DNA of 64,000 bases from Bacteroidota bacterium (GTDB lineage: Bacteria > Bacteroidota > Ignavibacteria > UBA10030 > UBA8401), in NCBI GenBank assembly GCA_021796215.1, contig JAJYOK010000001.1, positions 124,001 through 188,000 on the forward strand, in the 5' to 3' direction. Both the position numbers and the translations under genes were made by a program. The first letter of the stretch is position 1, and each line of letters begins with the position of its first letter. Below the pieces are notes generated by a model. The model saw nothing but the letters and a program-made list of their open reading frames with translations. It did no database searches and had not been told where the DNA came from. Of this stretch, positions 1-64,000 are shown in pieces.

Positions 1-1095
1 AATTTTATTGCGGTGCTGATCATTGCGTGTCCGTGCGCTCTCGGGCTTGCCACACCGACTGCAATCATGGTTGGAACGGGCCGCGGCGCTTCGAGTGGCG
101 TGCTTATTAAAAATGCCGATAGTCTTGAGCGTCTTCATAAAGTTCAAACGGTTGTTTTTGATAAAACCGGAACGATGACGATGGGAAAACCGTCTGTAAC
201 AGATGTGAAGTTGGTGAGCGGAATTGATGAGAATGAATTTTTCCGCCTCACAGCGTCCGTCGAAAAAAAATCAGAGCACCCTCTCGCCGATGCAATTGTA
301 AGCTTCGCCAAAACCAAAGGAATTACCGTTGACGAAGTTCAAAAATTTTCTTCATATCCCGGCAAGGGAATTATTGGTACGATTGATGGCAAAACGGTTG
401 CAGTCGGCAATCGAAAACTTATGGACGGATTTTCCCTCAAAACATTTGATGGCGAAAACCTAGCGGCACAATTTGAATCATCAGGAAAAACGCCGATGTT
501 TGTTGCTATCAACAACGAGCTCCAAGGCGGTTTTCAACTTGCAGGAATTATTGCAGTTGCTGACACAGTGCAACCGACTTCGGGACCTGCAATTACAGCG
601 CTGAAAAAATTGGGAATTAAAACTGTCATGCTGACGGGAGATAGCCGGCAGTCTGCGCTCAACATTGCGCAACAAATCGGCATTGACCGCGTGATTGCAG
701 AAGTTCTTCCCGATGAAAAGGCGAGCCGTATCAAAGAGTTGCAGCAAGAGGGGAAAGTTGTTGCAATGGTCGGCGATGGCATCAACGACGCGCCGGCACT
801 TGCCCAAGCCGACATCGGCATTGCAATGGGAACCGGCACAGATGTCGCGATGGAAACCGCCGATATCACATTGATGAAATCCGACCTTAACGGCGTTGTG
901 CAGGCGATGAAGTTGTCCGGAAAAACTCTTTCGACGATTAAGCAAAACCTTTTTTGGGCATTCATTTATAACGTCATCGGTATTCCTCTCGCAGCTTTTG
1001 GAATGTTGAATCCAATCATCGCCGCAGGCGCAATGGCATTTAGTTCTGTTAGTGTTGTATCCAACTCTCTGCGCTTGCGCATGGCAAAGATTTAA
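1..1095 (+). CDS. Heavy-metal (copper-type) P1B ATPase, C-terminal part, truncated by the window edge
   Basis: Frame open from base 1; CPC transmembrane motif, DKTGTMT phosphorylation motif, [10 protein letters not shown] hinge. Confidence 0.95.
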
Positions 1096-1211
1096 GGCTT
1101 TTTGTTCACCTTCGGTCGTTTTTTTGACCCTTCAAATTTCTATTTCCTAAAGACAATTATGAGCCAAAAGGAAGGCAGCCAATTTTTTGAATAAATTTCC
1201 GTCAAGTTCAT

Positions 1212-1240
1212 TTGACATTCGTGCTTGATTTTCATATAAT
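1212..1240 (+). promoter_or_regulatory. sigma70-like promoter for sppA (TTGACA-17-TATAAT)
   Basis: TTGACA 1212-1217, 17-nt spacer, TATAAT 1235-1240, upstream of ATG 1282. Confidence 0.7.
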
Positions 1241-1281
1241 TCAAGCAATTTCAATAACTTAGCGTCCTTGATTTTATCTAT

Positions 1282-2184
1282 ATGACAAAAACAACGAAAT
1301 GGGTGTTGGGAAGCATCGGGGTGGTTTTTCTGGTTTTCATTTTGTTTTGGGCGGCGGTATTTTTCTTCCTTTTCCACAGTGAAAGCGATGAAGAATATTC
1401 TTCGGGGACCGGAGGGACGATTGCTATTGTGGAATTGAAAGAGCCGATTGTTTCCTCTGAAAGCATTGTTCGTCAATTCAAAAAATACCGGAAAGATAAT
1501 TCGGTCAAAGCAATTGTTTTTCGTATTGAGTCACCGGGTGGCGGCGTTTCTGCAAGCCAGGAAATTTACGAGGAGGTAAAGAAAACCCGTGACAGCGGAA
1601 AGCCGGTTGTTGTTTCGATGGGTTCGGTTGCGGCAAGCGGCGGATATTACGTTTCACTTGGCGCGAGTAAAATTGTTGCAAATCCGGGGACACTCACGGG
1701 AAGTATTGGTGTCATTTCAGAATTTCTCAACTTCAATCAACTCTTCAACAAAATCGGGATTGGCTCGACGACAGTAAAGAGCGGAAAATTCAAAGACACC
1801 GGTTCGCCCTACCGTCCGTTCTCAGAAGCGGACAAAAAATATTTTCAGGAAACAATTGACGATGTATATCAGCAATTTTTGAATGTCGTTGAAACTGAAC
1901 GCAAGCTTTCTCCTGCGAAGGCAAAAGAACTTGCCGACGGCCGTGTCTTCACCGGGAAAAAAGCTTACGAAGTCGGTTTAATTGATACACTAGGGACGTA
2001 CGAAGATGCGATATCCATTGCCGCGGACCTGGCGGGAATTTCCGGAACACCGCGTCTTATCAAAGAGCGAAAGAAAGAAAAACTTCTCGACGTTTTAATG
2101 GGAAGCGTGAAGAATGAGATTTCAGGATTAAAAGAAGAGGTTTTGAATCAGCCGATATTGCAATACAAACTTACTCAACCATAA
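1282..2184 (+). CDS. sppA: Signal peptide peptidase SppA (S49 family)
   Basis: N-terminal TM; ESPGGGVSAS, SMGSVAASGGYYVS, GTLTGSIGVI motifs. Confidence 0.93.
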   Translation: MTKTTKWVLGSIGVVFLVFILFWAAVFFFLFHSESDEEYSSGTGGTIAIVELKEPIVSSESIVRQFKKYRKDNSVKAIVFRIESPGGGVSASQEIYEEVKKTRDSGKPVVVSMGSVAASGGYYVSLGASKIVANPGTLTGSIGVISEFLNFNQLFNKIGIGSTTVKSGKFKDTGSPYRPFSEADKKYFQETIDDVYQQFLNVVETERKLSPAKAKELADGRVFTGKKAYEVGLIDTLGTYEDAISIAADLAGISGTPRLIKERKKEKLLDVLMGSVKNEISGLKEEVLNQPILQYKLTQP

Positions 2185-2202
2185 CAGTATAGGAGAAAAC
2201 AC

Positions 2203-2499
2203 GTGACGAAAGCCGATATTGTTGACATCATTGCTTCTGGCACCGGTTTGACAAAGGTGGAAACGGAAGCGGTTGTTGATGGTTTTATCCAAACAGTGAT
2301 TTCTTCATTGCGGGATGGAAAGAATATCGAGATTCGCGGCTTCGGCAGCTTCAAAGTGAAAAAGAGAAAAGGAAGAGTGGCGCGCAATCCGAGGACGGGT
2401 GAGCAAGTGAAAGTTGAAGAACATTATGTACCGATCTTCAAAGTATCGAAAGAATTGAAGATGCTTGTAAATGAAAATCTTAAGAAGACATTAGGCTGA
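2203..2499 (+). CDS. HU/IHF family DNA-binding protein
   Basis: 98 aa; GFGSFKVKKRKGRVARNPRTGE signature. Confidence 0.95.
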   Translation: MTKADIVDIIASGTGLTKVETEAVVDGFIQTVISSLRDGKNIEIRGFGSFKVKKRKGRVARNPRTGEQVKVEEHYVPIFKVSKELKMLVNENLKKTLG

Positions 2500-2519
2500 A
2501 CGTATTTTCAGGAGTTTTT

Positions 2520-3413
2520 GTGGCACTACAACCTAAAATTCTCTGTGCTCAATGCGGCAATCCGCTTCGTTTGCACGATCGGTTTTGTGCGACGTGCGGA
2601 ACTGAAGTTGACTGGACCGAATCGGAAGCAACCGAACAGCCGGCTCACACAGGAAAAGGAACCATTATTTGTCCTTCCTGCGGCGTTCCCAATCCAGTTA
2701 CAAATGAAGAGTGTGTGGCTTGCGGTTCAAAACTTTCGAAGCAGCCCCAAGCGGTGGGTCAATCCCAAAGGGAGCTTCAACAAGTGAAATCGAACCAAGC
2801 GTCGCGGCATTCAAAACACAAAGGCGAGAACAGTAAAAAGGAAAAACATTTTTCGCTGAAACTTGAGTCATGGCATTGGCTTGCAATAGCCGCAGCGGCG
2901 GTGATTATCATTGTCATTGTTATCGGAGAATTGCGGAACACTCCAAAGGAGATGCCGTCAGAATCTGCGGCGACTAATGGCGTATCCGTCAGCCCGACGA
3001 TGCTTGCCGATATTGATGCGATGCAGAAAACGGTAGACGCAAATCCAAATGATACTCAGGCGATGCTTCATCTTGCGAACATGCTGCACGATGCTCATTT
3101 TTATCCCCGCGCAATTGAGATGTACAAAAAATATCTTGCAAAGAAACCAGAAGATCCGAATGCACGTGTAGACATGGGAATTTGTTATCTCGAAACTGGC
3201 GACGCACCGACTGCCGCAAAGGAAATGCAAACTGCGTTGAAATACGATCCGAAGCATCAAATGGCAATGTTTAATCTCGGCATTGTCAATTTAAATATGG
3301 GCAATGTTCAGCAATCGAATGAATGGTTAAAGAAAGCTATTAAAATAGATTCAACGACGACAATTGCACAACGAGCAAAAGACATACTTTCAGAACATTC
3401 ACAAATTCAATAA
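2520..3413 (+). CDS. Zinc-ribbon / TPR membrane protein
   Basis: Two CxxC pairs at N-terminus (CAQCG, CATCG; CPSCG, CVACG), one TM, C-terminal TPR repeats; GTG start. Confidence 0.8.
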   Translation: MALQPKILCAQCGNPLRLHDRFCATCGTEVDWTESEATEQPAHTGKGTIICPSCGVPNPVTNEECVACGSKLSKQPQAVGQSQRELQQVKSNQASRHSKHKGENSKKEKHFSLKLESWHWLAIAAAAVIIIVIVIGELRNTPKEMPSESAATNGVSVSPTMLADIDAMQKTVDANPNDTQAMLHLANMLHDAHFYPRAIEMYKKYLAKKPEDPNARVDMGICYLETGDAPTAAKEMQTALKYDPKHQMAMFNLGIVNLNMGNVQQSNEWLKKAIKIDSTTTIAQRAKDILSEHSQIQ

Positions 3414-3433
3414 ACTAAATACGGAGAGCACTT

Positions 3434-3529
3434 ATGCCAAGTGGAAAAAAGCGCAAACGCCATAAAATGGCGACGCACAAGCGAAAAAAACGCTTGCGGA
3501 AGATGCGGCACAAGAAGAAGATTCGCTAA
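3434..3529 (+). CDS. 31-aa highly basic AURKAIP1/COX24-domain-like protein (putative small ribosomal protein, mS38/bS22-like)
   Basis: MPSGKKRKRHKMATHKRKKRLRKMRHKKKIR*; GGAG upstream; absent from supplied ORF track. Confidence 0.8.
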   Translation: MPSGKKRKRHKMATHKRKKRLRKMRHKKKIR

Positions 3530-3535
3530 CAATTG

Positions 3536-3571
3536 ACTGCTCATGGAATTTTTCTGTGGGCAGTTTTTTTT
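3536..3571 (+). terminator. Rho-independent terminator after the 31-aa gene
   Basis: ACTGCTCA (3536-3543) / TGGGCAGT (3557-3564) followed by T-run. Confidence 0.75.
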
Positions 3572-3598
3572 AGATGCTGTGATGAAATATCTAAAAGA

Positions 3599-3627
3599 TT
3601 GAAATATGTGTCACGATTGCGTACCAT
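3599..3627 (+). promoter_or_regulatory. Candidate promoter for the GH13-like gene (TTGAAA-17-TACCAT)
   Basis: Spacing 17; lies between terminator and first plausible ATG at 3644. Confidence 0.4.
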
Positions 3628-3643
3628 ACATCATCATCTCCCG

Positions 3644-6600
3644 ATGAAGTCAAAAACCTTATTCAACGGAATCTTTACACCACGGGAACGTAATTCGTTT
3701 CACATCATCATTGCTCTGCCCCGGCTTGGAACATTTCCAACGTCCTGTTCAAATTTTTCCCGCTGCGAATTTCACATTCACGCTTCAGCAAGAGATAAAT
3801 ATCAGTTCAGTGACTCTTTGTTTTCAACTGCCGGCAATGTGATTTTTCCTGATTTCCGTGCGGTAAGAATTTTCACGCAGAAAATAAACGAGCAGCGTGA
3901 GCCGAAGAAAGCGGTGCGTGCCGGGCATGTTAATGCAATGGGCTTAATTGATGAGATCTTTCATTTTGTTGTCCGGCTGTACGAAGAAACAGCAAACCCC
4001 GGAGTTTTCGTCCGTGCAGAGCAAGCGTTGCACAATGCCATTGGCGAGAAAGGTTTGAACGATGTGCTTTCAGTGTTTGTGGAAAATTTCCCAACAGTAG
4101 AAGTTCATCGAAAACTAAAATCACCGAGCGAATTCCTTGCGGGCGTGTCAGGCGATCGCGCGAACCGTCTTGTGACGCTCGAAGAAATTGTTCTTTTGTA
4201 CTTCGCTAACATTAATCCTGCGTTCTCTCCGCTCAAAGAACTTTTTGATGATGCTGAGTTATCATCCCGCACGATGTACAAAGAAGTTATTACGTCGCTT
4301 GAGAATTTTTTCAGAAACGAAAAGCCGTTCGGTCCCGATTATCAATCGTTATTCGAATTACTGCGCGCGCCAATTCTTGCCCATCCTGATAGCTTAGAAG
4401 CACAACTTCAATTTATTCGGCGCAAGTGGGGAATGATACTTTCCGCGAAGTATCTGAATCGTATTTTGAGTGGAATGGATTTTCTTGCGGAAGAATCCAA
4501 ACTGTTCCCTCAAGGCGGCACTGCACTTCCGCCGATTCCTACATTCAAACATAATGAAGGCGGTGCGCATTATGATTCGCCGGAGTACGAACGATTTACT
4601 TCTGACACCGATTGGATGCCGAGGGTTGTGCTGCTTGCGAAAAATTCATATGTCTGGCTTGATCAATTGTCTAAAAAATATCAACGCTCTATCTCACGCC
4701 TTGATCAAATTCCTGATGAAGAATTGGACCAACTTGCGCGGTGGAATTTTACCGGGCTGTGGCTCATCGGCTTGTGGGAACGAAGCACTGCCTCGCAGCG
4801 AATAAAACAACTGACCGGAAACCCGGAAGCTGTTTCTTCCGCGTATTCTTTATTCGAATATGAAATCGCAAATGATCTTGGCGGTGAAGCAGCGTTTCAG
4901 AATTTGAAAGCACGCGCATGGCAAAGAGGAATCCGGCTTGCAGGCGACATGGTACCCAACCACATGGGAATATATTCGCGCTGGGTCATCGAGCATCCCG
5001 AGTTTTTTATTCACTCTGACTACAGTCCGTTTCCAAATTATCGCTTCACAGGAGAAAATCTTTCGCAGGACTCGTGGGTTGAACTTCGCATTGAAGATGG
5101 TTACTGGCGGCGCTCGGACGCAGCGGTTGTTTTTCAACGGATTGATCGAGCGACGGGGAAGGTGACATACATTTATCACGGTAACGACGGAACGAGCATG
5201 CCGTGGAATGACACCGCGCAGCTTGACTTGTTGAAAGGTGAAGTGCGCGAAGCGTTGATCCAGACTATTTTTCATGTTGCAAGAAAATTTCCAATCATCC
5301 GTTTTGACGCCGCGATGACGTTGACAAAAAAACACTATCAACGTTTGTGGTACCCGCAGCCGGGAACCGGCGGCGACATTCCATCGCGCGCCGATCACGC
5401 GTTAAGCCGAGATGAATTCGACAAGCTTTTTTCAAATGAATTTTGGAGAGAGGTTGTTGACCGCATCAATGCTGAGATGCCGGACACGCTGCTGCTTGCA
5501 GAAGCGTTTTGGCTTATGGAGGGATATTTTGTTCGAACACTCGGAATGCATCGTGTCTATAACAGCGCATTCATGCACATGCTGATGAAGGAAGAAAACG
5601 GAAAGTACCGCCAGCTCATAAAAAATACGCTCGATTACAATCCGGAAATCCTGAAGCGCTATGTCAACTTTATGAGCAATCCGGATGAACAAACTGCCGT
5701 TGCCCAATTCGGAAAAGACGATAAATATTTCGGTGCTGCGCTCATGATGGTAACATTGCCTGGGCTTCCGATGTTTGCTCACGGCCAGATCGAGGGCTTA
5801 ACAGAAAAATACGGCATGGAATACAAGCGTGCCTACTATAATGAATCGGCTGATGAACATTTGATTCGGCGGCACGAACAGGAAATTTTTCCAATCATGA
5901 GCAAGCGGCATCTTTTCAGTCAAGTTGATAATTTTGAGCTGTACGATTTTGTTGATGCGCGCGGCACTGTGAACGACAATGTTTTTGCTTATTCGAATAT
6001 TGCGGGCAGCGAGCGCGCGTTGATTGTGTATCACAATAAATATGAAGAATGCAAAGGGCGGATTCGGACAGCGTCGCCAAAATTGTATGTGCGGGAAAAT
6101 GGTGTGAAAGCAGTTGGCGTGAAAACGTTAGGTGAGGCGCTTCGCCTTAATTCGTCGGCAAATATATATTACATCTTCAAAGATTTCAAATCGAATCTTG
6201 AATATATTCGTTCGGGCGCAGAATTACATGAGCAAGGATTGTATATCGAACTGAAGGCGTTTCAGTATCATATTTTTCTTGATTTTAAAGAAGTGGCGGA
6301 TTCCGGCGGCGAATATGAACATCTCGCCCGCCATGTGAAAGGGCGGGGCGTGTCGAGCATTTATGATGAGCTGCAGCAATTGCGGCTGATGCCGATTCAC
6401 AGGCAGATCGAGAAAATTTTAAAACATCATTTTGTTGAAAGCCTTGCGAAGAGTTTTGCATCGCGCGCGAAAAAATTTGTGTTTGATGAAACCGAAGTGA
6501 AGCAAATTGAAAAGTTGATAGTACGTTCCGGTTCCGATATTTGTGTATTACTTGGAAAACCGTTCGAAGAAGAAAATGCCGTCCATGAGTTGAAGAGTGC

Positions 6601-7213
6601 TATTCATGCAGTCGAGCGCCTTGTACGATCAGGTAGCGACCGACGTAAGCAGGCAAAAAAAGCTCCCGATAAATCATTTCTCAATAAAGCGCTCGTGATG
6701 GAAGAAAGCCGAACACTTTTCTTTTTAATGTTTATAGATATCATTGCAGGACTGATAAAGTCAGGAGACAGCAAAGAAGTTGTTGAGCGGTTACGGCTGT
6801 CAGCGATTCTTCGTAAGCTAATTCAAGATAATCCGAGAAAGAACGGGTTAAGTGATCGGGAATTATTCTTTTATGTTATACTTCAGCACGAACCGGAGTT
6901 TGAGAGGAAAGGAATTTTACTGTGGAGAGGAATTATCGAGCAACTTTTCAATGATTCCTATGCGAGGGATTTGCTACAAGTGAATTTATATGAAGGCAGG
7001 TGGTACTTTGGAAAAGAACAATTTGAAAAATTACTTGAATGGTTCGGACTTCTTGCTTTAATTCATCTTGCCAAAGATGAAGAAGCAGGGAGATTCAAAA
7101 CATTTCGAACCAAAGTTCTTTCTGAAATTCAAGCAATTGAAAAACTCGCTGTGTTATCAAAATTCCAAGTGGAACGGTTTCAAAATTTGCTGGCAAAGAA
7201 AAAAGGAAAATGA
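3644..7213 (+). CDS. Large alpha-amylase (GH13-like) family protein, about 1190 aa; ORF track start 3533 lies inside a terminator
   Basis: GDMVPNHMG (region I), FPIIRFDAAM (region II), TLLLAEAFW (region III), FMSNPDEQ (region IV-like), TLPGLPMFAHGQIEGLTEKYGMEYKRAY. Confidence 0.8.
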   Translation: MKSKTLFNGIFTPRERNSFHIIIALPRLGTFPTSCSNFSRCEFHIHASARDKYQFSDSLFSTAGNVIFPDFRAVRIFTQKINEQREPKKAVRAGHVNAMGLIDEIFHFVVRLYEETANPGVFVRAEQALHNAIGEKGLNDVLSVFVENFPTVEVHRKLKSPSEFLAGVSGDRANRLVTLEEIVLLYFANINPAFSPLKELFDDAELSSRTMYKEVITSLENFFRNEKPFGPDYQSLFELLRAPILAHPDSLEAQLQFIRRKWGMILSAKYLNRILSGMDFLAEESKLFPQGGTALPPIPTFKHNEGGAHYDSPEYERFTSDTDWMPRVVLLAKNSYVWLDQLSKKYQRSISRLDQIPDEELDQLARWNFTGLWLIGLWERSTASQRIKQLTGNPEAVSSAYSLFEYEIANDLGGEAAFQNLKARAWQRGIRLAGDMVPNHMGIYSRWVIEHPEFFIHSDYSPFPNYRFTGENLSQDSWVELRIEDGYWRRSDAAVVFQRIDRATGKVTYIYHGNDGTSMPWNDTAQLDLLKGEVREALIQTIFHVARKFPIIRFDAAMTLTKKHYQRLWYPQPGTGGDIPSRADHALSRDEFDKLFSNEFWREVVDRINAEMPDTLLLAEAFWLMEGYFVRTLGMHRVYNSAFMHMLMKEENGKYRQLIKNTLDYNPEILKRYVNFMSNPDEQTAVAQFGKDDKYFGAALMMVTLPGLPMFAHGQIEGLTEKYGMEYKRAYYNESADEHLIRRHEQEIFPIMSKRHLFSQVDNFELYDFVDARGTVNDNVFAYSNIAGSERALIVYHNKYEECKGRIRTASPKLYVRENGVKAVGVKTLGEALRLNSSANIYYIFKDFKSNLEYIRSGAELHEQGLYIELKAFQYHIFLDFKEVADSGGEYEHLARHVKGRGVSSIYDELQQLRLMPIHRQIEKILKHHFVESLAKSFASRAKKFVFDETEVKQIEKLIVRSGSDICVLLGKPFEEENAVHELKSAIHAVERLVRSGSDRRKQAKKAPDKSFLNKALVMEESRTLFFLMFIDIIAGLIKSGDSKEVVERLRLSAILRKLIQDNPRKNGLSDRELFFYVILQHEPEFERKGILLWRGIIEQLFNDSYARDLLQVNLYEGRWYFGKEQFEKLLEWFGLLALIHLAKDEEAGRFKTFRTKVLSEIQAIEKLAVLSKFQVERFQNLLAKKKGK

Positions 7214-7265
7214 TTTTTTTAAATTCGTAGGTAGTAAACCGGTGCAAAAATTTCACATCATACTC

Positions 7266-7293
7266 TTGACTCTGCGAAAATTATCGCTATATT
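7266..7293 (+). promoter_or_regulatory. sigma70-like promoter (TTGACT-16-TATATT) driving a short transcript
   Basis: TTGACT 7266-7271, TATATT 7288-7293. Confidence 0.55.
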
Positions 7294-7299
7294 TGTTCC

Positions 7300-7383
7300 T
7301 GACCCGTGCGGCAATTCCTCCCCTGATTGTTGCACACTAAAAGGGTCGAGCTCGGTGCCCCCCCACACCGGGCTTTTTTATTT
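7300..7383 (+). ncRNA. Candidate structured small RNA (or attenuator leader) with two C-rich hairpin loops
   Basis: GTGCGGCAAT/ATTGTTGCAC 10-bp stem with loop TCCTCCCCTG, enclosed by GACCC/GGGTC, followed by GCTCGGTG/CACCGGGC terminator with CCCCCCCA loop and T6. Confidence 0.55.
7350..7383 (+). terminator. Rho-independent terminator
   Basis: GCTCGGTG 7350-7357 / CACCGGGC 7366-7373 then TTTTTTATTT. Confidence 0.8.
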
Positions 7384-7454
7384 GGAAGATTTTGAATATT
7401 ATTCAGGAACATTTTTAGACAACAATCATCTAACCCGATAGAGAGGCTGAGCAC

Positions 7455-7754
7455 ATGGCAAAAGCAATAAAAGAAAAAGAACGGCTTGCGGCAAAAAGAA
7501 AAGCGAAAGTAGAAATTTTTCCCCTTAGCCCCACAAATTACAAGATTTTGATCGCCGGAATTGCAGTTATTGTCGTGGGCTATATTCTTCTTGGCACAGG
7601 TAAGTGGGATGGTTTTCTCGCATTAACGCTTGCCCCAATTGTGCTGGTCATCGGCTACTGCGTCATTATTCCTCTTGGAATTATATACCGAAAAAAAGAG
7701 AAGACGGTGGAAACATCTGCAGCCGGCAATTCAACCACGGCACCGCAGGGATAA
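7455..7754 (+). CDS. Small DUF3098-like membrane protein
   Basis: 99 aa, basic N-terminus, two TM helices, PLSPTNYKILIAGIAVIVVGYILL. Confidence 0.6.
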   Translation: MAKAIKEKERLAAKRKAKVEIFPLSPTNYKILIAGIAVIVVGYILLGTGKWDGFLALTLAPIVLVIGYCVIIPLGIIYRKKEKTVETSAAGNSTTAPQG

Positions 7755-7779
7755 TTCCCGGCAACCAGTGTGCAATGCG

Positions 7780-8775
7780 TTAAAGCGGAAAAAAAGGGGA
7801 GAGCAGCCAATATATTAGTGCGGAAGCAATTGCAGAGAGAGGAATTGTCAGGAGCCACGCCATCACAATTCTTTTCGCAACACCCCAGCGAACAGCAGAA
7901 AGTCTTTTTGTTGCACCGACTCCCATAATTGCACCGGTGATAGTGTGTGTCGTACTGACAGCGATGCCGCTCATCGCTGTGATGAGCAAAGTAAATCCGC
8001 CTGCGGTTTCGGCCGAAAACCCATCCGATGTTTTTAGCTTGGTTACCTTTTGTCCCATTGTCTTCACAATTCTCCAACCGCCGAACAATGTTCCTAAGGC
8101 GATGGCAATGTGGCACAAGATAATCACTTCGAAAGGAACGGCGAAAGTTTTCAATATTCCTGCAGTGACAAGCAATCCCGTAATAACCCCCATGGTTTTT
8201 TGCGCATCGTTTGTGCCGTGTCCCAAACTGTACACCGCGGCTGAAAGAAGCTGAAGCCTGCGAAACGCATGATTGATTTTTGACGAAGACCGGTGATGAA
8301 ACATCCACATTAATGTTACCTTGATTGTGAATCCAATCACCATTCCCATAATAGGCGCGACGACCATAAAGATGAGCGTATTTGTCCATCCTCCGTACAA
8401 AATTGAGCCGAAGCCTGCTTTTGCGATTGCGGCGCCTGCGTAGCCGCCCATGAGCGCGTGCGATGAACTTGTTGGGAGACCGAAATACCATGTGATGATG
8501 TCCCAAAAAATAGCGCCCAGCAAACCACAAAGAATGACATACTCGTTTACCGATTCCAATTTAATCAAACCTTTACCGAGAGTGGTGGCAACACTGACGC
8601 CGAAAACAAATGCCGCCACAAGATTAAAGAACGCAGCCCAGATCACTGCCTTGCGTGGAGTAAGAACGCGTGTGGAGACAATTGTCGCAATTGAATTTGC
8701 GGCATCGTGGAACCCATTTAAGAAATCGAATACAAGCGCAATAAGGATGATGAGAAGGACGAACGGTGTCAACAT
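7780..8775 (-). CDS. PiT family inorganic phosphate transporter
   Basis: GFHDAANSIATIVSTRVLTP and GHGTNDAQKTMGVI duplicated PHO4 signatures. Confidence 0.95.
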   Translation of the reverse strand: MLTPFVLLIILIALVFDFLNGFHDAANSIATIVSTRVLTPRKAVIWAAFFNLVAAFVFGVSVATTLGKGLIKLESVNEYVILCGLLGAIFWDIITWYFGLPTSSSHALMGGYAGAAIAKAGFGSILYGGWTNTLIFMVVAPIMGMVIGFTIKVTLMWMFHHRSSSKINHAFRRLQLLSAAVYSLGHGTNDAQKTMGVITGLLVTAGILKTFAVPFEVIILCHIAIALGTLFGGWRIVKTMGQKVTKLKTSDGFSAETAGGFTLLITAMSGIAVSTTHTITGAIMGVGATKRLSAVRWGVAKRIVMAWLLTIPLSAIASALIYWLLSPFFPL

Positions 8776-8793
8776 AAAGAGTTCGAAAAATAA

Positions 8794-9441
8794 TTAGGCG
8801 TGTTTAATTACAATTGATTCGAGAACATTAGCAACATCTTCACAACTGTCGGTCGCCGTTTCCAATCCGACGTAAACTTCTTTCAGTTTGATAAGCTGAA
8901 AAGGATCTTTTTCATTCCCAAAAAGTCCTACCATTGCTTCCTCAAAGACAGTGTCCGCTTCATTTTCATACTCGTTGACAGTTTTAAAAACTTTTTGCAA
9001 CTCATCGGCTTGCTGCAGGTTTCGTAAAAGAGTTATACCCCGCTGAAGTTCAGCGATGGATTTTGCAATGATTTCGATAAGGCGAATAGAGTCGGCAGGC
9101 CATTCCTTCAATTTATATAAGTAGAAACGTCGCGCAGATCCGTCTATTTGATCCATAATTTCGTCGAGTGAATAAGCGAGAAGGTGAATATCCTCGCGGT
9201 CAAAGGGTGTTACAAATGTTCCGTTTAGTTCGGAAAAGATCTTGTGTGTGATAGAATCACCCGCATGTTCACAGTCGCGTATTTCACGAACGAATTTTTC
9301 TTGTTCAGTTTTTATTTTTGCGGCTGAAAGTTTTTTCATTATGGACGCTGCCGCAACAAGGTTCTGAGCGGATTCTTCAAAAAGGGAAAAAAATGTTTCA
9401 TCATGCGGAAGAAGAACTTTGATAAAACGGTCGAGTTTCAT
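8794..9441 (-). CDS. DUF47 / PhoU-like Pit accessory protein
   Basis: Sequence pattern REIRDCEHAGDSITHKIFSEL...TPFDREDIHLLAYSLDEIMDQID; adjacent to pit. Confidence 0.92.
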   Translation of the reverse strand: MKLDRFIKVLLPHDETFFSLFEESAQNLVAAASIMKKLSAAKIKTEQEKFVREIRDCEHAGDSITHKIFSELNGTFVTPFDREDIHLLAYSLDEIMDQIDGSARRFYLYKLKEWPADSIRLIEIIAKSIAELQRGITLLRNLQQADELQKVFKTVNEYENEADTVFEEAMVGLFGNEKDPFQLIKLKEVYVGLETATDSCEDVANVLESIVIKHA

Positions 9442-9539
9442 GGCAGGTCCTGTAGAGAATGTTGATCAATTCAAGGGCACATAAATTTACCGAAAAATTG
9501 GTATGTTTCAAAGCGAAACAGGAAAATTAAACCGCATTG

Positions 9540-10703
9540 TTATGCGCGAGCTTTTTCCATCGCACGCACAAGCGTTCGTCCCTTCCATTCAAAATGTCCG
9601 AAGTAGCCGCCAAATACTGCAAGGAGCACTGTAGGAATATGAAAAATTTCTGCCGGAAAGAAGAATTTCAAGATGGAAGAAGTCTTTGTAAGTGTTGTAA
9701 ATCTTTTGAGAATCAAATAATCAATGATGAATTTTCCGCATAGTACGATGACAGGCAGTGGAAATTCTGTAAAGAATACAATCGAGAACGGTGTCAAAAC
9801 GAAAAGAAGAATGTACAGCAAAAACGAAGTCACAAGAAACATAAGCATTGCCGGTTGATAATGAGCAGTTTGCACTGCCCATCGCATGCGCTGCTGAAGG
9901 AAATCTTTCCAATGCTCGACGGGGAATGTTGTCACTTGCGATTCCGGTTCAATTGCAAAACGGATTTTCCATTGCGTTGTAGAAACAATCTGCTGCGCGA
10001 GGAGAGAATCGTCGCCCGAGTTGATGTGCGCAAGAGAGGAATAGCCGCCGACGGCATCATATGCAGATCGCCTGAACGCCATATTGCTTCCGTTGCAATT
10101 GTTTACCTCGCCGTTGCCGATTGCGCCAGCCGCACAAGCTGTTTGAGAAAGAAAATCGAGGAATTGTACGCCGAACAAGAGAGGCGCAACCTGTTGTTTG
10201 TTGTAAAAAATTGTTGTCCCTGTAACGATACCGACTTCGGGAGAAAAATGTTTCGTTATTGAAGAGAGCCATTGCGCTCCCACAACACAATCTGCGTCGG
10301 TAGTGAAAATAATTTCGCTTGTTGTTTGAGCAATGCCCAACATCAAGGCGTTGATTTTCGGTGAGACGTGATGCGGATGATTTTCGATTTTCAGCAATCG
10401 TACTCTTGACGAGCCTTCCGAAAGTTTTTGAACTACCTCGGCAGTATTATCGGACGATTGATCGTCAACGACTATGATAGTAACTTTTTCTTTCGGATAA
10501 TCCTGATGTAAGAGTGCTTTCACACAATTGCCGATGTGTTCTTCTTCATTTCGCGCCGGCACGATGACAGCGATAGTCGGGAAAAACCCGATGGTTCCTT
10601 TTTTCAGTTTCTTGATGCCGCTGACGAATACAAAAATTTGCCGGATGTAGATAATTCCAAGGACGAACACGGTAAATGAAAGTATGTCGTTCAAAAGATT
10701 CAT
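9540..10703 (-). CDS. Glycosyltransferase family 2 membrane protein
   Basis: VPARNEEEHIGNCVKALLHQDYP, TDADC, QRMRWAVQ motif, C-terminal TMs. Confidence 0.93.
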   Translation of the reverse strand: MNLLNDILSFTVFVLGIIYIRQIFVFVSGIKKLKKGTIGFFPTIAVIVPARNEEEHIGNCVKALLHQDYPKEKVTIIVVDDQSSDNTAEVVQKLSEGSSRVRLLKIENHPHHVSPKINALMLGIAQTTSEIIFTTDADCVVGAQWLSSITKHFSPEVGIVTGTTIFYNKQQVAPLLFGVQFLDFLSQTACAAGAIGNGEVNNCNGSNMAFRRSAYDAVGGYSSLAHINSGDDSLLAQQIVSTTQWKIRFAIEPESQVTTFPVEHWKDFLQQRMRWAVQTAHYQPAMLMFLVTSFLLYILLFVLTPFSIVFFTEFPLPVIVLCGKFIIDYLILKRFTTLTKTSSILKFFFPAEIFHIPTVLLAVFGGYFGHFEWKGRTLVRAMEKARA

Positions 10704-11662
10704 GGAGTAGGATTTGATTTTTGCCGTTTGGTTCGGATGATATAGAATGCGCCAATCAGACTCGGAATAAAAATATTAAAAAAGAATAAAAACATTGAGG
10801 TATTGAATGCTGTTGCCGGTGAAAATCCCGCACGGCTGAAGAAGAAAATTGCCGTTCCCTCGCGAATTCCAAGATCGCCGATAGAAATTGGAAGGAACGC
10901 AGATTTGACGAATAGAATTGAAGCGGCGCACATCGCTCCGGAATATAGCGGAACACTTTCGAAAGCGCGTGCGATAAAAGAATATTGAGCAAGAATGATA
11001 ACATACAACAGCATTGTTAAAAGAAGAAAAATGCGCGCCTGCTTCCGTCGGAAAAATTCGCTGACGGAGAGAAAAGCGGCTGCTGCTTTACTTGCGAGAA
11101 GCTTCTTTGGTAAAAGTGCCAGGGCGCGCCTTGCTTGTTGTGGATAAAGGAGCACAGTGCCCATGGCGATAATAACCAATGCTGCCAAAACGAAGTACAA
11201 AACGCTCCAGTATTGTTTCTGGAAATAAAATGCGAAGGGCAACAATGCGCTGGAACCGCCGATGATAACGACTGCCAAAAAATAAAGCTTGTCAATTAAA
11301 CTTGTGGCGAGTACTTTCGATGTGCGCAATGACCGCAGGGACGCAACTCTTCCCCCATATTCACCAATTTGACCCGGCGTAAAAAAGCCGGCAGCAAAGC
11401 CAATTAAGAGTGAAGAAAGAACAACATCGTTCGGGATGGATTTATCCAGTAGGCGCAGCAGGAACCTCCAGCGATAAAATTGCACGGCAATGTTGGCTAT
11501 CATTAACACACCGCCGATGGCAAGATACATTAGTTTAGCATGAACAAGCGAATCAAGCAAAGTGTGGAAGTCAAGATACGAGATAAGCGCTGCAATGAGA
11601 CCGATCCCCATGGCGATTTTTGCTATAAAGGTAAGCGTCGGATGATTGGAGAAGAATTTCAT
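10700..11662 (-). CDS. Lysylphosphatidylglycerol synthase / YbhN-type flippase-like membrane protein
   Basis: Polytopic; TPGQIGEYGGRVASLR motif; 4-bp overlaps with both GT2 genes. Confidence 0.85.
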   Translation of the reverse strand: MKFFSNHPTLTFIAKIAMGIGLIAALISYLDFHTLLDSLVHAKLMYLAIGGVLMIANIAVQFYRWRFLLRLLDKSIPNDVVLSSLLIGFAAGFFTPGQIGEYGGRVASLRSLRTSKVLATSLIDKLYFLAVVIIGGSSALLPFAFYFQKQYWSVLYFVLAALVIIAMGTVLLYPQQARRALALLPKKLLASKAAAAFLSVSEFFRRKQARIFLLLTMLLYVIILAQYSFIARAFESVPLYSGAMCAASILFVKSAFLPISIGDLGIREGTAIFFFSRAGFSPATAFNTSMFLFFFNIFIPSLIGAFYIIRTKRQKSNPTP

Positions 11663-12783
11663 TGGTGCGAATTTTTCCAGTTAAATGTTCCGATGAGTCC
11701 AAGCGGGCCCACCACCAGGTTATAAAAGATAAAACAAATTTCTAAGGGAACAAACCATTTGAGCGAGTTGCGGTTTCCGAATATGTGCGTTGCTTTGCGG
11801 ATGAGAATTCCGTCAAGCATAAATTTTGCAACCGCAAATATTCCCGCCGTCACCGGAACAAAAAAAAATGAAACGACCACGGCCGCATTGAAAGAATGAA
11901 CTAATGCGAAAATGGTTTTCATCGTGAGCGGATAAAATTTTGCAGCGGAGAAGTGCCGCTTCCGCTGATTGATGAACTCTGCAAATGTCAGCGGCGGCTG
12001 TGTTTTCACAAAACTTTCAGGTTCAATCATGTAGCGGATTTCCCACTGTGTTTCCCGTTGTATGCATTGAATCATTAAATCGTCGTCGCCGCTGATCGAG
12101 TGTTTGATCTTTTCAAATCCGCCGATCTGTTGAAACACTTCTTTCCGGTAAGCAAAGTTTCTTCCGGTGCACATGTAAGCCCGGTTTAAGCCAATACCGG
12201 CGGCGGCGCCGAGCGAATTTTTCATTTCTTCATAGCTAAGAAAATTCTGTCCGGCTTTGGCAAAAAGTGTTTCGATAGAATGTTCTTCAAAAGGCGAGTA
12301 ACCGGCAACTGCTCCGACATTCGGCTCAAAGTATTGAGACAGAACAGCTAACCATTCCGGCGGTACAGCGCAATCAGCATCAGTGAAAGCGAGGATGTTA
12401 TGTGTGCTTGCTTTGATAGCCTCGTTCAGCGCGTTTTTTTTCCCCGGCAAGTCTGAAGCAATTTTGTCAATCGTCAGCAAACGAATTATCGGGTATTTCT
12501 TTTGATATTCCTGAACAATTTTTCCGGTTGCGTCGGTCGAACGGTCGTTCACAATAATGATTTCATACAATTCTTTTGGATAATGCAATTTCACCAAAGC
12601 CTGCAGGCAGTTTCCGATATGCCGTTCTTCATTTCTTGCGGCAACGATGACTGAAAAGCGGTGATGTTCTGCGTTTTTTCCGCGGCGAAGTTTGGAAATG
12701 CCACGTGCGGAAAAAAGGTAAATTGCAAAATAACAAATGAAAAGGATGGAATTAAGAATAATAAAAGCAAGACCAAGGTTCAT
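11659..12783 (-). CDS. Glycosyltransferase family 2 membrane protein (ORF track start 12837 likely too long)
   Basis: VAARNEERHIGNCLQALV, DRSTD, FTDADCAVP, QRKRHF; MNLGLAFIILNS start at 12783. Confidence 0.9.
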   Translation of the reverse strand: MNLGLAFIILNSILFICYFAIYLFSARGISKLRRGKNAEHHRFSVIVAARNEERHIGNCLQALVKLHYPKELYEIIIVNDRSTDATGKIVQEYQKKYPIIRLLTIDKIASDLPGKKNALNEAIKASTHNILAFTDADCAVPPEWLAVLSQYFEPNVGAVAGYSPFEEHSIETLFAKAGQNFLSYEEMKNSLGAAAGIGLNRAYMCTGRNFAYRKEVFQQIGGFEKIKHSISGDDDLMIQCIQRETQWEIRYMIEPESFVKTQPPLTFAEFINQRKRHFSAAKFYPLTMKTIFALVHSFNAAVVVSFFFVPVTAGIFAVAKFMLDGILIRKATHIFGNRNSLKWFVPLEICFIFYNLVVGPLGLIGTFNWKNSHQ

Positions 12784-12846
12784 AAGTAATTCCAAAGTAA
12801 AGAAAACGGGAGAGCAAAGCAATTGGCAGTTTCTCAATTATAGTGG

Positions 12847-12875
12847 TTGCCTCGCTTTCAAAAAAATGGTATATT
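12847..12875 (+). promoter_or_regulatory. Candidate promoter for cmk (TTGCCT-17-TATATT)
   Basis: TTGCCT 12847-12852, TATATT 12870-12875. Confidence 0.5.
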
Positions 12876-12906
12876 TCTAATTCAAAGTGCATATACGGAA
12901 CCCTTT

Positions 12907-13578
12907 TTGAAGCGGCTTATTATTGCAATAGATGGACCGGCGGCGTCGGGAAAAAGCACAACTGCCAAACTCGTTGCAGAACGGCTTGGCTATTTGCATG
13001 TTGATACCGGTGCAATGTATCGCGCGTTCACGCTGAAAGTGCTTCAACAAGGAATTGACATACAGAATGCAGAAAGCATTGTGCAGCTTGTGCCGCGAAC
13101 AACTGTTCGCTTGCTTTACAAAAACGGCAAGCAGTCAGTCTTGCTGGACGGCGTTGATGTCAGCGAAGAAATTCGCCGTCCGAAAGTTACGAAAGCAGTG
13201 AGTGCCGTGAGCAGTATTTCCGAAGTGCGCGCGCTGATGGTGCGCGAGCAGCAGGCAATGGGAAAGCAAAGCGGCATTGTTCTTGAAGGCAGGGATATCG
13301 GGACGGTGGTGTTTCCGAATGCCGATGTAAAAGTTTTTATGATTGCCGATGCGCGTGAACGGGCACGAAGGCGAAGCAAGGAACTGGCGGAACGCGGTAC
13401 GGATATTCCGTTAGAAGAATTGGAAAAAGAAATTGTTGACAGGGACAAGAAAGATACAAACCGCGCAATCAGTCCGCTGAAACAGGCAAAGGACGCTGTT
13501 GTTCTTGACACGACAAAGTTGAGAGTAGAAGAGCAGGTAGAATTTATTGTGGCGAAGGCGATGGAGAAGATGCGATGA
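12907..13578 (+). CDS. cmk: Cytidylate kinase (likely TTG start 12907; ORF track start 12847 overlaps promoter)
   Basis: IAIDGPAASGKSTTAKLVAERLGYLHVDTGAMYRA; GRDIGTVVFPNADVKVFM. Confidence 0.95.
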   Translation: MKRLIIAIDGPAASGKSTTAKLVAERLGYLHVDTGAMYRAFTLKVLQQGIDIQNAESIVQLVPRTTVRLLYKNGKQSVLLDGVDVSEEIRRPKVTKAVSAVSSISEVRALMVREQQAMGKQSGIVLEGRDIGTVVFPNADVKVFMIADARERARRRSKELAERGTDIPLEELEKEIVDRDKKDTNRAISPLKQAKDAVVLDTTKLRVEEQVEFIVAKAMEKMR

Positions 13579-14465
13579 AAGTTACTGTTGACCCGAATTC
13601 CGGCTTTTGCTGGGGCGTCGTTCGAACGATTGAGATTGCGGAACAGGAATTGCAGGAGTCGAAGAAATTATATTCACTCGGCGATATTATTCATAATCCG
13701 ATTGAGATTGAGCGGCTGGGAGAAGAAGGGCTGAAAACAATTACTCATGCGGATCTCGAAAATATCAAGGACGCGAAAGTTCTTATTCGCGCTCACGGTG
13801 AGCCGCCTGAGACATACCGTCGTGCAAAAGAATTAGGCATCGAGTTAATAGACGCGACGTGCCCGGTAGTAACAAAAGTTCAGGAACGCATCCGTAAGTT
13901 TTATGACAAAGGATTTCAGATTGTCATCTTCGGAAAGAAAGAACATGCGGAAGTAATCGGCTTGGTCGGTCACACAAATGGAACTGCCATTGTAATCAAA
14001 TCAGTGGAAGAAGTTCCGAAGCTCGATCTCACGAAGGATACTGTATTGTTTTCCCAAACCACGATGGATAAAGCGACGTTCTATGCTATTCGTGATGAAA
14101 TTCGGTCGAAGATTAAAGCGGAATTTGAAGTCGGCACGTTCGAAGAGATGGCGATAGATTTTCATGCAAAGGATACCATCTGCGGTCAAGTTTCCGGGCG
14201 GGACAAAAAACTGCGTGAATTTTCCCGAAGCAACAACGTTGTAATTTTTGTCGCCGGCAGAAAAAGCTCGAACGGAAAAGTGCTGTTCGAAATTGCCAAA
14301 GAGGAAAATCCGCACACTTTTTTCATTGAGGATGAAAAAGAGCTTCGGCAAGAATGGTTTGAGAATGTTGAAAGCGTCGGCATCAGCGGTGCAACATCAA
14401 CACCACAATGGCTGATGGAGCGCATTAAATCTTCAATTGAAGAAATGGTGCATGTTCACATATAA
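13575..14465 (+). CDS. ispH: 4-hydroxy-3-methylbut-2-enyl diphosphate reductase
   Basis: SGFCWGVVRTIEIAE, IRAHGEPPE, DATCPVVTKVQ, SGATSTPQWL; ATGA overlap with cmk. Confidence 0.97.
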   Translation: MKVTVDPNSGFCWGVVRTIEIAEQELQESKKLYSLGDIIHNPIEIERLGEEGLKTITHADLENIKDAKVLIRAHGEPPETYRRAKELGIELIDATCPVVTKVQERIRKFYDKGFQIVIFGKKEHAEVIGLVGHTNGTAIVIKSVEEVPKLDLTKDTVLFSQTTMDKATFYAIRDEIRSKIKAEFEVGTFEEMAIDFHAKDTICGQVSGRDKKLREFSRSNNVVIFVAGRKSSNGKVLFEIAKEENPHTFFIEDEKELRQEWFENVESVGISGATSTPQWLMERIKSSIEEMVHVHI

Positions 14466-14494
14466 TTTTTTAGTCATCAATAAATCACTATACC

Positions 14495-14531
14495 AATCAA
14501 CAATAATTTTTTTTGCTTGTTGATTTTTTTT
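14495..14531 (+). terminator. Rho-independent terminator after ispH
   Basis: AATCAACAA 14495-14503 / TTGTTGATT 14517-14525 then T-run. Confidence 0.65.
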
Positions 14532-14581
14532 GCGGAATGAATGTGATGACTGTTCATTTCCGGCAAAAAAGACAATAAGCG

Positions 14582-14598
14582 GTCCTGCACGGCGGGAC
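14582..14598 (+). promoter_or_regulatory. Short hairpin just upstream of the rpsA Shine-Dalgarno
   Basis: GTCCTGC/GCGGGAC 7-bp stem (one U-G), 3-nt loop, 4 nt before AAGGAG. Confidence 0.4.
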
Positions 14599-14612
14599 GG
14601 TAAGGAGTGTTA

Positions 14613-16364
14613 ATGTCTATAGACGAAGAAGTAAAAGTCGCACCGGATTTTGGAGACGAAAAAGAGTATTCCGAATCTGAATTTAAAGAGCTGGCTGCGC
14701 TGTACGAAGGCACATTGGGCAAAATTTCCCAAGGCGAGATTGTCAAAGGGAAAATCGTACATATCGGCGATAATGAAATTGCGCTGGACATCGGATTTAA
14801 ATCGGAAGGCACGGTGCCGAAAAATGAATTCACAAATCTTTCTGAGCTGAAGGTCGGCGATGAGGTAGAAGTTTTTCTCGAAAGCATCGAAGATAAAGAT
14901 GGACAGCTTGTTCTGTCGCGCAAGCGTGCCGATTTCATGCGCGTGTGGGAACGTGTGACGCGCTCGTTTGAAACAGGCGAGGTGTTGAAAGGAAAGTGCG
15001 TGCGGCGCATTAAAGGCGGCATTGTTGTAGATTTGCTCGGCATAGACGCATTCCTTCCCGGCTCTCAGATTGACGTTCGTCCTGTGCGTGATTTTGATGC
15101 GCTCATCGGAAAAGAAATGGATTTCCGCGTCGTGAAAATCAATCATCCTTCTGAAAATGTGGTCGTAAGCCACAAAATTCTTGTGGAAGAAGAGATTGCC
15201 GACCAACGCAAAGCAATTCTCGACAGCCTTGAGAAAGGGCAAATCCTTGAAGGGAATGTCAAAGCAATTTCCGATTTCGGTGTGTTTATTGATCTCGGCG
15301 GCGTTGATGGCCTCGTTCACATTACCGATTTGTCGTGGGGCAGAGTCGGCCATCCGTCGGAAATTGTGAAGCTCGATCAAGTGATCAATGTTGTCGTTCT
15401 CGATTTCGATGCCGAGAAGAAAAGAATTTCTCTCGGTTACAAACAGTTGCAGCCGCATCCGTGGGAAAATATTGAAACGAAATATCCGGTCGGCACGAAA
15501 GTTTCCGGCAAGGTGGTATCGTTGACGGATTATGGTGCGTTCATTGAAATCGAAAAAGGCATCGAGGGATTGATTCACATTTCCGAAATGAGCTGGACGC
15601 AGCATATCAAACATCCGTCGCAGGTTGTTTCGATGGGACAGGTTGTGGATGCAGTGATTCTTTCACTCGACAAAGAGAATAAGAAAATTTCTCTCGGCAT
15701 CAAGCAACTTGAACCTGATCCGTGGATGACGCTGCTGCAAAAATATCCGATCGGTTCGCGCCACAGCGGCATCGTCCGCAACTTGACAAACTTCGGTGTG
15801 TTTGTAGAATTGGAACAAGGCGTTGACGGCTTGATTCACATTTCTGATTTATCGTGGACAAAAAAAATCCGTCACCCCGGCGAAATTGTGAAAAAAGGCG
15901 ATTCCATTGACGTGGTCATCTTGAGCATTGATGTGGAACAGCGGCGCATTTCTCTCGGACACAAACAGTTGAGCGATAATCCGTGGGAAGCCTTTTCGGA
16001 TTCCTACAAAATCGGCACTGAAGTGGAAGGGAAAATTGTCCGCATCATCGAGAAAGGCGTGATCGTTGAGCTTCCTCTCGGTGTGGATGGTTTCGTTCCG
16101 CTTTCGCAATTATCGCAAACGCCGATTAAAAATATTGCAGACGCGTTTCAAGCCGACGATATGCTGCCGTTGAGTGTCATCGAATTTGACCGCGAAAGCA
16201 AGAAGATTGTTCTTTCTGTCGTCGAATATCTGCGCGGTAAAGAACAGAAGCTTGTTGATGATTACGTCGCTCAGCATAAACTTCCACCGGTAACACTGAA
16301 AGACTCAGTGCCTGTTCCTCCGGCGAGCGATGAAACGCCCGAGCCAGAACCTCCGACAGAATAA
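14613..16364 (+). CDS. rpsA: 30S ribosomal protein S1 (six S1 domains)
   Basis: Repeated GxVxxITDFGxFVDLGGVDGLVHITDLSW-type S1 units; SD AAGGAG upstream. Confidence 0.97.
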   Translation: MSIDEEVKVAPDFGDEKEYSESEFKELAALYEGTLGKISQGEIVKGKIVHIGDNEIALDIGFKSEGTVPKNEFTNLSELKVGDEVEVFLESIEDKDGQLVLSRKRADFMRVWERVTRSFETGEVLKGKCVRRIKGGIVVDLLGIDAFLPGSQIDVRPVRDFDALIGKEMDFRVVKINHPSENVVVSHKILVEEEIADQRKAILDSLEKGQILEGNVKAISDFGVFIDLGGVDGLVHITDLSWGRVGHPSEIVKLDQVINVVVLDFDAEKKRISLGYKQLQPHPWENIETKYPVGTKVSGKVVSLTDYGAFIEIEKGIEGLIHISEMSWTQHIKHPSQVVSMGQVVDAVILSLDKENKKISLGIKQLEPDPWMTLLQKYPIGSRHSGIVRNLTNFGVFVELEQGVDGLIHISDLSWTKKIRHPGEIVKKGDSIDVVILSIDVEQRRISLGHKQLSDNPWEAFSDSYKIGTEVEGKIVRIIEKGVIVELPLGVDGFVPLSQLSQTPIKNIADAFQADDMLPLSVIEFDRESKKIVLSVVEYLRGKEQKLVDDYVAQHKLPPVTLKDSVPVPPASDETPEPEPPTE

Positions 16365-16390
16365 CAGTGAAGGTGATGATGATGATGAAG

Positions 16391-16428
16391 AAGAGTCCCG
16401 GTTGTTTTCCATTGGGACTCTTTTTTTA
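16391..16428 (+). terminator. Rho-independent terminator after rpsA
   Basis: AAGAGTCCC / GGGACTCTT then T-run. Confidence 0.85.
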
Positions 16429-16443
16429 TAGCGAAGAAAATTA

Positions 16444-17856
16444 ATGAAGACTGTTTCCTTTTACACGCTCGGCTGCAAATTGAATTACGCCGAAACGACA
16501 AGTCTTGAGCGCCAGTTTGTCGCTCAGCATTTTTCTGTCGTCCAGTTTGATCAACAATCCGATGTGTGTGTGTTGAATACGTGCAGCGTGACCGAGCGGG
16601 CAGACCGTGAATGCCGCCAGATCATTCGCCGCGCATTGCGCACTTCGCCGAATGCGTTTGTGATTGTGCTTGGCTGTTATGCGCAGCTTGAGCCGGAGCA
16701 AATCGCTTCCATTGATGGCGTTGATATCGTTCTTGGTGCGTCGGAGAAATTTCACGTTTTCGAATATGCACCGAAGGGATTTTCAACCGGTAGTTTTTCT
16801 AAGCTCCCATCGCCCAAAATTTTTGTTTCACCAATTGATGAAGCAAAAGATTTTGGCATCGCATATTCAGGGGGAGTGGACGACCGCACCCGTGCGTTCT
16901 TAAAAGTACAGGACGGCTGCGATTTTAATTGCACGTTCTGTACGATTCCGCTGGCACGGGGCAAAAGCAGAAGCCAATCAATTGAAGCGTGCGTTCAGCA
17001 AGCGCACAAACTTGGTGATATGGGCTACAAGGAAATTGTTCTTACCGGTGTCAATGTCGGCGATTATGGCAAACACAATGGCAGCTCACTTTTAATGCTG
17101 CTCAAAGAACTAGAACGCGTAGAAAAGATTGAGCGCATTCGCGTCAGCTCCGTTGAGCCGAATTTGCTGACTCCTCAACTGCTGAACTATTGGCTCGCCT
17201 CAGAAAAAATCTGCAAGCATTTTCATATTCCATTGCAAAGCGGCAGCGACGTTTTGTTGAAAGCAATGCGGCGCAGATACAATACATCGTATTATGCCGA
17301 TCTTGTTCATTTTATTAAGGAAAAAAATCCGGATGCCGGCATCGGCGTTGATGTGATTGTCGGGTTTCCCGGCGAGACGGATGAAATTTTTGAACAAGAA
17401 TACAATTTTCTCCATGCTCTTCCGGTAAGCTATCTGCACGTTTTCACATATTCTGAGCGCCCCAACACTCCGTCGGTGGAATTTGAAGAGCGTGTAGAGC
17501 CGCGCATTCGTTACAGCAGAAGCGAAATGCTTCGCACGCTTGGATACAAAAAGAAACATGCGTTTTATGAAACTCAAATTGGCCGCAGCCTTGATGTTCT
17601 TGTTGAAAACCACGCCAGCGGCATGGTGGAAGGAACGGTTGAGAACAATATGATTTCCCCACAGGGGTTTTCAACCGGCTTCACGGATAATTACGTGCGC
17701 GTTCAAATGCCATATCATCCGTCGCTGGAAAATTCAATCGTACGAGTTGAATTGGAAAAAGTAACATCTGATGCATGCATCGGAAGAGTTGTAGAAACGA
17801 AGGGACTGCCAACACCCATTCCGTATCTGCCGGTTGTTTCTTCAATCGTTCAATAA
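16444..17856 (+). CDS. mtaB: tRNA t6A methylthiotransferase MtaB-like (radical SAM)
   Basis: TLGCKLNYAETTSLER, NTCSVTERADRECRQIIRRA, QDGCDFNCTFCTIPLARGKSRS. Confidence 0.92.
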   Translation: MKTVSFYTLGCKLNYAETTSLERQFVAQHFSVVQFDQQSDVCVLNTCSVTERADRECRQIIRRALRTSPNAFVIVLGCYAQLEPEQIASIDGVDIVLGASEKFHVFEYAPKGFSTGSFSKLPSPKIFVSPIDEAKDFGIAYSGGVDDRTRAFLKVQDGCDFNCTFCTIPLARGKSRSQSIEACVQQAHKLGDMGYKEIVLTGVNVGDYGKHNGSSLLMLLKELERVEKIERIRVSSVEPNLLTPQLLNYWLASEKICKHFHIPLQSGSDVLLKAMRRRYNTSYYADLVHFIKEKNPDAGIGVDVIVGFPGETDEIFEQEYNFLHALPVSYLHVFTYSERPNTPSVEFEERVEPRIRYSRSEMLRTLGYKKKHAFYETQIGRSLDVLVENHASGMVEGTVENNMISPQGFSTGFTDNYVRVQMPYHPSLENSIVRVELEKVTSDACIGRVVETKGLPTPIPYLPVVSSIVQ

Positions 17857-17881
17857 TTTTTTTACGAAAGCAGCTTGAGGT

Positions 17882-18685
17882 ATGATAATGAAAAATATGA
17901 CGCCAGGAGCAGCACTGAAATTAGCGATTGCATTTTCGATTTTTTATTCAGCAGGAATTGCCGTTGCACAAACTGAAAACCAGCCTGCGTCAGAAGCAGC
18001 ATCTCACACGCTTCAGCTTCGTCAGCAATTGGTAAAAGGAATGAATGCGACGATGCCGGCGTCAGGATTGTTCGAAGGCACTCAAAGCACTTCGCAAAAA
18101 AAGTCTGCGGCAGTGGCGGCACTCTATTCATTGCTGCTTCCCGGAATGGGCGAGCTGTATGCCAATGGTTTTGAATCGGGGCGATATTTTCTTGGAGCAG
18201 AAGCCGGATTGTGGATTACGTATGCTTCGTTTGAGACGTACGGCACATGGCTTCAAAAGGATGCGCGTTCATTTGCAGTGGCGCATTCGGGTGCAACAGC
18301 AAACGGAAAGAGCGACCAGTTTTATGTTGATCTCAGCAATTATATGAACGTGTACGAATATAACGACCAAAAATTACGTGACCGCCAACTGGAAAAAGTA
18401 TACGATCCGAGTCAAGGATATTCATGGCAATGGGATTCGGATGCCAATCGCCAGCAGTTTCGGACTTCACGTATTTCAAGCGACCGCGTGTTCAACAACT
18501 CACGGTTTGTAATCGGTGCGATCATTGTCAATCATATTGTCAGCGCGTTGAATGCGGCGCGGCTTGTCCGCCGGTATAATAATAATGTGACAGAAAGTGG
18601 AATCAATTTCCGGATTGACTCTTCATTGCTTAGCGACAGCGGCGCGCCTGACGGACTTCTTCTTACTGTGCGCGGCGTGTTTTGA
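17882..18685 (+). CDS. Secreted/membrane hypothetical protein (DUF5683-like)
   Basis: Signal peptide AGIAVAQ; SLLLPGMGELYANGFESGRYFLGAEA segment. Confidence 0.55.
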   Translation: MIMKNMTPGAALKLAIAFSIFYSAGIAVAQTENQPASEAASHTLQLRQQLVKGMNATMPASGLFEGTQSTSQKKSAAVAALYSLLLPGMGELYANGFESGRYFLGAEAGLWITYASFETYGTWLQKDARSFAVAHSGATANGKSDQFYVDLSNYMNVYEYNDQKLRDRQLEKVYDPSQGYSWQWDSDANRQQFRTSRISSDRVFNNSRFVIGAIIVNHIVSALNAARLVRRYNNNVTESGINFRIDSSLLSDSGAPDGLLLTVRGVF

Positions 18686-18710
18686 AATCTAAATTCTTAA
18701 TTATAAAATT

Positions 18711-18746
18711 ATCCCGTCACGCAGGCTGCATGTGACGGGATTTTTA
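18711..18746 (+). terminator. Rho-independent terminator
   Basis: ATCCCGTCACGC ... GCATGTGACGGGAT then T-run. Confidence 0.8.
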
Positions 18747-18771
18747 ATGTACGAAGACAAAAAAGCGTGAC

Positions 18772-19527
18772 ATGCGAAACATCAAGATCATTATTGAATA
18801 TGATGGCACAGATTTCGTCGGCTGGCAGCGCCAGTTGAACGGGCGTTCTGTTCAAGCCGCGATTGAAGAAGCAATAGCTCAAGTGACGAGTGAATCAGTA
18901 TCCATTGTCGGCGCTGGAAGAACGGATGCGGGGGTTCATGCACGGGGACAGGCGGCAAATTTTTTGCTGAATTCTTCCATTGCCGTGAACGATTTATTGC
19001 GTGCGTTGAACGGCGTTCTACCCGAAGAGATCGTGGTTCATCATGTTGAAGAAGTTCCTGAAAATTTTTCCGCCCGGTACAGTGCGAAAGAGCGAATCTA
19101 TCATTATTACATTTCGCAGGAGCGGACGGCGCTCGATAGAAAATTTTGCTGGCAGGTTTTCTACCATTTGGATTTTGCTCCAATGAATGAAGCGGCGCGG
19201 ATGTTATCAGGCACGAACGATTTTCAATCGTTTTGCACGGCAAGTTCTGAACAGAAGAACTTTATGTGCACAGTGTTCGGGGCAGAATGGAAACTGAAAA
19301 TGGAGCCGAAGGCGACACAGATTGAAAACGGCGGCGCAGTTTTCGTTATCCGCGCGAACCGTTTTCTTCACGGAATGGTGCGTGCGATTGTGGGAACACT
19401 TATAGATGTTGGAAGGGGAAAAATAGAAGTGGAAGAATTCGCGGAAATCATTCAGTTAAAAGACAGGCGGCGCGCATCCATGGCGGCTCCGGCACGCGGA
19501 TTGGTGCTGGAAAAAGTTGTGTACTAA
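18772..19527 (+). CDS. truA: tRNA pseudouridine(38-40) synthase
   Basis: EYDGTDFVGWQRQ, GAGRTDAGVHARGQAANF, RFLHGMVRAIVGTLIDVG. Confidence 0.97.
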   Translation: MRNIKIIIEYDGTDFVGWQRQLNGRSVQAAIEEAIAQVTSESVSIVGAGRTDAGVHARGQAANFLLNSSIAVNDLLRALNGVLPEEIVVHHVEEVPENFSARYSAKERIYHYYISQERTALDRKFCWQVFYHLDFAPMNEAARMLSGTNDFQSFCTASSEQKNFMCTVFGAEWKLKMEPKATQIENGGAVFVIRANRFLHGMVRAIVGTLIDVGRGKIEVEEFAEIIQLKDRRRASMAAPARGLVLEKVVY

Positions 19528-19761
19528 ACTGTGCGGCACTTAAAAAATTCAAGACTTCATTGATTCTCGTTGGGGTTTTTGATATTTTTCACTACCACAT
19601 CTCAAAGTAAGCCATTTGGGAGTGGAACTCTACAGCGATTTAAGCGTTTCAAGGATTGCTTTTCGCAGGAAAGGTGATTCATCAATTCAAGTCTTCGGCG
19701 TAATATCGCTGAGGCGCCACTTGCCAATTTCAATTTTAAAATATATAGAGAGGAGCAATCT

Positions 19762-20226
19762 ATGGCATTGACAGTCGGACAAAAAGCCCCGCAGTTCAGT
19801 CTTCCCGATACAACCAAAACAACGCGGTCGCTTTCGGAGTTTGCAGGAAAAAAAGTTGTTCTATTGTTTTACCCCGGTGCGTTTACCGGCGTGTGCGATA
19901 AAGAAATGTGCACGGTCAGGGATTCAATGGCGGCATTCAACAATGTTGGCGCGCAGGTCATCGGCATCAGTGTGGACGGTCCGTGGGCGAACAAAGCATT
20001 TGCTGATAAATACAATCTCACATTTCCTCTTCTTTCCGATTACAACAGGGAAGTTGTAAAACAGTACGGCGTTGCTTTCGAAGGCCTCGGCGGATTGAAG
20101 GGATATGTTGTTGCCAATCGCGCTGTATTTGTTCTCGATTCAAAGGGAGTTGTGACGTACGCGTGGGTTGCAGAGAAACCGGGCATCGAACCGCCGTATG
20201 ATGAAGTGAAAAAAGCGGCGGCGTAA
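19762..20226 (+). CDS. Peroxiredoxin (AhpC/TSA family)
   Basis: LLFYPGAFTGVCDKEMCTVRDSM. Confidence 0.93.
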   Translation: MALTVGQKAPQFSLPDTTKTTRSLSEFAGKKVVLLFYPGAFTGVCDKEMCTVRDSMAAFNNVGAQVIGISVDGPWANKAFADKYNLTFPLLSDYNREVVKQYGVAFEGLGGLKGYVVANRAVFVLDSKGVVTYAWVAEKPGIEPPYDEVKKAAA

Positions 20227-20231
20227 CCGGT

Positions 20232-20549
20232 ATGGTCAACAAAATTTCTCCCGAAGAATTGCAGCAGCGGCTGAACAATCGGGAAAAGGTCGTGCTGCTC
20301 GATGTCCGTGAGCCGTGGGAATACGAGATTGCACATCTTCCCAGCGCGATATTAATTTCGCTTGATACGTTATCAAAAAACTTTGAGAAACTTTCGAAGA
20401 GCGACGAAATTATTGTCTATTGCCACACGGGCGCGCGCAGCCAGTATGCGTGCATCCTTTTACGGCGGGCCGGATTTGACAGCGTGAAAAATCTTGCCGG
20501 CGGCATTGATGCATGGTCGGATATTGATTCAACAGTTCAGAAATATTGA
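20232..20549 (+). CDS. Rhodanese-like domain protein
   Basis: LLDVREPWEYEIAHLPSA; IIVYCHTGARSQYA active-site loop. Confidence 0.95.
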   Translation: MVNKISPEELQQRLNNREKVVLLDVREPWEYEIAHLPSAILISLDTLSKNFEKLSKSDEIIVYCHTGARSQYACILLRRAGFDSVKNLAGGIDAWSDIDSTVQKY

Positions 20550-20603
20550 TCGGCAAAGCAGTACGTCAAAGAATAATTATCCTTCATTTTATATGAGGAA
20601 ACT

Positions 20604-21068
20604 ATGGCGACATTGAAAATTGGCGATGCAGCGCCGGATTTTTCTTTGCTGGGAAATGACGGCAAAATGCATTCATTGAAGGATTTCAAAGGGAAGAAGG
20701 TTGTCCTGTATTTTTATCCGAAAGACGACACGAGCGGATGTACGGCAGAGGCGTGTTCATTCCGCGACAATCTTTCCACGATTAAAAGGAAAGATGCGGT
20801 CGTTGTCGGAGTGAGTGCGGACAGCGTCGCTTCACACACAAAGTTCATTGACAAATACGATCTGAACTTTACTCTGCTCAGTGATGAAAGTAAAGCTGTG
20901 TTGAAAAAATACAATGTGTGGAAAGAAAAAAGCATGTACGGGCGAAAGTATTTGGGGATTGAGCGGACAACATTCGTGATAGATGAGCGGGGGAAAATTT
21001 CTCACATCTTTCCTAAAGTAAAAGTGAACGGACACACTGAAGAAGTTCTAAAGGCATTGTCTGAATAA
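20604..21068 (+). CDS. bcp: Thioredoxin-dependent peroxiredoxin, BCP type
   Basis: YFYPKDDTSGCTAEACSFRD; MYGRKYLGIERTTFVIDE. Confidence 0.94.
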   Translation: MATLKIGDAAPDFSLLGNDGKMHSLKDFKGKKVVLYFYPKDDTSGCTAEACSFRDNLSTIKRKDAVVVGVSADSVASHTKFIDKYDLNFTLLSDESKAVLKKYNVWKEKSMYGRKYLGIERTTFVIDERGKISHIFPKVKVNGHTEEVLKALSE

Positions 21069-21105
21069 GCGGTTCATTTATTGAATAAACCTGAAAGGAT
21101 CGGCT

Positions 21106-21804
21106 ATGGAAAACAACGCGAAGAAGCTTCTTGTTGAATTCATCGGTACGTGTATTTTCTTTTACATCGGAGCCGGTGCAATTATCACTGATAAATTTTC
21201 AAACGGGGCAGTCGGATTGCTTGGCATTGCCATCGCACACGGAGTGATTCTTTCCATCATGATCTCCGCGTTCGGCAGCATTTCAGGCGGACATTTTAAT
21301 CCCGCTGTAACATTCGGTGTGATGGCGGCGAAAAGAATTTCTGTGCCGCTCGGAATTCAATACATGGTTGCACAGTTGACTGGCGGAATTCTTGCCGGAG
21401 TGTTGCTGCGCCTTTCGTTTTCCTCTGAACTTTGTGCAGCAACGCATCTCGGCACACCTGCGGTTGCTTCCGGCGTCCCGCTCATCTCCGCCGTGTTCAT
21501 CGAAGCGCTCCTCACATTTTTCCTTGTAACATCCGTATTCGGAACAGCGATTGATCCGCGCGCGCCGAAGATCGGCGGATTTGGCATCGGTTTAACCGTA
21601 ATGGTAGATATTCTCGTTGGCGGGCCGTTGACAGGCGCTTCTATGAATCCTGCACGAACATTCGGTCCTGCACTTATTGCAGGGTTTTGGGATGCGCATT
21701 GGGTGTATTGGGTGGGACCGCTGCTTGGCGGCGGGCTTGCCGGATTCGTTTATGAAAAATTCATTATGCTGAAAGTCCCGCAGCAGGCGGGGGAAAAGAA
21801 ATGA
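21106..21804 (+). CDS. MIP family channel (aquaporin)
   Basis: SGGHFNPAVTFG and GASMNPARTFGPA NPA boxes. Confidence 0.95.
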   Translation: MENNAKKLLVEFIGTCIFFYIGAGAIITDKFSNGAVGLLGIAIAHGVILSIMISAFGSISGGHFNPAVTFGVMAAKRISVPLGIQYMVAQLTGGILAGVLLRLSFSSELCAATHLGTPAVASGVPLISAVFIEALLTFFLVTSVFGTAIDPRAPKIGGFGIGLTVMVDILVGGPLTGASMNPARTFGPALIAGFWDAHWVYWVGPLLGGGLAGFVYEKFIMLKVPQQAGEKK

Positions 21805-22208
21805 TCTATGTAACGCGCCGTGCTCACTTCAGTGCGGCACACAGGTTGTTCAACCCTGCGTTTTCCGAATCGAAGAATATTGAAGTCTTTGATAAGTGCG
21901 CAAACCCGAGCGGACATGGACACAATTATTATGTCGAAGTGACCATCGCCGGCGAACCTGATCCGAACACCGGCTATGTTATTGATCTTAAAAAGCTGAA
22001 GCGCATTATCGAGGATGAATTCATCAGCAAAGTTGATCACAAAAATCTCAACGTTGATGTTGAATTCTTGCGCGGCGTTATTCCAACGGCAGAAAATATC
22101 GCGATTGCGTGCTGGCAACGGCTTGTTTCGCACATCTCTGAAGGAAAATTGTTTTCAGTGCGTGTCTTTGAGACGGAAAAAAATTTTGTAGAGTACAAAG
22201 GAGAATAA
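21801..22208 (+). CDS. 6-pyruvoyl-tetrahydropterin synthase family protein ([11 protein letters not shown] motif, PTPS-like)
   Basis: [40 protein letters not shown] overlap with upstream aquaporin gene. Confidence 0.93.
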
Positions 22209-22209
22209 A

Positions 22210-22824
22210 ATGCCCGAACGGAAAACCGCAAAAGGAAAAACGCCGGCATTGAGTCCCAAGGGGGGGCGCAGCATGGAAGATCTTGTTTATCAGATGCTTA
22301 TTCATTCCGGTGAAGATCCGGAGCGGGAAGGTTTGCGTAAAACTCCTGCGCGTGTAGCGAAGTCATTCCAATTTCTCACTAAGGGATACAACGAAGACGT
22401 GAAGAAGGTGATGAACGGCGCTGTTTTCAATGAGCCGTATAAAGAGATGGTGATCGTCAAGGATATAGACTTTTTCAGTTTGTGCGAACATCACCTTCTG
22501 CCGTTTTTCGGAAAGATTCACATCGCGTATATTCCGAACGGAAAAATTATCGGTTTAAGCAAGATTCCGCGCCTGGTGGAAATCTTTGCGCGCCGCTTGC
22601 AAGTGCAGGAACGTCTGACGCGCGAAATTGCGCGGACACTGTTTGAGGAATTAAAACCGGAAGGTGTCGGTGTTGTGTGTGAAGCGCGCCACATGTGTAT
22701 GATGATGCGCGGCGTCGAAAAACAGAATTCCCTTGCGACAACGAGCGAGATGCTCGGTGAATTCCGTACCAACAACAAAACGCGTGCGGAATTTCTTACA
22801 CTGATTACAAACAAATTCACATGA
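22210..22824 (+). CDS. folE: GTP cyclohydrolase I
   Basis: [49 protein letters not shown]. Confidence 0.97.
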
Positions 22825-23546
22825 GAAGGAAAACGGGAGTTGCACCGCTGGTGTGGGTGACCGGTTCAAGCAAAGGTATCGGTGAAGCGATTGCGCGGGC
22901 ATTTGCCGGTATTGGAGCGCGTGTTATTCTGAGCGGAAGAGACCGAAAGAAACTTGCAGACGTGCGCCGTTTGATTGTGAAATCGTACGGATGGGGAGAA
23001 ATAATTCCGTGCGACATCGCTTCAGAAAAAAGCGTTGAACGCGCGCATGCAACGATCGTTAAAAAATTTGGCGCGGTTGACGTGCTTGTGAATAATGCCG
23101 GCGTTACGTATTTCACTTCGTTTGAAAAAACCACCATGAAGCAATTTGATCAGATTATCGGCACGAATTTGCGCGGGACATTTCTCTGCACAAAAGCAGT
23201 GTTGCCTTCAATGCTGAGACGGCGCGCAGGATGGATATTTACAATCAATTCCGTTTCAGCTATAACTACGTTCTTTGATTCATCAGCGTACGCCGCATCG
23301 AAAGCCGGCATGCTGGCAATGACGCGCGGGCTTCGTGCAGAAGTAAGAAAAAAAGGCGTGAAAGTTATTGATATTCTTCCCGGCGCCGTCGAAACGGAGA
23401 TGTGGGATAAGAGCGAAAGGAAAAAATCCGGAAATAAAATGATGAAGCCCGATGATGTTGCATCAGTTGTGGTGTCTCTGTACTGCCAGCCGGAACGCGC
23501 GCTTACGGAAGAAATCGTTCTGCGTCCACCGGAAGGTGATTTATAA
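22821..23546 (+). CDS. Short-chain dehydrogenase/reductase
   Basis: [25 protein letters not shown] overlap with folE. Confidence 0.93.
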
Positions 23547-23558
23547 TTTTGTAGATAA

Positions 23559-23577
23559 GGACACCTCAGAAGTGTCC
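23559..23577. repeat. REP-like hairpin GGACAC-CTCAGAA-GTGTCC
   Basis: Perfect 6-bp stem, intercistronic. Confidence 0.45.
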
Positions 23578-23596
23578 GACATCTTATTGTACCACA

Positions 23597-24310
23597 ATGG
23601 AAAAATTTCTTACAGGAAAAGTTGCGATTGTAACCGGCGCAAGCAAAGGAATTGGCCGTGCAATTACACTTTCACTTGCGGAAGACGGTGCGAATGTGAT
23701 TCTTGCCTCGCGCACAGAATCGGAACTAAATGAGCTTGCGAAGAAAATTCAGGAAAGCGGGGGATCGGCACTTGCAATTCGAACGGATGTTTCCCGCAGC
23801 GCAGATATTGCTCATCTTGTCAATTCAACGCTTGAGCAATTTCCTCGCATTGATATTCTCATCAACAATGCCGGCTACGGAGTTTTTTCGAAAGTTGTGG
23901 ATGCGCGCGAAGAAGACCTTGACGGAATGTGGAATGTTAATCTGCGCGGCGCGTTCTTGTGCAGCAAAGCTGTGCTTCCTGCGATGATGAAACAGCGGAG
24001 CGGAGAAATTATCAACATTGATTCGCTGGCGGGGAAGAATACATTTGTCGGCGGCGCAGGATACAGTGCAACCAAATGGGGACTGCTTGCATTTTCACGT
24101 ACATTGATGTTGGAAGTGCGCGAGTACAATATCCGCGTTATGACAATTTGCCCCGGCTCGGTGAATACAGCGTTTTCCGATCATTCAAAAGATGCAATGA
24201 ATATCATTCAGCCGGAAGATGTAGCCGAATCGGTGCTCTTTGCCCTTTCCATGCCAGCGCGTTCTAACGTCAGCGAAATTGATATTCGTCCAACAGTAAA
24301 ACCAAAATAG
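23597..24310 (+). CDS. Short-chain dehydrogenase/reductase (3-oxoacyl reductase / sepiapterin reductase-like)
   Basis: TGASKGIGRAI, NNAGYG, YSATKWG. Confidence 0.93.
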   Translation: MEKFLTGKVAIVTGASKGIGRAITLSLAEDGANVILASRTESELNELAKKIQESGGSALAIRTDVSRSADIAHLVNSTLEQFPRIDILINNAGYGVFSKVVDAREEDLDGMWNVNLRGAFLCSKAVLPAMMKQRSGEIINIDSLAGKNTFVGGAGYSATKWGLLAFSRTLMLEVREYNIRVMTICPGSVNTAFSDHSKDAMNIIQPEDVAESVLFALSMPARSNVSEIDIRPTVKPK

Positions 24311-24318
24311 ATTTTCTT

Positions 24319-25326
24319 ATGGATCGCAACGATCTTTACGACATCACAATTCTTGGCGGCGGACCGGTCGGTTTGTTTGCTTCGTTCTATGCCGGACTTC
24401 GCCACATGAAAACAAAAATCATTGACGCGCTTCCAGAACTTGGCGGACAATTAACCGCATTATATCCTGAAAAATATATTTACGATGTTGCCGGATTTCC
24501 GAAAATAATGGCGAAAGACCTTGCCAAAAGTCTTATTGAGCAAGCACTGCATCATCATCCGACAGTATGCCTTAACGAGCGTATCGAAGCACTTCATCCA
24601 GAGGAATTTGAAGCGCAGCATATCCTGCGCCTTGCCGGATCGCATGGAACGAATCACTACACGAAGGCTTTGCTATTAACGGTCGGCATCGGAGCGTTTG
24701 CTCCGCGAAAGCTTGAGCTTGATGGTATAGAAAAATTTGAACATCGCTTCGTACATTATTTTGTGAAAGATAAAACCATTTTTCAGGATAAGGAACTTCT
24801 GATTGTCGGCGGCGGTGACAGCGCAGTTGATTGGGCGCTGAATCTGCAAGACGTTGCAAAGAAGGTGACGCTGATTCATCGCCGCGACGAATTTCGTGCA
24901 CATGAAGATAGTGTTGAAGCACTGATGAACTCCGATGCAGTTGTGAAATTATGGTTTGAAGTTGATGCGATTCACGGCAACGAGACAATCGAATCGGTGA
25001 CAATCCGGAATAACAAAACGAATGAAACGGAAACGCTTCATGCTGATCATATTCTCTTGAATCTGGGTTTCATGGCAAGTCTTGGTCCGTTGAAAAACTG
25101 GGGGCTGGAAATCGAGAAAGGTGATATTAAAGTTACGAGCAAAATGGAAACGAACATCGAATGCATTTATGCTGCGGGAGATATTGTAACATTTCCCGGT
25201 AAATTGAAATTGCTCGCAACCGGTTTTGGGGAGGCAGCAATTGCCGTGAACAACATCAAAACATATATTGACCCGAAAGCGCGTGCTTTCCCCGGACACA
25301 GCAGTGAAATGAAAACACCAAAGTAA
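24319..25326 (+). CDS. Thioredoxin-reductase-like ferredoxin--NADP+ reductase
   Basis: DITILGGGPVGLFASFYAG, ELGGQLTALYPEKYIYDVAGFP, GGGDSAVDWAL, AAGDIVTFPGKLKLLATGFGEAA; no CxxC. Confidence 0.93.
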   Translation: MDRNDLYDITILGGGPVGLFASFYAGLRHMKTKIIDALPELGGQLTALYPEKYIYDVAGFPKIMAKDLAKSLIEQALHHHPTVCLNERIEALHPEEFEAQHILRLAGSHGTNHYTKALLLTVGIGAFAPRKLELDGIEKFEHRFVHYFVKDKTIFQDKELLIVGGGDSAVDWALNLQDVAKKVTLIHRRDEFRAHEDSVEALMNSDAVVKLWFEVDAIHGNETIESVTIRNNKTNETETLHADHILLNLGFMASLGPLKNWGLEIEKGDIKVTSKMETNIECIYAAGDIVTFPGKLKLLATGFGEAAIAVNNIKTYIDPKARAFPGHSSEMKTPK

Positions 25327-25330
25327 ATAA

Positions 25331-25361
25331 AAAACGGAGACGTGAAACTGTCTCCGTTTTT
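25331..25361. terminator. Bidirectional-type terminator between convergent genes
   Basis: AAAACGGAGAC / GTCTCCGTTTTT. Confidence 0.8.
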
Positions 25362-25383
25362 GCCTGCGATTGAAAGATAAGCG

Positions 25384-25917
25384 TTACTTCATAGGACCAT
25401 TCATTCCCATGCCGCCGCAGTCACATCCGCCTTGTCCATTCATTCTTCCTTTCATTTGCATCATTCCGCCTCTTCCCATCATTCCGTGCTGCATTGCTCG
25501 TTGCTGAACAACATGGCGAAGCATTCCGCGCCATATTTTTTGCTGTTCCGGTGTAAGCTGTTTGTTCGCTTCGAACCATGCATCCAGATGGTTCGTTCGC
25601 AGTGCCAATGTGTTGTCGGCAACTTCTTTCATCTGCTTTTCAATTGCTGCTTGATTCGGAGAATCTGAATCGAGCAATTTTGCCAGTTCAAGTTTCGATT
25701 CTGCAAGTTTTGAGCGCAGCTCGATCTGTTTTTTCTGGGTTTCAAAACGGAGATTCTTAAGATCTTCTTTTTGTTTGTCTGTTAAATTGAGCTTTGCCAT
25801 CATTGCTTCGTGCCTTGGCATATTCATTGCGCTTGGTCTTTTAGGCATGGATGGCATTTGAGCAAAACTGAGGGAGCTCAATGCAAGTGTGAGAAAAACA
25901 ACGAGATATTTTTTCAT
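25384..25917 (-). CDS. Periplasmic Spy/CpxP-like (heavy-metal sensor type) protein, Met-rich termini
   Basis: Signal peptide; LNLTDKQKEDLKNLRFETQKKQIELRSKL; C-terminal Met/Gly/Cys-rich tail. Confidence 0.7.
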   Translation of the reverse strand: MKKYLVVFLTLALSSLSFAQMPSMPKRPSAMNMPRHEAMMAKLNLTDKQKEDLKNLRFETQKKQIELRSKLAESKLELAKLLDSDSPNQAAIEKQMKEVADNTLALRTNHLDAWFEANKQLTPEQQKIWRGMLRHVVQQRAMQHGMMGRGGMMQMKGRMNGQGGCDCGGMGMNGPMK

Positions 25918-26015
25918 ACTACCTCCTAAAAAATGATTTTGTAGTGATTGTTAACTATCGTTACGATTCGTAGAGTTGGACAAAGAGGGCTGTGCAAGGT
26001 TTAATGGTCTCTTCC

Positions 26016-26044
26016 TTGAAACATATTTTTTGTTTCCGTATCTT
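26016..26044 (+). promoter_or_regulatory. Candidate promoter (TTGAAA-17-TATCTT)
   Basis: Upstream of ATG/GTG at 26065. Confidence 0.4.
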
Positions 26045-26064
26045 GGATAAGTGAAGGAGCACAT

Positions 26065-28254
26065 GTGAAATCCTCAAAAATTATCCGCAATTCTCTTCTT
26101 GCCGTTTTCTGTGTAGTGGTAATTTCTGGCTGCCAGGTTTTTTCACCTGTTGGAAGTTTTTTTTCGCAGCGATACACCAATGTTGTGTCGTATTTCAATA
26201 CGTTCTATAATGCACAGAAAGCATTTGACGACGGCAAAGCTGATGTCGCTTCGACGATACAAAGCCAGCAGGGAAAGATATTGACGCTTCAGGAGGAAAC
26301 CAATCTTGTTTCAGCAAACGCACGCCAGAAATTTACTTCTGCAATTGAAAAAGCATCAAAGCTTCTTTCCTATTATCCGAACAGTAAATTCGTGGACGAT
26401 GCACTGCTTATGATCGGTGAATCGTATTATTATCTTAATGATGACCTGAAAGCCGAGCGAAAGTTCCTTGAACTATTTGCTAAATTCCCCGAGAGCGACC
26501 TAATTCCTGAAGCGGAACTCTGGTACGGCCGTACGTTGCTTCGTGAAAAAAAATATGACGACGCCCAAAAGGTGCTTGATAAGAATATTGCCTCTGCGAA
26601 AGAACGCGGGGCTAAAAAGTTCGGAGCGCAGGCGGCAATTACGCTTGGGCGATATTACAATTCCATCAGCGATTATCAGAAGGCCATCGGTTATTTCCAA
26701 CAAGCGATTGATTTGAGCGGTGACGGCAAGCTGAATGCTGAAACGCAACTGCGCATCGGCTTTTGTTATGTCAGCATGGAAGATTATCCAAATGCTGAGA
26801 AAGCGTTCGAGCGTGTGGACGATTTCAGTCCGGATTATTACACGCAATTCCAAGGCGAATTTCAACGGGCGCGCATGCTTGGCAAGATGCAGAAGTATGA
26901 CGACGCTCTCGGCGCGCTGGAAAATCTTTTGAACGATCAGAAGAACGCAGAAAATGCTGCCAAGCTTCATTTAGCAATTGCCAATGTCTATCTCGCTCAA
27001 GGGCGGACGAAGGATGCAATTGACCGGTACACCTTAATTGATACGGTGTATGCAAAGACCGACGAATCGGCGCGGTCGTATTACAACCTTGGCCGTTATT
27101 ATGAATTCCAGACTCTTGACTATGCAAAAGCACGCGCAAACTATGACAAAGCAAAAGCGGAGAACCCGGCTTCCGAGATTACAAAAGATGCCGCTGCGCG
27201 CGCGGATATGTACGCAAAATATTTTGCATTCAATGAAGAGTTGGTAAAAGACGACAGTGTTATTACCTACATTAAAAGACAACAGGCGATTCGCGATTCG
27301 ATTGCTCAACTTCCTCAACAGGGTGCATACAACGCGCCAGATTCGGCTCGTCGTCTTCAAGCAAGTGTTCAACGTGATTCAGCAGCAGCAGATGCTTCCG
27401 AAAAAGTTTCTTCTGACAGCTCAAAGAGCGATTCATTATCTGCGGCGCGGATATTGACTGCGGCTGAACTGGATTCACTTCGCGCTGCCGATTCACTGAA
27501 AACACAGGCGGAAAAATTAAGACTCGCGACCGAGCAAGCATTTTCCGATTCAATGCAGCATTCAATTGAGCGGACGGAATTTGAATTGGGCGATCTGTTC
27601 TATCTGGACATCAATCAACCAGATTCGGCGGTGTATTGGTATCAGAAAGTTATTACAGAACATCCCGCAAGTGAATATGCGCCGCGCGCGCTTTACACGC
27701 TCGCTGAGATTTACCGGACTGTGGAGAAAAAAGATTCGACATTTGAAGATTCCCTCTATTCATTGATTGTTGAAAAATATCCCCAATCGCCTTACGCACA
27801 AGAAGCCCGGAAAAATTTAGGCATACCGTTGTTAGCCGAAAAGAAAGATCCCGCAGTAGACCTCTATCTTCATGCAGAAACATATTTTGACAGCACGAAG
27901 GCTCGCAGTGCATTCACGATCCTCGATTCTATTGCGCGAAAGTACCATACATCGAGTTTAGCACCGAAGGCACTTTATTCCATCGGCTGGCTGTACGAAT
28001 ATGCACTCGGGAAAAAAGACAGCGCAAGTTTTGCGTACAGAAGGCTTCTCACATTATATCCTGATTCAAAATATGCAGTTGCAGTGCGCCCGATGATTCA
28101 AGCCGAAGATCAGCAAAAAATGGAGGAGGCGCGCGCGGCGAAAGAAGCTGCTGATAGAGCGGCGGCGGAAAAAGCTGCTGCGGAAAAGAAAGCAGCAGAC
28201 GAAGCGAAGAAAAAAGCCGAACAGCCAAGTGATGAGAAAAAAATAGAGAGATGA
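26065..28254 (+). CDS. TPR-repeat lipoprotein (envelope)
   Basis: Lipobox VVISGC; multiple TPR units; Ala/Lys/Glu-rich C-terminal coil. Confidence 0.82.
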   Translation: MKSSKIIRNSLLAVFCVVVISGCQVFSPVGSFFSQRYTNVVSYFNTFYNAQKAFDDGKADVASTIQSQQGKILTLQEETNLVSANARQKFTSAIEKASKLLSYYPNSKFVDDALLMIGESYYYLNDDLKAERKFLELFAKFPESDLIPEAELWYGRTLLREKKYDDAQKVLDKNIASAKERGAKKFGAQAAITLGRYYNSISDYQKAIGYFQQAIDLSGDGKLNAETQLRIGFCYVSMEDYPNAEKAFERVDDFSPDYYTQFQGEFQRARMLGKMQKYDDALGALENLLNDQKNAENAAKLHLAIANVYLAQGRTKDAIDRYTLIDTVYAKTDESARSYYNLGRYYEFQTLDYAKARANYDKAKAENPASEITKDAAARADMYAKYFAFNEELVKDDSVITYIKRQQAIRDSIAQLPQQGAYNAPDSARRLQASVQRDSAAADASEKVSSDSSKSDSLSAARILTAAELDSLRAADSLKTQAEKLRLATEQAFSDSMQHSIERTEFELGDLFYLDINQPDSAVYWYQKVITEHPASEYAPRALYTLAEIYRTVEKKDSTFEDSLYSLIVEKYPQSPYAQEARKNLGIPLLAEKKDPAVDLYLHAETYFDSTKARSAFTILDSIARKYHTSSLAPKALYSIGWLYEYALGKKDSASFAYRRLLTLYPDSKYAVAVRPMIQAEDQQKMEEARAAKEAADRAAAEKAAAEKKAADEAKKKAEQPSDEKKIER

Positions 28255-28297
28255 ATCGACTCCTGTTGCTCAACTCCAGATTGAAAACCCTTTCGGG

Positions 28298-28319
28298 GAA
28301 GCAGCGCGCTGCTTCTTTT
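28298..28319 (+). terminator. Terminator-like perfect palindrome directly 5' of pyrK
   Basis: GAAGCAGCGCGCTGCTTC + TTTT; ends 2 nt before ATG 28322. Confidence 0.6.
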
Positions 28320-28321
28320 GC

Positions 28322-29092
28322 ATGATCCAAACACACGCTCCCGTACATTCTGTAGAAGAAATTGCATCGGGAATTTTCCGTCTTTCATTTCGCTCTCGCG
28401 AGGTTGCGTCGGCAGCATTACCTGGCCAATTTGTCAATGTTAAAGTTAACGACTCGCTCTTTCCGCTATTGCGCAGACCGTTCAGCATATTTTCTGTGGA
28501 AAGCGAGGCTGTTTCTATTGTATTTAATGTTATCGGAGAAGGAACACGCATTCTTGTCAGCAAAAAACCGGGGGATGTTGTTGATGTGATTGGTCCATTG
28601 GGAAATGGTTTTTCTGTTGCTATGGATTCGAAAAATTATAAGACGGCGTTAATTGTTGCCGGCGGCTTAGGCATCGCACCGTTTCCGTTTCTTCTTTCTC
28701 AGATTGGAAAGGATAAAAAGGTTCTCTCATTTACCGGCGCGCGTACATCGAATCAAATCGTGCGGCTCGGAATGGGGCACATGCATATTGCCACAGATGA
28801 CGGCTCAGAAGGGTTTGCGGGAAACGTGGTTGATTTGCTTGAGGAACATCTTTCGCATCACCACTATGAGTTGCCGCGAATTTTTTGCTGCGGTCCGGCG
28901 CGTATGTTGAAACGGCTTTCGGATTTTGCGCAGAAAAAAGGAATCGAGTGCTATGCCTCTCTCGAATGTGCTATGGCATGCGGCGTTGGTTTGTGTCAGG
29001 GATGTCCGGTGGAAACAATCAATGGAAAGAAAAAATATGTGCTGGTCTGCAAAGAAGGGCCGGTTTTTGAAACAAGCACGGTGTTCGTGTAA
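28322..29092 (+). CDS. pyrK: Dihydroorotate dehydrogenase electron-transfer subunit
   Basis: GQFVNVKV, RRPFSI, GGLGIAPFPFLL, CAMACGVGLCQGCPV Fe-S motif. Confidence 0.95.
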   Translation: MIQTHAPVHSVEEIASGIFRLSFRSREVASAALPGQFVNVKVNDSLFPLLRRPFSIFSVESEAVSIVFNVIGEGTRILVSKKPGDVVDVIGPLGNGFSVAMDSKNYKTALIVAGGLGIAPFPFLLSQIGKDKKVLSFTGARTSNQIVRLGMGHMHIATDDGSEGFAGNVVDLLEEHLSHHHYELPRIFCCGPARMLKRLSDFAQKKGIECYASLECAMACGVGLCQGCPVETINGKKKYVLVCKEGPVFETSTVFV

Positions 29093-30036
29093 TGATGAAT
29101 GAAACATTCACAATAGCAGGAGTAACATTCCGAAACCGCGTGCTTGTTGCATCCGGCACGTTCGGATACGGCGACGAAGTGCCTGAGCTTGTTGATGCGG
29201 ACAAGTTAGGCGGCATCGTGACGAAATCGCTTTCGATGAAACCGCGCGACGGGAATCCGGCACCGCGCATTGCAGAAACAGCATCGGGCATGCTGAATTC
29301 TATCGGGTTGGCAAATATCGGTGTTCAGAAATTCATTGATGAAAAAATTCCGAAGCTTTCTTCTTTTGCTTCAACGGTGATTGCAAATATCGCCGCGAGC
29401 AGTGTCGAAGAGTATTGTGCAGTTTTGGAGGCGCTCGATCCGTTTAAAGTTGTTGCCGGATTTGAAATCAATGTTTCGTGCCCGAATGTGAAGGAAGGCG
29501 GTTTGAGTTTTGGAACCGATAAAGTGAAAGTTGCGCTCATCACGAGAGAACTCCGCCGGCGGACAAAGAAGCCGCTTATCATTAAGCTCACGCCAAATGT
29601 AACACACATTTCCGAATTTGCTCTCGCGGCAGAATCTGAAGGAGCGGACGCCGTTTCTGTTATCAATACGCTCATCGGAATGGCGATTGATATTCGAACA
29701 CGCAAAACGAGAATATCAACAATTACAGGCGGCTTGTCGGGACCGGCGATCAAACCAATAGCCATAGCGAAAGTGTATGAAGTGTACCGTGCGGTACAAA
29801 TTCCCATTATCGGCATCGGCGGCATTACATCGTGGGAAGATGCAGTCGAATTTTTGCTTGCCGGTGCGTCGGCAGTTCAAATCGGCACGTACAATTTTGT
29901 TGACCCGTCTGCCGGAGTTAAAGTTGCCGAAGGAATCAAATTATTCTGTGAGAAGCAGTCAATCGGCAATGTTGGAGAATTGGTCGGTGCGATGGAAGCT
30001 CAACGCAGTCTTTCTGTTATTGAAAGCTGGCTGTGA
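29092..30036 (+). CDS. pyrD: Dihydroorotate dehydrogenase catalytic subunit (class 1B)
   Basis: VASGTFGYGDE, TKSLSMKPRDGNPAPRIAET, INVSCPNVKEGG, GIGGITSWEDAVEFLLAGASAVQIGT. Confidence 0.96.
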   Translation: MMNETFTIAGVTFRNRVLVASGTFGYGDEVPELVDADKLGGIVTKSLSMKPRDGNPAPRIAETASGMLNSIGLANIGVQKFIDEKIPKLSSFASTVIANIAASSVEEYCAVLEALDPFKVVAGFEINVSCPNVKEGGLSFGTDKVKVALITRELRRRTKKPLIIKLTPNVTHISEFALAAESEGADAVSVINTLIGMAIDIRTRKTRISTITGGLSGPAIKPIAIAKVYEVYRAVQIPIIGIGGITSWEDAVEFLLAGASAVQIGTYNFVDPSAGVKVAEGIKLFCEKQSIGNVGELVGAMEAQRSLSVIESWL

Positions 30037-30038
30037 TT

Positions 30039-30101
30039 AAGTTCAAAATTCAAGGTCCAAAGTTAAGAATTGATAAACATGAACTTCTGAACTTTTAACT
30101 C
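30039..30101. repeat. Phased heptamer repeat tract, strand-switching (AAGTTCA type)
   Basis: AAGTTCA AAATTCA AGGTCCA AAGTTAA GAATTGA, then inverted TGAACTT-type units. Confidence 0.6.
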
Positions 30102-30116
30102 TCTTTTATTCCTTCT

Positions 30117-31418
30117 GTGTTATCCCTTCAATCATCGCTGGCATATCTTTATGGGCTTCAAAAATTCGGAATGAAGCTCGGGTTGCGGAATATCCGTTTG
30201 CTTCTCCGTTCAATCGGCAATCCTCATCGCAGTTTTCCTTCAGTTCACATTGCGGGAACAAACGGTAAAGGATCGACGTCGAGCATGATTGCCGCAATTC
30301 TCACAGCATCGGGGTACCGCGTCGGTCTGTACACGTCGCCGCATTTAGTGAGATTCAATGAACGCATCCGCGTCAACGGAAAAATGATATCGAATGCCGA
30401 TCTCGTTCGCTGCACGAATCTTATTCGACCGAAGATCGAATCGCTGCATGCGACATTTTTTGAAGCGACAACAGCAATTGCGTTCAAATATTTTCAAGAA
30501 CAAAAGATTGATATTGCCGTCATCGAAACCGGTTTGGGCGGCAGACTCGACGCAACGAACGTGCTGCGTCCGCTCGTCTCTGTGATCACGACAATCGGGA
30601 AAGACCATACGCAACAGCTTGGAACAACTCTGAAAAAAATTGCATTCGAAAAAGGAGGAATTATCAAGCACGGAACGCCATGCGTTGTTGGAGCAATGCC
30701 GGCGCAGGCGCTTCGCATTCTGAAAAAAATAGCTGAGCGGCGTCGCGCAAAACTTCTTGATTCCCGGCTTTACACCAAAGTTGATGATGTTGCTTCCGGT
30801 AAGGTTTCTCAAAATATTTCTTTCTCTACGCCGCGAATGACGTTTAACAATGTTCGCCTGCCGCTGTTTGGCGCTCATCAACTTGATAATATTCGAACTG
30901 CGATTACTGCGCTTGAACAGCTTGAACCGTATGGCTTTCATATTTCCGGGAAAAGCGTGCAAAGCGGCGTATCCAGACTTTCGCAATTGACCGGTATTCA
31001 TGCGCGCTTGGAAATTCTTTCCGAGTCGCCGCTTGTCATTCTCGACGTTGCACACAATCCCGATGGAGTGAGAAAGATGGTTGCGGCAATTCAATCGTTT
31101 GATTTTAGGAAACTTCATTTGGTTTTTGGTGTTATGAAAGATAAAGACTATCGGACAATGATTAGAATCGTGAGTGCGCTTCATCCGATTGTCTATGCTG
31201 TCCAACCGAAGATTGAACGGGCGTTGGAAGCGAATGAAATTGTTCACGAATTTTTTCGATACCGCGTCACAGCGCATGTGTATTGTTCAGTTGAGGATGG
31301 CATGAACGCGGCTATGAAGAATTCAAAAAAGAAGGACATGATTCTTATTACCGGTTCACATTATGTTGCCGGTGATGCATGGGAAGTGTGGAAGAAAAAA
31401 GAACGAAAAAACTCTTGA
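30117..31418 (+). CDS. folC: Folylpolyglutamate synthase / dihydrofolate synthase
   Basis: HIAGTNGKGSTSSMIAAIL, YTSPHLVRFNERIRVNG, ETGLGGRLDATNV, DVAHNPDG. Confidence 0.95.
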   Translation: MLSLQSSLAYLYGLQKFGMKLGLRNIRLLLRSIGNPHRSFPSVHIAGTNGKGSTSSMIAAILTASGYRVGLYTSPHLVRFNERIRVNGKMISNADLVRCTNLIRPKIESLHATFFEATTAIAFKYFQEQKIDIAVIETGLGGRLDATNVLRPLVSVITTIGKDHTQQLGTTLKKIAFEKGGIIKHGTPCVVGAMPAQALRILKKIAERRRAKLLDSRLYTKVDDVASGKVSQNISFSTPRMTFNNVRLPLFGAHQLDNIRTAITALEQLEPYGFHISGKSVQSGVSRLSQLTGIHARLEILSESPLVILDVAHNPDGVRKMVAAIQSFDFRKLHLVFGVMKDKDYRTMIRIVSALHPIVYAVQPKIERALEANEIVHEFFRYRVTAHVYCSVEDGMNAAMKNSKKKDMILITGSHYVAGDAWEVWKKKERKNS

Positions 31419-31443
31419 CAATCCGAACGATTTACTCTATATT
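31415..31443 (+). promoter_or_regulatory. sigma70-like promoter upstream of rho (TTGACA-17-TATATT), overlapping the folC stop
   Basis: TTGACA 31415-31420; TATATT 31438-31443. Confidence 0.6.
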
Positions 31444-31698
31444 TCTTGTGCCATTTTAATCACGGTAATGTTTCTGAAATACTTCTCACATTGGAAGACC
31501 GCTTCTTTAAACCTCAATTGCGAACTATCCCAAGAAAATCTCAACGACATCAGCAAATAAAAGGTACGTGAAGCAAGATTTGAAGTAAACTTTCTGTTCT
31601 CCGCAGCGCCCTCTCCGACCAAATGGAGACGAGGCAGGGACTTTAATGAATCAATTCTTAACCATTTCGTAGTTTTTTCTGAAAGGAATTATTCCACT

Positions 31699-32952
31699 AT
31701 GCCGATGGATATATCGGATCTGAAATCCAAGAAAATTGCCGATCTCAACAAGATCGCGAAAGACTTGGATATTGGCGGGTACAGTGACCTGCGCAAACAA
31801 GAACTCATTTTCAAAATCCTCGAAGCACAAACCCAGCAAGATGGACTCACATTCAGCAAAGGCGTGTTGGAAGTTCTGCCGGACGGCTACGGTTTTCTGC
31901 GCTCGGTTGACTATAATTATCTTCCTTCCCCGGACGATATTTATGTTTCGCCTTCGCAAATAAAGAAATTTAGTTTGCGCACCGGCGATACGGTGAGCGG
32001 GCAGGTTCGCCCTCCGAAAGAAGGCGAGCGGTTCTTTGCGCTGCTGCGTGTCGAAGCCGTCAACGACCAAAGCCCGGATACCGTGCGCGACCGTGTTCTT
32101 TTCGATAATCTTACGCCGCTCTATCCGAATGAGCGCATCAAATTGGAAACGGCGCCGGGTGAATACGCAATGCGAATTCTCGATTTGCTTTCGCCTGTCG
32201 GTAAGGGCCAGCGTGGAATGATTGTCTCGCCCCCGAAAGCAGGGAAGACCGTGCTTCTTCAAAAAATTGCCAACAGCATCACGCGCAATCATCCGGAAGT
32301 GAAGCTGATGATTTTGCTGATTGATGAACGTCCTGAAGAAGTAACCGATATGGAGCGCTCGGTAAGCGCCGAGGTAATATCGTCCACGTTTGACGAGCCG
32401 CCGGAACGCCACGTGCAGGTTTCCGATATGGTGCTTGAAAAAGCGAAGCGCCTGATTGAAGCGAAACATGATGTCGTGATTTTGCTTGACAGCATCACGA
32501 GGTTGGCGCGGGCGCATAACACCGTTGTGCCGCATTCAGGAAAAATTCTCTCCGGTGGTGTTGATGCGAACGCTTTGCATCGTCCGAAGAGATTTTTTGG
32601 CGCGGCGCGAAATATTGAAGAAGGCGGAAGTCTTACCATTATCGCAACGGCACTTGTCGAAACCGGCAGCCGCATGGACGAGGTGATCTTTGAAGAATTC
32701 AAAGGAACCGGCAATATGGAAATTGTGCTCGACCGGAAGCTCAGCGATCGTCGCATTTTCCCCGCGGTTGATGTTAATCGCTCCGGTACACGGAAAGAAG
32801 AAATTCTGATGCCTGAAGACGAACTGAATCGCGTCTGGATTCTCCGCAAATTCCTCAGTGAGTTCAATCCGGTTGAAGCGATGGAATTCCTTCTCGACAA
32901 AATGCGAGGCACGAAAGGAAATAAAGAGTTTCTCAAATCAATGAACAGTTGA
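31699..32952 (+). CDS. rho: Transcription termination factor Rho
   Basis: [73 protein letters not shown]. Confidence 0.98.
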
Positions 32953-32965
32953 AAAATTTCTTCAG

Positions 32966-35900
32966 TTGACGACACCGACCATACGATTTTGTGCGGCTGC
33001 CTTTCTATTCTGCCTTGCTGTCTCATTTCAAACGAGCACAGCACAAGAGACATTTCCAGTCAGGTATGTTGCAAAACAATGGGGAATGGATGATGGCCTT
33101 CCTCAAAGTTCCGCCAACGCAGTCATTCAATCAAAAGATGGATACATCTGGCTTGCCACGTTCGGCGGACTTGTCCGATTTGATGGCAGATCATTTACCG
33201 TGTTCGATCGTTCCAACTCTCGGGGAATGCATTCCGACCGCATTTTAACAATCAGTGAAGACCGTGACGGTGCCCTTTGGTGCATCACGGAAGATGGTGT
33301 GTTGCGTTATCAGCACGGAGTTTTTACGTCGTTCGATGTTGCTGGCGGGCGCACCGCTGTTACTCCATTCACGGTTAGACAAGATTCCCGAGGTACAATA
33401 TGGATTATTGCTGATGGCAAGCCGTATATGTTCAGTAACAACCGGTTTGTACCGATTCCGATTCTCCGCGACTCGTCTTTGGCACGCAGAGCGTTAAATA
33501 ATTCTGGCGGAGTCTGGTTATATGATGGGAGAAAAATATTGCGGACGATTGACGATTCGGTCGTTGTTGTAATGGATTTGACGAAAATTCTCTCATATAA
33601 AATTCAGGCTTTTGTCGAATATCCCGAACATTCCGGTACATACTGGATTGCGACCGATGGTGAAGGAGTAGTGCGGCTTTCTTCGGGTGCTATCAGAAAG
33701 TACACTCAACGAGATGGACTCGCTTCTCTGTTTGCCCGGCAGTTGTTTGTAGATCATGGAAATCATCTTTGGGCTGCCTGTTTTAACGGCATCAGCAGGT
33801 TGGAAGGGGATTCATTCGTTCCCTTACGAACTGTCAATGAAGACCTTGAGAAACAATTCAATGTAATGACGCAAGACCGTGAAGGGGATTATTGGGTAGG
33901 CACACCGGCGCGCGGCTTGTACAGACTGCGCCCGGCGATCATTTCGATGATCGGACATCATGAAGGTTTGATGGAAGAAAAAATGCTCTCGCTCGTGGCA
34001 CGTAAGAATGGAACATTCTTATTTGGGACCAATTGCGGCGGTGTGTATGAATGGAAGAATGGAAAGGCAACATATTCTCCCTTGAATAAACACATGATCA
34101 ATTTGTGCGTCTGGTCGCTTTTCGAAGATTCTAAGGAACGTGTATGGGTCGGTTCACGGGTGCTCTATCGTTTTGACGATATTAACCGGAAGGGAGTATT
34201 GTTTGACTCCTCGAAAGGTTTTACCGGCTTAGATATTTTTGCAATGATGGAGGATTCGCGAGGCAGGATTTGGATCGGGTGTTTCAACGGATTGTATCTG
34301 TACAACGGACATCAATTCCGTCGGTATTCTACCGACGACGGCATGTCGGACAATGATGTCCGCGCGCTGTTTGAAGACAGATCGGGAATTTTATGGATCG
34401 GAACGACAAGAGGATTGAACAAATTTAAGAATGGAAAAATAACTCATGTGCCGCTTGTCTCTGGTCCGGGAAACTCTGTACACGCGCTGAGCGATTATAT
34501 TCGTGCGATCTATCAGGATGCCGACGGAACACTGTGGTTCGGTTCATACGGCGGCGGATTGATTCGATTGAAGGATGGAAAATTTTCCTTCATTACGAAA
34601 AAAGAAGGACTGTATGACAATATTGTTTCGGACATTGTTGAAGACGAGCAGGGGAATTTCTGGATGGGATGCAACCGCGGTATTTTCCGTGCCTCGAAAA
34701 CAGAATTGAACGCAGTGGCGGACGGTACGTTGAAAACGGTGAGCACCTATTCGTACGGCGAACCGGACGGTATGAACTCCGCGGAGACAAACGGCGGCTT
34801 CCAACCTTCGACTATTCAGGACCATAATGGACATATTTACTTTCCGACCGTGAGCGGTGTTGCTGTTGTATCCACTCGCAACGTGCAGCAAAACGATCTT
34901 CCTCCTCCGGTGAAAATCGAAAAGCTTATCTCAGAGAACACCTCTCTTCCTGTGAGCAATGCAATAACGCTTCCGTACGACAGTGCAAGCCTAGAAATTC
35001 ATTATGCCGCGCTCAGCTATGCCGATCCGGCAAAAAATCATTTCAAATATATGATGGAAGGATTAGATCAAACATGGGTGGCGGCGGGTTCACGCAGAAC
35101 GGCGTTCTATTGGACAATCCCTCCCGGTACGCGTACGTTCAGAGTGATTGCATCCAACAACGACGGCGTGTGGAATATGACTGGCGCTTCGATCCGTGTG
35201 ACGATCTTGCCTCCATTCTGGATGACATGGTGGTTCCGAACGCTGGTCGTGCTGTTGTTCGTTTCACTCGGACCATATATTTACTACGTGCGCGTTGCGG
35301 CACTCAAAAAGGAGGCGCTTGTGAAGGAGCAGTTCGCAGAACAGCTCATCAATTCACAGGAACAGGAGCGTCGGCGCATTGCCATGGAACTGCACGACGG
35401 AATAGGCCAGCAAATTTTGGTTGTGAAGAACCGGGCTGAGATGGCATTGAAGACAGTCGCCGACCCTGCACAAACTGAAGAACAACTACGCGAGATTGCG
35501 AGAAGCACGCTCAGTGCTATGAACGATGTTCATACCATTTCGCATGACTTGCGTCCGGTTCACCTCGAACAATTCGGATTGACCGACACGCTGACGAATT
35601 TGTGCGATCAGGTGCAGGAATCATCGGGCATTCAGTGGGCAACGCATGTTGACCGCATTGACGGCATCATTCCGCGCGAGAAGGAGATTCATTTCTACAG
35701 AATTGTGCAGGAAGGGATCAACAACATTATGAAACATTCGTCGGCAACTCAGGCATCAATTATGATACGGCGGTCAGATGAAGAAATGACGGCATCGTTG
35801 TGGGACAACGGCAAGGGATTTGATCCGCTCGGGGCTTCCGGTACTGCGGGAATGGGATTGGAAGGAATTCAGGAACGGACAAAGAACCTTGGCGGAACAT

Positions 35901-35968
35901 GCGAAATCAAATCACATCCCGGCGAAGGGACAACGGTGAGGGTCATTATTCCTGTTAGAAAAATCTGA
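32966..35968 (+). CDS. Two-component-propeller sensor histidine kinase (reg_prop + Y_Y_Y + HisKA_3/HATPase)
   Basis: Signal peptide, repeated GxIWIGTxxGL propeller units, Y_Y_Y region, [20 protein letters not shown]...[14 protein letters not shown]. Confidence 0.93.
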
Positions 35969-36020
35969 AAAATTATTTATCAATCAAAAGTTGATCAATA
36001 TCCGAATAAATGCTGAAATG

Positions 36021-36060
36021 TCGCACTGAGTGAGTCGCACTGAGCGGAGTCGAAGTGCGA
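36021..36060. repeat. REP-like hairpin element (5' of GIY-YIG gene)
   Basis: TCGCACT-GAGCGGAGTCGA-AGTGCGA (36035-36060) preceded by a partial copy TCGCACTGAG. Confidence 0.75.
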
Positions 36061-36079
36061 GAATTTCATTGCACGTGAT

Positions 36080-36412
36080 ATGACAAAAAGGTTTTGGGTT
36101 TATATTCTCGAATGTTCTGACCGTAGCTATTACACCGGTATGACATCGAATGTTGAAAAACGGCTGACTGAACATCAATATCATCGTTACGATGGGTATA
36201 CTTCACGCCGGTTGCCGGTGAAACTTGTATTTGCTGAAGAGTTTCAGGATGTTCAATTGGCTCAGCAATTTGAGAGGCAGATTAAAGGATGGACACGCAG
36301 AAAAAAAGAAGCGTTGATCCAAGGAAATTTTGAAGTGCTGCACGATCTTGCGCGGTGCACTAACAGCACAAGTCATATACTTCGCGGTATGGAAGAACCA
36401 AAGCGCAACTAA
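36080..36412 (+). CDS. Small single-domain GIY-YIG nuclease family protein
   Basis: FWVYILECSDRSYYTGMTSNVEKRLTEH; KLVFAEEFQDVQLAQQFERQIKGWTRRKKEALI. Confidence 0.92.
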   Translation: MTKRFWVYILECSDRSYYTGMTSNVEKRLTEHQYHRYDGYTSRRLPVKLVFAEEFQDVQLAQQFERQIKGWTRRKKEALIQGNFEVLHDLARCTNSTSHILRGMEEPKRN

Positions 36413-36424
36413 AACTCTGAGTGA

Positions 36425-36452
36425 GTTGTGGTTCGGCTCCGCTCACCACGAC
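36425..36452. repeat. REP-like hairpin element (3' of GIY-YIG gene)
   Basis: GTTGTGGT-TCGGCTCCGCTC-ACCACGAC, loop matches reverse complement of upstream element loop at 11/12. Confidence 0.75.
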
Positions 36453-36478
36453 TTATTCATCAACAGTCGCACTGAACC

Positions 36479-37129
36479 ATGGGTAAACATCAAACCATAC
36501 TGATCGCGGACGATCACGCGCTTGTGCGCAGAGGACTCCGGCAGGTTTTGGAAACACAGCCTTCCATCCGGGTGATCGAAGCGGAGAACGGAGAAGAAGC
36601 ATTGCACATAATCCGCAAAGAAAAGCCGCAGATTGCTGTGCTTGATATCGAGATGCCGAAGATGACCGGTTTCGACGTTGTCTTTCGCGTTCAGAACGAG
36701 AGATTGCCGGTCACGCTTGTCTTTCTTACCATGTTCAAAGAGGAATATGTGTTTAACAAGGCGATGGATGCGGGAGTGAAAGGCTACGTTTTGAAGGAGA
36801 ACACTATTGCTGAAATTCTTCAGTGCCTTCGCGCCGTGACCGATGGGAAATATTATCTCAGCCCGTCTATCTCAGATTTTCTGGTGAGAAGGAACGCCAG
36901 ACTTGTTACGCCCGCAAGCGACCCGACGGGAATCAATCTCCTGACGACCGCCGAGAGGAATCTGCTGAAGCTTCTTGCAGGAATGAAAACCAATCAACAA
37001 ATCGCCGATGTACTGCACATCAGCATTAAAACAGTTCACAACCACCGCAACAATATCTGCGATAAGCTCGGACTTCAGGGAGCGCATGCTCTGTTGAAGT
37101 TTGCTGTTGAACACGCCTCGCAGTTGTAA
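36479..37129 (+). CDS. NarL/LuxR-family response regulator
   Basis: Receiver with AVLDIEMPKMTG; C-terminal LTTAERNLLKLLAGMKTNQQIADVLHISIKTVHNHRNNICDKLGL HTH. Confidence 0.95.
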   Translation: MGKHQTILIADDHALVRRGLRQVLETQPSIRVIEAENGEEALHIIRKEKPQIAVLDIEMPKMTGFDVVFRVQNERLPVTLVFLTMFKEEYVFNKAMDAGVKGYVLKENTIAEILQCLRAVTDGKYYLSPSISDFLVRRNARLVTPASDPTGINLLTTAERNLLKLLAGMKTNQQIADVLHISIKTVHNHRNNICDKLGLQGAHALLKFAVEHASQL

Positions 37130-37169
37130 CCCGTCCTTTCGTTTTTCAAATCTATTTTAAAAAAAATTG

Positions 37170-37198
37170 GTAGCCGCAGACTTTACGTCTGAGGCTAC
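37170..37198. repeat. Hairpin repeat GTAGCCGCAGAC-TTTAC-GTCTGAGGCTAC
   Basis: Stem of 6+5 bp with one mismatch. Confidence 0.6.
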
Positions 37199-37226
37199 AG
37201 TTATCGCTATAATTGTTGAAAATTTT

Positions 37227-37246
37227 TATAGGCACTTCTGCCTATA
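37227..37246. repeat. Hairpin TATAGGCA-CTTC-TGCCTATA
   Basis: Perfect 8-bp stem. Confidence 0.55.
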
Positions 37247-37307
37247 CGAATGAGTACTTCTCTCTATTGAATTCACCTGTGGTTGCAGCGTATGTTACAC
37301 CACGTCT

Positions 37308-37329
37308 GGAAAGAAAATAATTTCTTTCC
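37308..37329. repeat. Hairpin GGAAAGAAA-ATAA-TTTCTTTCC
   Basis: Perfect 9-bp stem, 4-nt loop. Confidence 0.55.
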
Positions 37330-37347
37330 CGCAACACGAAGCTCCCA

Positions 37348-37722
37348 ATGAAGATCATGATTGTTGATGACCATGCTGATATGCGGCGGCTCTTGCGAAG
37401 AATTGTTTCCGGAACGCCGGAAGGAACGAATGAAATAATTGAATGCTTTGACGGCGATGAAGCGGTGGAGCAGTTCTCGTTTCATAATCCCGACGTGGTG
37501 CTGATGGATATTCAATTAAAAACGATGAATGGATTCGATGCCGCTGAGAAGATCTTGCACGATGAACCCAATGCAAAAATTTTTTTCGTGACAAGCTACG
37601 ATACGCCGGAATTCCGGGCAAGAGCGGCGGTAGTGAAAGCAAAAGGATTTATTTCGAAGAAAAATTTATCAGAACTTAATCACATTATACAAACAACATT
37701 ACCCAAAGGAGGTACACTATGA
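37348..37722 (+). CDS. Stand-alone receiver-domain response regulator
   Basis: IMIVDDHADMRRLL, DVVLMDIQLKTMNG, FFVTSYD; no output domain. Confidence 0.93.
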   Translation: MKIMIVDDHADMRRLLRRIVSGTPEGTNEIIECFDGDEAVEQFSFHNPDVVLMDIQLKTMNGFDAAEKILHDEPNAKIFFVTSYDTPEFRARAAVVKAKGFISKKNLSELNHIIQTTLPKGGTL

Positions 37723-40700
37723 TACGATTGTTGGTACGAAGCGGCATAGCCCTTGCACTGCTCGTTTTGGTAAGTGCAGTTTCGTGGGCAACGGCGCCAA
37801 CTGTCTTGTCTACATCGCCGACGCATAATGCTAACAACATTTCTGCAACAGCGAACATTACAATCAATTTCGACCAGTCGATGAGTAATTCGTCGATAAC
37901 GACAAGTACGGTCAGAGTGTTCGGATCGCTCAGAGGGCTGTACACCGGTAGTTTTTCGTACGGTAGCAACTCGGCGACGTTCAATCCTGACTCGTCATTT
38001 AAACCGGAAGAGTTAATTTTTGTAACAGTTACAACCGGAGTACAGAATGCAAGCAGTGAAGCGTTGGCAAACCCGTACGTCTTCAGTTTTACTACAAGTG
38101 CGCCTGCAGGGTATGGAAAATTTAAAGGCGCTGTGAATTATACGGCGTACAGTGGAGATCTCGGCAATATAAAGTCAATAGCGGCGGATATTGACAACGA
38201 TGGCGATCTCGATATTATTACCGTGCTTGCTCTTCAAAACCAAGTTTCTGTATTTAAAAATAATGGTGACGGAACATTTGCCTCACCGGTCAATTATACA
38301 GATTCAAATACACCGCTTGATGTTGTTGCGGCTGATGTTGATAACGACGGCGATCTTGACCTGTTAATAGCGAACAATGGAGCGCAGAGCCTTACAGCTT
38401 ACATAAATGATGGTACGGGGGCATTCAGTACGAGCCATGATTACGGTTTCTCACCGGTCCAATCGACCTCCAATTCACTTGTCGCGGCGGATATGAATGG
38501 TGATGGGTACATTGATGTTGTGGAAACCGACAGCTATTACGACTCCCTCCATGTCATGATCAACAATGGAAGCGGTGCATTTACCAATGCGTACACAAGT
38601 GCGACGCCGGCTATTCTCCATTCAGTCACCGCTGTCGACATTGACAATGACGGCGACATGGATATCGTTGCGGTTGATCCCACCGATAAAGACATACGCG
38701 TCTACACGAATGACGGAACCGGTAAATTGACAATCGGTACGACTGGCGGCGGTCTTTATACTCCCAGCGCTATGGCGATGTATGATTTCAATAACGACGG
38801 TCTTATGGATGCTGTCACGGCAGACGGGAGTGATAACAATATTAATGTTTTAATATCAAACAACCCGGTTCTCTTTTTTAACGGTAGCTCGTATAGTGCC
38901 GGAAGTTATCCGGCAAGTATTACGACGGCAGATGTCGACGCCGATAATGACGCTGATATTCTGGTAGGTAATGAAGACGATAGTACGTTCTCCCTGCTTT
39001 TAAATAACGGTTCTTTTGGTACTGCAACGAACTATCCTCTGCCAACCTCCCCGCAGGGAATTCTCTCCGCCGATGTGAACGGAGATGGTCGTATGGATGT
39101 CATCGCAAGTGGTAACGGAACAGTCTCCGTCATGTTGAATTACAACGGAGGGCACGTCAGTTCCGTATCTCCCGTAGATAACGCGATCAACGTTGATTCA
39201 ACAACCAATATCAATATCGTCTTCGATATAAATATTGATCAATCCACTTTAACATCGAGCAATGTTAGGGTAAACGGATCGGTTAGCGGGTCTATCGCCG
39301 GAAGTTTTTCATATAACTCAAGTACGTACACGGCAACTTTCAACCCCACGAATAATTTCAAGCCCGGAGAAAAAGTGACGGTCACCGTTACGACCGGCGT
39401 GAAGGATGTCAACGGCATTGTAGCGCTGCAAAGTTCATACGCTTCGATGTTTACCGTGGGAGCGGGGGGAGGTAATGCATTTGGACCTCCAACCAATTAT
39501 GCGGCAGGCACCCAGCCGCAGTCGGTTATTGCCGTCGATGTCAATGGAGACGGATATCCCGATCTTGTAACCGCAGATTACGCCGCGGATAGTATTTCAG
39601 TACTGTTGAATAACGGCAACGGTACGTACGCATCTGCAGTCCATTACTATGCTGGAAACGGACCGTCCTCAGTTGCTGCCGGCGATATTGACAACGACGG
39701 CGACATTGATCTTGTTGTAGCAACAACAAACGACAATGTCTTGTCGGTCTTTAAGAATAATGGCAGCGGGACATTTGCATCGCGAACGACAGTAAGTACC
39801 TCGACAGGTCCGAACTACGTAACATTGGCAGATATCAACAACGATGGATACCTTGATGCCGTTTATACGACCGGAAGCCAGGCGCATTCTCAAACGAATG
39901 ACGGTTCCGGCAATTTTGGGTCAGAATATAACTACACAACCGGGAATGCCGGTGTTGCCGTCGTTGATGTTAATAATGATGGCTATTCAGACGTAGTGTC
40001 GTTATATGATAATGGTGGCATAAGTACAATTTACGTTGAGAAAAATAACGGCAGCGGTGCATACTCGCCGAGCTCGTATTCGGTCGGGACTTCCCCGAAA
40101 TCATTTGTCGCAGGTGATTTTAATAACGACGGATATGTGGACATTGTTACGGCCAATAACGGCGCGGGAACAATATCTTTCCTGTCGAATAATGGTAACG
40201 GCACATTTGCATCAAAGGTAGATTTCAGCATCGGTGTGTCGTCACATCCTGTCGGGATTGCGGCTCTCGATGTTGACGGAGACGGCGATCTTGATATTGC
40301 GGTGACCGATTCGTCCACGGATTATGTTTACATCTTTACAAATAACGGCAGCGGAACATTTACTCTTTCGGCTCACTATTCAACCGGCGACGGTCCGTAC
40401 GCACTTGCCTCGGCGGATGTTGACGGCGATGGAGATCTCGATCTTATAACGGCAAATTACAACGGAAATAATATTTCCGTTTTGAAGAATTCTACTCAGG
40501 TTCAAATATCTTCACTCTCGCCCACAATCAATTCGTTGAACGTTACAAAATCATCGAACGTCACGGTAACTTTTAACCAAGCGATGAATTCCGGAACCTT
40601 GACAACAAGTACGATCGAAGTATACGGCTCGCTGCGAGGCAAGTACAGCGGAACGGTCAGCTATAACAGCGGTACGCATGCGGCAACATTCGATCCGACG

Positions 40701-43700
40701 AATGATTTTGGCCCCGGAGAAAATATCACAGTCCTTGTGAAGACCGGCGTTCAAAACGGTGACGGAGTCAGTTTGTCTACACCATACAGATGGTCATTTA
40801 CTGTTGCGGCATCCGCTCAGGGTTCGTTTGGAGCAAGACAGGACTATGCAATTAAGGGCACTCCAACTTACGCCGTTACGGCTGATATGAATGGCGACGG
40901 CCTTCCTGATGTTGTCACGGCAAATCAGAGTAACAATAATGTATCGGTGTTATTGAATGACGGTTCGGGAGGTCTCGGCACCGCTGATACTACATATGTC
41001 GGCGCAACTTCTCCGACCGCACTTGCAGTTGCAGACCTCAACGGAGACGGGTATATGGATGTCGTTACAACGAATAAGTACGGCTCAAATTCAATTTCTG
41101 TGCTCATGAATAACGGATCGGGAGGATTAAACACACCCGTCACATACCCTGTTGTGGACAATAATTTACCCGGTATCGCTATCGGAGATATCAATGGAGA
41201 CGGTTATAACGATATAATCGTCGTAAATTACACCAACAATCAGGATGCCATTTTCCTGAATAACGGCGACGGGACATTTACTGCACAAACGCCGGTGACT
41301 ACCGGTACTGGTCCATGGGGCGTCACGCTGAGCGATGTGGACGGTGACGGCGATCTGGATATTATTTCGGCAGACGATGACGGCCAGTCCATTTCCGTTT
41401 TAAAGAACAATGGCGACGGAACCTTTGCTGCGAAGACTACCTATTCAATAGGTAGTGTCTATCCCAATACCGTTGTGGCAGGAGATGTGGACGGCGATGG
41501 CGACAATGATCTGGTAACGTCAAATGCTAATAATGGAAATGTAACCGTTTTGCTGAACGATGGAAGCGGAACGTTTTCAGTGAGCAGTAACTATTCTACA
41601 AATAATCCCTCTAGCGCGATACTCATGGATGCAGATGGTGACGGAAACCTGGATATTGTAACTTCAGAAACATCATTAAATAAAGTGGCAGTTCTGAAGA
41701 ACAACGGGAACGGTACATTTCAATCCGCAACGTACTACAGTGTGGGATCATATCCACAATCGGTTTCCGGATGCGATATTGACGGGGACGGAGACCTTGA
41801 TATTGTTGCAGCTAACAATGGAGACACCACTATATCGGTCTTGAAGAATGTCGAATTGGTCAATGTAAGCTCGGTCTCTCCGTCCGCGAACGCACTAAAC
41901 ATAGCCGCATCGTCAAACATTACGGCAACGTTCAGTACCTCCATGAACTCGGCAACGTTGGTTGACTCCACAGTGATCGTGAAGGGTTCACTTTCCGGCA
42001 AGATCAGCGGCGCTATCTCGTACGACGGTCCTTCGAAAACGATGACCTTTAATCCCACGAGTGATTTTCTTCCGGGTGAGGAGGTTTCGATCACATTAAC
42101 ATCGGATATCAAGGATACCAGCGGAGTAGGTTTGCTTCAATCATTAACCTATTCGTTCATGGTCCATGCATCCGGCTCGGGAAATTTTGCCTATCAGGAT
42201 ACAATGGTTGATAATGGGTACACCCGGACACTCACGCCAGGTGACATTGACGGGGATGGAAAGGTTGATCTTATTGGAGCAGATGATTACATCAACCGCA
42301 TGAAATTCTTCAGAAACAATTCGGGCACGTTCGATTCACTTTATACAATAACGGGCCTGGCAGGTCCTGATATTTTGAAGGCGGCAGATCTGGATAACGA
42401 CGGAGATCTCGATTTCATTGCGGCGTCTACTTCAGCAAATACGATGACTCCGATCATCAACAACGGAGACGGCACATTCACTGCAAAAAGTCCGGTGACC
42501 ATAGGCTATAATAATGTAAATGTCGTTCTGAAGGACATAGATAACGATGGAAAGCCGGATGTAGTGGTAAATGGCGGCGGCAGCCAGCAGGTTTATATCT
42601 ATTATGATGATGCCGGGAATTATTCCTACTCAGGTTATTCATATTTTACCGATGCATATGGTATCAAGGATTTTGCTGCGGCAGATGTGGATAATGATGG
42701 CTATAACGATATTATTACTGCCCATAATGAAGGTAGTGGTGCAGATTATGTTGACATTATCCGTAACGTAGGCGACAGAACGTTTGCCTCACCGGTTAAA
42801 TATTCTATCGGCAATGATATTTCTACTTTGGCAGCAGCCGACGTGAATGGCGATGGATACATTGATGTGATTGTGGGTAACAGTGACTCGTTGACCTTTT
42901 CCGTCATGTTGAATAACGGAGATGGCACATTCGGCACACCCGTTGACTATGAAGTAGGATATAGTGTGGGGCAAATTGTCCCCGGAGACATTAATGGCGA
43001 TGGCAAAATAGACCTCGTTATACATGCATACGATAACGACGCAGGTGTGGACAAAGTCCTTATCGCCTATAATGACGGGAATGGTAAATTCTATAATCAG
43101 CAAGATGTCGATATCAAAGTATATGCTTACAATTATTATAGTTTTAATAATATCGCCCTCATGGATTTTGACAATGACGGCGCGCTCGACTTTGTTGTTC
43201 AGATGACCGATGGTACGAACCAGTTATTTGGGTTCTACAAAAACAGCACCGTGACCGCGACAGTGCCGACAACGGCGGCAAGCAGCATCAGTACGAGCGA
43301 CGATTACGGGACACAGCTCAAAATCCACTGGACGAACGGTGACGGTTCCCGTCGGCTGGTATTAGTGAAACAAGGAAGTGCAGTGGACGCCAAACCTACG
43401 AACAACGGCAACTATTCACCCAATCCGCAATTCGGATCAGGTTCACAAATAGGGTCCGGAAATTATGCTGTGTATGGAGGTGCCGGTCCGTTCGTAACAG
43501 TATCCGGATTATCGGTCAATACGAAGTATTATGTATCTGTCTTTGAAATGAACGGCACTCCGGGAGGAGAAGTATTTGACACAACCTCGGCACCGACATC
43601 ATTCTTCACGACAAATTCGCACGAGGGCTACGCGTTCGATACAACAGCCGGGTATGCAATGGAGTTTGACAGTTCAAGCAGTCCGTCAGTGGATCTGCCT

Positions 43701-45464
43701 GTCAGCAGTGTACCGAACGACATGACGGTTCAATTGTGGGTGCAGACAACCGATAGTTCAAGGAGTGCGGTCTTCTTTGCAAGGGGGCAAGGTGGCCTCG
43801 GACCTTTTGTTAAAGGAGGCGGGCCGCTTCATCCGGTGATGAAGAAATCGGGAGGAAACAAAAAACCTGCAACTATTCATGCGGCGAAGAAAAAATCGCA
43901 GCAGAGTAAAATATATCCTCACAAATCGTCGAGTAAGCCCGGTATTAATACGATCGCCTCGAACGACTTCAATTATCCGATTCAAACCGGGATTGACAAC
44001 GGCCATATTTATCTCAGTGTCTATGATGATGCTAATAGTGGCAATTTTGTTACGATAACCGACACGGCAACGGTACACGATAATCAATGGTACAACGTGG
44101 CGTTTACGATGGCCTATAACAGTATCGATCAATCGTCTGAGATACATTTGTATGTCAACGGGGTTGAGAGTGCGGATTCAGCAAACATAGGCTATTTTAC
44201 TGATTATGGTTCTGAATTTTTGCTCGGCTATGACGGCGTAACCTATTTTGACGGTAAGATTGACGAAGTACAGATCAGAAATACCGTTCATTCCCTCAGT
44301 GATATCCGCCAGCAGATCCATCGGACGATCAGCGGTTTCCCCACGGATATTGCCGGGTACTGGCAGTTCAACGAAGGAACCGGTACATCTTCAACTGATC
44401 TGATGGGCGGCAATACTGCAACCTTGAATTCTGTCCTCTGGGACAGCTCAACCGTTCCGATCGGGTATGGAACCTCGTCAACCACAACTTCATTCCAAAC
44501 GGGCACTGCGGCTGTCGGCAACGCATCGTTAACTATGACAGATGGGTTCGATAATCCGGTTGACGTGGTCTGCACTCAGGTTGAAGCGCCGCCGAATCAA
44601 TATCCCGTCGGGTATTCCGCTTTCGTCGGCGATAAGTACTTTGTCATTGATATCTACGGCGATCCGGGAGCGTTTACGGCGAGCCTTACGCTCAATTTCG
44701 GGGCGAACACGCTCGATCCCAATGTTGATACGCATCCGGAAGCGCTGTTACTCTACAAGAGGGAATCGTCATCAACCGGAGGGTGGACAACATTCGGCGG
44801 TGCATCATCGGCGAATTCTGCAACGGGAGACGTAACCTGGACGGGTATTACATCATTCAGCGAGTGGGGAGTTGGCCAGAACAACCAAGCTCTGCCGGTG
44901 GAGATGGCGTCGTTTAATGCGACAGCGATTCATGGGACCGTCAATCTGCAATGGAGTACTGCTACCGAACTGAATCTTGCCAGATTTGAGGTCGAGCGTT
45001 ACATGGTAGGAGCGCAGGGATCGAAGAAGGTATGGACAACCATCGGTACCATCAACGGTCACGGAACAACGAACAAGCCGCAAACGTATTCATTCATGGA
45101 CAAAGCGGCAAAAGGAACGGTTCAGTACCGGCTTAAAAAAGTCAATACTGATGGTACATTCCAGTATACGCAGACAATAGAAGTGAAAGTCGTCGTGCCT
45201 CTGGTGTATTCGCTCAGCCAGAATTATCCGAACCCGTTCAATCCGACGACCACGATTCTGTATGATCTGCCGGAGCAGTCTCACGTGTCGCTGGATGTAT
45301 ATGACATTCTCGGCAGAAAAGTGAAGACGCTGGTGAACGAAGTAAAGCCGGCAGGAGAATACAGTGTCATGTTTGATGGAAGCAGTATAGCGAGCGGGGT
45401 GTATTTCTACAGGATTCAAGCTAATAATTACACCTCGGTCAAAAAACTTTTATTAGAGAAGTAA
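37719..45464 (+). CDS. Giant (2581 aa) secreted surface protein: four Big_5-like Ig + FG-GAP/VCBS propeller modules, LamG-like domain, C-terminal T9SS type A sorting domain
   Basis: Signal peptide; dozens of DxNxDGxxD repeats; [40 protein letters not shown]...GVYFYRI C-terminus. Confidence 0.92.
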
Positions 45465-45477
45465 GATTGTTCCAATG

Positions 45478-45512
45478 CAGGGGTTCGGGAAACCGAACCC
45501 CTGTGTGTTTTA
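45478..45512 (+). terminator. Rho-independent terminator after giant surface-protein gene
   Basis: CAGGGGTTCGG-GAAA-CCGAACCCCTG (11 bp) then TGTGTGTTTT. Confidence 0.8.
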
Positions 45513-45566
45513 TGTGTGGCAGAGGGGGGAGAAAAATCTTCATGGAGCGGCTCCTCGATTTCTTCG

Positions 45567-45595
45567 TTGTGATTCACACTAATTTTTGTTACAAT
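45567..45595 (+). promoter_or_regulatory. Candidate promoter (TTGTGA-17-TACAAT) with overlapping CACACTAATT...AATTGTGTG dyad
   Basis: -35 45567-45572, -10 45590-45595. Confidence 0.45.
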
Positions 45596-45634
45596 TGTGT
45601 GTCTGAAAATTCACTTTTCCAACTGGAGGAGTTT

Positions 45635-47182
45635 ATGCCTTCATCGAAATTAGATGAACTCAACGCACGAAAAGTGCAGGCTATGCTCGGCGGCGGAGAA
45701 CACCGCATTGCGGAACAACATAAGAAGGGAAAACTCACAGCAAGAGAACGGCTTCAGCTTTTGCTTGATGAAGGTTCGTTCGAAGAGATCGGAATGCTGG
45801 TTACACACCGGTCGCATGATTATGGATTAGAGAAACAAAAATTTTTAGGCGACGGAGTTGTTACAGGACATGGAACGATCAACGGACGTGAAGTTTTTGT
45901 GTACAGCCAGGATTTTACTGTCTTCGGCGGCTCGCTTTCGGAGACACACGCAGAAAAAATCTGCAAGATCATGGATCTTGCCATGAAAGTCGGCGTGCCG
46001 GTCATCGGCTTGAACGATTCAGGCGGCGCGAGAATTCAGGAAGGCGTTGTCAGTCTCGGCGGTTATGCCGATATTTTTCTCCGCAATACGCTCGCATCGG
46101 GCGTTGTGCCGCAGATTTCCGCTGTGATGGGACCGTGCGCAGGCGGCGCGGTTTATTCTCCCGCCATCACCGATTTTATTTTTATGGTAAAGAACACGAG
46201 CTACATGTTCGTCACGGGCCCGAATGTCGTGAAGACGGTGACGCATGAAGATGTTTCGTTTGAAGATTTAGGCGGCGCGATGACGCACGCCACGAAAAGC
46301 GGCGTTGCTCATTTTGCGTGCGAGAATGAAATCGAATGTATCAACCAGATTAAAAAACTTCTTTCGTTTCTTCCGTCAAACAATATGGACGACCCGCCGC
46401 GCGTAGAACCCCGCGACCACTCCGGACGGCAGGAAGAGAAGTTGAATTCCATCATTCCCGACAATCCGAACAAGCCGTATGACATGAAAGAAATTATCCA
46501 CGCCATCGTTGATGACGCAGATTTCTTCGAAGTGCATGAGCACTTTGCACAAAATATCATCGTCGGCTTTGCGCGGATGAACGGGCGCTCTGTCGGTGTT
46601 ATTGCAAACCAGCCCGCGTCGCTTGCCGGTGTGCTTGATAATGACGCATCAATCAAAGGGGCGCGCTTCGTGCGGTTCTGTGACGCGTTCAATATTCCTC
46701 TTATCGTGCTGGAAGACGTGCCCGGATTTTTGCCGGGAACTGTTCAGGAGTGGGGCGGCATCATTCGGAATGGTGCGAAGCTGCTTTACGCATTTTGCGA
46801 AGCGACAGTTCCGAAAATCACGGTCATTACGCGGAAAGCATACGGCGGCGCGTACGATGTGATGAATTCAAAACATATCCGCGGTGACATCAATTTTGCG
46901 TGGCCCACTGCGGAAATTGCCGTGATGGGTCCAAAGGGTGCAGTGGAAATTATTTTCAAGAAAGAAATTGAAAAAGCGGAGGACAAGGAAGCGGCGATCA
47001 GGAAAAAAGAAGAAGAGTTCCGAGAAAAATTTGCTACGCCGTATATTGCCGCCGAACGCGGCTACATTGATGAAGTGATCGAGCCAGCATCAACGCGTTT
47101 GCGGCTTGTGCGCGCACTTGAAATGCTGGACACGAAAGTGGATCATAATCCGAAAAAGAAACACGGAAACATTCCGCTGTAG
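45635..47182 (+). CDS. Acyl-CoA (propionyl/methylmalonyl-CoA) carboxylase, carboxyltransferase beta subunit (ORF track start 45467 too long)
   Basis: [94 protein letters not shown]. Confidence 0.96.
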
Positions 47183-47208
47183 TTCGAATTACATAAAACA
47201 GAAGGAAC

Positions 47209-47285
47209 GTTATTCCCGAATATTTTATCGGGAATCCATTTGCAGAATCTGATCGAAAATATGGATTTCCGCTTTTGCGGGAATG
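47209..47285. repeat. Dispersed twin-hairpin repeat, copy A
   Basis: ATTCCCGA/TCGGGAAT then TTTCCGC/GCGGGAA. Confidence 0.65.
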
Positions 47286-47366
47286 GGTCTACTCTGGCTT
47301 GGTTGCAAAATTTTTTTCACAATTTCAGTATTTATTTTTTCTCACCAATTTTACGAGGCATGCTTC

Positions 47367-49400
47367 ATGAATAAGATATTTTTTCCGGTTGTTGCAGCAG
47401 CCTGTATCTTTGCCGCTCAAACAGCGGTTTCACAAGATCAGGTGTACCACGGGATTGACCCCAAAAATCTAGATACTACCGTAAGCCCGTGTCAGGATTT
47501 TTATGAATTTGCTAACGGCGGCTGGCTGAAAGCAAATCCGATTCCCCCCGAATACAGCCGCTGGGGAAGCTTTGAAGAATTAGCCGAACGCAATAATGTG
47601 CAGCTTCATCAGATTCTTGACGATGCAGCGAACAACACATCTGCGCCGAAAGGCAGCATTGAGCAGAAGGTCGGCGATTTTTATTTCAGCGGAATGGATT
47701 CTGCAAGCATTGAAGAGCAGGGAGTGAAACCGCTCGCGCCATATTTCAAGCGCATCGCCGCCATTAACAATGTTGAAGATTTGGAATCGGAAATTGCGCG
47801 CATGCACGCCGAAGGAACAAATGTTGTGTTCAGTTTCTTCGGAGATCAGGATGCGAAGAACAGCGCACAAGTCATCGCTCAGGTGTATCAAGGCGGATTA
47901 GGATTGCCGGACCGCGATTATTATTTAAAAGAAGATGAACGGTCGAAAAAAATACGCGATGAGTATGTCGCGCATGTTACAAAAATGTTCTCGCTCCTCG
48001 GCGATGATGAAAAGACTGCCGCTCGCGAAGCAGAAACAGTGATGGCGATGGAAACCCGGCTTGCGAAAGCTTCGATGACGCGCGTTCAGCAGCGCGACCC
48101 GAATGCTATTTATCACAAAATGTCGGTTAAAGAGCTTCAGTCCATGACGCCGGATTTTTCGTGGACAAAATATTTTGATGGTATTCATCTTTCAGACCGC
48201 GGCGATGTCAATGTTGCTCAGCCCGATTTTGTGAAAGAAGTCAATGCAATGCTGAAGACAGTGCCGGTTGCAGATTGGAAAGTCTATTTGCGATGGCACC
48301 TTATTCATGATGCGGCAGGATATCTCAGCTCGCCGTTCGTCAACGAAAGTTTCCGTTTTTATGGAAAGGAACTGAATGGAACCAAAGAGTTGAAACCGCG
48401 ATGGAAGCGCGTTCTTGGTGCGACTGACAATAATCTTGGAATGGCGCTTGGACAATTGTATGTTGCAAAATATTTTCCGCCCGAAGCAAAAACGAGGGCG
48501 CTCGAAATGGTGCACAATCTCATCGCAGCACTGCGTGAACACATCAACGATGCTGTATGGATGAGCGACACGACAAAAAAGCAGGCGCTGCATAAGCTGG
48601 ATGCATTCACGGTAAAAATTGGTTACCCGGATAAATGGCGCGATTATTCTTCACTCGACATTGACCGAGGACCGTATGTATTAAACGCGATCCGAGCGAG
48701 CGAATTTGACTTCCGTCGTACGATCAACAAAATCGGCAAGCCGGTTGACCGCACAGAATGGGGCATGACGCCGCCGACGGTGAATGCGTATTACAATCCG
48801 ATGATGAACGAAATTGTGTTCCCCGCAGGAATTCTTCAGCCGCCGTTTTTTGATTTTCAGGCTGATGATGCTGTCAACTACGGCGGCATGGGATCGGTCA
48901 TCGGACATGAAATGACGCACGGCTTTGACGACGAAGGCCGTCAGTTTGATGCCGAGGGAAATCTGAAAGATTGGTGGACGCCGACGGACAAGGAGCAATT
49001 CAAGGAGCGGGCGGCACAGGTTGAAAAACAATTCGATAATTATAATCCTATCGACACATTGCATATCAACGGCAAGCTAACGCTCGGAGAAAATATTGCC
49101 GACCTCGGCGGATTGAATGTTGCATACACTGCATTGGAAACTGCGTTGAAAGGAAAGCCGCGTCCTTTGATTGACGGCTTCACGCCTGAACAGCGTTTCT
49201 TCCTTGCGTGGGCACAAATCTGGCGGAACAATGTTCGTCCGGAAAATGTGCGGCTGCGGTTGAATGTTGATCCGCATTCGCCGGGAGAATTCCGTGCCAT
49301 CGGACCTATCTCAAACATGCCGGAGTTCTATGAAGCTTTCCACTGCAAGGAAGGCGACGCGATGGTGCGTGCGGCAAATGTTCGCGCAAAGATCTGGTAA
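47367..49400 (+). CDS. M13 (neprilysin/PepO) family zinc metallopeptidase, secreted
   Basis: Signal peptide from 47367; NPMMNEIVFPAGILQPPFF, VIGHEMTHGFDDEGRQFD, ENIADLGGL. Confidence 0.96.
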   Translation: MNKIFFPVVAAACIFAAQTAVSQDQVYHGIDPKNLDTTVSPCQDFYEFANGGWLKANPIPPEYSRWGSFEELAERNNVQLHQILDDAANNTSAPKGSIEQKVGDFYFSGMDSASIEEQGVKPLAPYFKRIAAINNVEDLESEIARMHAEGTNVVFSFFGDQDAKNSAQVIAQVYQGGLGLPDRDYYLKEDERSKKIRDEYVAHVTKMFSLLGDDEKTAAREAETVMAMETRLAKASMTRVQQRDPNAIYHKMSVKELQSMTPDFSWTKYFDGIHLSDRGDVNVAQPDFVKEVNAMLKTVPVADWKVYLRWHLIHDAAGYLSSPFVNESFRFYGKELNGTKELKPRWKRVLGATDNNLGMALGQLYVAKYFPPEAKTRALEMVHNLIAALREHINDAVWMSDTTKKQALHKLDAFTVKIGYPDKWRDYSSLDIDRGPYVLNAIRASEFDFRRTINKIGKPVDRTEWGMTPPTVNAYYNPMMNEIVFPAGILQPPFFDFQADDAVNYGGMGSVIGHEMTHGFDDEGRQFDAEGNLKDWWTPTDKEQFKERAAQVEKQFDNYNPIDTLHINGKLTLGENIADLGGLNVAYTALETALKGKPRPLIDGFTPEQRFFLAWAQIWRNNVRPENVRLRLNVDPHSPGEFRAIGPISNMPEFYEAFHCKEGDAMVRAANVRAKIW

Positions 49401-49424
49401 ATAAATTCACTGCAATATTTTTTG

Positions 49425-49453
49425 AAAGCCCCGTTATGCGGGGCTTTTTTATT
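49425..49453 (+). terminator. Rho-independent terminator
   Basis: AAAGCCCCG-TTATG-CGGGGCTTTTTT. Confidence 0.88.
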
Positions 49454-49763
49454 TATGCAAGGAAGCTTATTGCACTCCCAATCATGTAATTCTTCGCGTT
49501 TTTTTCATCGCAAAGTCAATGACAGCGTGCAGGTTTTGGTGTATTCTAGTCTGATCGTGATGGAACTGTTCAATGAAGATTGATAAAAAGGAGGTGCGAT
49601 AATTGTAGAAAGAGACAAATGATTTGCAAGCGATGCTGTTTTTCCACGTAGCGAAGGCGCCGTCGCTTTCTTACTTGTGATGTGATTGCGTACCCCCGCA
49701 TAATTTTGTACATTTTTCTCGCCGGTTTATTTTTTTCCAAAGAATTTCTACGAGGAGTTTATT

Positions 49764-50360
49764 ATGTTTGTAAAAATCAGTGGCGCGGTAATTGTCCTAT
49801 TGTTGGCTTTTCATGCTGTCAGCGTTGCACAACGATCCGACGCGGCGGTGGTTGTGTATCAAAGCACGCTGAACGGATTTCTTGCCGCTGTCGGACCGGT
49901 TTCGGGAACGGATGATTTCAACGTTCTTGGCATGAAAGGAAAATACCGGTGGACGGTGAAGAATCCACGGATAGAAATCAAACCGGATCATGCGCAATTG
50001 ATTGGTGACGCAGATGTGAAAGTCGGCCCCATTGCGTATGGCACAATGGTAACCGGAGATGTTGCCGTGAATTACAATCAACAATCAAATCGGATTTCGG
50101 TAAAAGTGCTCAGAGCATCGTTTGAAATCTACACGAAAATCTTCGGCAAGAAGATGCACATCACAGATGTGGACATTTCAAAATATTATCGCCCCGAATT
50201 CGAATTTGCCGGTCCCCAGCCAATGCAGCCGAGTGTCACGGTCAATCTGCCGAATGGAGCGACAAAAACAATTTTTATTACACCGGTAAATCAAAACTTG
50301 AAATTAGAAGAAAACCGAATCGTCGTCACGTCGGATCTTCAGTTTACGGATCATCAATAG
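49764..50360 (+). CDS. Secreted hypothetical protein
   Basis: Signal peptide AFHAVSVAQ; GAGG SD upstream. Confidence 0.6.
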   Translation: MFVKISGAVIVLLLAFHAVSVAQRSDAAVVVYQSTLNGFLAAVGPVSGTDDFNVLGMKGKYRWTVKNPRIEIKPDHAQLIGDADVKVGPIAYGTMVTGDVAVNYNQQSNRISVKVLRASFEIYTKIFGKKMHITDVDISKYYRPEFEFAGPQPMQPSVTVNLPNGATKTIFITPVNQNLKLEENRIVVTSDLQFTDHQ

Positions 50361-50464
50361 AAAAATAGCGGCAAAAAAGTTTTCTCTAACATTGAATGAA
50401 AGCCGGTAAATATGTACATTTCTATGCCACTAAAATTTTTTGTGAAGGATATTTGCTCAGCCAT

Positions 50465-50534
50465 GAGGTTGGAGTGATGAGTCGTTGGATTACCGGATTT
50501 TTCTTTCCATCAATTCACTAATCCATTCTCCTTG
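50465..50534. repeat. Phased heptamer repeat tract (GAGTCGT/TGGATTA type)
   Basis: GAGGTTG GAGTGAT GAGTCGT TGGATTA CCGGATT ... TAATCCA arm at 50519-50525. Confidence 0.55.
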
Positions 50535-50565
50535 TGATTGAGTAGTCACATTAAAAAGGTTAGCC

Positions 50566-51264
50566 ATGAAAACAATCAATCAGCTTTACATAATAGTGTT
50601 TCTTTTGATTCTTTCTACGTTTGCGGTTCATGCGGGCGATCTCAAAGGCACAATTAAATTTTCCGGCAAAGCCCCCGCAATGCGGGAAATCAAAATGGAA
50701 GGGGACCGCAATTGCGCACAGATGCATCACGGACCGGTCTATTCCGAAGACGTAATTGTGAATAAAAACGGAACACTGAAAAACGTTTTCGTCTATCTGA
50801 AAGAAGGAGTAAAAGGAAAATATTCGGCGCCGTCAACGCCGGTGGTGCTCGCGCAGGAAGGATGCATGTACCATCCGCATATTTTCGGAATGCAGGTCGG
50901 ACAGCCGCTGGAAATTGTGAATGACGATCCGACATTGCACAATATTCATGCTTTACCAAAAGATAATGCTCCGTTCAATGTCGGCCAGCCGCTGAAAGGG
51001 ATGAAGACGACAAAATTATTCGACAAGCCTGAGGTGATGGTAAAATTCAAATGTGATGTTCATAATTGGATGAGCGCGTATTGCGGCGTGCTTGATCATC
51101 CGTTCTTTGCGGTGTCGGATGGGAATGGAAATTTCGATATAAAGAATGTTCCGCCCGGAACTTATACTGTAGAAGCATGGCATGAGAAGTATGGCGTGCA
51201 GGATATGAAAATTACAGTAACGGTGAAAGGCGCGACGGTGAATTTTGTCTATCCAAAACCATAA
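50566..51264 (+). CDS. Secreted cupredoxin-like / carboxypeptidase-regulatory-like protein
   Basis: Signal peptide; FKCDVHNWMSAYCGVLDHPFFAVSD type-1 Cu-like ligands; NGNFDIKNVPPGTYTVEAWHEKYG. Confidence 0.78.
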   Translation: MKTINQLYIIVFLLILSTFAVHAGDLKGTIKFSGKAPAMREIKMEGDRNCAQMHHGPVYSEDVIVNKNGTLKNVFVYLKEGVKGKYSAPSTPVVLAQEGCMYHPHIFGMQVGQPLEIVNDDPTLHNIHALPKDNAPFNVGQPLKGMKTTKLFDKPEVMVKFKCDVHNWMSAYCGVLDHPFFAVSDGNGNFDIKNVPPGTYTVEAWHEKYGVQDMKITVTVKGATVNFVYPKP

Positions 51265-51340
51265 CCGATAATCAATTACCAATTATCAATTGCCAATTAC
51301 CGATAGCCCTAAACCCTGAACCTTAAACTCTGAACCTTGT
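51264..51340. repeat. Phased heptamer repeat tract, 11 units
   Basis: ACCGATA ATCAATT ACCAATT ATCAATT GCCAATT ACCGATA GCCCTAA ACCCTGA ACCTTAA ACTCTGA ACCTTGT. Confidence 0.8.
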
Positions 51341-51353
51341 CCGAAGGACTCCT

Positions 51354-53111
51354 TTGGAGAACCACGAAACTCAAATCTCGAAACCAAAATCTCGTCTTTT
51401 TTTTCTTTCCACCGATCATAAAACAATCGGCATTCTATACGGTTTTACCGGACTTCTTTTTCTTCTCCTCGGTTTTTCAATCATGATGCTGATGCGCTGG
51501 CAGTTAGCGTTTCCGGGCCAGCCGATTCCGTTCATCGGTTCGTGGTTTGGACAAGACAGAGCGCCGGGCGGGATTATGCTGCCGGAATTTTACAACCAGC
51601 TTGGCGCAATGCACGGTACGATCATGGTGTTTCTCGGCGTTGTGCCGATCGTTGTCGGCGCGTTTGGAAATTATTTGGTGCCGCTTCAAATCGGCGCGCC
51701 GGACATGGCGTTTCCGAAACTTAACCTGATGAGTTATTGGCTCTATGTTCTCGGCGGACTTTGTGCGCTTTCAAGTTTCTTCATGCCCGGCGGTGCGGCT
51801 CAATCCGGTTGGACGTCATATCCTCCTCTCGCTGATATTGCTACTGCCGGACAAACTTTCTGGTTGATTGCAATTATTTTTTTGGCATTGTCGTCAATGC
51901 TCAATTCGATCAACATCATTACGACAATTGTGCAACTGCGGGCGAAGGGATTGACGTTCATGCGTCTTCCGTTTTTCGTGTGGGCGCAATTCGTTACAGG
52001 ATTTTTACTGTTGCTTGCATTTCCTGCACTCGAAGCAGCGTCCGTTCTTCAATTGATGGACCGTCTTGCCGGAACAAGCTTCTTTCTTCCGAGCGGGCTT
52101 GTTGTGAGCGGACAGCCGTTGAGTGTCAGTGGCGGAGGAAGCCCGTTGTTGTGGCAGCATCTTTTCTGGTTTCTTGCGCATCCTGAAGTGTATGTTCTCA
52201 TTCTTCCCGCGATGGGAATTGTCGCGGAGATTCTTGCCAACAATACACGCAAGCCGTTGTGGGGCTACCGTTCAATGGTGTACGCAACAATCTTTCTCGG
52301 CTTCATGTCGTTCCTTGTCTGGGCGCATCACATGTTCTTGACAGGTATGGGAACGATCATCAGCGGATTTTTTCAGGCAACGACGATGATCATTTCAATT
52401 CCGTCTGTCGTCATTCTTTTGGCATTACTGATTTCGCTGTGGGGCGGTTCAATTCGCTTTACAACTCCGATGTTATTTGCGCTCGCGTTCCTTCCAATGT
52501 TCGGCATCGGCGGATTAACAGGATTGCCGCTGGGATTAACGATCTCGGATATTCCGCTGCACGATACGTATTACGTGATCGGCCACTTCCATTACATAGT
52601 TGCGCTGGGAACGGTCTTTGCAATCTTCGGAGGAATTTATTATTGGTTCCCGAAATTGACGGGAAGAAAGATGAATGACGCGCTAGGGAGAATTCATTTT
52701 GCCGGATCGTTGATTTTTATGAACGGCGTTTTCTTTCCGATGTTCATTCTCGGGCTTGCAGGCGTTTCGCGGCGGTTATGGGATGGTGGAGCGCAGTATC
52801 AATTTGCACAGCACGTTCTGCACTGGCATGAATTCATGTCTATCAGCGCGTGGCTGCTTGCTGTGTTTCAGATTCCGTTCATCGTGAATCTTTTTTGGAG
52901 CATCCGGAAAGGAAAGAAGGTGCGTGAAAATTATTGGGACGCGACGACGCTTGAATGGGCGGCATCATCGCCGCCGCCGCACGGAAATTTTTTTCCGCTT
53001 CCCGAGGTTTATCGTTCGCCGTACGAGTACAGTGTTCCCGGTTACACTGAAGATTTTCTTCCTCAGAATCGGTTTATGGAGGAAGGATCAGGGCTTAAGG
53101 AGAAAGGATGA
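51354..53111 (+). CDS. ctaD: Cytochrome c oxidase subunit I (A-type heme-copper oxidase)
   Basis: STDHKTIGILY, FWFLAHPEVYVLILPAMGI, VWAHHMF, HDTYYVIGHFHYIVALG. Confidence 0.97.
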   Translation: MENHETQISKPKSRLFFLSTDHKTIGILYGFTGLLFLLLGFSIMMLMRWQLAFPGQPIPFIGSWFGQDRAPGGIMLPEFYNQLGAMHGTIMVFLGVVPIVVGAFGNYLVPLQIGAPDMAFPKLNLMSYWLYVLGGLCALSSFFMPGGAAQSGWTSYPPLADIATAGQTFWLIAIIFLALSSMLNSINIITTIVQLRAKGLTFMRLPFFVWAQFVTGFLLLLAFPALEAASVLQLMDRLAGTSFFLPSGLVVSGQPLSVSGGGSPLLWQHLFWFLAHPEVYVLILPAMGIVAEILANNTRKPLWGYRSMVYATIFLGFMSFLVWAHHMFLTGMGTIISGFFQATTMIISIPSVVILLALLISLWGGSIRFTTPMLFALAFLPMFGIGGLTGLPLGLTISDIPLHDTYYVIGHFHYIVALGTVFAIFGGIYYWFPKLTGRKMNDALGRIHFAGSLIFMNGVFFPMFILGLAGVSRRLWDGGAQYQFAQHVLHWHEFMSISAWLLAVFQIPFIVNLFWSIRKGKKVRENYWDATTLEWAASSPPPHGNFFPLPEVYRSPYEYSVPGYTEDFLPQNRFMEEGSGLKEKG

Positions 53112-53136
53112 AGATTTATCCTTCATCCTTTCTCCT
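53081..53136. repeat. Phased heptamer repeat tract overlapping the 3' end of ctaD, with perfect 16-bp hairpin (53098-53136)
   Basis: GGAAGGA TCAGGGC TTAAGGA GAAAGGA TGAAGAT TTATCCT TCATCCT TTCTCCT. Confidence 0.75.
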
Positions 53137-53153
53137 ATATACTTACTGTCATT

Positions 53154-53750
53154 ATGCAAATAAATATTCCATACGCCACAGAAACCCGTCCCGACACCGG
53201 TTTGCATAACGCCAAGTTAGGCATCTGGCTCTTTCTCGCTTCGGAAGTGATGCTCTTCGGCGTGCTTTTTTCGTCGTATGTGCTTTTGCGTGTTGGTGCC
53301 GAGTCGTGGCCCCGCGGCGCAGATATTTTGGATGTTCCGCTTGGCGCGATCAACACCATTATTCTTATCGCTTCCAGCATTACGATGGTGCGTTCGTGGA
53401 CATCGTTGCTGAAAAATGATTTCAAAAATTTTCGCTTGCTGCTTTCAACAACCGAATTGCTCGGAGTGATATTTCTTGTCGTCAAGTGTGCAGAGTACCG
53501 GCTGAAATTTGAACATGGCTTATATCCGAGCGGCAGCACATTTCTCGCAATTTATTTTACGATGACAGGACTTCACGCACTTCATCTGCTTGGCGGAATT
53601 GTTGTGAACGCATATCATCTCGTTTCAGGCAAGCGTCAATGGAATTTGAATCCTGAAAAATTCACTCATCGCATCGAAGCGGCCGGTTTATATTGGCACT
53701 TTGTGGATTTGATCTGGATTATTTTGTTTCCATTGTTGTATTTGACGTAA
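53154..53750 (+). CDS. ctaE: Cytochrome c oxidase subunit III
   Basis: KLGIWLFLASEVMLFGVLFSSYVLLR, GLHALHLLGGI, LYWHFVDLIWIILFPLLYL. Confidence 0.95.
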   Translation: MQINIPYATETRPDTGLHNAKLGIWLFLASEVMLFGVLFSSYVLLRVGAESWPRGADILDVPLGAINTIILIASSITMVRSWTSLLKNDFKNFRLLLSTTELLGVIFLVVKCAEYRLKFEHGLYPSGSTFLAIYFTMTGLHALHLLGGIVVNAYHLVSGKRQWNLNPEKFTHRIEAAGLYWHFVDLIWIILFPLLYLT

Positions 53751-53784
53751 GCGTTGGATTTTTCAACAGAAAAAAAATTAAAGC

Positions 53785-53973
53785 ATGTCCCTGAAGGCAT
53801 TTCACATATTTTTTATCTCATTATCGTCGTTGCTTTCGTTCGGCATGGCAGCATGGACAATTTTTTTGAAAAATGATGCTTTGCTTGGAATTGTTTTCGC
53901 AATTCTTGCGTTCTTTTTGGTAGTTTACGGCGTCCGTTTCCTTATGAACCAAAAAAATGTGAGCTTTCTATGA
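53785..53973 (+). CDS. Small two-TM protein in the oxidase cluster
   Basis: 62 aa, two hydrophobic segments, between coxIII and coxII, overlaps next ORF by 4 bp. Confidence 0.6.
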   Translation: MSLKAFHIFFISLSSLLSFGMAAWTIFLKNDALLGIVFAILAFFLVVYGVRFLMNQKNVSFL

Positions 53974-54236
53974 ATCGGGATTTCCTGCGTCGCAGCGCTT
54001 TTCTCGTGATCGCAATCGCTCTCACGGTAATTCCTCAACAAGTGTTCGCCTGTGGTTCGTGCTACGGCGATCCGCATTCTTCGCAAACGCAGGGAATGAA
54101 TGCGGCGATCATGAGTATGTTGGGAATTACAACGACGTTGTTCTTCGCGATGTCAACGATTTTTTTCCTTCTGAAAAGGAAAGTGAGAATCATGCAGGCG
54201 CAAGCGAAAGTTTCCCGACGTGAGGGAGAGGAGTAA
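53970..54236 (+). CDS. Small membrane protein with ACGSCYGDP motif, oxidase-cluster associated
   Basis: Signal/TM, CxxC with GDPHSSQTQGMNAAIMSMLGIT, C-terminal TM; abuts coxII start. Confidence 0.7.
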   Translation: MNRDFLRRSAFLVIAIALTVIPQQVFACGSCYGDPHSSQTQGMNAAIMSMLGITTTLFFAMSTIFFLLKRKVRIMQAQAKVSRREGEE

Positions 54237-55001
54237 GTGGAAAATTTTCTCGGCTTGCCGCTGAATGCGTCGGCAAACGGTGCTGAGATTGACCGCGTGC
54301 TTATTTTGGTTCATTGGCTGATATTTGCGCTCTTTATCGGATGGAGCATTTTTCTCGTCGTCGTTTTGATTCGGTTTCGAAAGAAGAAAAATCCGCAAGC
54401 AAGCTACACCGGCGTTCGGAACCGAACGTCAATATATGTTGAAATAGGCGTTGCACTTTTTGAAGTCATTCTTCTGACAGGGTTTTCTATTCCGCTCTGG
54501 TCGAAACGCGTGAATGATATTCCGAAAGAACAAAATGCAACGGTGGTCCACATCGTTGCCGAACAATTTTCATGGAATATTCATTATCCCGGTCCCGACG
54601 GAAAATTCGGACGCACCGATATTCATTTGGTGAGTGACGATAATCCGATCGGCCTGGACAGAAATGATCCGAATGCGAAAGACGATATTACCACAGTGAA
54701 CGATTTACATCTTCCGGTCAACAAACCGGCATTGATTTATCTTTCGTCGAAAGATGTCGTGCACAGTTTATCAATTCCGGTTATGCGCATTAAGCAGGAT
54801 GCGATTCCCGGACAAGTGATTCCGGTCTGGTTCGTTCCAACTGTAGCGAACAATGATTCGGTGCCGACATACGATATTGCGTGTGCACAGCTTTGTGGAC
54901 TTGGACATTACCGCATGCGAGGTTATCTTACAGTCCAGTCGCAGAAGGATTTTGATGAATGGATGAAAGAGCAGGAAGAATCGCTGGCACAAGCACAGTA
55001 A
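54237..55001 (+). CDS. ctaC: Cytochrome c oxidase subunit II with CuA site
   Basis: EQFSWNIHYPG, DVVHSLSIPVMRIKQDAIPG, CAQLCGLGHYRM CuA ligands; GTG start. Confidence 0.95.
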   Translation: MENFLGLPLNASANGAEIDRVLILVHWLIFALFIGWSIFLVVVLIRFRKKKNPQASYTGVRNRTSIYVEIGVALFEVILLTGFSIPLWSKRVNDIPKEQNATVVHIVAEQFSWNIHYPGPDGKFGRTDIHLVSDDNPIGLDRNDPNAKDDITTVNDLHLPVNKPALIYLSSKDVVHSLSIPVMRIKQDAIPGQVIPVWFVPTVANNDSVPTYDIACAQLCGLGHYRMRGYLTVQSQKDFDEWMKEQEESLAQAQ

Positions 55002-55011
55002 ATTTCACGGC

Positions 55012-55074
55012 GGATTAATGAATTATTGGATTTATATCTTTTTTTATCAATCCCTTGGTCCAATAATCCGGTTG
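55012..55074. repeat. Phased heptamer repeat tract, inverted halves (GGATTAA type)
   Basis: GGATTAA TGAATTA TTGGATT ... TCAATCC CTTGGTC CAATAAT CCGGTTG. Confidence 0.6.
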
Positions 55075-55100
55075 ACTTGCAGTTCATCAAAGAATAAATT
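55072..55100 (+). promoter_or_regulatory. Candidate promoter (TTGACT-17-TAAATT) upstream of ctaA
   Basis: TTGACT 55072-55077, TAAATT 55095-55100. Confidence 0.4.
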
Positions 55101-55142
55101 TTATTATATTCACACATTCAAAATCTCCAGAGGTCTTGCGGC

Positions 55143-56207
55143 GTGGTCTATCATAAAGGTCTTCATCGTTATTCGGTAATTCTCGCAGTCTGCACGTTCG
55201 GATTAATTTTCGCCGGCGGATTGGTGACGAGCACTGGCTCGGGACTTTCTGTTCCCGATTGGCCGAACACGTACGGCTATTTCATGTTTGCATTCCCGAT
55301 TGACAAAATGGTCGGTGGAATTGTGTACGAGCATACGCACAGAATGATTGCATCCGTTGTCGGGCTGCTTACTGTCATTCTTGCAATCTGGCTCGGAAAA
55401 AAAGAAGAGCGGAAATGGCTGCGTGTGCTGGGATATGTTGCAGTTGCCGCCGTTATCGCTCAAGGTGTGCTCGGTGGATTGACTGTTCTTTATCTTTTAC
55501 CGGTATCCATTTCTGTCGGTCATGCAGCGCTCGCACAGACTTTTTTTGCCATCGTCTGTGCGATAGCATTATTTACATCGCGATGGTGGGGAGAAGAGCA
55601 TTCGCTGTCTGCCGACAATGTTGGAAGGAGACTTGTGTGGCTGAGCATTGGAACGACAGCCGCAGTGTACATTCAACTTATTTTTGGTGCGCTCATGCGG
55701 CACACGCATTCCGGACTCGTCGTTCCTGATTTCCCGTTGGCGTGGGGACAGCTTTTTCCATCGCTTTCTCCCGATGCAATTGCAAGCTACAATAGCCGGC
55801 TTATTGATGCCAATCTGTGGCTTGCCGCTGACGGTCAGGTCACAGGAGGACAAATTTTGATCCACATGCTGCATCGTCTGTGGGCGGTTGTTGTCACGGT
55901 GATGATCATATGGACTGCAATTTCTATTCTTCGTAACCGTCTTTTAGAGAAACGTGTTCGGGTATTTGGTTATTATTTAATTAGCTTTATCATTCTTCAA
56001 ATTACGCTCGGAGCTTTTACAGTTTTGACGCGCAAAGCTGTTGATATCACAACCTTGCATGTCGCTGTTGGTGCGTTGATTCTTGTTACGTGTGTCTTGT
56101 TATCACTTCACGCGGCGAAAATTTATGGCGTGCGTCGCAGTCCGGCATCTGTTCCTGTTGCAACGAAAGTTGAAAACCAAGCCAAAGGCATGGAAGCCAT
56201 AGTATGA
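55143..56207 (+). CDS. ctaA: Heme A synthase (COX15/CtaA)
   Basis: GGLVTSTGSGLSVPDWPNTYG, EHTHRMIASVVGLLT, ALMRHTHSGLVVPDFPLAWGQ, HMLHRLWA. Confidence 0.95.
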   Translation: MVYHKGLHRYSVILAVCTFGLIFAGGLVTSTGSGLSVPDWPNTYGYFMFAFPIDKMVGGIVYEHTHRMIASVVGLLTVILAIWLGKKEERKWLRVLGYVAVAAVIAQGVLGGLTVLYLLPVSISVGHAALAQTFFAIVCAIALFTSRWWGEEHSLSADNVGRRLVWLSIGTTAAVYIQLIFGALMRHTHSGLVVPDFPLAWGQLFPSLSPDAIASYNSRLIDANLWLAADGQVTGGQILIHMLHRLWAVVVTVMIIWTAISILRNRLLEKRVRVFGYYLISFIILQITLGAFTVLTRKAVDITTLHVAVGALILVTCVLLSLHAAKIYGVRRSPASVPVATKVENQAKGMEAIV

Positions 56208-57199
56208 GCGCAGAAAATCCGTTGTTACAGACAAACGTTGATGTTGTCAGTGAGATTGAAAATGGCGCCGCAGGCGCCAGAATTCTCGCAGAACCTCGTT
56301 CGTTAAGCGCGATCATTTTCGGTTTTGTGGAATTGATGAAACCGGAATTAACATCGCTGAGTGTGTTCACCGCGCTGTGCGGATTTTATCTTGCCCACGT
56401 TGGCGTGTGGAGTTGGTCGAACATTGTGTTGTTTCTTGTTACGGCATTGGGAACGCTGCTTGTTGGCGGCGGTGCCGGTGCATTGAATGAATACATCGAG
56501 CGCGGCTATGATGCCGAGATGAAGCGAACGGAGAAACGCCCTCTTCCTTCGGCACGCATTTCACCGAATGAAGGTTTGATTTTTGGAATTTCGATTTCTG
56601 TGGCAGGCGTACTGATGCTGACGTTTCTCGTGAATGTGTTGACTGGATTTCTCGCTTCGTTAACGCTTGTGACGTATCTCTTTTTCTACACGCCAATGAA
56701 ACGGATTTCGCCTTTTTCCACGCTCATCGGGGGCATTCCGGGCGCTATTCCGCCGATGATGGGATGGGCGGCAGTGAGGAATGATGTAACGGTAGAGGCG
56801 TGGGTGTTGTTTGCAATTTTGTTCTTGTGGCAGATGCCGCATTTTTATTCATTAGCATGGATGTACAGGAAAGACTACTCGCGGGCAGGCTATAAAATGC
56901 TGACCGTGTTTGATGAAAGCGGAAGAATGACAAGCAGGCAGATAATTTTCAATTCGCTCGCGTTGATTCCGATTAGTGTGATTCCGACGGTGATTGGCAT
57001 GACCCGGACATTCTATTTTATCGGCGCGGCGATTTGTGGATTTGTCTTTTTAGCATACGGACTAAGGTTCATGATCCTTTCGATGCGCTCGGATGATGAA
57101 GCGATGATGAAGACAAACCTTTCTGCACGCAAGTTGTTCTTTGCTTCCCTCTGGTATCTTCCTGCACTCCTCGCGCTCATGGCGATTGACAAACGGTGA
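56204..57199 (+). CDS. ctaB: Protoheme IX farnesyltransferase (heme O synthase)
   Basis: ALNEYIERGYDAEMKRTEKRPLPSARI, GAIPPMMGWAAV, WQMPHFYSLAWMYRKDYSRAGYKML. Confidence 0.96.
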   Translation: MSAENPLLQTNVDVVSEIENGAAGARILAEPRSLSAIIFGFVELMKPELTSLSVFTALCGFYLAHVGVWSWSNIVLFLVTALGTLLVGGGAGALNEYIERGYDAEMKRTEKRPLPSARISPNEGLIFGISISVAGVLMLTFLVNVLTGFLASLTLVTYLFFYTPMKRISPFSTLIGGIPGAIPPMMGWAAVRNDVTVEAWVLFAILFLWQMPHFYSLAWMYRKDYSRAGYKMLTVFDESGRMTSRQIIFNSLALIPISVIPTVIGMTRTFYFIGAAICGFVFLAYGLRFMILSMRSDDEAMMKTNLSARKLFFASLWYLPALLALMAIDKR

Positions 57200-57203
57200 A
57201 AGA

Positions 57204-57294
57204 AGGTTCAAGGTTTGAAGTCCAAAGTTTTAATGTTAAGTTGAAGATAACTTGAAACTTTTGACTTTGAACCCAGAACTTAAATCCTAAAACT
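57204..57294. repeat. Phased heptamer repeat tract, 13 units, strand switch in the middle
   Basis: AGGTTCA AGGTTTG AAGTCCA AAGTTTT AATGTTA AGTTGAA GATAACT TGAAACT TTTGACT TTGAACC CAGAACT TAAATCC TAAAACT. Confidence 0.75.
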
Positions 57295-57313
57295 ATCTTA
57301 ACAGTAAGAAAGT

Positions 57314-58258
57314 ATGTCTTATTCCGACATTTCTGTTTCCCATCTCACACATCATTATGGCGAGCGAACGGCTCTGAACGATGTGTCGTTCGAAATTCCC
57401 CGCGGCGAAATTTTCGGATTTCTCGGCCCCAACGGCGGTGGAAAAACCACGATGTTCAAAATTCTTTCCACGCTGATTCGCCCTTCGAAGGGAAAAGCGG
57501 CAGTGTGCGGTTTTGATGTTCAAACTTCTCCGGCAGAGGTGCGCAAACATATCGGCGTTGTTTTTCAATCGCCAAGCCTCGATCAGAAATTGACGGTGAA
57601 GGAGAATCTTCATTTTCAGGGAATGCTGTACGGGCTTTACGGGCACGAACTGATGCATCGCATTGATGATATTCTGTCGCATCTGAAACTTTCCGACCGC
57701 GCTCACGATGAAGTGGAAAAACTTTCCGGCGGACAGCAGCGCAGAGTTGAGGTCGGAAAAGGGCTGCTTCACTATCCCGACGTGCTGATTCTCGATGAAC
57801 CGAGCACCGGACTAGATCCCGGCGCGAGAATTGATCTGTGGCAGTATCTTCTTGAATTGAATCGTTCACGCAGCATTACAATTGTCGTGACGACGCACAT
57901 TCTCGATGAAGCGGACCATTGCCACCGTCTTGCGATTCTTGATCAGGGAAATCTTGTTGCGCTTGGAACTCCCGACGAGTTGAAGCATGAGATTGGCGGC
58001 GATGTTGTATCAGTAATTGCAAACGATCCTGAGAAAGTTCACCGAATGATGAAAGAAAAATTCGGGAACAACATTTCGATTTTTGAGAAAACGATTCGCA
58101 TGGAGCGGGAAGATGCTCACCGCTTTGTGCCTCAATTAATTGAAGCGTTTCCCGGTCAAATCTCTTCCGTTTCAGTCAGCAAGCCGACGTTGGAAGACGT
58201 GTTCATTCATCGCACGGGACATCTCTTATGGAATGACGAACCGAACGGAGAAACATAA
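57314..58258 (+). CDS. ABC-2 type transporter, ATP-binding protein
   Basis: FLGPNGGGKTTMFKIL, LSGGQQRRVEVGKGLLHYPDVLILDEPSTGLDP. Confidence 0.96.
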   Translation: MSYSDISVSHLTHHYGERTALNDVSFEIPRGEIFGFLGPNGGGKTTMFKILSTLIRPSKGKAAVCGFDVQTSPAEVRKHIGVVFQSPSLDQKLTVKENLHFQGMLYGLYGHELMHRIDDILSHLKLSDRAHDEVEKLSGGQQRRVEVGKGLLHYPDVLILDEPSTGLDPGARIDLWQYLLELNRSRSITIVVTTHILDEADHCHRLAILDQGNLVALGTPDELKHEIGGDVVSVIANDPEKVHRMMKEKFGNNISIFEKTIRMEREDAHRFVPQLIEAFPGQISSVSVSKPTLEDVFIHRTGHLLWNDEPNGET

Positions 58259-58278
58259 TCGTTCAGCAAGAAAGATCG

Positions 58279-58341
58279 TTATGCCCGAGTGTTTCTGTCG
58301 GGTATCTCATATGTGGTTTCCGCCAAAAACGTGCGGGAATG
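58279..58341. repeat. Dispersed twin-hairpin repeat, copy B
   Basis: ATGCCCGA/TCGGGTAT then TTTCCGC/GCGGGAA. Confidence 0.65.
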
Positions 58342-58378
58342 ACACTGATTGGTTAACCGATTAATTACGGAAAACGAA

Positions 58379-59230
58379 ATGAATTTGAAAAAAAATGAAA
58401 GCCCGCATTCTCTTTGGCGGGAAATATTTTTTCCTGCATATTCTCTCTGGATGCGCGAGCTGATCAGATTTTTCCGCCAGCGCAGCAGAATGATCGGCGT
58501 TATCGGCTCTCCGATTCTCTTTTGGTTTTTCATCGGCTCCGGTTTGGGAACATCGTTCCGCTCTAATACGGCAGGCGGGACAAATTACCTTGAATATTTT
58601 TTCCCCGGCACACTGTTGCTTATTATGCTCTTCACTGCAATTTTTTCCACCATTTCAATTATTGAAGACAGGCAGGAAGGATATTTGCAGTCAGTTCTTG
58701 TCGCGCCGATTTCCAGCGGCGGCATTGCTCTTGGAAAAATTGCGGGTGGAACGTCGCTCGCAGTTTTGCAGGGGGCAATTTTTCTTCTCTTTGCTCCGCT
58801 GATCGGAATTCACATGACGGTTCTCAAGTTTGTCGTGCTGCTCATTCTTCTTGTTGTTATCGGTTTCGGCCTGACGGGACTCGGCTTTCTCATTGCATGG
58901 CGGATGGATTCGACGCAGGGATTCCACGCGATCATGAATCTTTTTCTGATTCCGTTGTGGCTCCTTTCCGGTTCGTTGTTCCCGTCAACCGGCGCGCCGC
59001 AATGGCTTCGCATCATCATGTCACTCAATCCGTTAACGTACGGTGTGTCTTCAACACGAATGCTTCTGTACGATCTTGAATGGGATCCGTCGTCGTCGTT
59101 TCTTTTTTCGCTCATCATCGTCGTCGCGTTTGCAGTGTTTGTGTACGCCGGTTCAATTTTTGTCATTCGAAAAAAATCATCCCCACCAAAAACTGATCCG
59201 CCTTTGGCGGAGGCGGCAGTGTTGCCGTAA
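58379..59230 (+). CDS. ABC-2 type transporter permease
   Basis: Six hydrophobic segments, ANSG-like central region; adjacent to ATPase. Confidence 0.9.
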   Translation: MNLKKNESPHSLWREIFFPAYSLWMRELIRFFRQRSRMIGVIGSPILFWFFIGSGLGTSFRSNTAGGTNYLEYFFPGTLLLIMLFTAIFSTISIIEDRQEGYLQSVLVAPISSGGIALGKIAGGTSLAVLQGAIFLLFAPLIGIHMTVLKFVVLLILLVVIGFGLTGLGFLIAWRMDSTQGFHAIMNLFLIPLWLLSGSLFPSTGAPQWLRIIMSLNPLTYGVSSTRMLLYDLEWDPSSSFLFSLIIVVAFAVFVYAGSIFVIRKKSSPPKTDPPLAEAAVLP

Positions 59231-59244
59231 ATGCCATTTTCATT

Positions 59245-59874
59245 ATGAATACTTCAATAAAATTTCGGACATATTTTCTCTGGGCGTTTCTTGCGTTCGT
59301 GCTCGTGGGCGTCGCATTTGCGTACGTCTGGACGACTGTCAATGAAGAATCGAAAAGCAAGCTTCCGCAGTATGGTGCTGTGCCGGAATTTTCGCTGACA
59401 ACACAAAACGACAAGCCGATCTCTCTTGCCGATTTTCGCGGCAGTGTCTGGATCGCCGATTTCATTTTCACAAACTGCGGTGCAAGCTGTCCCGGCATGA
59501 CAATGGACATGGGAAAATTGCAGGAACGGCTCAAGCAGCAGCGCAGCATTTTACTCGTTTCATTTTCCGTTGACCCCGACCGCGACACGCCGAAAGTCTT
59601 GTCGGAGTATGCAAACGAGCATCATGCTATAACAGGGAAGTGGTTTTTTTTGACGGGGAAGAAGGAGACAATTTTGCCGTTAACGCAAAATGGATTCCAT
59701 CTTAGCGTTGCCGATGCCCAGCCCCAAGGGGATTTTCAACCTGTTCTGCACAGCACTAAATTTGTCTTGGTAGATAAGAACGGAGTTATCCGCGGCTATT
59801 ACGATTCTGATCCTCCGGAAAATCTGGATAAGCTTGTTCATGATGCGAACGAACTCGCTGCGGAGAGATATTGA
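59245..59874 (+). CDS. SCO1/SenC family copper chaperone
   Basis: FIFTNCGASCPGMTMDMGKLQ CxxxC, SVDPDRDTP, LHSTKFVLVDKNG. Confidence 0.95.
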   Translation: MNTSIKFRTYFLWAFLAFVLVGVAFAYVWTTVNEESKSKLPQYGAVPEFSLTTQNDKPISLADFRGSVWIADFIFTNCGASCPGMTMDMGKLQERLKQQRSILLVSFSVDPDRDTPKVLSEYANEHHAITGKWFFLTGKKETILPLTQNGFHLSVADAQPQGDFQPVLHSTKFVLVDKNGVIRGYYDSDPPENLDKLVHDANELAAERY

Positions 59875-60293
59875 TGGACGTCTACATTCTGCCTGCGGTC
59901 AATGCAACGCTCAACGGCATCAGCGCAATCTTGTTGTTCATCGGACATCGCTTCATTAAATCCGGCAGTCGCCAGAATCACAAACGGATGATGATTGCGG
60001 CGTTCTCGACCTCGGTTCTTTTTCTCATCAGCTACCTGTATTATCACGCGCACGTCGGCGATGTTCCGTTCAAAGGAACAGGCATTGTGCGCCCAGTCTA
60101 TTTTACCATTCTCATTTCTCACATTCTTCTCGCCGCTGCTATCGTTCCGTTAGCAGTCATTACGCTCCTGCGAGGCTTGTCATCAAAATTCGATAAGCAC
60201 AGAAAAATTGCCCGCTGGACATACCCTATTTGGATGTACGTTTCCATTACCGGCGTTGTAGTGTATGTCATGGTGTACCAGTTGTACCGGTAA
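59874..60293 (+). CDS. DUF420 membrane protein
   Basis: LPAVNATLNGISAILLFIGHRFIKSGSRQNHKRMMIAAFSTS; HKRM/HxxHA pattern, last gene of the oxidase cluster. Confidence 0.9.
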   Translation: MDVYILPAVNATLNGISAILLFIGHRFIKSGSRQNHKRMMIAAFSTSVLFLISYLYYHAHVGDVPFKGTGIVRPVYFTILISHILLAAAIVPLAVITLLRGLSSKFDKHRKIARWTYPIWMYVSITGVVVYVMVYQLYR

Positions 60294-60314
60294 AATCTTC
60301 GCAAGTCACAAAAC

Positions 60315-60356
60315 TTCTTCATTCAATATTCCTTGTTCAGAATTCGAGATTCATAG
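60315..60356. repeat. Phased heptamer repeat tract (TTCNNNN type)
   Basis: TTCTTCA TTCAATA TTCCTTG TTCAGAA TTCGAGA TTCATAG. Confidence 0.6.
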
Positions 60357-60592
60357 GATTCTTGTATGCTTATTTTCGGCCGCGGTCCGGAATCCATTGC
60401 TTTTTCAAAAGTGAAGAAGTACATTAAGCCGTCAAGCGGTACGAAATATTGGTTGCAGGGTGTAAGTCGTTCAGGTGTTCATAAAATTGTTAACTTCCCT
60501 AGCACATTTCTTTAATCTTCTGGCACCAAGTCATCACTGTTTTCATTCAGTGTTTTTCCCCGCAGTAGTATTCCTTTGCAAGGAGGGTTGTT

Positions 60593-62317
60593 ATGAAGTC
60601 GCCTCAGATCAATTCCATAAAATTTTCACTTGTCTCAATGTCGGTAATTGCAATCTTCTTTCTTGTCGGTTGCAAAGATTCATTGAAGACAACAGTCGTC
60701 TCAGGAGGTGATGGAGACCTTTCCAATCCGTCAATACAGCCGCAGGTTGTTTTTACATTGCCTTCTTCGGGTAGTACTGGTCCCTTCAAAGTATTTAATC
60801 CCGGAGATGGCGTCGCCTTGCCGAGTTTTGTTATACAATTTAATAAGCTCATGAGCACATATTCGATTCAGACGGGAACAATAATATGCAGCGGTTTTGA
60901 TAAGCCGGTTCGTATCGCTCTACATTCACAAAGTGCCTATCCGGTTTACAAGATGGGGAAGGTGGCCGCTTATGACGATGTTCTCGAGTTCGATGTAAGG
61001 GATTCGTCATCAAATAGCAGGATGTATTATGAGGTGGGCAAAACATATTCTGTAACGGTTAATACTTCTATTGAAGATATCAATGGCAACCATCTCTTGC
61101 AGCCATATACTTTTTCTTTCACGCCTGAGCCATACTTTCGTGTTGTAACGACTTACCCTGCAAACGGCACAAAAGACATTCTCCCGGCTTATACATATGC
61201 CTATGTTGTTTTCAATAACATCGTCTCTCCGGATGCCGCATCATTGTTGCAATTGTCTCCAGCTGTAGGTGGTAAATGGAGTGTGCAAGGCAATTCGAGG
61301 TACATTAGCTTCATCTCAACGAGTCCGTTTAATTTTAATACAACGTATACCTTGATTGTGCCCTCAACAGTTAAAGATCAAGATGGTCACGCTCTTCACG
61401 AAAGTGTTGCTTCCACTTTTACAACAACCGGGTTTCGTGTCAGCTCTACTTCTCCTGCTAATGGCGAAGAGAATGTAACGCATACGTATTTATATTTTAA
61501 TTTTACAGGGGCACTCGATACCGGATCGGTCCGTTCAGCATTTAATATAAGCCCCTATGTGGCAGGTACTTTTCAGTTCTACAACTCTTCACAATTTCAG
61601 TTTCTGGCAGAGAATGGGTTCTCGATGAACACGAAATACACCATAACGCTTTCGCCGTCGCTGCAATCCGCGAGCGGCGTAACGCTTTCCCCGTACAGCA
61701 TGTCGTTCACCACTGCTCCGTTTCAGGTGGACTATTCATATCCATCTGATGGCTCCACCGATGTCTCACTTAACAATGCGATAAATATTCAGTGCAACGC
61801 TTTTGTAGATACGGCGAGCGCCCGCTCTGCCTTTAGCATCTCTCCGGCAACTGCAGGAACATTCCAATTGTATCGTAATAGTAATAGTTTTTCTTTTATG
61901 CCGATTAATGGGTTGTTGCCCGGTACGAAGTATTCTGTTACTATTTCGACTGCACTGCGCACGTTGCAAGGCGATGTTCTTTCTTCGCCGTATAGTTTTT
62001 CATTTACAACGGATCAGTTTAGAGTAACCAGCAGCTATCCTTACAACGGTGCAACGTCGGTATATCGCAATTCCAACATCAGTATCAGTTGTAACGCTCC
62101 GTTAGACACGTCAACAATTCGGTCGGCTTTCAGTATCAGCCCAACTGTGGCGGGCACAGTTACTTACTCAGCTTCAAGTCATTATTTCTACTTCTACCCG
62201 AGTGTTTCTTATACGGCGAATACGACATACACTTATACCGTTTCAACAGCGCTGAAATCCGCAAGCGGCGGTGCGCTTGCCTCTCCCTTCTCAGCGTCGT
62301 TTACTACGGGGCAATAA
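60593..62317 (+). CDS. Lipoprotein with about five Big_5 (bacterial Ig-like) domains
   Basis: Lipobox FFLVGC; repeated YPxxGxxxVxxxxxIxxxxNxxxDTxSxRSAFxISPxxxGT units ending in YxFSFTT. Confidence 0.85.
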   Translation: MKSPQINSIKFSLVSMSVIAIFFLVGCKDSLKTTVVSGGDGDLSNPSIQPQVVFTLPSSGSTGPFKVFNPGDGVALPSFVIQFNKLMSTYSIQTGTIICSGFDKPVRIALHSQSAYPVYKMGKVAAYDDVLEFDVRDSSSNSRMYYEVGKTYSVTVNTSIEDINGNHLLQPYTFSFTPEPYFRVVTTYPANGTKDILPAYTYAYVVFNNIVSPDAASLLQLSPAVGGKWSVQGNSRYISFISTSPFNFNTTYTLIVPSTVKDQDGHALHESVASTFTTTGFRVSSTSPANGEENVTHTYLYFNFTGALDTGSVRSAFNISPYVAGTFQFYNSSQFQFLAENGFSMNTKYTITLSPSLQSASGVTLSPYSMSFTTAPFQVDYSYPSDGSTDVSLNNAINIQCNAFVDTASARSAFSISPATAGTFQLYRNSNSFSFMPINGLLPGTKYSVTISTALRTLQGDVLSSPYSFSFTTDQFRVTSSYPYNGATSVYRNSNISISCNAPLDTSTIRSAFSISPTVAGTVTYSASSHYFYFYPSVSYTANTTYTYTVSTALKSASGGALASPFSASFTTGQ

Positions 62318-62640
62318 GTGTAAACTTATATTTCTGACGGAAACGTTTACTGAATATTTCTCCTTTCCCCATAACCCCGTCATTTGGCGAAGCTATCCCC
62401 TTGGGTTATGTCGGGGTTTATTATAGTATTCCGTTCCGGATTTTAGCCCTGACAAACCCGCATACCGAATTGCAAAAACCACCTATTGAACATTTCTCCC
62501 TCCGCCGGTGTTATACTACTGCAACATCAAAATGGTTCTTTAATTTTTTTCTTTGTCATTTTCCCTTTTCCGTTTTTCATATACTTTGTGGTCTTCTGAT
62601 CGCCGATATTCAAATTTTTTGAACTGCTGAACAAGTGTAA

Positions 62641-62680
62641 CGCGAGATTTCATCTCGCGCAGTCGAATTGGAAATTCGAC
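62641..62680. repeat. Twin perfect hairpins upstream of pirin gene
   Basis: CGCGAGAT-TTC-ATCTCGCG and GTCGAATT-GGA-AATTCGAC. Confidence 0.75.
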
Positions 62681-62714
62681 GTACCAACTAAACACTCTTT
62701 TCGAGGAGGAAAAA

Positions 62715-63647
62715 ATGTCCTTGCGTCCTGTTAAACGCATTATTCAAGCCCAGCCGACAATCGAAGGTGCAGGCGTCCGTTTGCACCGCGCGTTCGGCTT
62801 CGGCACCACAAAAGATTTCGATCCCTTTCTCTTGCTCGACGATTTTCGGAACGAAAATCCTGAAGATTATCTTGCCGGATTTCCATGGCACCCACACCGC
62901 GGAATTGAAACCATCACCTACGTGCTTGCCGGAGAGGTCGGTCACGGCGATAGTCTTGGCAACAAAGGGAAGTTGGGCGCGGGAGATGTTCAATGGATGA
63001 CGGCAGGAAGCGGCATTCTTCATCAGGAAATGCCGCGCGGCGATGCAAGGGGAAGAATGCACGGATTCCAGCTTTGGGCGAATCTTCCTTCTTCTCTGAA
63101 AATGACAACTCCCCGTTATCAGGATGTTCCGTCACGCGAAATTCCTGAAATCACCGATGACGACGGCACAATTGTCCGCGTTGTCTGCGGTACATTCTGG
63201 GGCAGGAGCGGTCCCGTGGATGGCATCGCCGCCGATCCCCGCTATCTCGATGTTTATGTTCCGCCGGGAAAACGCAAAACACTTCCGGTGGAAACCACGC
63301 GCCACGCCTTCGCTTATGTCTTCGAAGGCTCCGGCACATTCCGCGGTGCGTCTGCGCCGCAGGCTGTGAAGACCGATTATGTCGGCAATGAAAAGATGCT
63401 CTCCACCTCAGAGGTGGAGACCATCTTGAGTCTCGATGAAGCGCGCAACCGCTCGCTTGTGCTTTTCGATTCCGGCGAGGAAGTCACCGTGCAAGCAGGC
63501 AATACGGGCATCCGGTTCCTTCTCGTTTCCGGCCAGCCGCTTCAGGAACCGGTGGCTTGGCAGGGACCAATTGTGATGAATACCGACGAAGAAATTCGTC
63601 AGGCATACAACGAGCTTCACCAGGGGACATTCATCAAGCACGGATAA
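62715..63647 (+). CDS. Pirin family protein
   Basis: DPFLLLDDFRNE, GFPWHPHRGIETITYVLAGEVGHGDSLGNKG, GDVQWMTAGSGILHQEMP. Confidence 0.95.
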   Translation: MSLRPVKRIIQAQPTIEGAGVRLHRAFGFGTTKDFDPFLLLDDFRNENPEDYLAGFPWHPHRGIETITYVLAGEVGHGDSLGNKGKLGAGDVQWMTAGSGILHQEMPRGDARGRMHGFQLWANLPSSLKMTTPRYQDVPSREIPEITDDDGTIVRVVCGTFWGRSGPVDGIAADPRYLDVYVPPGKRKTLPVETTRHAFAYVFEGSGTFRGASAPQAVKTDYVGNEKMLSTSEVETILSLDEARNRSLVLFDSGEEVTVQAGNTGIRFLLVSGQPLQEPVAWQGPIVMNTDEEIRQAYNELHQGTFIKHG

Positions 63648-63672
63648 AATTTTCGGTAGTGACTCATTTTGG

Positions 63673-63715
63673 ATGCCGCGTTATACGCGGCATGACGTAG
63701 ATAGAAGTACGTCAT
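63673..63715. repeat. Overlapping hairpin pair 3' of pirin gene
   Basis: ATGCCGCGT-TAT-ACGCGGCAT (9 bp) sharing bases with ATGACGTA-GATAGAAG-TACGTCAT (8 bp). Confidence 0.6.
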
Positions 63716-63771
63716 TCCCGAATGTGAGCACCTATGGCGCCATCATGTAAAGCGGGACTTCTGTCGGGAAT
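63714..63771. repeat. Dispersed hairpin repeat, copy C (long-loop variant)
   Basis: ATTCCCGA ... TCGGGAAT arms, loop contains GCGGGA and palindrome ATGGCGCCAT. Confidence 0.5.
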
Positions 63772-63828
63772 CTAATAAAAGCATCTTAGAAGAGTTCAAA
63801 ACGCACCGCTGCCGGGCGTTATATTAGC

Positions 63829-63857
63829 TTGACAATTCCTTTCTCTTTTTGTAGCTT
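63829..63857 (+). promoter_or_regulatory. Candidate promoter (TTGACA-17-TAGCTT) firing toward the window end
   Basis: TTGACA 63829-63834; TAGCTT 63852-63857; hairpin ATTGTCTGC/GCAGGCAAT at 63920-63941 downstream. Confidence 0.35.
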
Positions 63858-64000
63858 CTTTGAAATCCAGATACACTTCTTTACATGCCAAAAATACAGT
63901 TAGGTTGTATGAAACCCTTATTGTCTGCATAAGCAGGCAATAGTTGCAGGTTTGTTTGCAGCACTTCGGTCAGATGCGAATCGAAGAATCTGAAAAAGCA

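Follow-up and report, generated by a model that had tools for sequence, protein, structure and literature searches.

Small RNAs (sRNAs) that display C-rich loops and act independently of Hfq are known in the Actinobacteria, the Proteobacteria and Helicobacter. In B11, the mycobacterial representative of the 6C RNA (RF01066), each of the two loops alone represses a target that carries a G6 tract (PMC10470900). The sX13 RNA of Xanthomonas (RF02232) acts without Hfq on mRNAs that bear 4G motifs close to their start (PMC3771888), and NfeR1/ar14, described with the cuckoo RNA family (RF02344), has three hairpins that each bear CCUCCUCCC and silences via redundant C-rich loops (PMC10746234). RepG of Helicobacter pylori pairs through the C/U-rich loop of its terminator (PMC8295292).

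The window analyzed here, the whole stretch of 64,000 nt, almost certainly holds a real, conserved structured RNA (Table 1). The first-pass annotation had seen in it a 6C-like layout in an unrelated lineage, and this description holds: like the 6C/B11 RNAs, which are ~75–80 nt long, it has two hairpins with C-rich loops, the second of which is the terminator. The 6C RNA is, however, actinobacterial, and its loop 1 is C6 rather than YUCCCCU; in the RNA described here, a GACC/GGUC helix also encloses hairpin 1 and an A-rich linker. The ar14/NfeR1 RNA shares the C-rich loops, the variable stems and the proposed independence from Hfq. In contrast to its three hairpins, only two are present here, with YUCCCCU and C5–7 loops in which CCUCC is unconserved, and the first hairpin of the ar14 model aligns to promoter DNA. 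The 4C/5C loops of sX13, likewise Hfq-independent, are also carried on stable stems, but sX13 is 115 nt long and has three stems. RepG, set beside the RNA by description, provides a precedent for a terminator-hairpin loop as the pairing site, as is proposed here for loop 2, although its sequence differs and it has a known G-repeat target. Finally, anti-hemB (RF02837) resembles the RNA in its 81-nt model, CCUCCC-containing loop and terminator, whereas the terminator loop of that model is U-rich. An Rfam scan, as had been suggested, returned no family at gathering thresholds in the window and none at cut-off when the relatives were included. The nearest model was ar14, with 39.1 bits on locus L062 and 27.1 bits on the window, both below the cut-off of 58.8. 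The 6C model reached 16.0 bits on L062 (cut-off 47) and was unlisted for the window at E values up to 10, sX13 reached 11.8 bits (cut-off 50), and anti-hemB stayed sub-threshold at 18.5–25.2 bits (cut-off 49.5). The likeness to the known families is one of design, common descent being undemonstrated. The kind of RNA is known; the family is new and is absent from Rfam at threshold.

The first-pass annotation had proposed a compact RNA of about 80 nt with its own promoter and terminator. The predicted length is 81 nt, and both the promoter and the stems are conserved. When the 81-nt RNA was folded alone, exactly both hairpins were obtained (−36.4 kcal/mol, z = −4.95), and none of 200 dinucleotide shuffles was as stable. 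This fold agrees with the 10-bp stem and C-rich loop that had been described, and the second hairpin had rightly been read as an intrinsic terminator with a C-rich loop. The elements of the TTGACT-16-TATATT promoter are also conserved upstream of the homologues: TTGA[CT] lies 5′ of the RNA in 67 of 70 (10% in shuffles), the 16-nt spacing is the commonest (46 of the 63 homologues having both elements), and the −10 element of the homologous copies usually ends 6–7 nt ahead of the first G of GACC. Because of the conserved −35 element, this spacing and this distance, the start is put at ~7301, where a start near 7300 had been expected at the GACCC...GGGTC domain; we infer that the RNA runs from there to the U run.

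Table 1. Features of the RNA locus, numbered from the first nucleotide of the window. The ends of the RNA as listed are predicted, with the start at the first G and the end within the T run.
Feature	Positions	Strand	Basis or detail
−35 element TTGACT	7266–7271	+	sequence; TTGA[CT] also 5′ of homologues
−10 element TATATT	7288–7293	+	16 nt from −35 element
Structured RNA, ~80 nt (81 nt)	7301–7381	+	covariance-model match G000:C14:131301-131381; fold
Closing helix, 5′ side GACCC	7301–7305	+	partner 7343–7347
Closing helix, 3′ side GGGTC	7343–7347	+	covariation
Hairpin 1, 5′ arm GTGCGGCAAT	7306–7315	+	10-bp stem with 7326–7335
Loop 1 TCCTCCCCTG	7316–7325	+	TCCCC conserved; part before TCCCC variable
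Hairpin 1, 3′ arm ATTGTTGCAC	7326–7335	+	covariation
Terminator hairpin	7350–7373	+	arms GCTCGGTG (7350–7357) and CACCGGGC (7366–7373)
Terminator loop CCCCCCCA, seven-C	7358–7365	+	sequence
Terminator T run, T6	7374–7379	+	sequence
DUF3098 small membrane protein gene, 99 aa	7455–7754	+	PF11297, 23.4 bits (cut-off 25)

A lack of conservation or of stem covariation had been set beforehand as grounds for rejecting the RNA; instead, the stems show strong compensatory changes and the RNA occurs class-wide. A second copy in the source genome (G000:C8:48720-48826) is 89% identical over 107 nt by BLAST, and the RNA is present in 14 of the 60 nearest relatives. A degenerate pattern run against GTDB genomes gave 17 matches, and every MAG with a match is named Bacteroidetes, Bacteroidota, Ignavibacteriae or Ignavibacteriales. 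In a plain MAFFT alignment of 19 distinct sequences, which is blind to structure, 97.9% of cells are paired, and double-side changes occur in 45 cells relative to 18 in shuffles. Sliding the partners in this alignment lowers pairing to ~35%. An alignment of 65 distinct sequences, which had been fitted to the covariance model and to which the MAFFT alignment of 19 gives a like picture, has 97.1% of cells paired, double changes in 18 of 23 pairs and 161 double-change cells (39 in shuffles), with at most 46% pairing in the slid controls. For the closing helix, 99.2% of cells are paired and three of the four modelled pairs show double changes; for hairpin 1, nine of ten pairs do. The homolog covariance model, a further check that had been called for, found the RNA with its covarying stems in the order and the class: with model R1, 19 of the 22 family genomes and 65 of the 98 in the order carry it, and with model R2, so do 168 of the 394 in the class (E ≤ 0.001). 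In a phylum-wide sample, essentially no RNA was found outside the class, with one marginal match (E = 7.6e-5).

While the stems vary freely among copies, the core of loop 1 is constant: TCCCC is present in 69 of 70 homologues, and the loop is near-invariant as YUCCCCU. In the terminator hairpin, the longest C run is 5–7 in 65 of the 70. Among 113 inspected copies from the order and the class, both C-rich loops are present in 90, loop 1 only in 12, loop 2 only in 10 and neither in 1; at least one C-rich loop is kept in 112. The single copy with neither loop matches the expectation for independent loss (~1.3), and the loss pattern therefore fits redundancy and gives no proof of it. Mutual redundancy of the loops was accordingly set aside as a reading of this pattern, which is indistinguishable from independence. 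Several divergent copies were also observed. At L161 (G031), a copy ahead of DUF3098 has lost both C-rich loops to decay and retains a recognizable promoter and hairpins. Three extra copies in G074 (L106, L107 and L108) are without the loop-1 UCCCC and retain a C-rich terminator loop, and the shorter leaders of family f14 (L154, L156, L157, L158 and L170), also without this motif, retain a C5–8 terminator loop. At L154 and L158, a DUF3098-like gene comes next.

The linkage to DUF3098 that had been claimed extends far beyond the window. A DUF3098 gene lies 3′ of the RNA in roughly nine-tenths of the non-redundant copies in the order (about 63 of 70), usually with 15–45 nt between the RNA and the start of the gene, and the linkage recurs in further families. 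The DUF3098 proteins of two relatives exceed the PF11297 cut-off of 25 (27.3 and 27.6). The gene usually found 5′ of the RNA in families f4, f5, f6, f9 and f22 encodes an ATP-binding protein that we take, by sequence, to be lolD-like; in family f24, a gene for an 82-aa protein lies 5′ and DUF3098 lies 3′. Beyond DUF3098 in the window, positions 7780–9441 presumably hold, as judged by eye, a convergent phosphate-transporter-like gene (331 aa) and a 215-aa DUF47-type-like partner gene. In family f3 (L200–L206), DUF3098 directly follows the lolD-like gene without the RNA at six of seven loci, an arrangement that is a putative natural loss (or pre-insertion) state. The neighbors of one f6 genome likewise show DUF3098 without the RNA. 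In other families of the class, a DUF3098 gene is missing beside many copies, and some copies lie beside a tRNA gene. Free-standing copies occur in G000, G002, G004, G012 and G074, those of the first four genomes being second copies, and G074 has up to six RNA matches in one genome. Tandem arrays comprise two to five copies: G263 has five in a stretch of 510 bp, G307 has four and G252 has two. Since DUF3098 occurs without the RNA and the RNA without DUF3098, the RNA is more than a fixed piece of a DUF3098 leader.

The five copies of G263 (L153 1408-1917; G263:C71:130016-130525) are spaced ~110 nt apart with a tRNA gene adjoining, and they belong to a divergent subtype, GAGUUGAGC...UCUCCCCU...GAUGCUC. 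The four tandem copies at L149 and L168 (G307:C38:54027-54699) are of the same subtype and also adjoin a tRNA gene.

The suggestion that loop 1 displays a strong anti-Shine-Dalgarno sequence did not withstand comparison. The invariant core is UCCCCU, and CCUCC, which gives the window's copy its anti-Shine-Dalgarno look, is present only in some copies, with UUCUUCCCC, UUUCUCCCC or UUACUCCCC in others. Start regions were surveyed in stretches of the source genome that total 464 kb, ~14% of it: the Shine-Dalgarno sequence at 363 predicted starts is AAGGAG, and GGGGAG is absent from all 363 start regions. Target prediction with the loop seed against these regions, which had also been proposed, showed that the loop pairs with starts no better than with coding sequence (mean duplex energy of −5.68 kcal/mol at starts and −5.65 kcal/mol inside genes), whereas a 16S-type tail, used as a yardstick, separates the two (−5.87 vs −5.31). 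Because start prediction relied on a simple script with a preference for AGGAGG, the start-region test is a pilot; in this 464-kb pilot, sites complementary to the loops, as for 6C-type pairing with G-rich sites, are not enriched at starts. Generic anti-Shine-Dalgarno silencing was rejected as unsupported by loop pairing in these 464 kb. The 9-nt complement AGGGGAGGA has three sites in the genome, two of which are the RNA genes themselves. The only other site (L199, G000:C40:68292-68300) lies just 5′ of an ATG that opens a frame of 18 codons and was dismissed as unconvincing. Of 29 CAGGGGAR sites inspected, seven are near a possible start, and most of these seven are apparently within longer open frames. 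No convincing target was found among the AGGGGAGGA sites, the CAGGGGAR sites or the start regions of the source genome. Given the negative start-region test and the one outside AGGGGAGGA site, any targets would have to be few or to carry shorter G tracts.

With regard to the Hfq-independent functional kind of sRNA, the host group is without Hfq: PF17209 was not found in any of the 21 genomes of relatives searched, and the same search gave matches in 5 of 14 well-known genomes used as a control. Of 13 genomes, 11 encode RRM proteins, a chaperone type that has been reported in Bacteroides (RbpB, PMC11697453). The multiple and tandem copies, the constant loops on variable stems, the dedicated promoter and terminator and the absence of Hfq together favor action in trans via the C-rich loops, and a free sRNA of this type is the moderately probable reading of the sequences and of the described analogues. 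In the proposed mechanism, a sigma-70-type promoter would produce an ~80-nt RNA that begins at GACC, folds into a closed hairpin showing the YUCCCCU loop and a terminator hairpin showing a C5–7 loop, and ends at the U run. This RNA would accumulate as a free sRNA, and its loops would pair in trans, without Hfq, with short G-rich tracts of a few mRNAs. Where a gap of only 15–45 nt between the terminator and the start codon leaves no space for another promoter, DUF3098 probably shares the promoter of the RNA by terminator read-through, which would allow its expression and co-regulate it with the sRNA. On the best reading, then, the RNA may represent a new family of Hfq-independent C-rich-loop sRNAs that works like 6C/B11, sX13, RepG and ar14/NfeR1 and is a member of none of them. 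The order-wide linkage to DUF3098 is a counterpoint, as it exceeds what is expected for a purely trans-acting RNA. It is tentatively conceivable that this class-wide, Hfq-free RNA is both a trans-acting C-loop sRNA and the DUF3098 leader, and the founding member of such a family in Ignavibacteria-related Bacteroidota. In a limited literature search, in which DUF3098 turned up in one paper, no description of a leader-linked arrangement of a C-loop sRNA was found.

Other explanations were weighed against trans action. The 3′ half of the element resembles any intrinsic terminator, as would be expected if there were no RNA element but a chance promoter followed by the ordinary terminator of the upstream gene; the covariation, the class-wide conservation and the conserved promoter have already refuted this explanation, which retains a negligible probability. 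The tight placement of the RNA ahead of DUF3098 keeps a cis-acting role in consideration, in which a terminator-bearing 5′ leader attenuates DUF3098 and read-through is set by a protein, an RNA or a metabolite. Consistent with such a leader, most copies of the order, and further families as well, show the linkage, the spacer offers scant space for a separate promoter, and family f14, without loop 1, still has the promoter, the terminator and DUF3098. However, the MFE and centroid folds of the one read-through RNA that was folded contain no antiterminator, and the spacer, in which a G4 tract was considered as a pairing site for the loops, is unconserved in sequence with an unremarkable G4 content (9 vs 5.2 expected). 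The free-standing and tandem copies are unexplained by an attenuator and argue for action in trans, and f3 has DUF3098 without the RNA. A purely cis-acting leader is considered unlikely.

A protein ligand for the loops is a serious alternative, in which an RRM, cold-shock-type or ribosomal protein would recognize the C-rich loops and the RNA would serve as a sponge or scaffold. The near-absolute conservation of the loops on very divergent stems, the lack of enrichment of the mRNA complement at starts and the presence of RRM proteins in most relatives agree with this possibility, and a sponge role would fit the tandem arrays. On the other hand, no protein with such a preference has been identified, the two loops are unlike in sequence, and the known RNAs of like shape act by base pairing; protein binding as the main function is judged quite improbable.

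The RNA adds an undescribed C-loop family, with variable copy number and a fixed genetic partner, across a class of Bacteroidota-related bacteria that are mostly uncultured and without Hfq. It speaks for a repeated origin of the C-loop sRNA design, and its covariance model is ready for use in the annotation of these genomes. For DUF3098, the RNA is the first lead on a co-regulation partner. If the dual role as trans-acting sRNA and DUF3098 leader is true, termination efficiency would split the output of one promoter, with one share for a global riboregulator and the other for a membrane protein.

Follow-up and report, generated by a model that had tools for sequence, protein, structure and literature searches.

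A small GIY-YIG nuclease gene of Bacteroidota and its loop-conserved flanking hairpins as a candidate two-part module

What ties a small nuclease gene to the hairpins that bracket it? This question is raised by a locus in the 64,000-nucleotide stretch of a Bacteroidota genome (assembly GCA_021796215.1, contig JAJYOK010000001.1, positions 124,001 to 188,000) that we analysed and refer to as the window. Between a histidine kinase gene on the left (32966..35968, + strand), which dates the insertion, and a response regulator gene on the right (36479..37129, + strand) lies an inserted block (35969..36478) that holds a gene (36080..36412, + strand) for a GIY-YIG nuclease of 110 aa. Its product matches PF01541 in a profile search (E=1.6e-17), and the usual catalytic residues are present, with Y8, Y18, G20, R28, H32 and E65 invariant across 28 homologues. 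The protein is of the type that we call tail-type, its C-terminal region reading ...LARCTNSTSH.... A GIY-YIG homing endonuclease of the group I intron family was considered and rejected (TIGR01453 scores 11.9 bits, below the cut-off of 56), and the location is intergenic. The two-component genes also adjoin a gene (window 37719-45464) whose repeat-rich product, 2581 aa long, is of surface type and ends in a sorting-like domain.

An earlier note on this DNA had described oppositely oriented hairpins around the gene that keep their loop and differ in their stems, and every sequence that it gave was found as described. The upstream hairpin (36035..36060, - strand), recognised by its sequence and by the like form found beside homologues, reads TCGCACT-TCGACTCCGCTC-AGTGCGA; its stem arms lie at 36035-36041 and 36054-36060, its loop at 36042-36053 and its REP-strand tag, AGTC, at 36033-36036. 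The downstream hairpin (36425..36452, + strand), recognised by its sequence, reads GTTGTGGT-TCGGCTCCGCTC-ACCACGAC; its stem arms at 36425-36432 and 36445-36452 reach about 12 pairs with G-T allowed, its loop lies at 36433-36444 and its outward tag, GACT, at 36450-36453. Both belong to the loop class termed A below, and the whole unit, AGTC-hairpin-gene-hairpin-GACT, spans 36033..36453. Shorter pieces of related sequence accompany it: CTGAGTGAGT is present at 36026 and 36417, the half element GTCGCACTGAG (36020..36030, + strand), consisting of a tag and a stem arm, is probably a hairpin remnant, and the half element AGTCGCACTGA (36465..36475, + strand) has a second copy at 36033. Folded in isolation, the window hairpins give modest z-scores (-1.4 to -2.0). 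In the 3.37-Mb genome there are three exact copies of the loop, two beside the GIY-YIG gene and one, at C37:219034, without a stem, and when one mismatch is allowed this genome holds 106 matches compared to 85 for the reversed pattern, with no clear excess. A dispersed genome-wide repeat family is ruled out here by the three exact loops; the window hairpins are not chance, and in their own genome they bracket a gene. The case for selection on these hairpins comes instead from covariation in relatives and from recurrence beside homologues.

Homologues were sought in 297 genomes of the phylum. Their flanks carry many hairpins in which the loop is the same and the stems differ, as many as 26 of them at a single gene (L061), and whole-genome counts of the loop TCGACTNCGCTC reach 194 per genome, against only a few for the reversed control. 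On the REP strand an element runs 5'-TGTCA-stem-GAGCGNAGTCGA-stem', with a variant tag, AGTC/GACT, in the window's genus, and copies are often inverted dimers with their tags outward (e.g. TGTCATGCTGAGCGGAGTCGAAGCATC...GATCCTTCGACTGCGCTCAGGATGACA). In a set of 45 elements for which the loop was the sole criterion of choice, and most of which come from separate loci, 87.6% of cells were paired, compared to 56% in shuffled sets and 23-38% in slid-partner controls, and 80 cells had changed on both sides compared to 25 in shuffles (0/500 shuffles). Pairing exceeds expectation mainly in the first five stem pairs, the 12-nt loop is almost invariant apart from its central base, and TGACA is conserved on the 3' side (T66 G74 A77 C74 A67 of 86). 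This covariation backs the earlier proposal that the stem arms change together while the loop is kept, under selection on hairpin form. Orientation is likewise regular: the nearest upstream element lies on the minus strand at 68 loci and on the plus strand at 12, and the nearest downstream element on the plus strand at 56 and on the minus strand at 15, so that the tags face outward and the gene sits inside a large dimer. At L052, L055, L215, L217, L220, L274 and L279 the coding sequence runs on through the downstream hairpin and the proteins end in peptides such as GFDSAQPD, which may contaminate protein databases.

Hairpins that lie 20-50 bp from the ends of a small gene might be ordinary bidirectional terminators or mRNA-stability structures, and REPs often act in transcripts (PMC3733652). 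Yet an explanation of this kind leaves little room for a 12-nt loop kept across the phylum on a stem of free sequence, for up to 26 copies around one gene or for a loop class that matches the type of the neighbouring protein, and the window hairpins drew neither a terminator call nor an Rfam match, on which grounds both identities were rejected. We regard it as highly improbable.

The match between loop and protein was scored at 108 homologue loci, within 400 bp of the gene, for two loop classes, A (TCGACTNCGCTC) and B (TCGACANGCTC, 11 nt), with the homologues split by the presence of a C-terminal C-x-N tail into 82 tail-type and 26 tail-less proteins. Class A was found at 80/82 tail-type loci and class B at 0/82, whereas tail-less loci had class B in 12/26 cases and class A in 1/26 (p=3e-14 over the 108 loci); half of the tail-less homologues carry neither class. 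The two tail-type exceptions have a 13-nt variant loop, TCGACTATCGCTC (L249), and a class A loop on a stem of only 3 bp (L244). Both protein types occur in each of two genomes, G154 and G226, where the genes stand next to hairpins of the matching loop class; the exception is L051 in G226, the sole tail-less gene with class A. In G057, G084 and G228, tail-type genes have class A and a tail-less paralogue has neither class; one tail-type gene of G057 has two class B elements besides seven of class A. A core-domain tree of 83 columns is poorly resolved; in its best form it implies 13 tail changes, and its well-supported branches contain only two independent tail contrasts, both of which agree with the loop class. 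The specific tie between these repeats and this GIY-YIG subfamily that had been proposed for the window is upheld by the class matching over the 108 loci. Further hairpins of their own type stand beside the tail-less homologues L277, L265 and L270, at L270 (flanks of gene 1003-1323) as ATCCC-GAGCGAAGCGA-GGGAT on both sides of the gene, which suggests that there are more loop classes.

On these sequence comparisons, we consider it probable that the gene and its hairpins form a two-part module, in which a small GIY-YIG endonuclease is paired with its own recognition hairpins, a kind of REP-like repeat. As part of that explanation, the choice of loop would go with the C-terminal half of the protein, a C-x-N tail with class A and the lack of one with class B or another class. 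In an AlphaFold model the core of the protein is confident and the tail disordered. The nearest solved folds are those of UPF0213 proteins and of Slx1, a nuclease for branched DNA, and the UPF0213/YhbQ-type structures 1zg2 and 1ywl in the PDB are the closest by both sequence and fold. We know of no repeat association for UPF0213/YhbQ-type small GIY-YIG proteins such as these, from which the C-x-N tail sets the class A subfamily apart. The modelled likeness to Slx1 and UPF0213 is compatible with recognition of folded DNA.

Beyond individual loci, the earlier note had anticipated a genome-wide association of repeats and gene. Across genomes this stands, as at least ten loop copies are present in 18/24 genomes with a tail-type gene compared to 30/273 others (p=2e-11); it does not extend to the window's own genome, which has two hairpins only. 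Abundant repeats in genomes with no such gene, an observation that the note had said would count against its idea, were encountered in part: G002 (197 loop copies), G192, G280 and G278 have no small GIY-YIG gene, and the association is still beyond chance. Pairing of nuclease and repeat is not obligatory, given the 30 other genomes with at least ten copies, G002 included, and orphan repeats are known for REPs (PMC3733652). These repeat-rich genomes, together with the resemblance of the REP-like dimers to REPINs, would suit hairpins that are mobilised by another enzyme, an IS200/RAYT-type tyrosine transposase, with the GIY-YIG gene as a passenger. However, none of 19 Y1_Tnp (IS200-type transposase) loci in the same genomes has a class A or B hairpin, a search for a Y1 transposase in G002, G278 and G192 gave no match even where 197 copies are present, and loop class follows GIY-YIG subtype, which together make the passenger explanation unlikely. 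A RAYT or other Y1 transposase was ruled out as partner on the 0/19 loci, and other GIY-YIG proteins, UvrC-length ones included, on 20 loci in the same genomes, none with a class A or B hairpin. Four loci with proteobacterial plasmid homologues had no CGTC-type hairpins beside the gene, and generality across phyla is not borne out there. Small GIY-YIG genes also form tandem arrays of two or three, in G132 (C1:1384658-1385513 and 1733878-1734724, at a spacing of 317-323 bp) and in G297 (C87 and C128).

The unit in the window behaves as acquired, judging by empty junctions in relatives and by the low dS of the GIY-YIG gene. In G297, a genome of the same genus whose kinase is 94% identical, the kinase stop overlaps the regulator start and the junction is empty, and in three outgroups (G308, G305 and G312) the kinase and regulator genes overlap or nearly touch, with no unit. 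Because the junction is empty in all of these, the empty state is most likely ancestral and the unit gained. A second genome of the genus, G200, carries the unit at the same junction along with about ten more hairpins, and retains the half element AGTCGCACTGA at 36465, immediately 5' of the regulator start codon. Identity between the window genome (G000) and G200 is 95.7% over 36033-36452 compared to 74-84% outside, the limits of high identity coincide with the outer ends of the hairpins, and the GIY-YIG gene has a dS of 0.13 (dN/dS about 0.15), compared to 0.9-1.8 for the histidine kinase, 0.93 for the response regulator and 2.2 for RR2; the two copies of the unit share a recent origin.

The best explanation of this low dS would be that the unit was exchanged horizontally or replaced; the value could reflect allele replacement instead of transposition. 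Exchange and replacement are both plausible, because G000 and G200 also have in common an upstream spacer of about 50 bp that G297 lacks. No clean target-site duplication was recognisable at the kinase-regulator junction. Recent transposition copies inside one genome were rejected for G240, G209 and G057, in which the paralogues have diverged; G154 has a tandem duplication. Relative to G297, dS is 0.46 for the regulator (36479-37129), 0.18-0.26 for the kinase and 0.23 for the next regulator, as if a recombination tract had ended in the first of these.

Among known systems the closest appears to be Ssn with its repeat in Neisseria. Ssn is reportedly a family of GIY-YIG site-specific single-stranded nucleases with an NTS repeat in Neisseria (said to have appeared in Nature Communications in 2025), and the Neisseria enzyme is said to cut ssDNA at a repeat of hundreds of copies and to affect transformation. 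Here, too, the protein is a small single-domain GIY-YIG protein and the cognate repeats are homologue-specific, lie at the gene and in many relatives are also dispersed in the genome. Unlike in Ssn, the element is a hairpin with a long loop and a free stem, each of its two loop classes goes with a protein subtype, the unit is seen as an insertion and the window's own genome has two copies only. The likeness in cognate-pair architecture lends credit to a reading in which the nuclease controls DNA traffic and has no mobility, cutting ssDNA, either incoming or of the lagging strand, at the repeats so as to tune uptake or recombination, with the repeats spread by recombination or selection instead of by the enzyme; orphan repeats would then need no enzyme. 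Recognition would proceed as in the two-part module, mobility being the only difference. By itself, however, traffic control leaves the inverted, tags-outward flanking unexplained, as well as the gain at a gene junction and the abrupt change in identity at the outer ends of the hairpins, and we give it a substantial but somewhat less than even chance.

A second comparison is with the superfamily of CGTC/TGTC-tagged REPs, which includes dRS3 of Neisseria and for which a partner enzyme was reported to be lacking in 2013 (PMC3733652). Shared with these REPs are the one-sided tag, which in most elements reads TGTCA on the REP strand and TGACA on its complement, and a hairpin that often occurs as inverted dimers. 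The differences are a loop of 11-12 nt here compared to 4-5, a stem of often 4-6 bp compared to 8-9, and no CCA-type tail shown here. In architecture the hairpin-nuclease unit is analogous to REP/RAYT systems (REPtrons and REPINs), with a nuclease gene between inverted palindromes, gene-less monomers and dimers dispersed in relatives though not in the window's own genome, and orphan repeats in some genomes. It is not a member, because the enzyme is GIY-YIG and not an HUH Y1 transposase, with another fold and presumably another chemistry, and the tag is TGTC/AGTC and not GTAG. A REPtron-like mobile element might nonetheless use a GIY-YIG nuclease in place of the HUH transposase, one that would recognise folded long-loop hairpins at both gene ends, move or copy the unit and gene-less dimers, and switch its target loop through the C-terminal tail. 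We hold this more specific version to be possible but rather doubtful.

Returning to the two-part module, the enzyme's most likely target would be the element in its folded, single-stranded state. The enzyme would read the 12-nt loop (GAGCGNAGTCGA on the REP strand) as presented by a stem of ~5 bp whose own sequence is free, and would nick at or near the hairpin. An inverted pair with tags outward would allow gene and hairpins to be gained as a unit and passed from one lineage to another, after which gene-less hairpins, single or paired, may have spread in some genomes. That the enzyme binds and cleaves the single strand in its folded form, and that the hairpins need it in order to spread, we infer from these sequence patterns. 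As for the earlier suggestion that a GIY-YIG nuclease mobilises a REP-type element, the link to the subfamily and the acquired nature of the unit speak in its favour, and the nuclease may plausibly mobilise it; a role as a site-specific ssDNA nuclease is at least as likely as a mobilising one.

Hairpins of the general CGTC-tagged REP design therefore adjoin one GIY-YIG subfamily throughout the phylum, with a loop class that matches protein type. As the pairing recurs across Bacteroidota, loop type tracks enzyme type and the unit is inserted between older genes, the whole has the look of a mobile enzyme-plus-target module. The matching makes a hairpin-recognition code directly testable: there are two loop classes and a single short tail to compare, natural pairs are numerous, and some genomes hold both protein types. 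Should the loop direct these enzymes in cutting folded ssDNA, they would be ready-made site-specific ssDNA nucleases with distinct targets, and if the REPtron-like reading is true, they would be the partner enzyme that CGTC/TGTC-tagged REPs have lacked.
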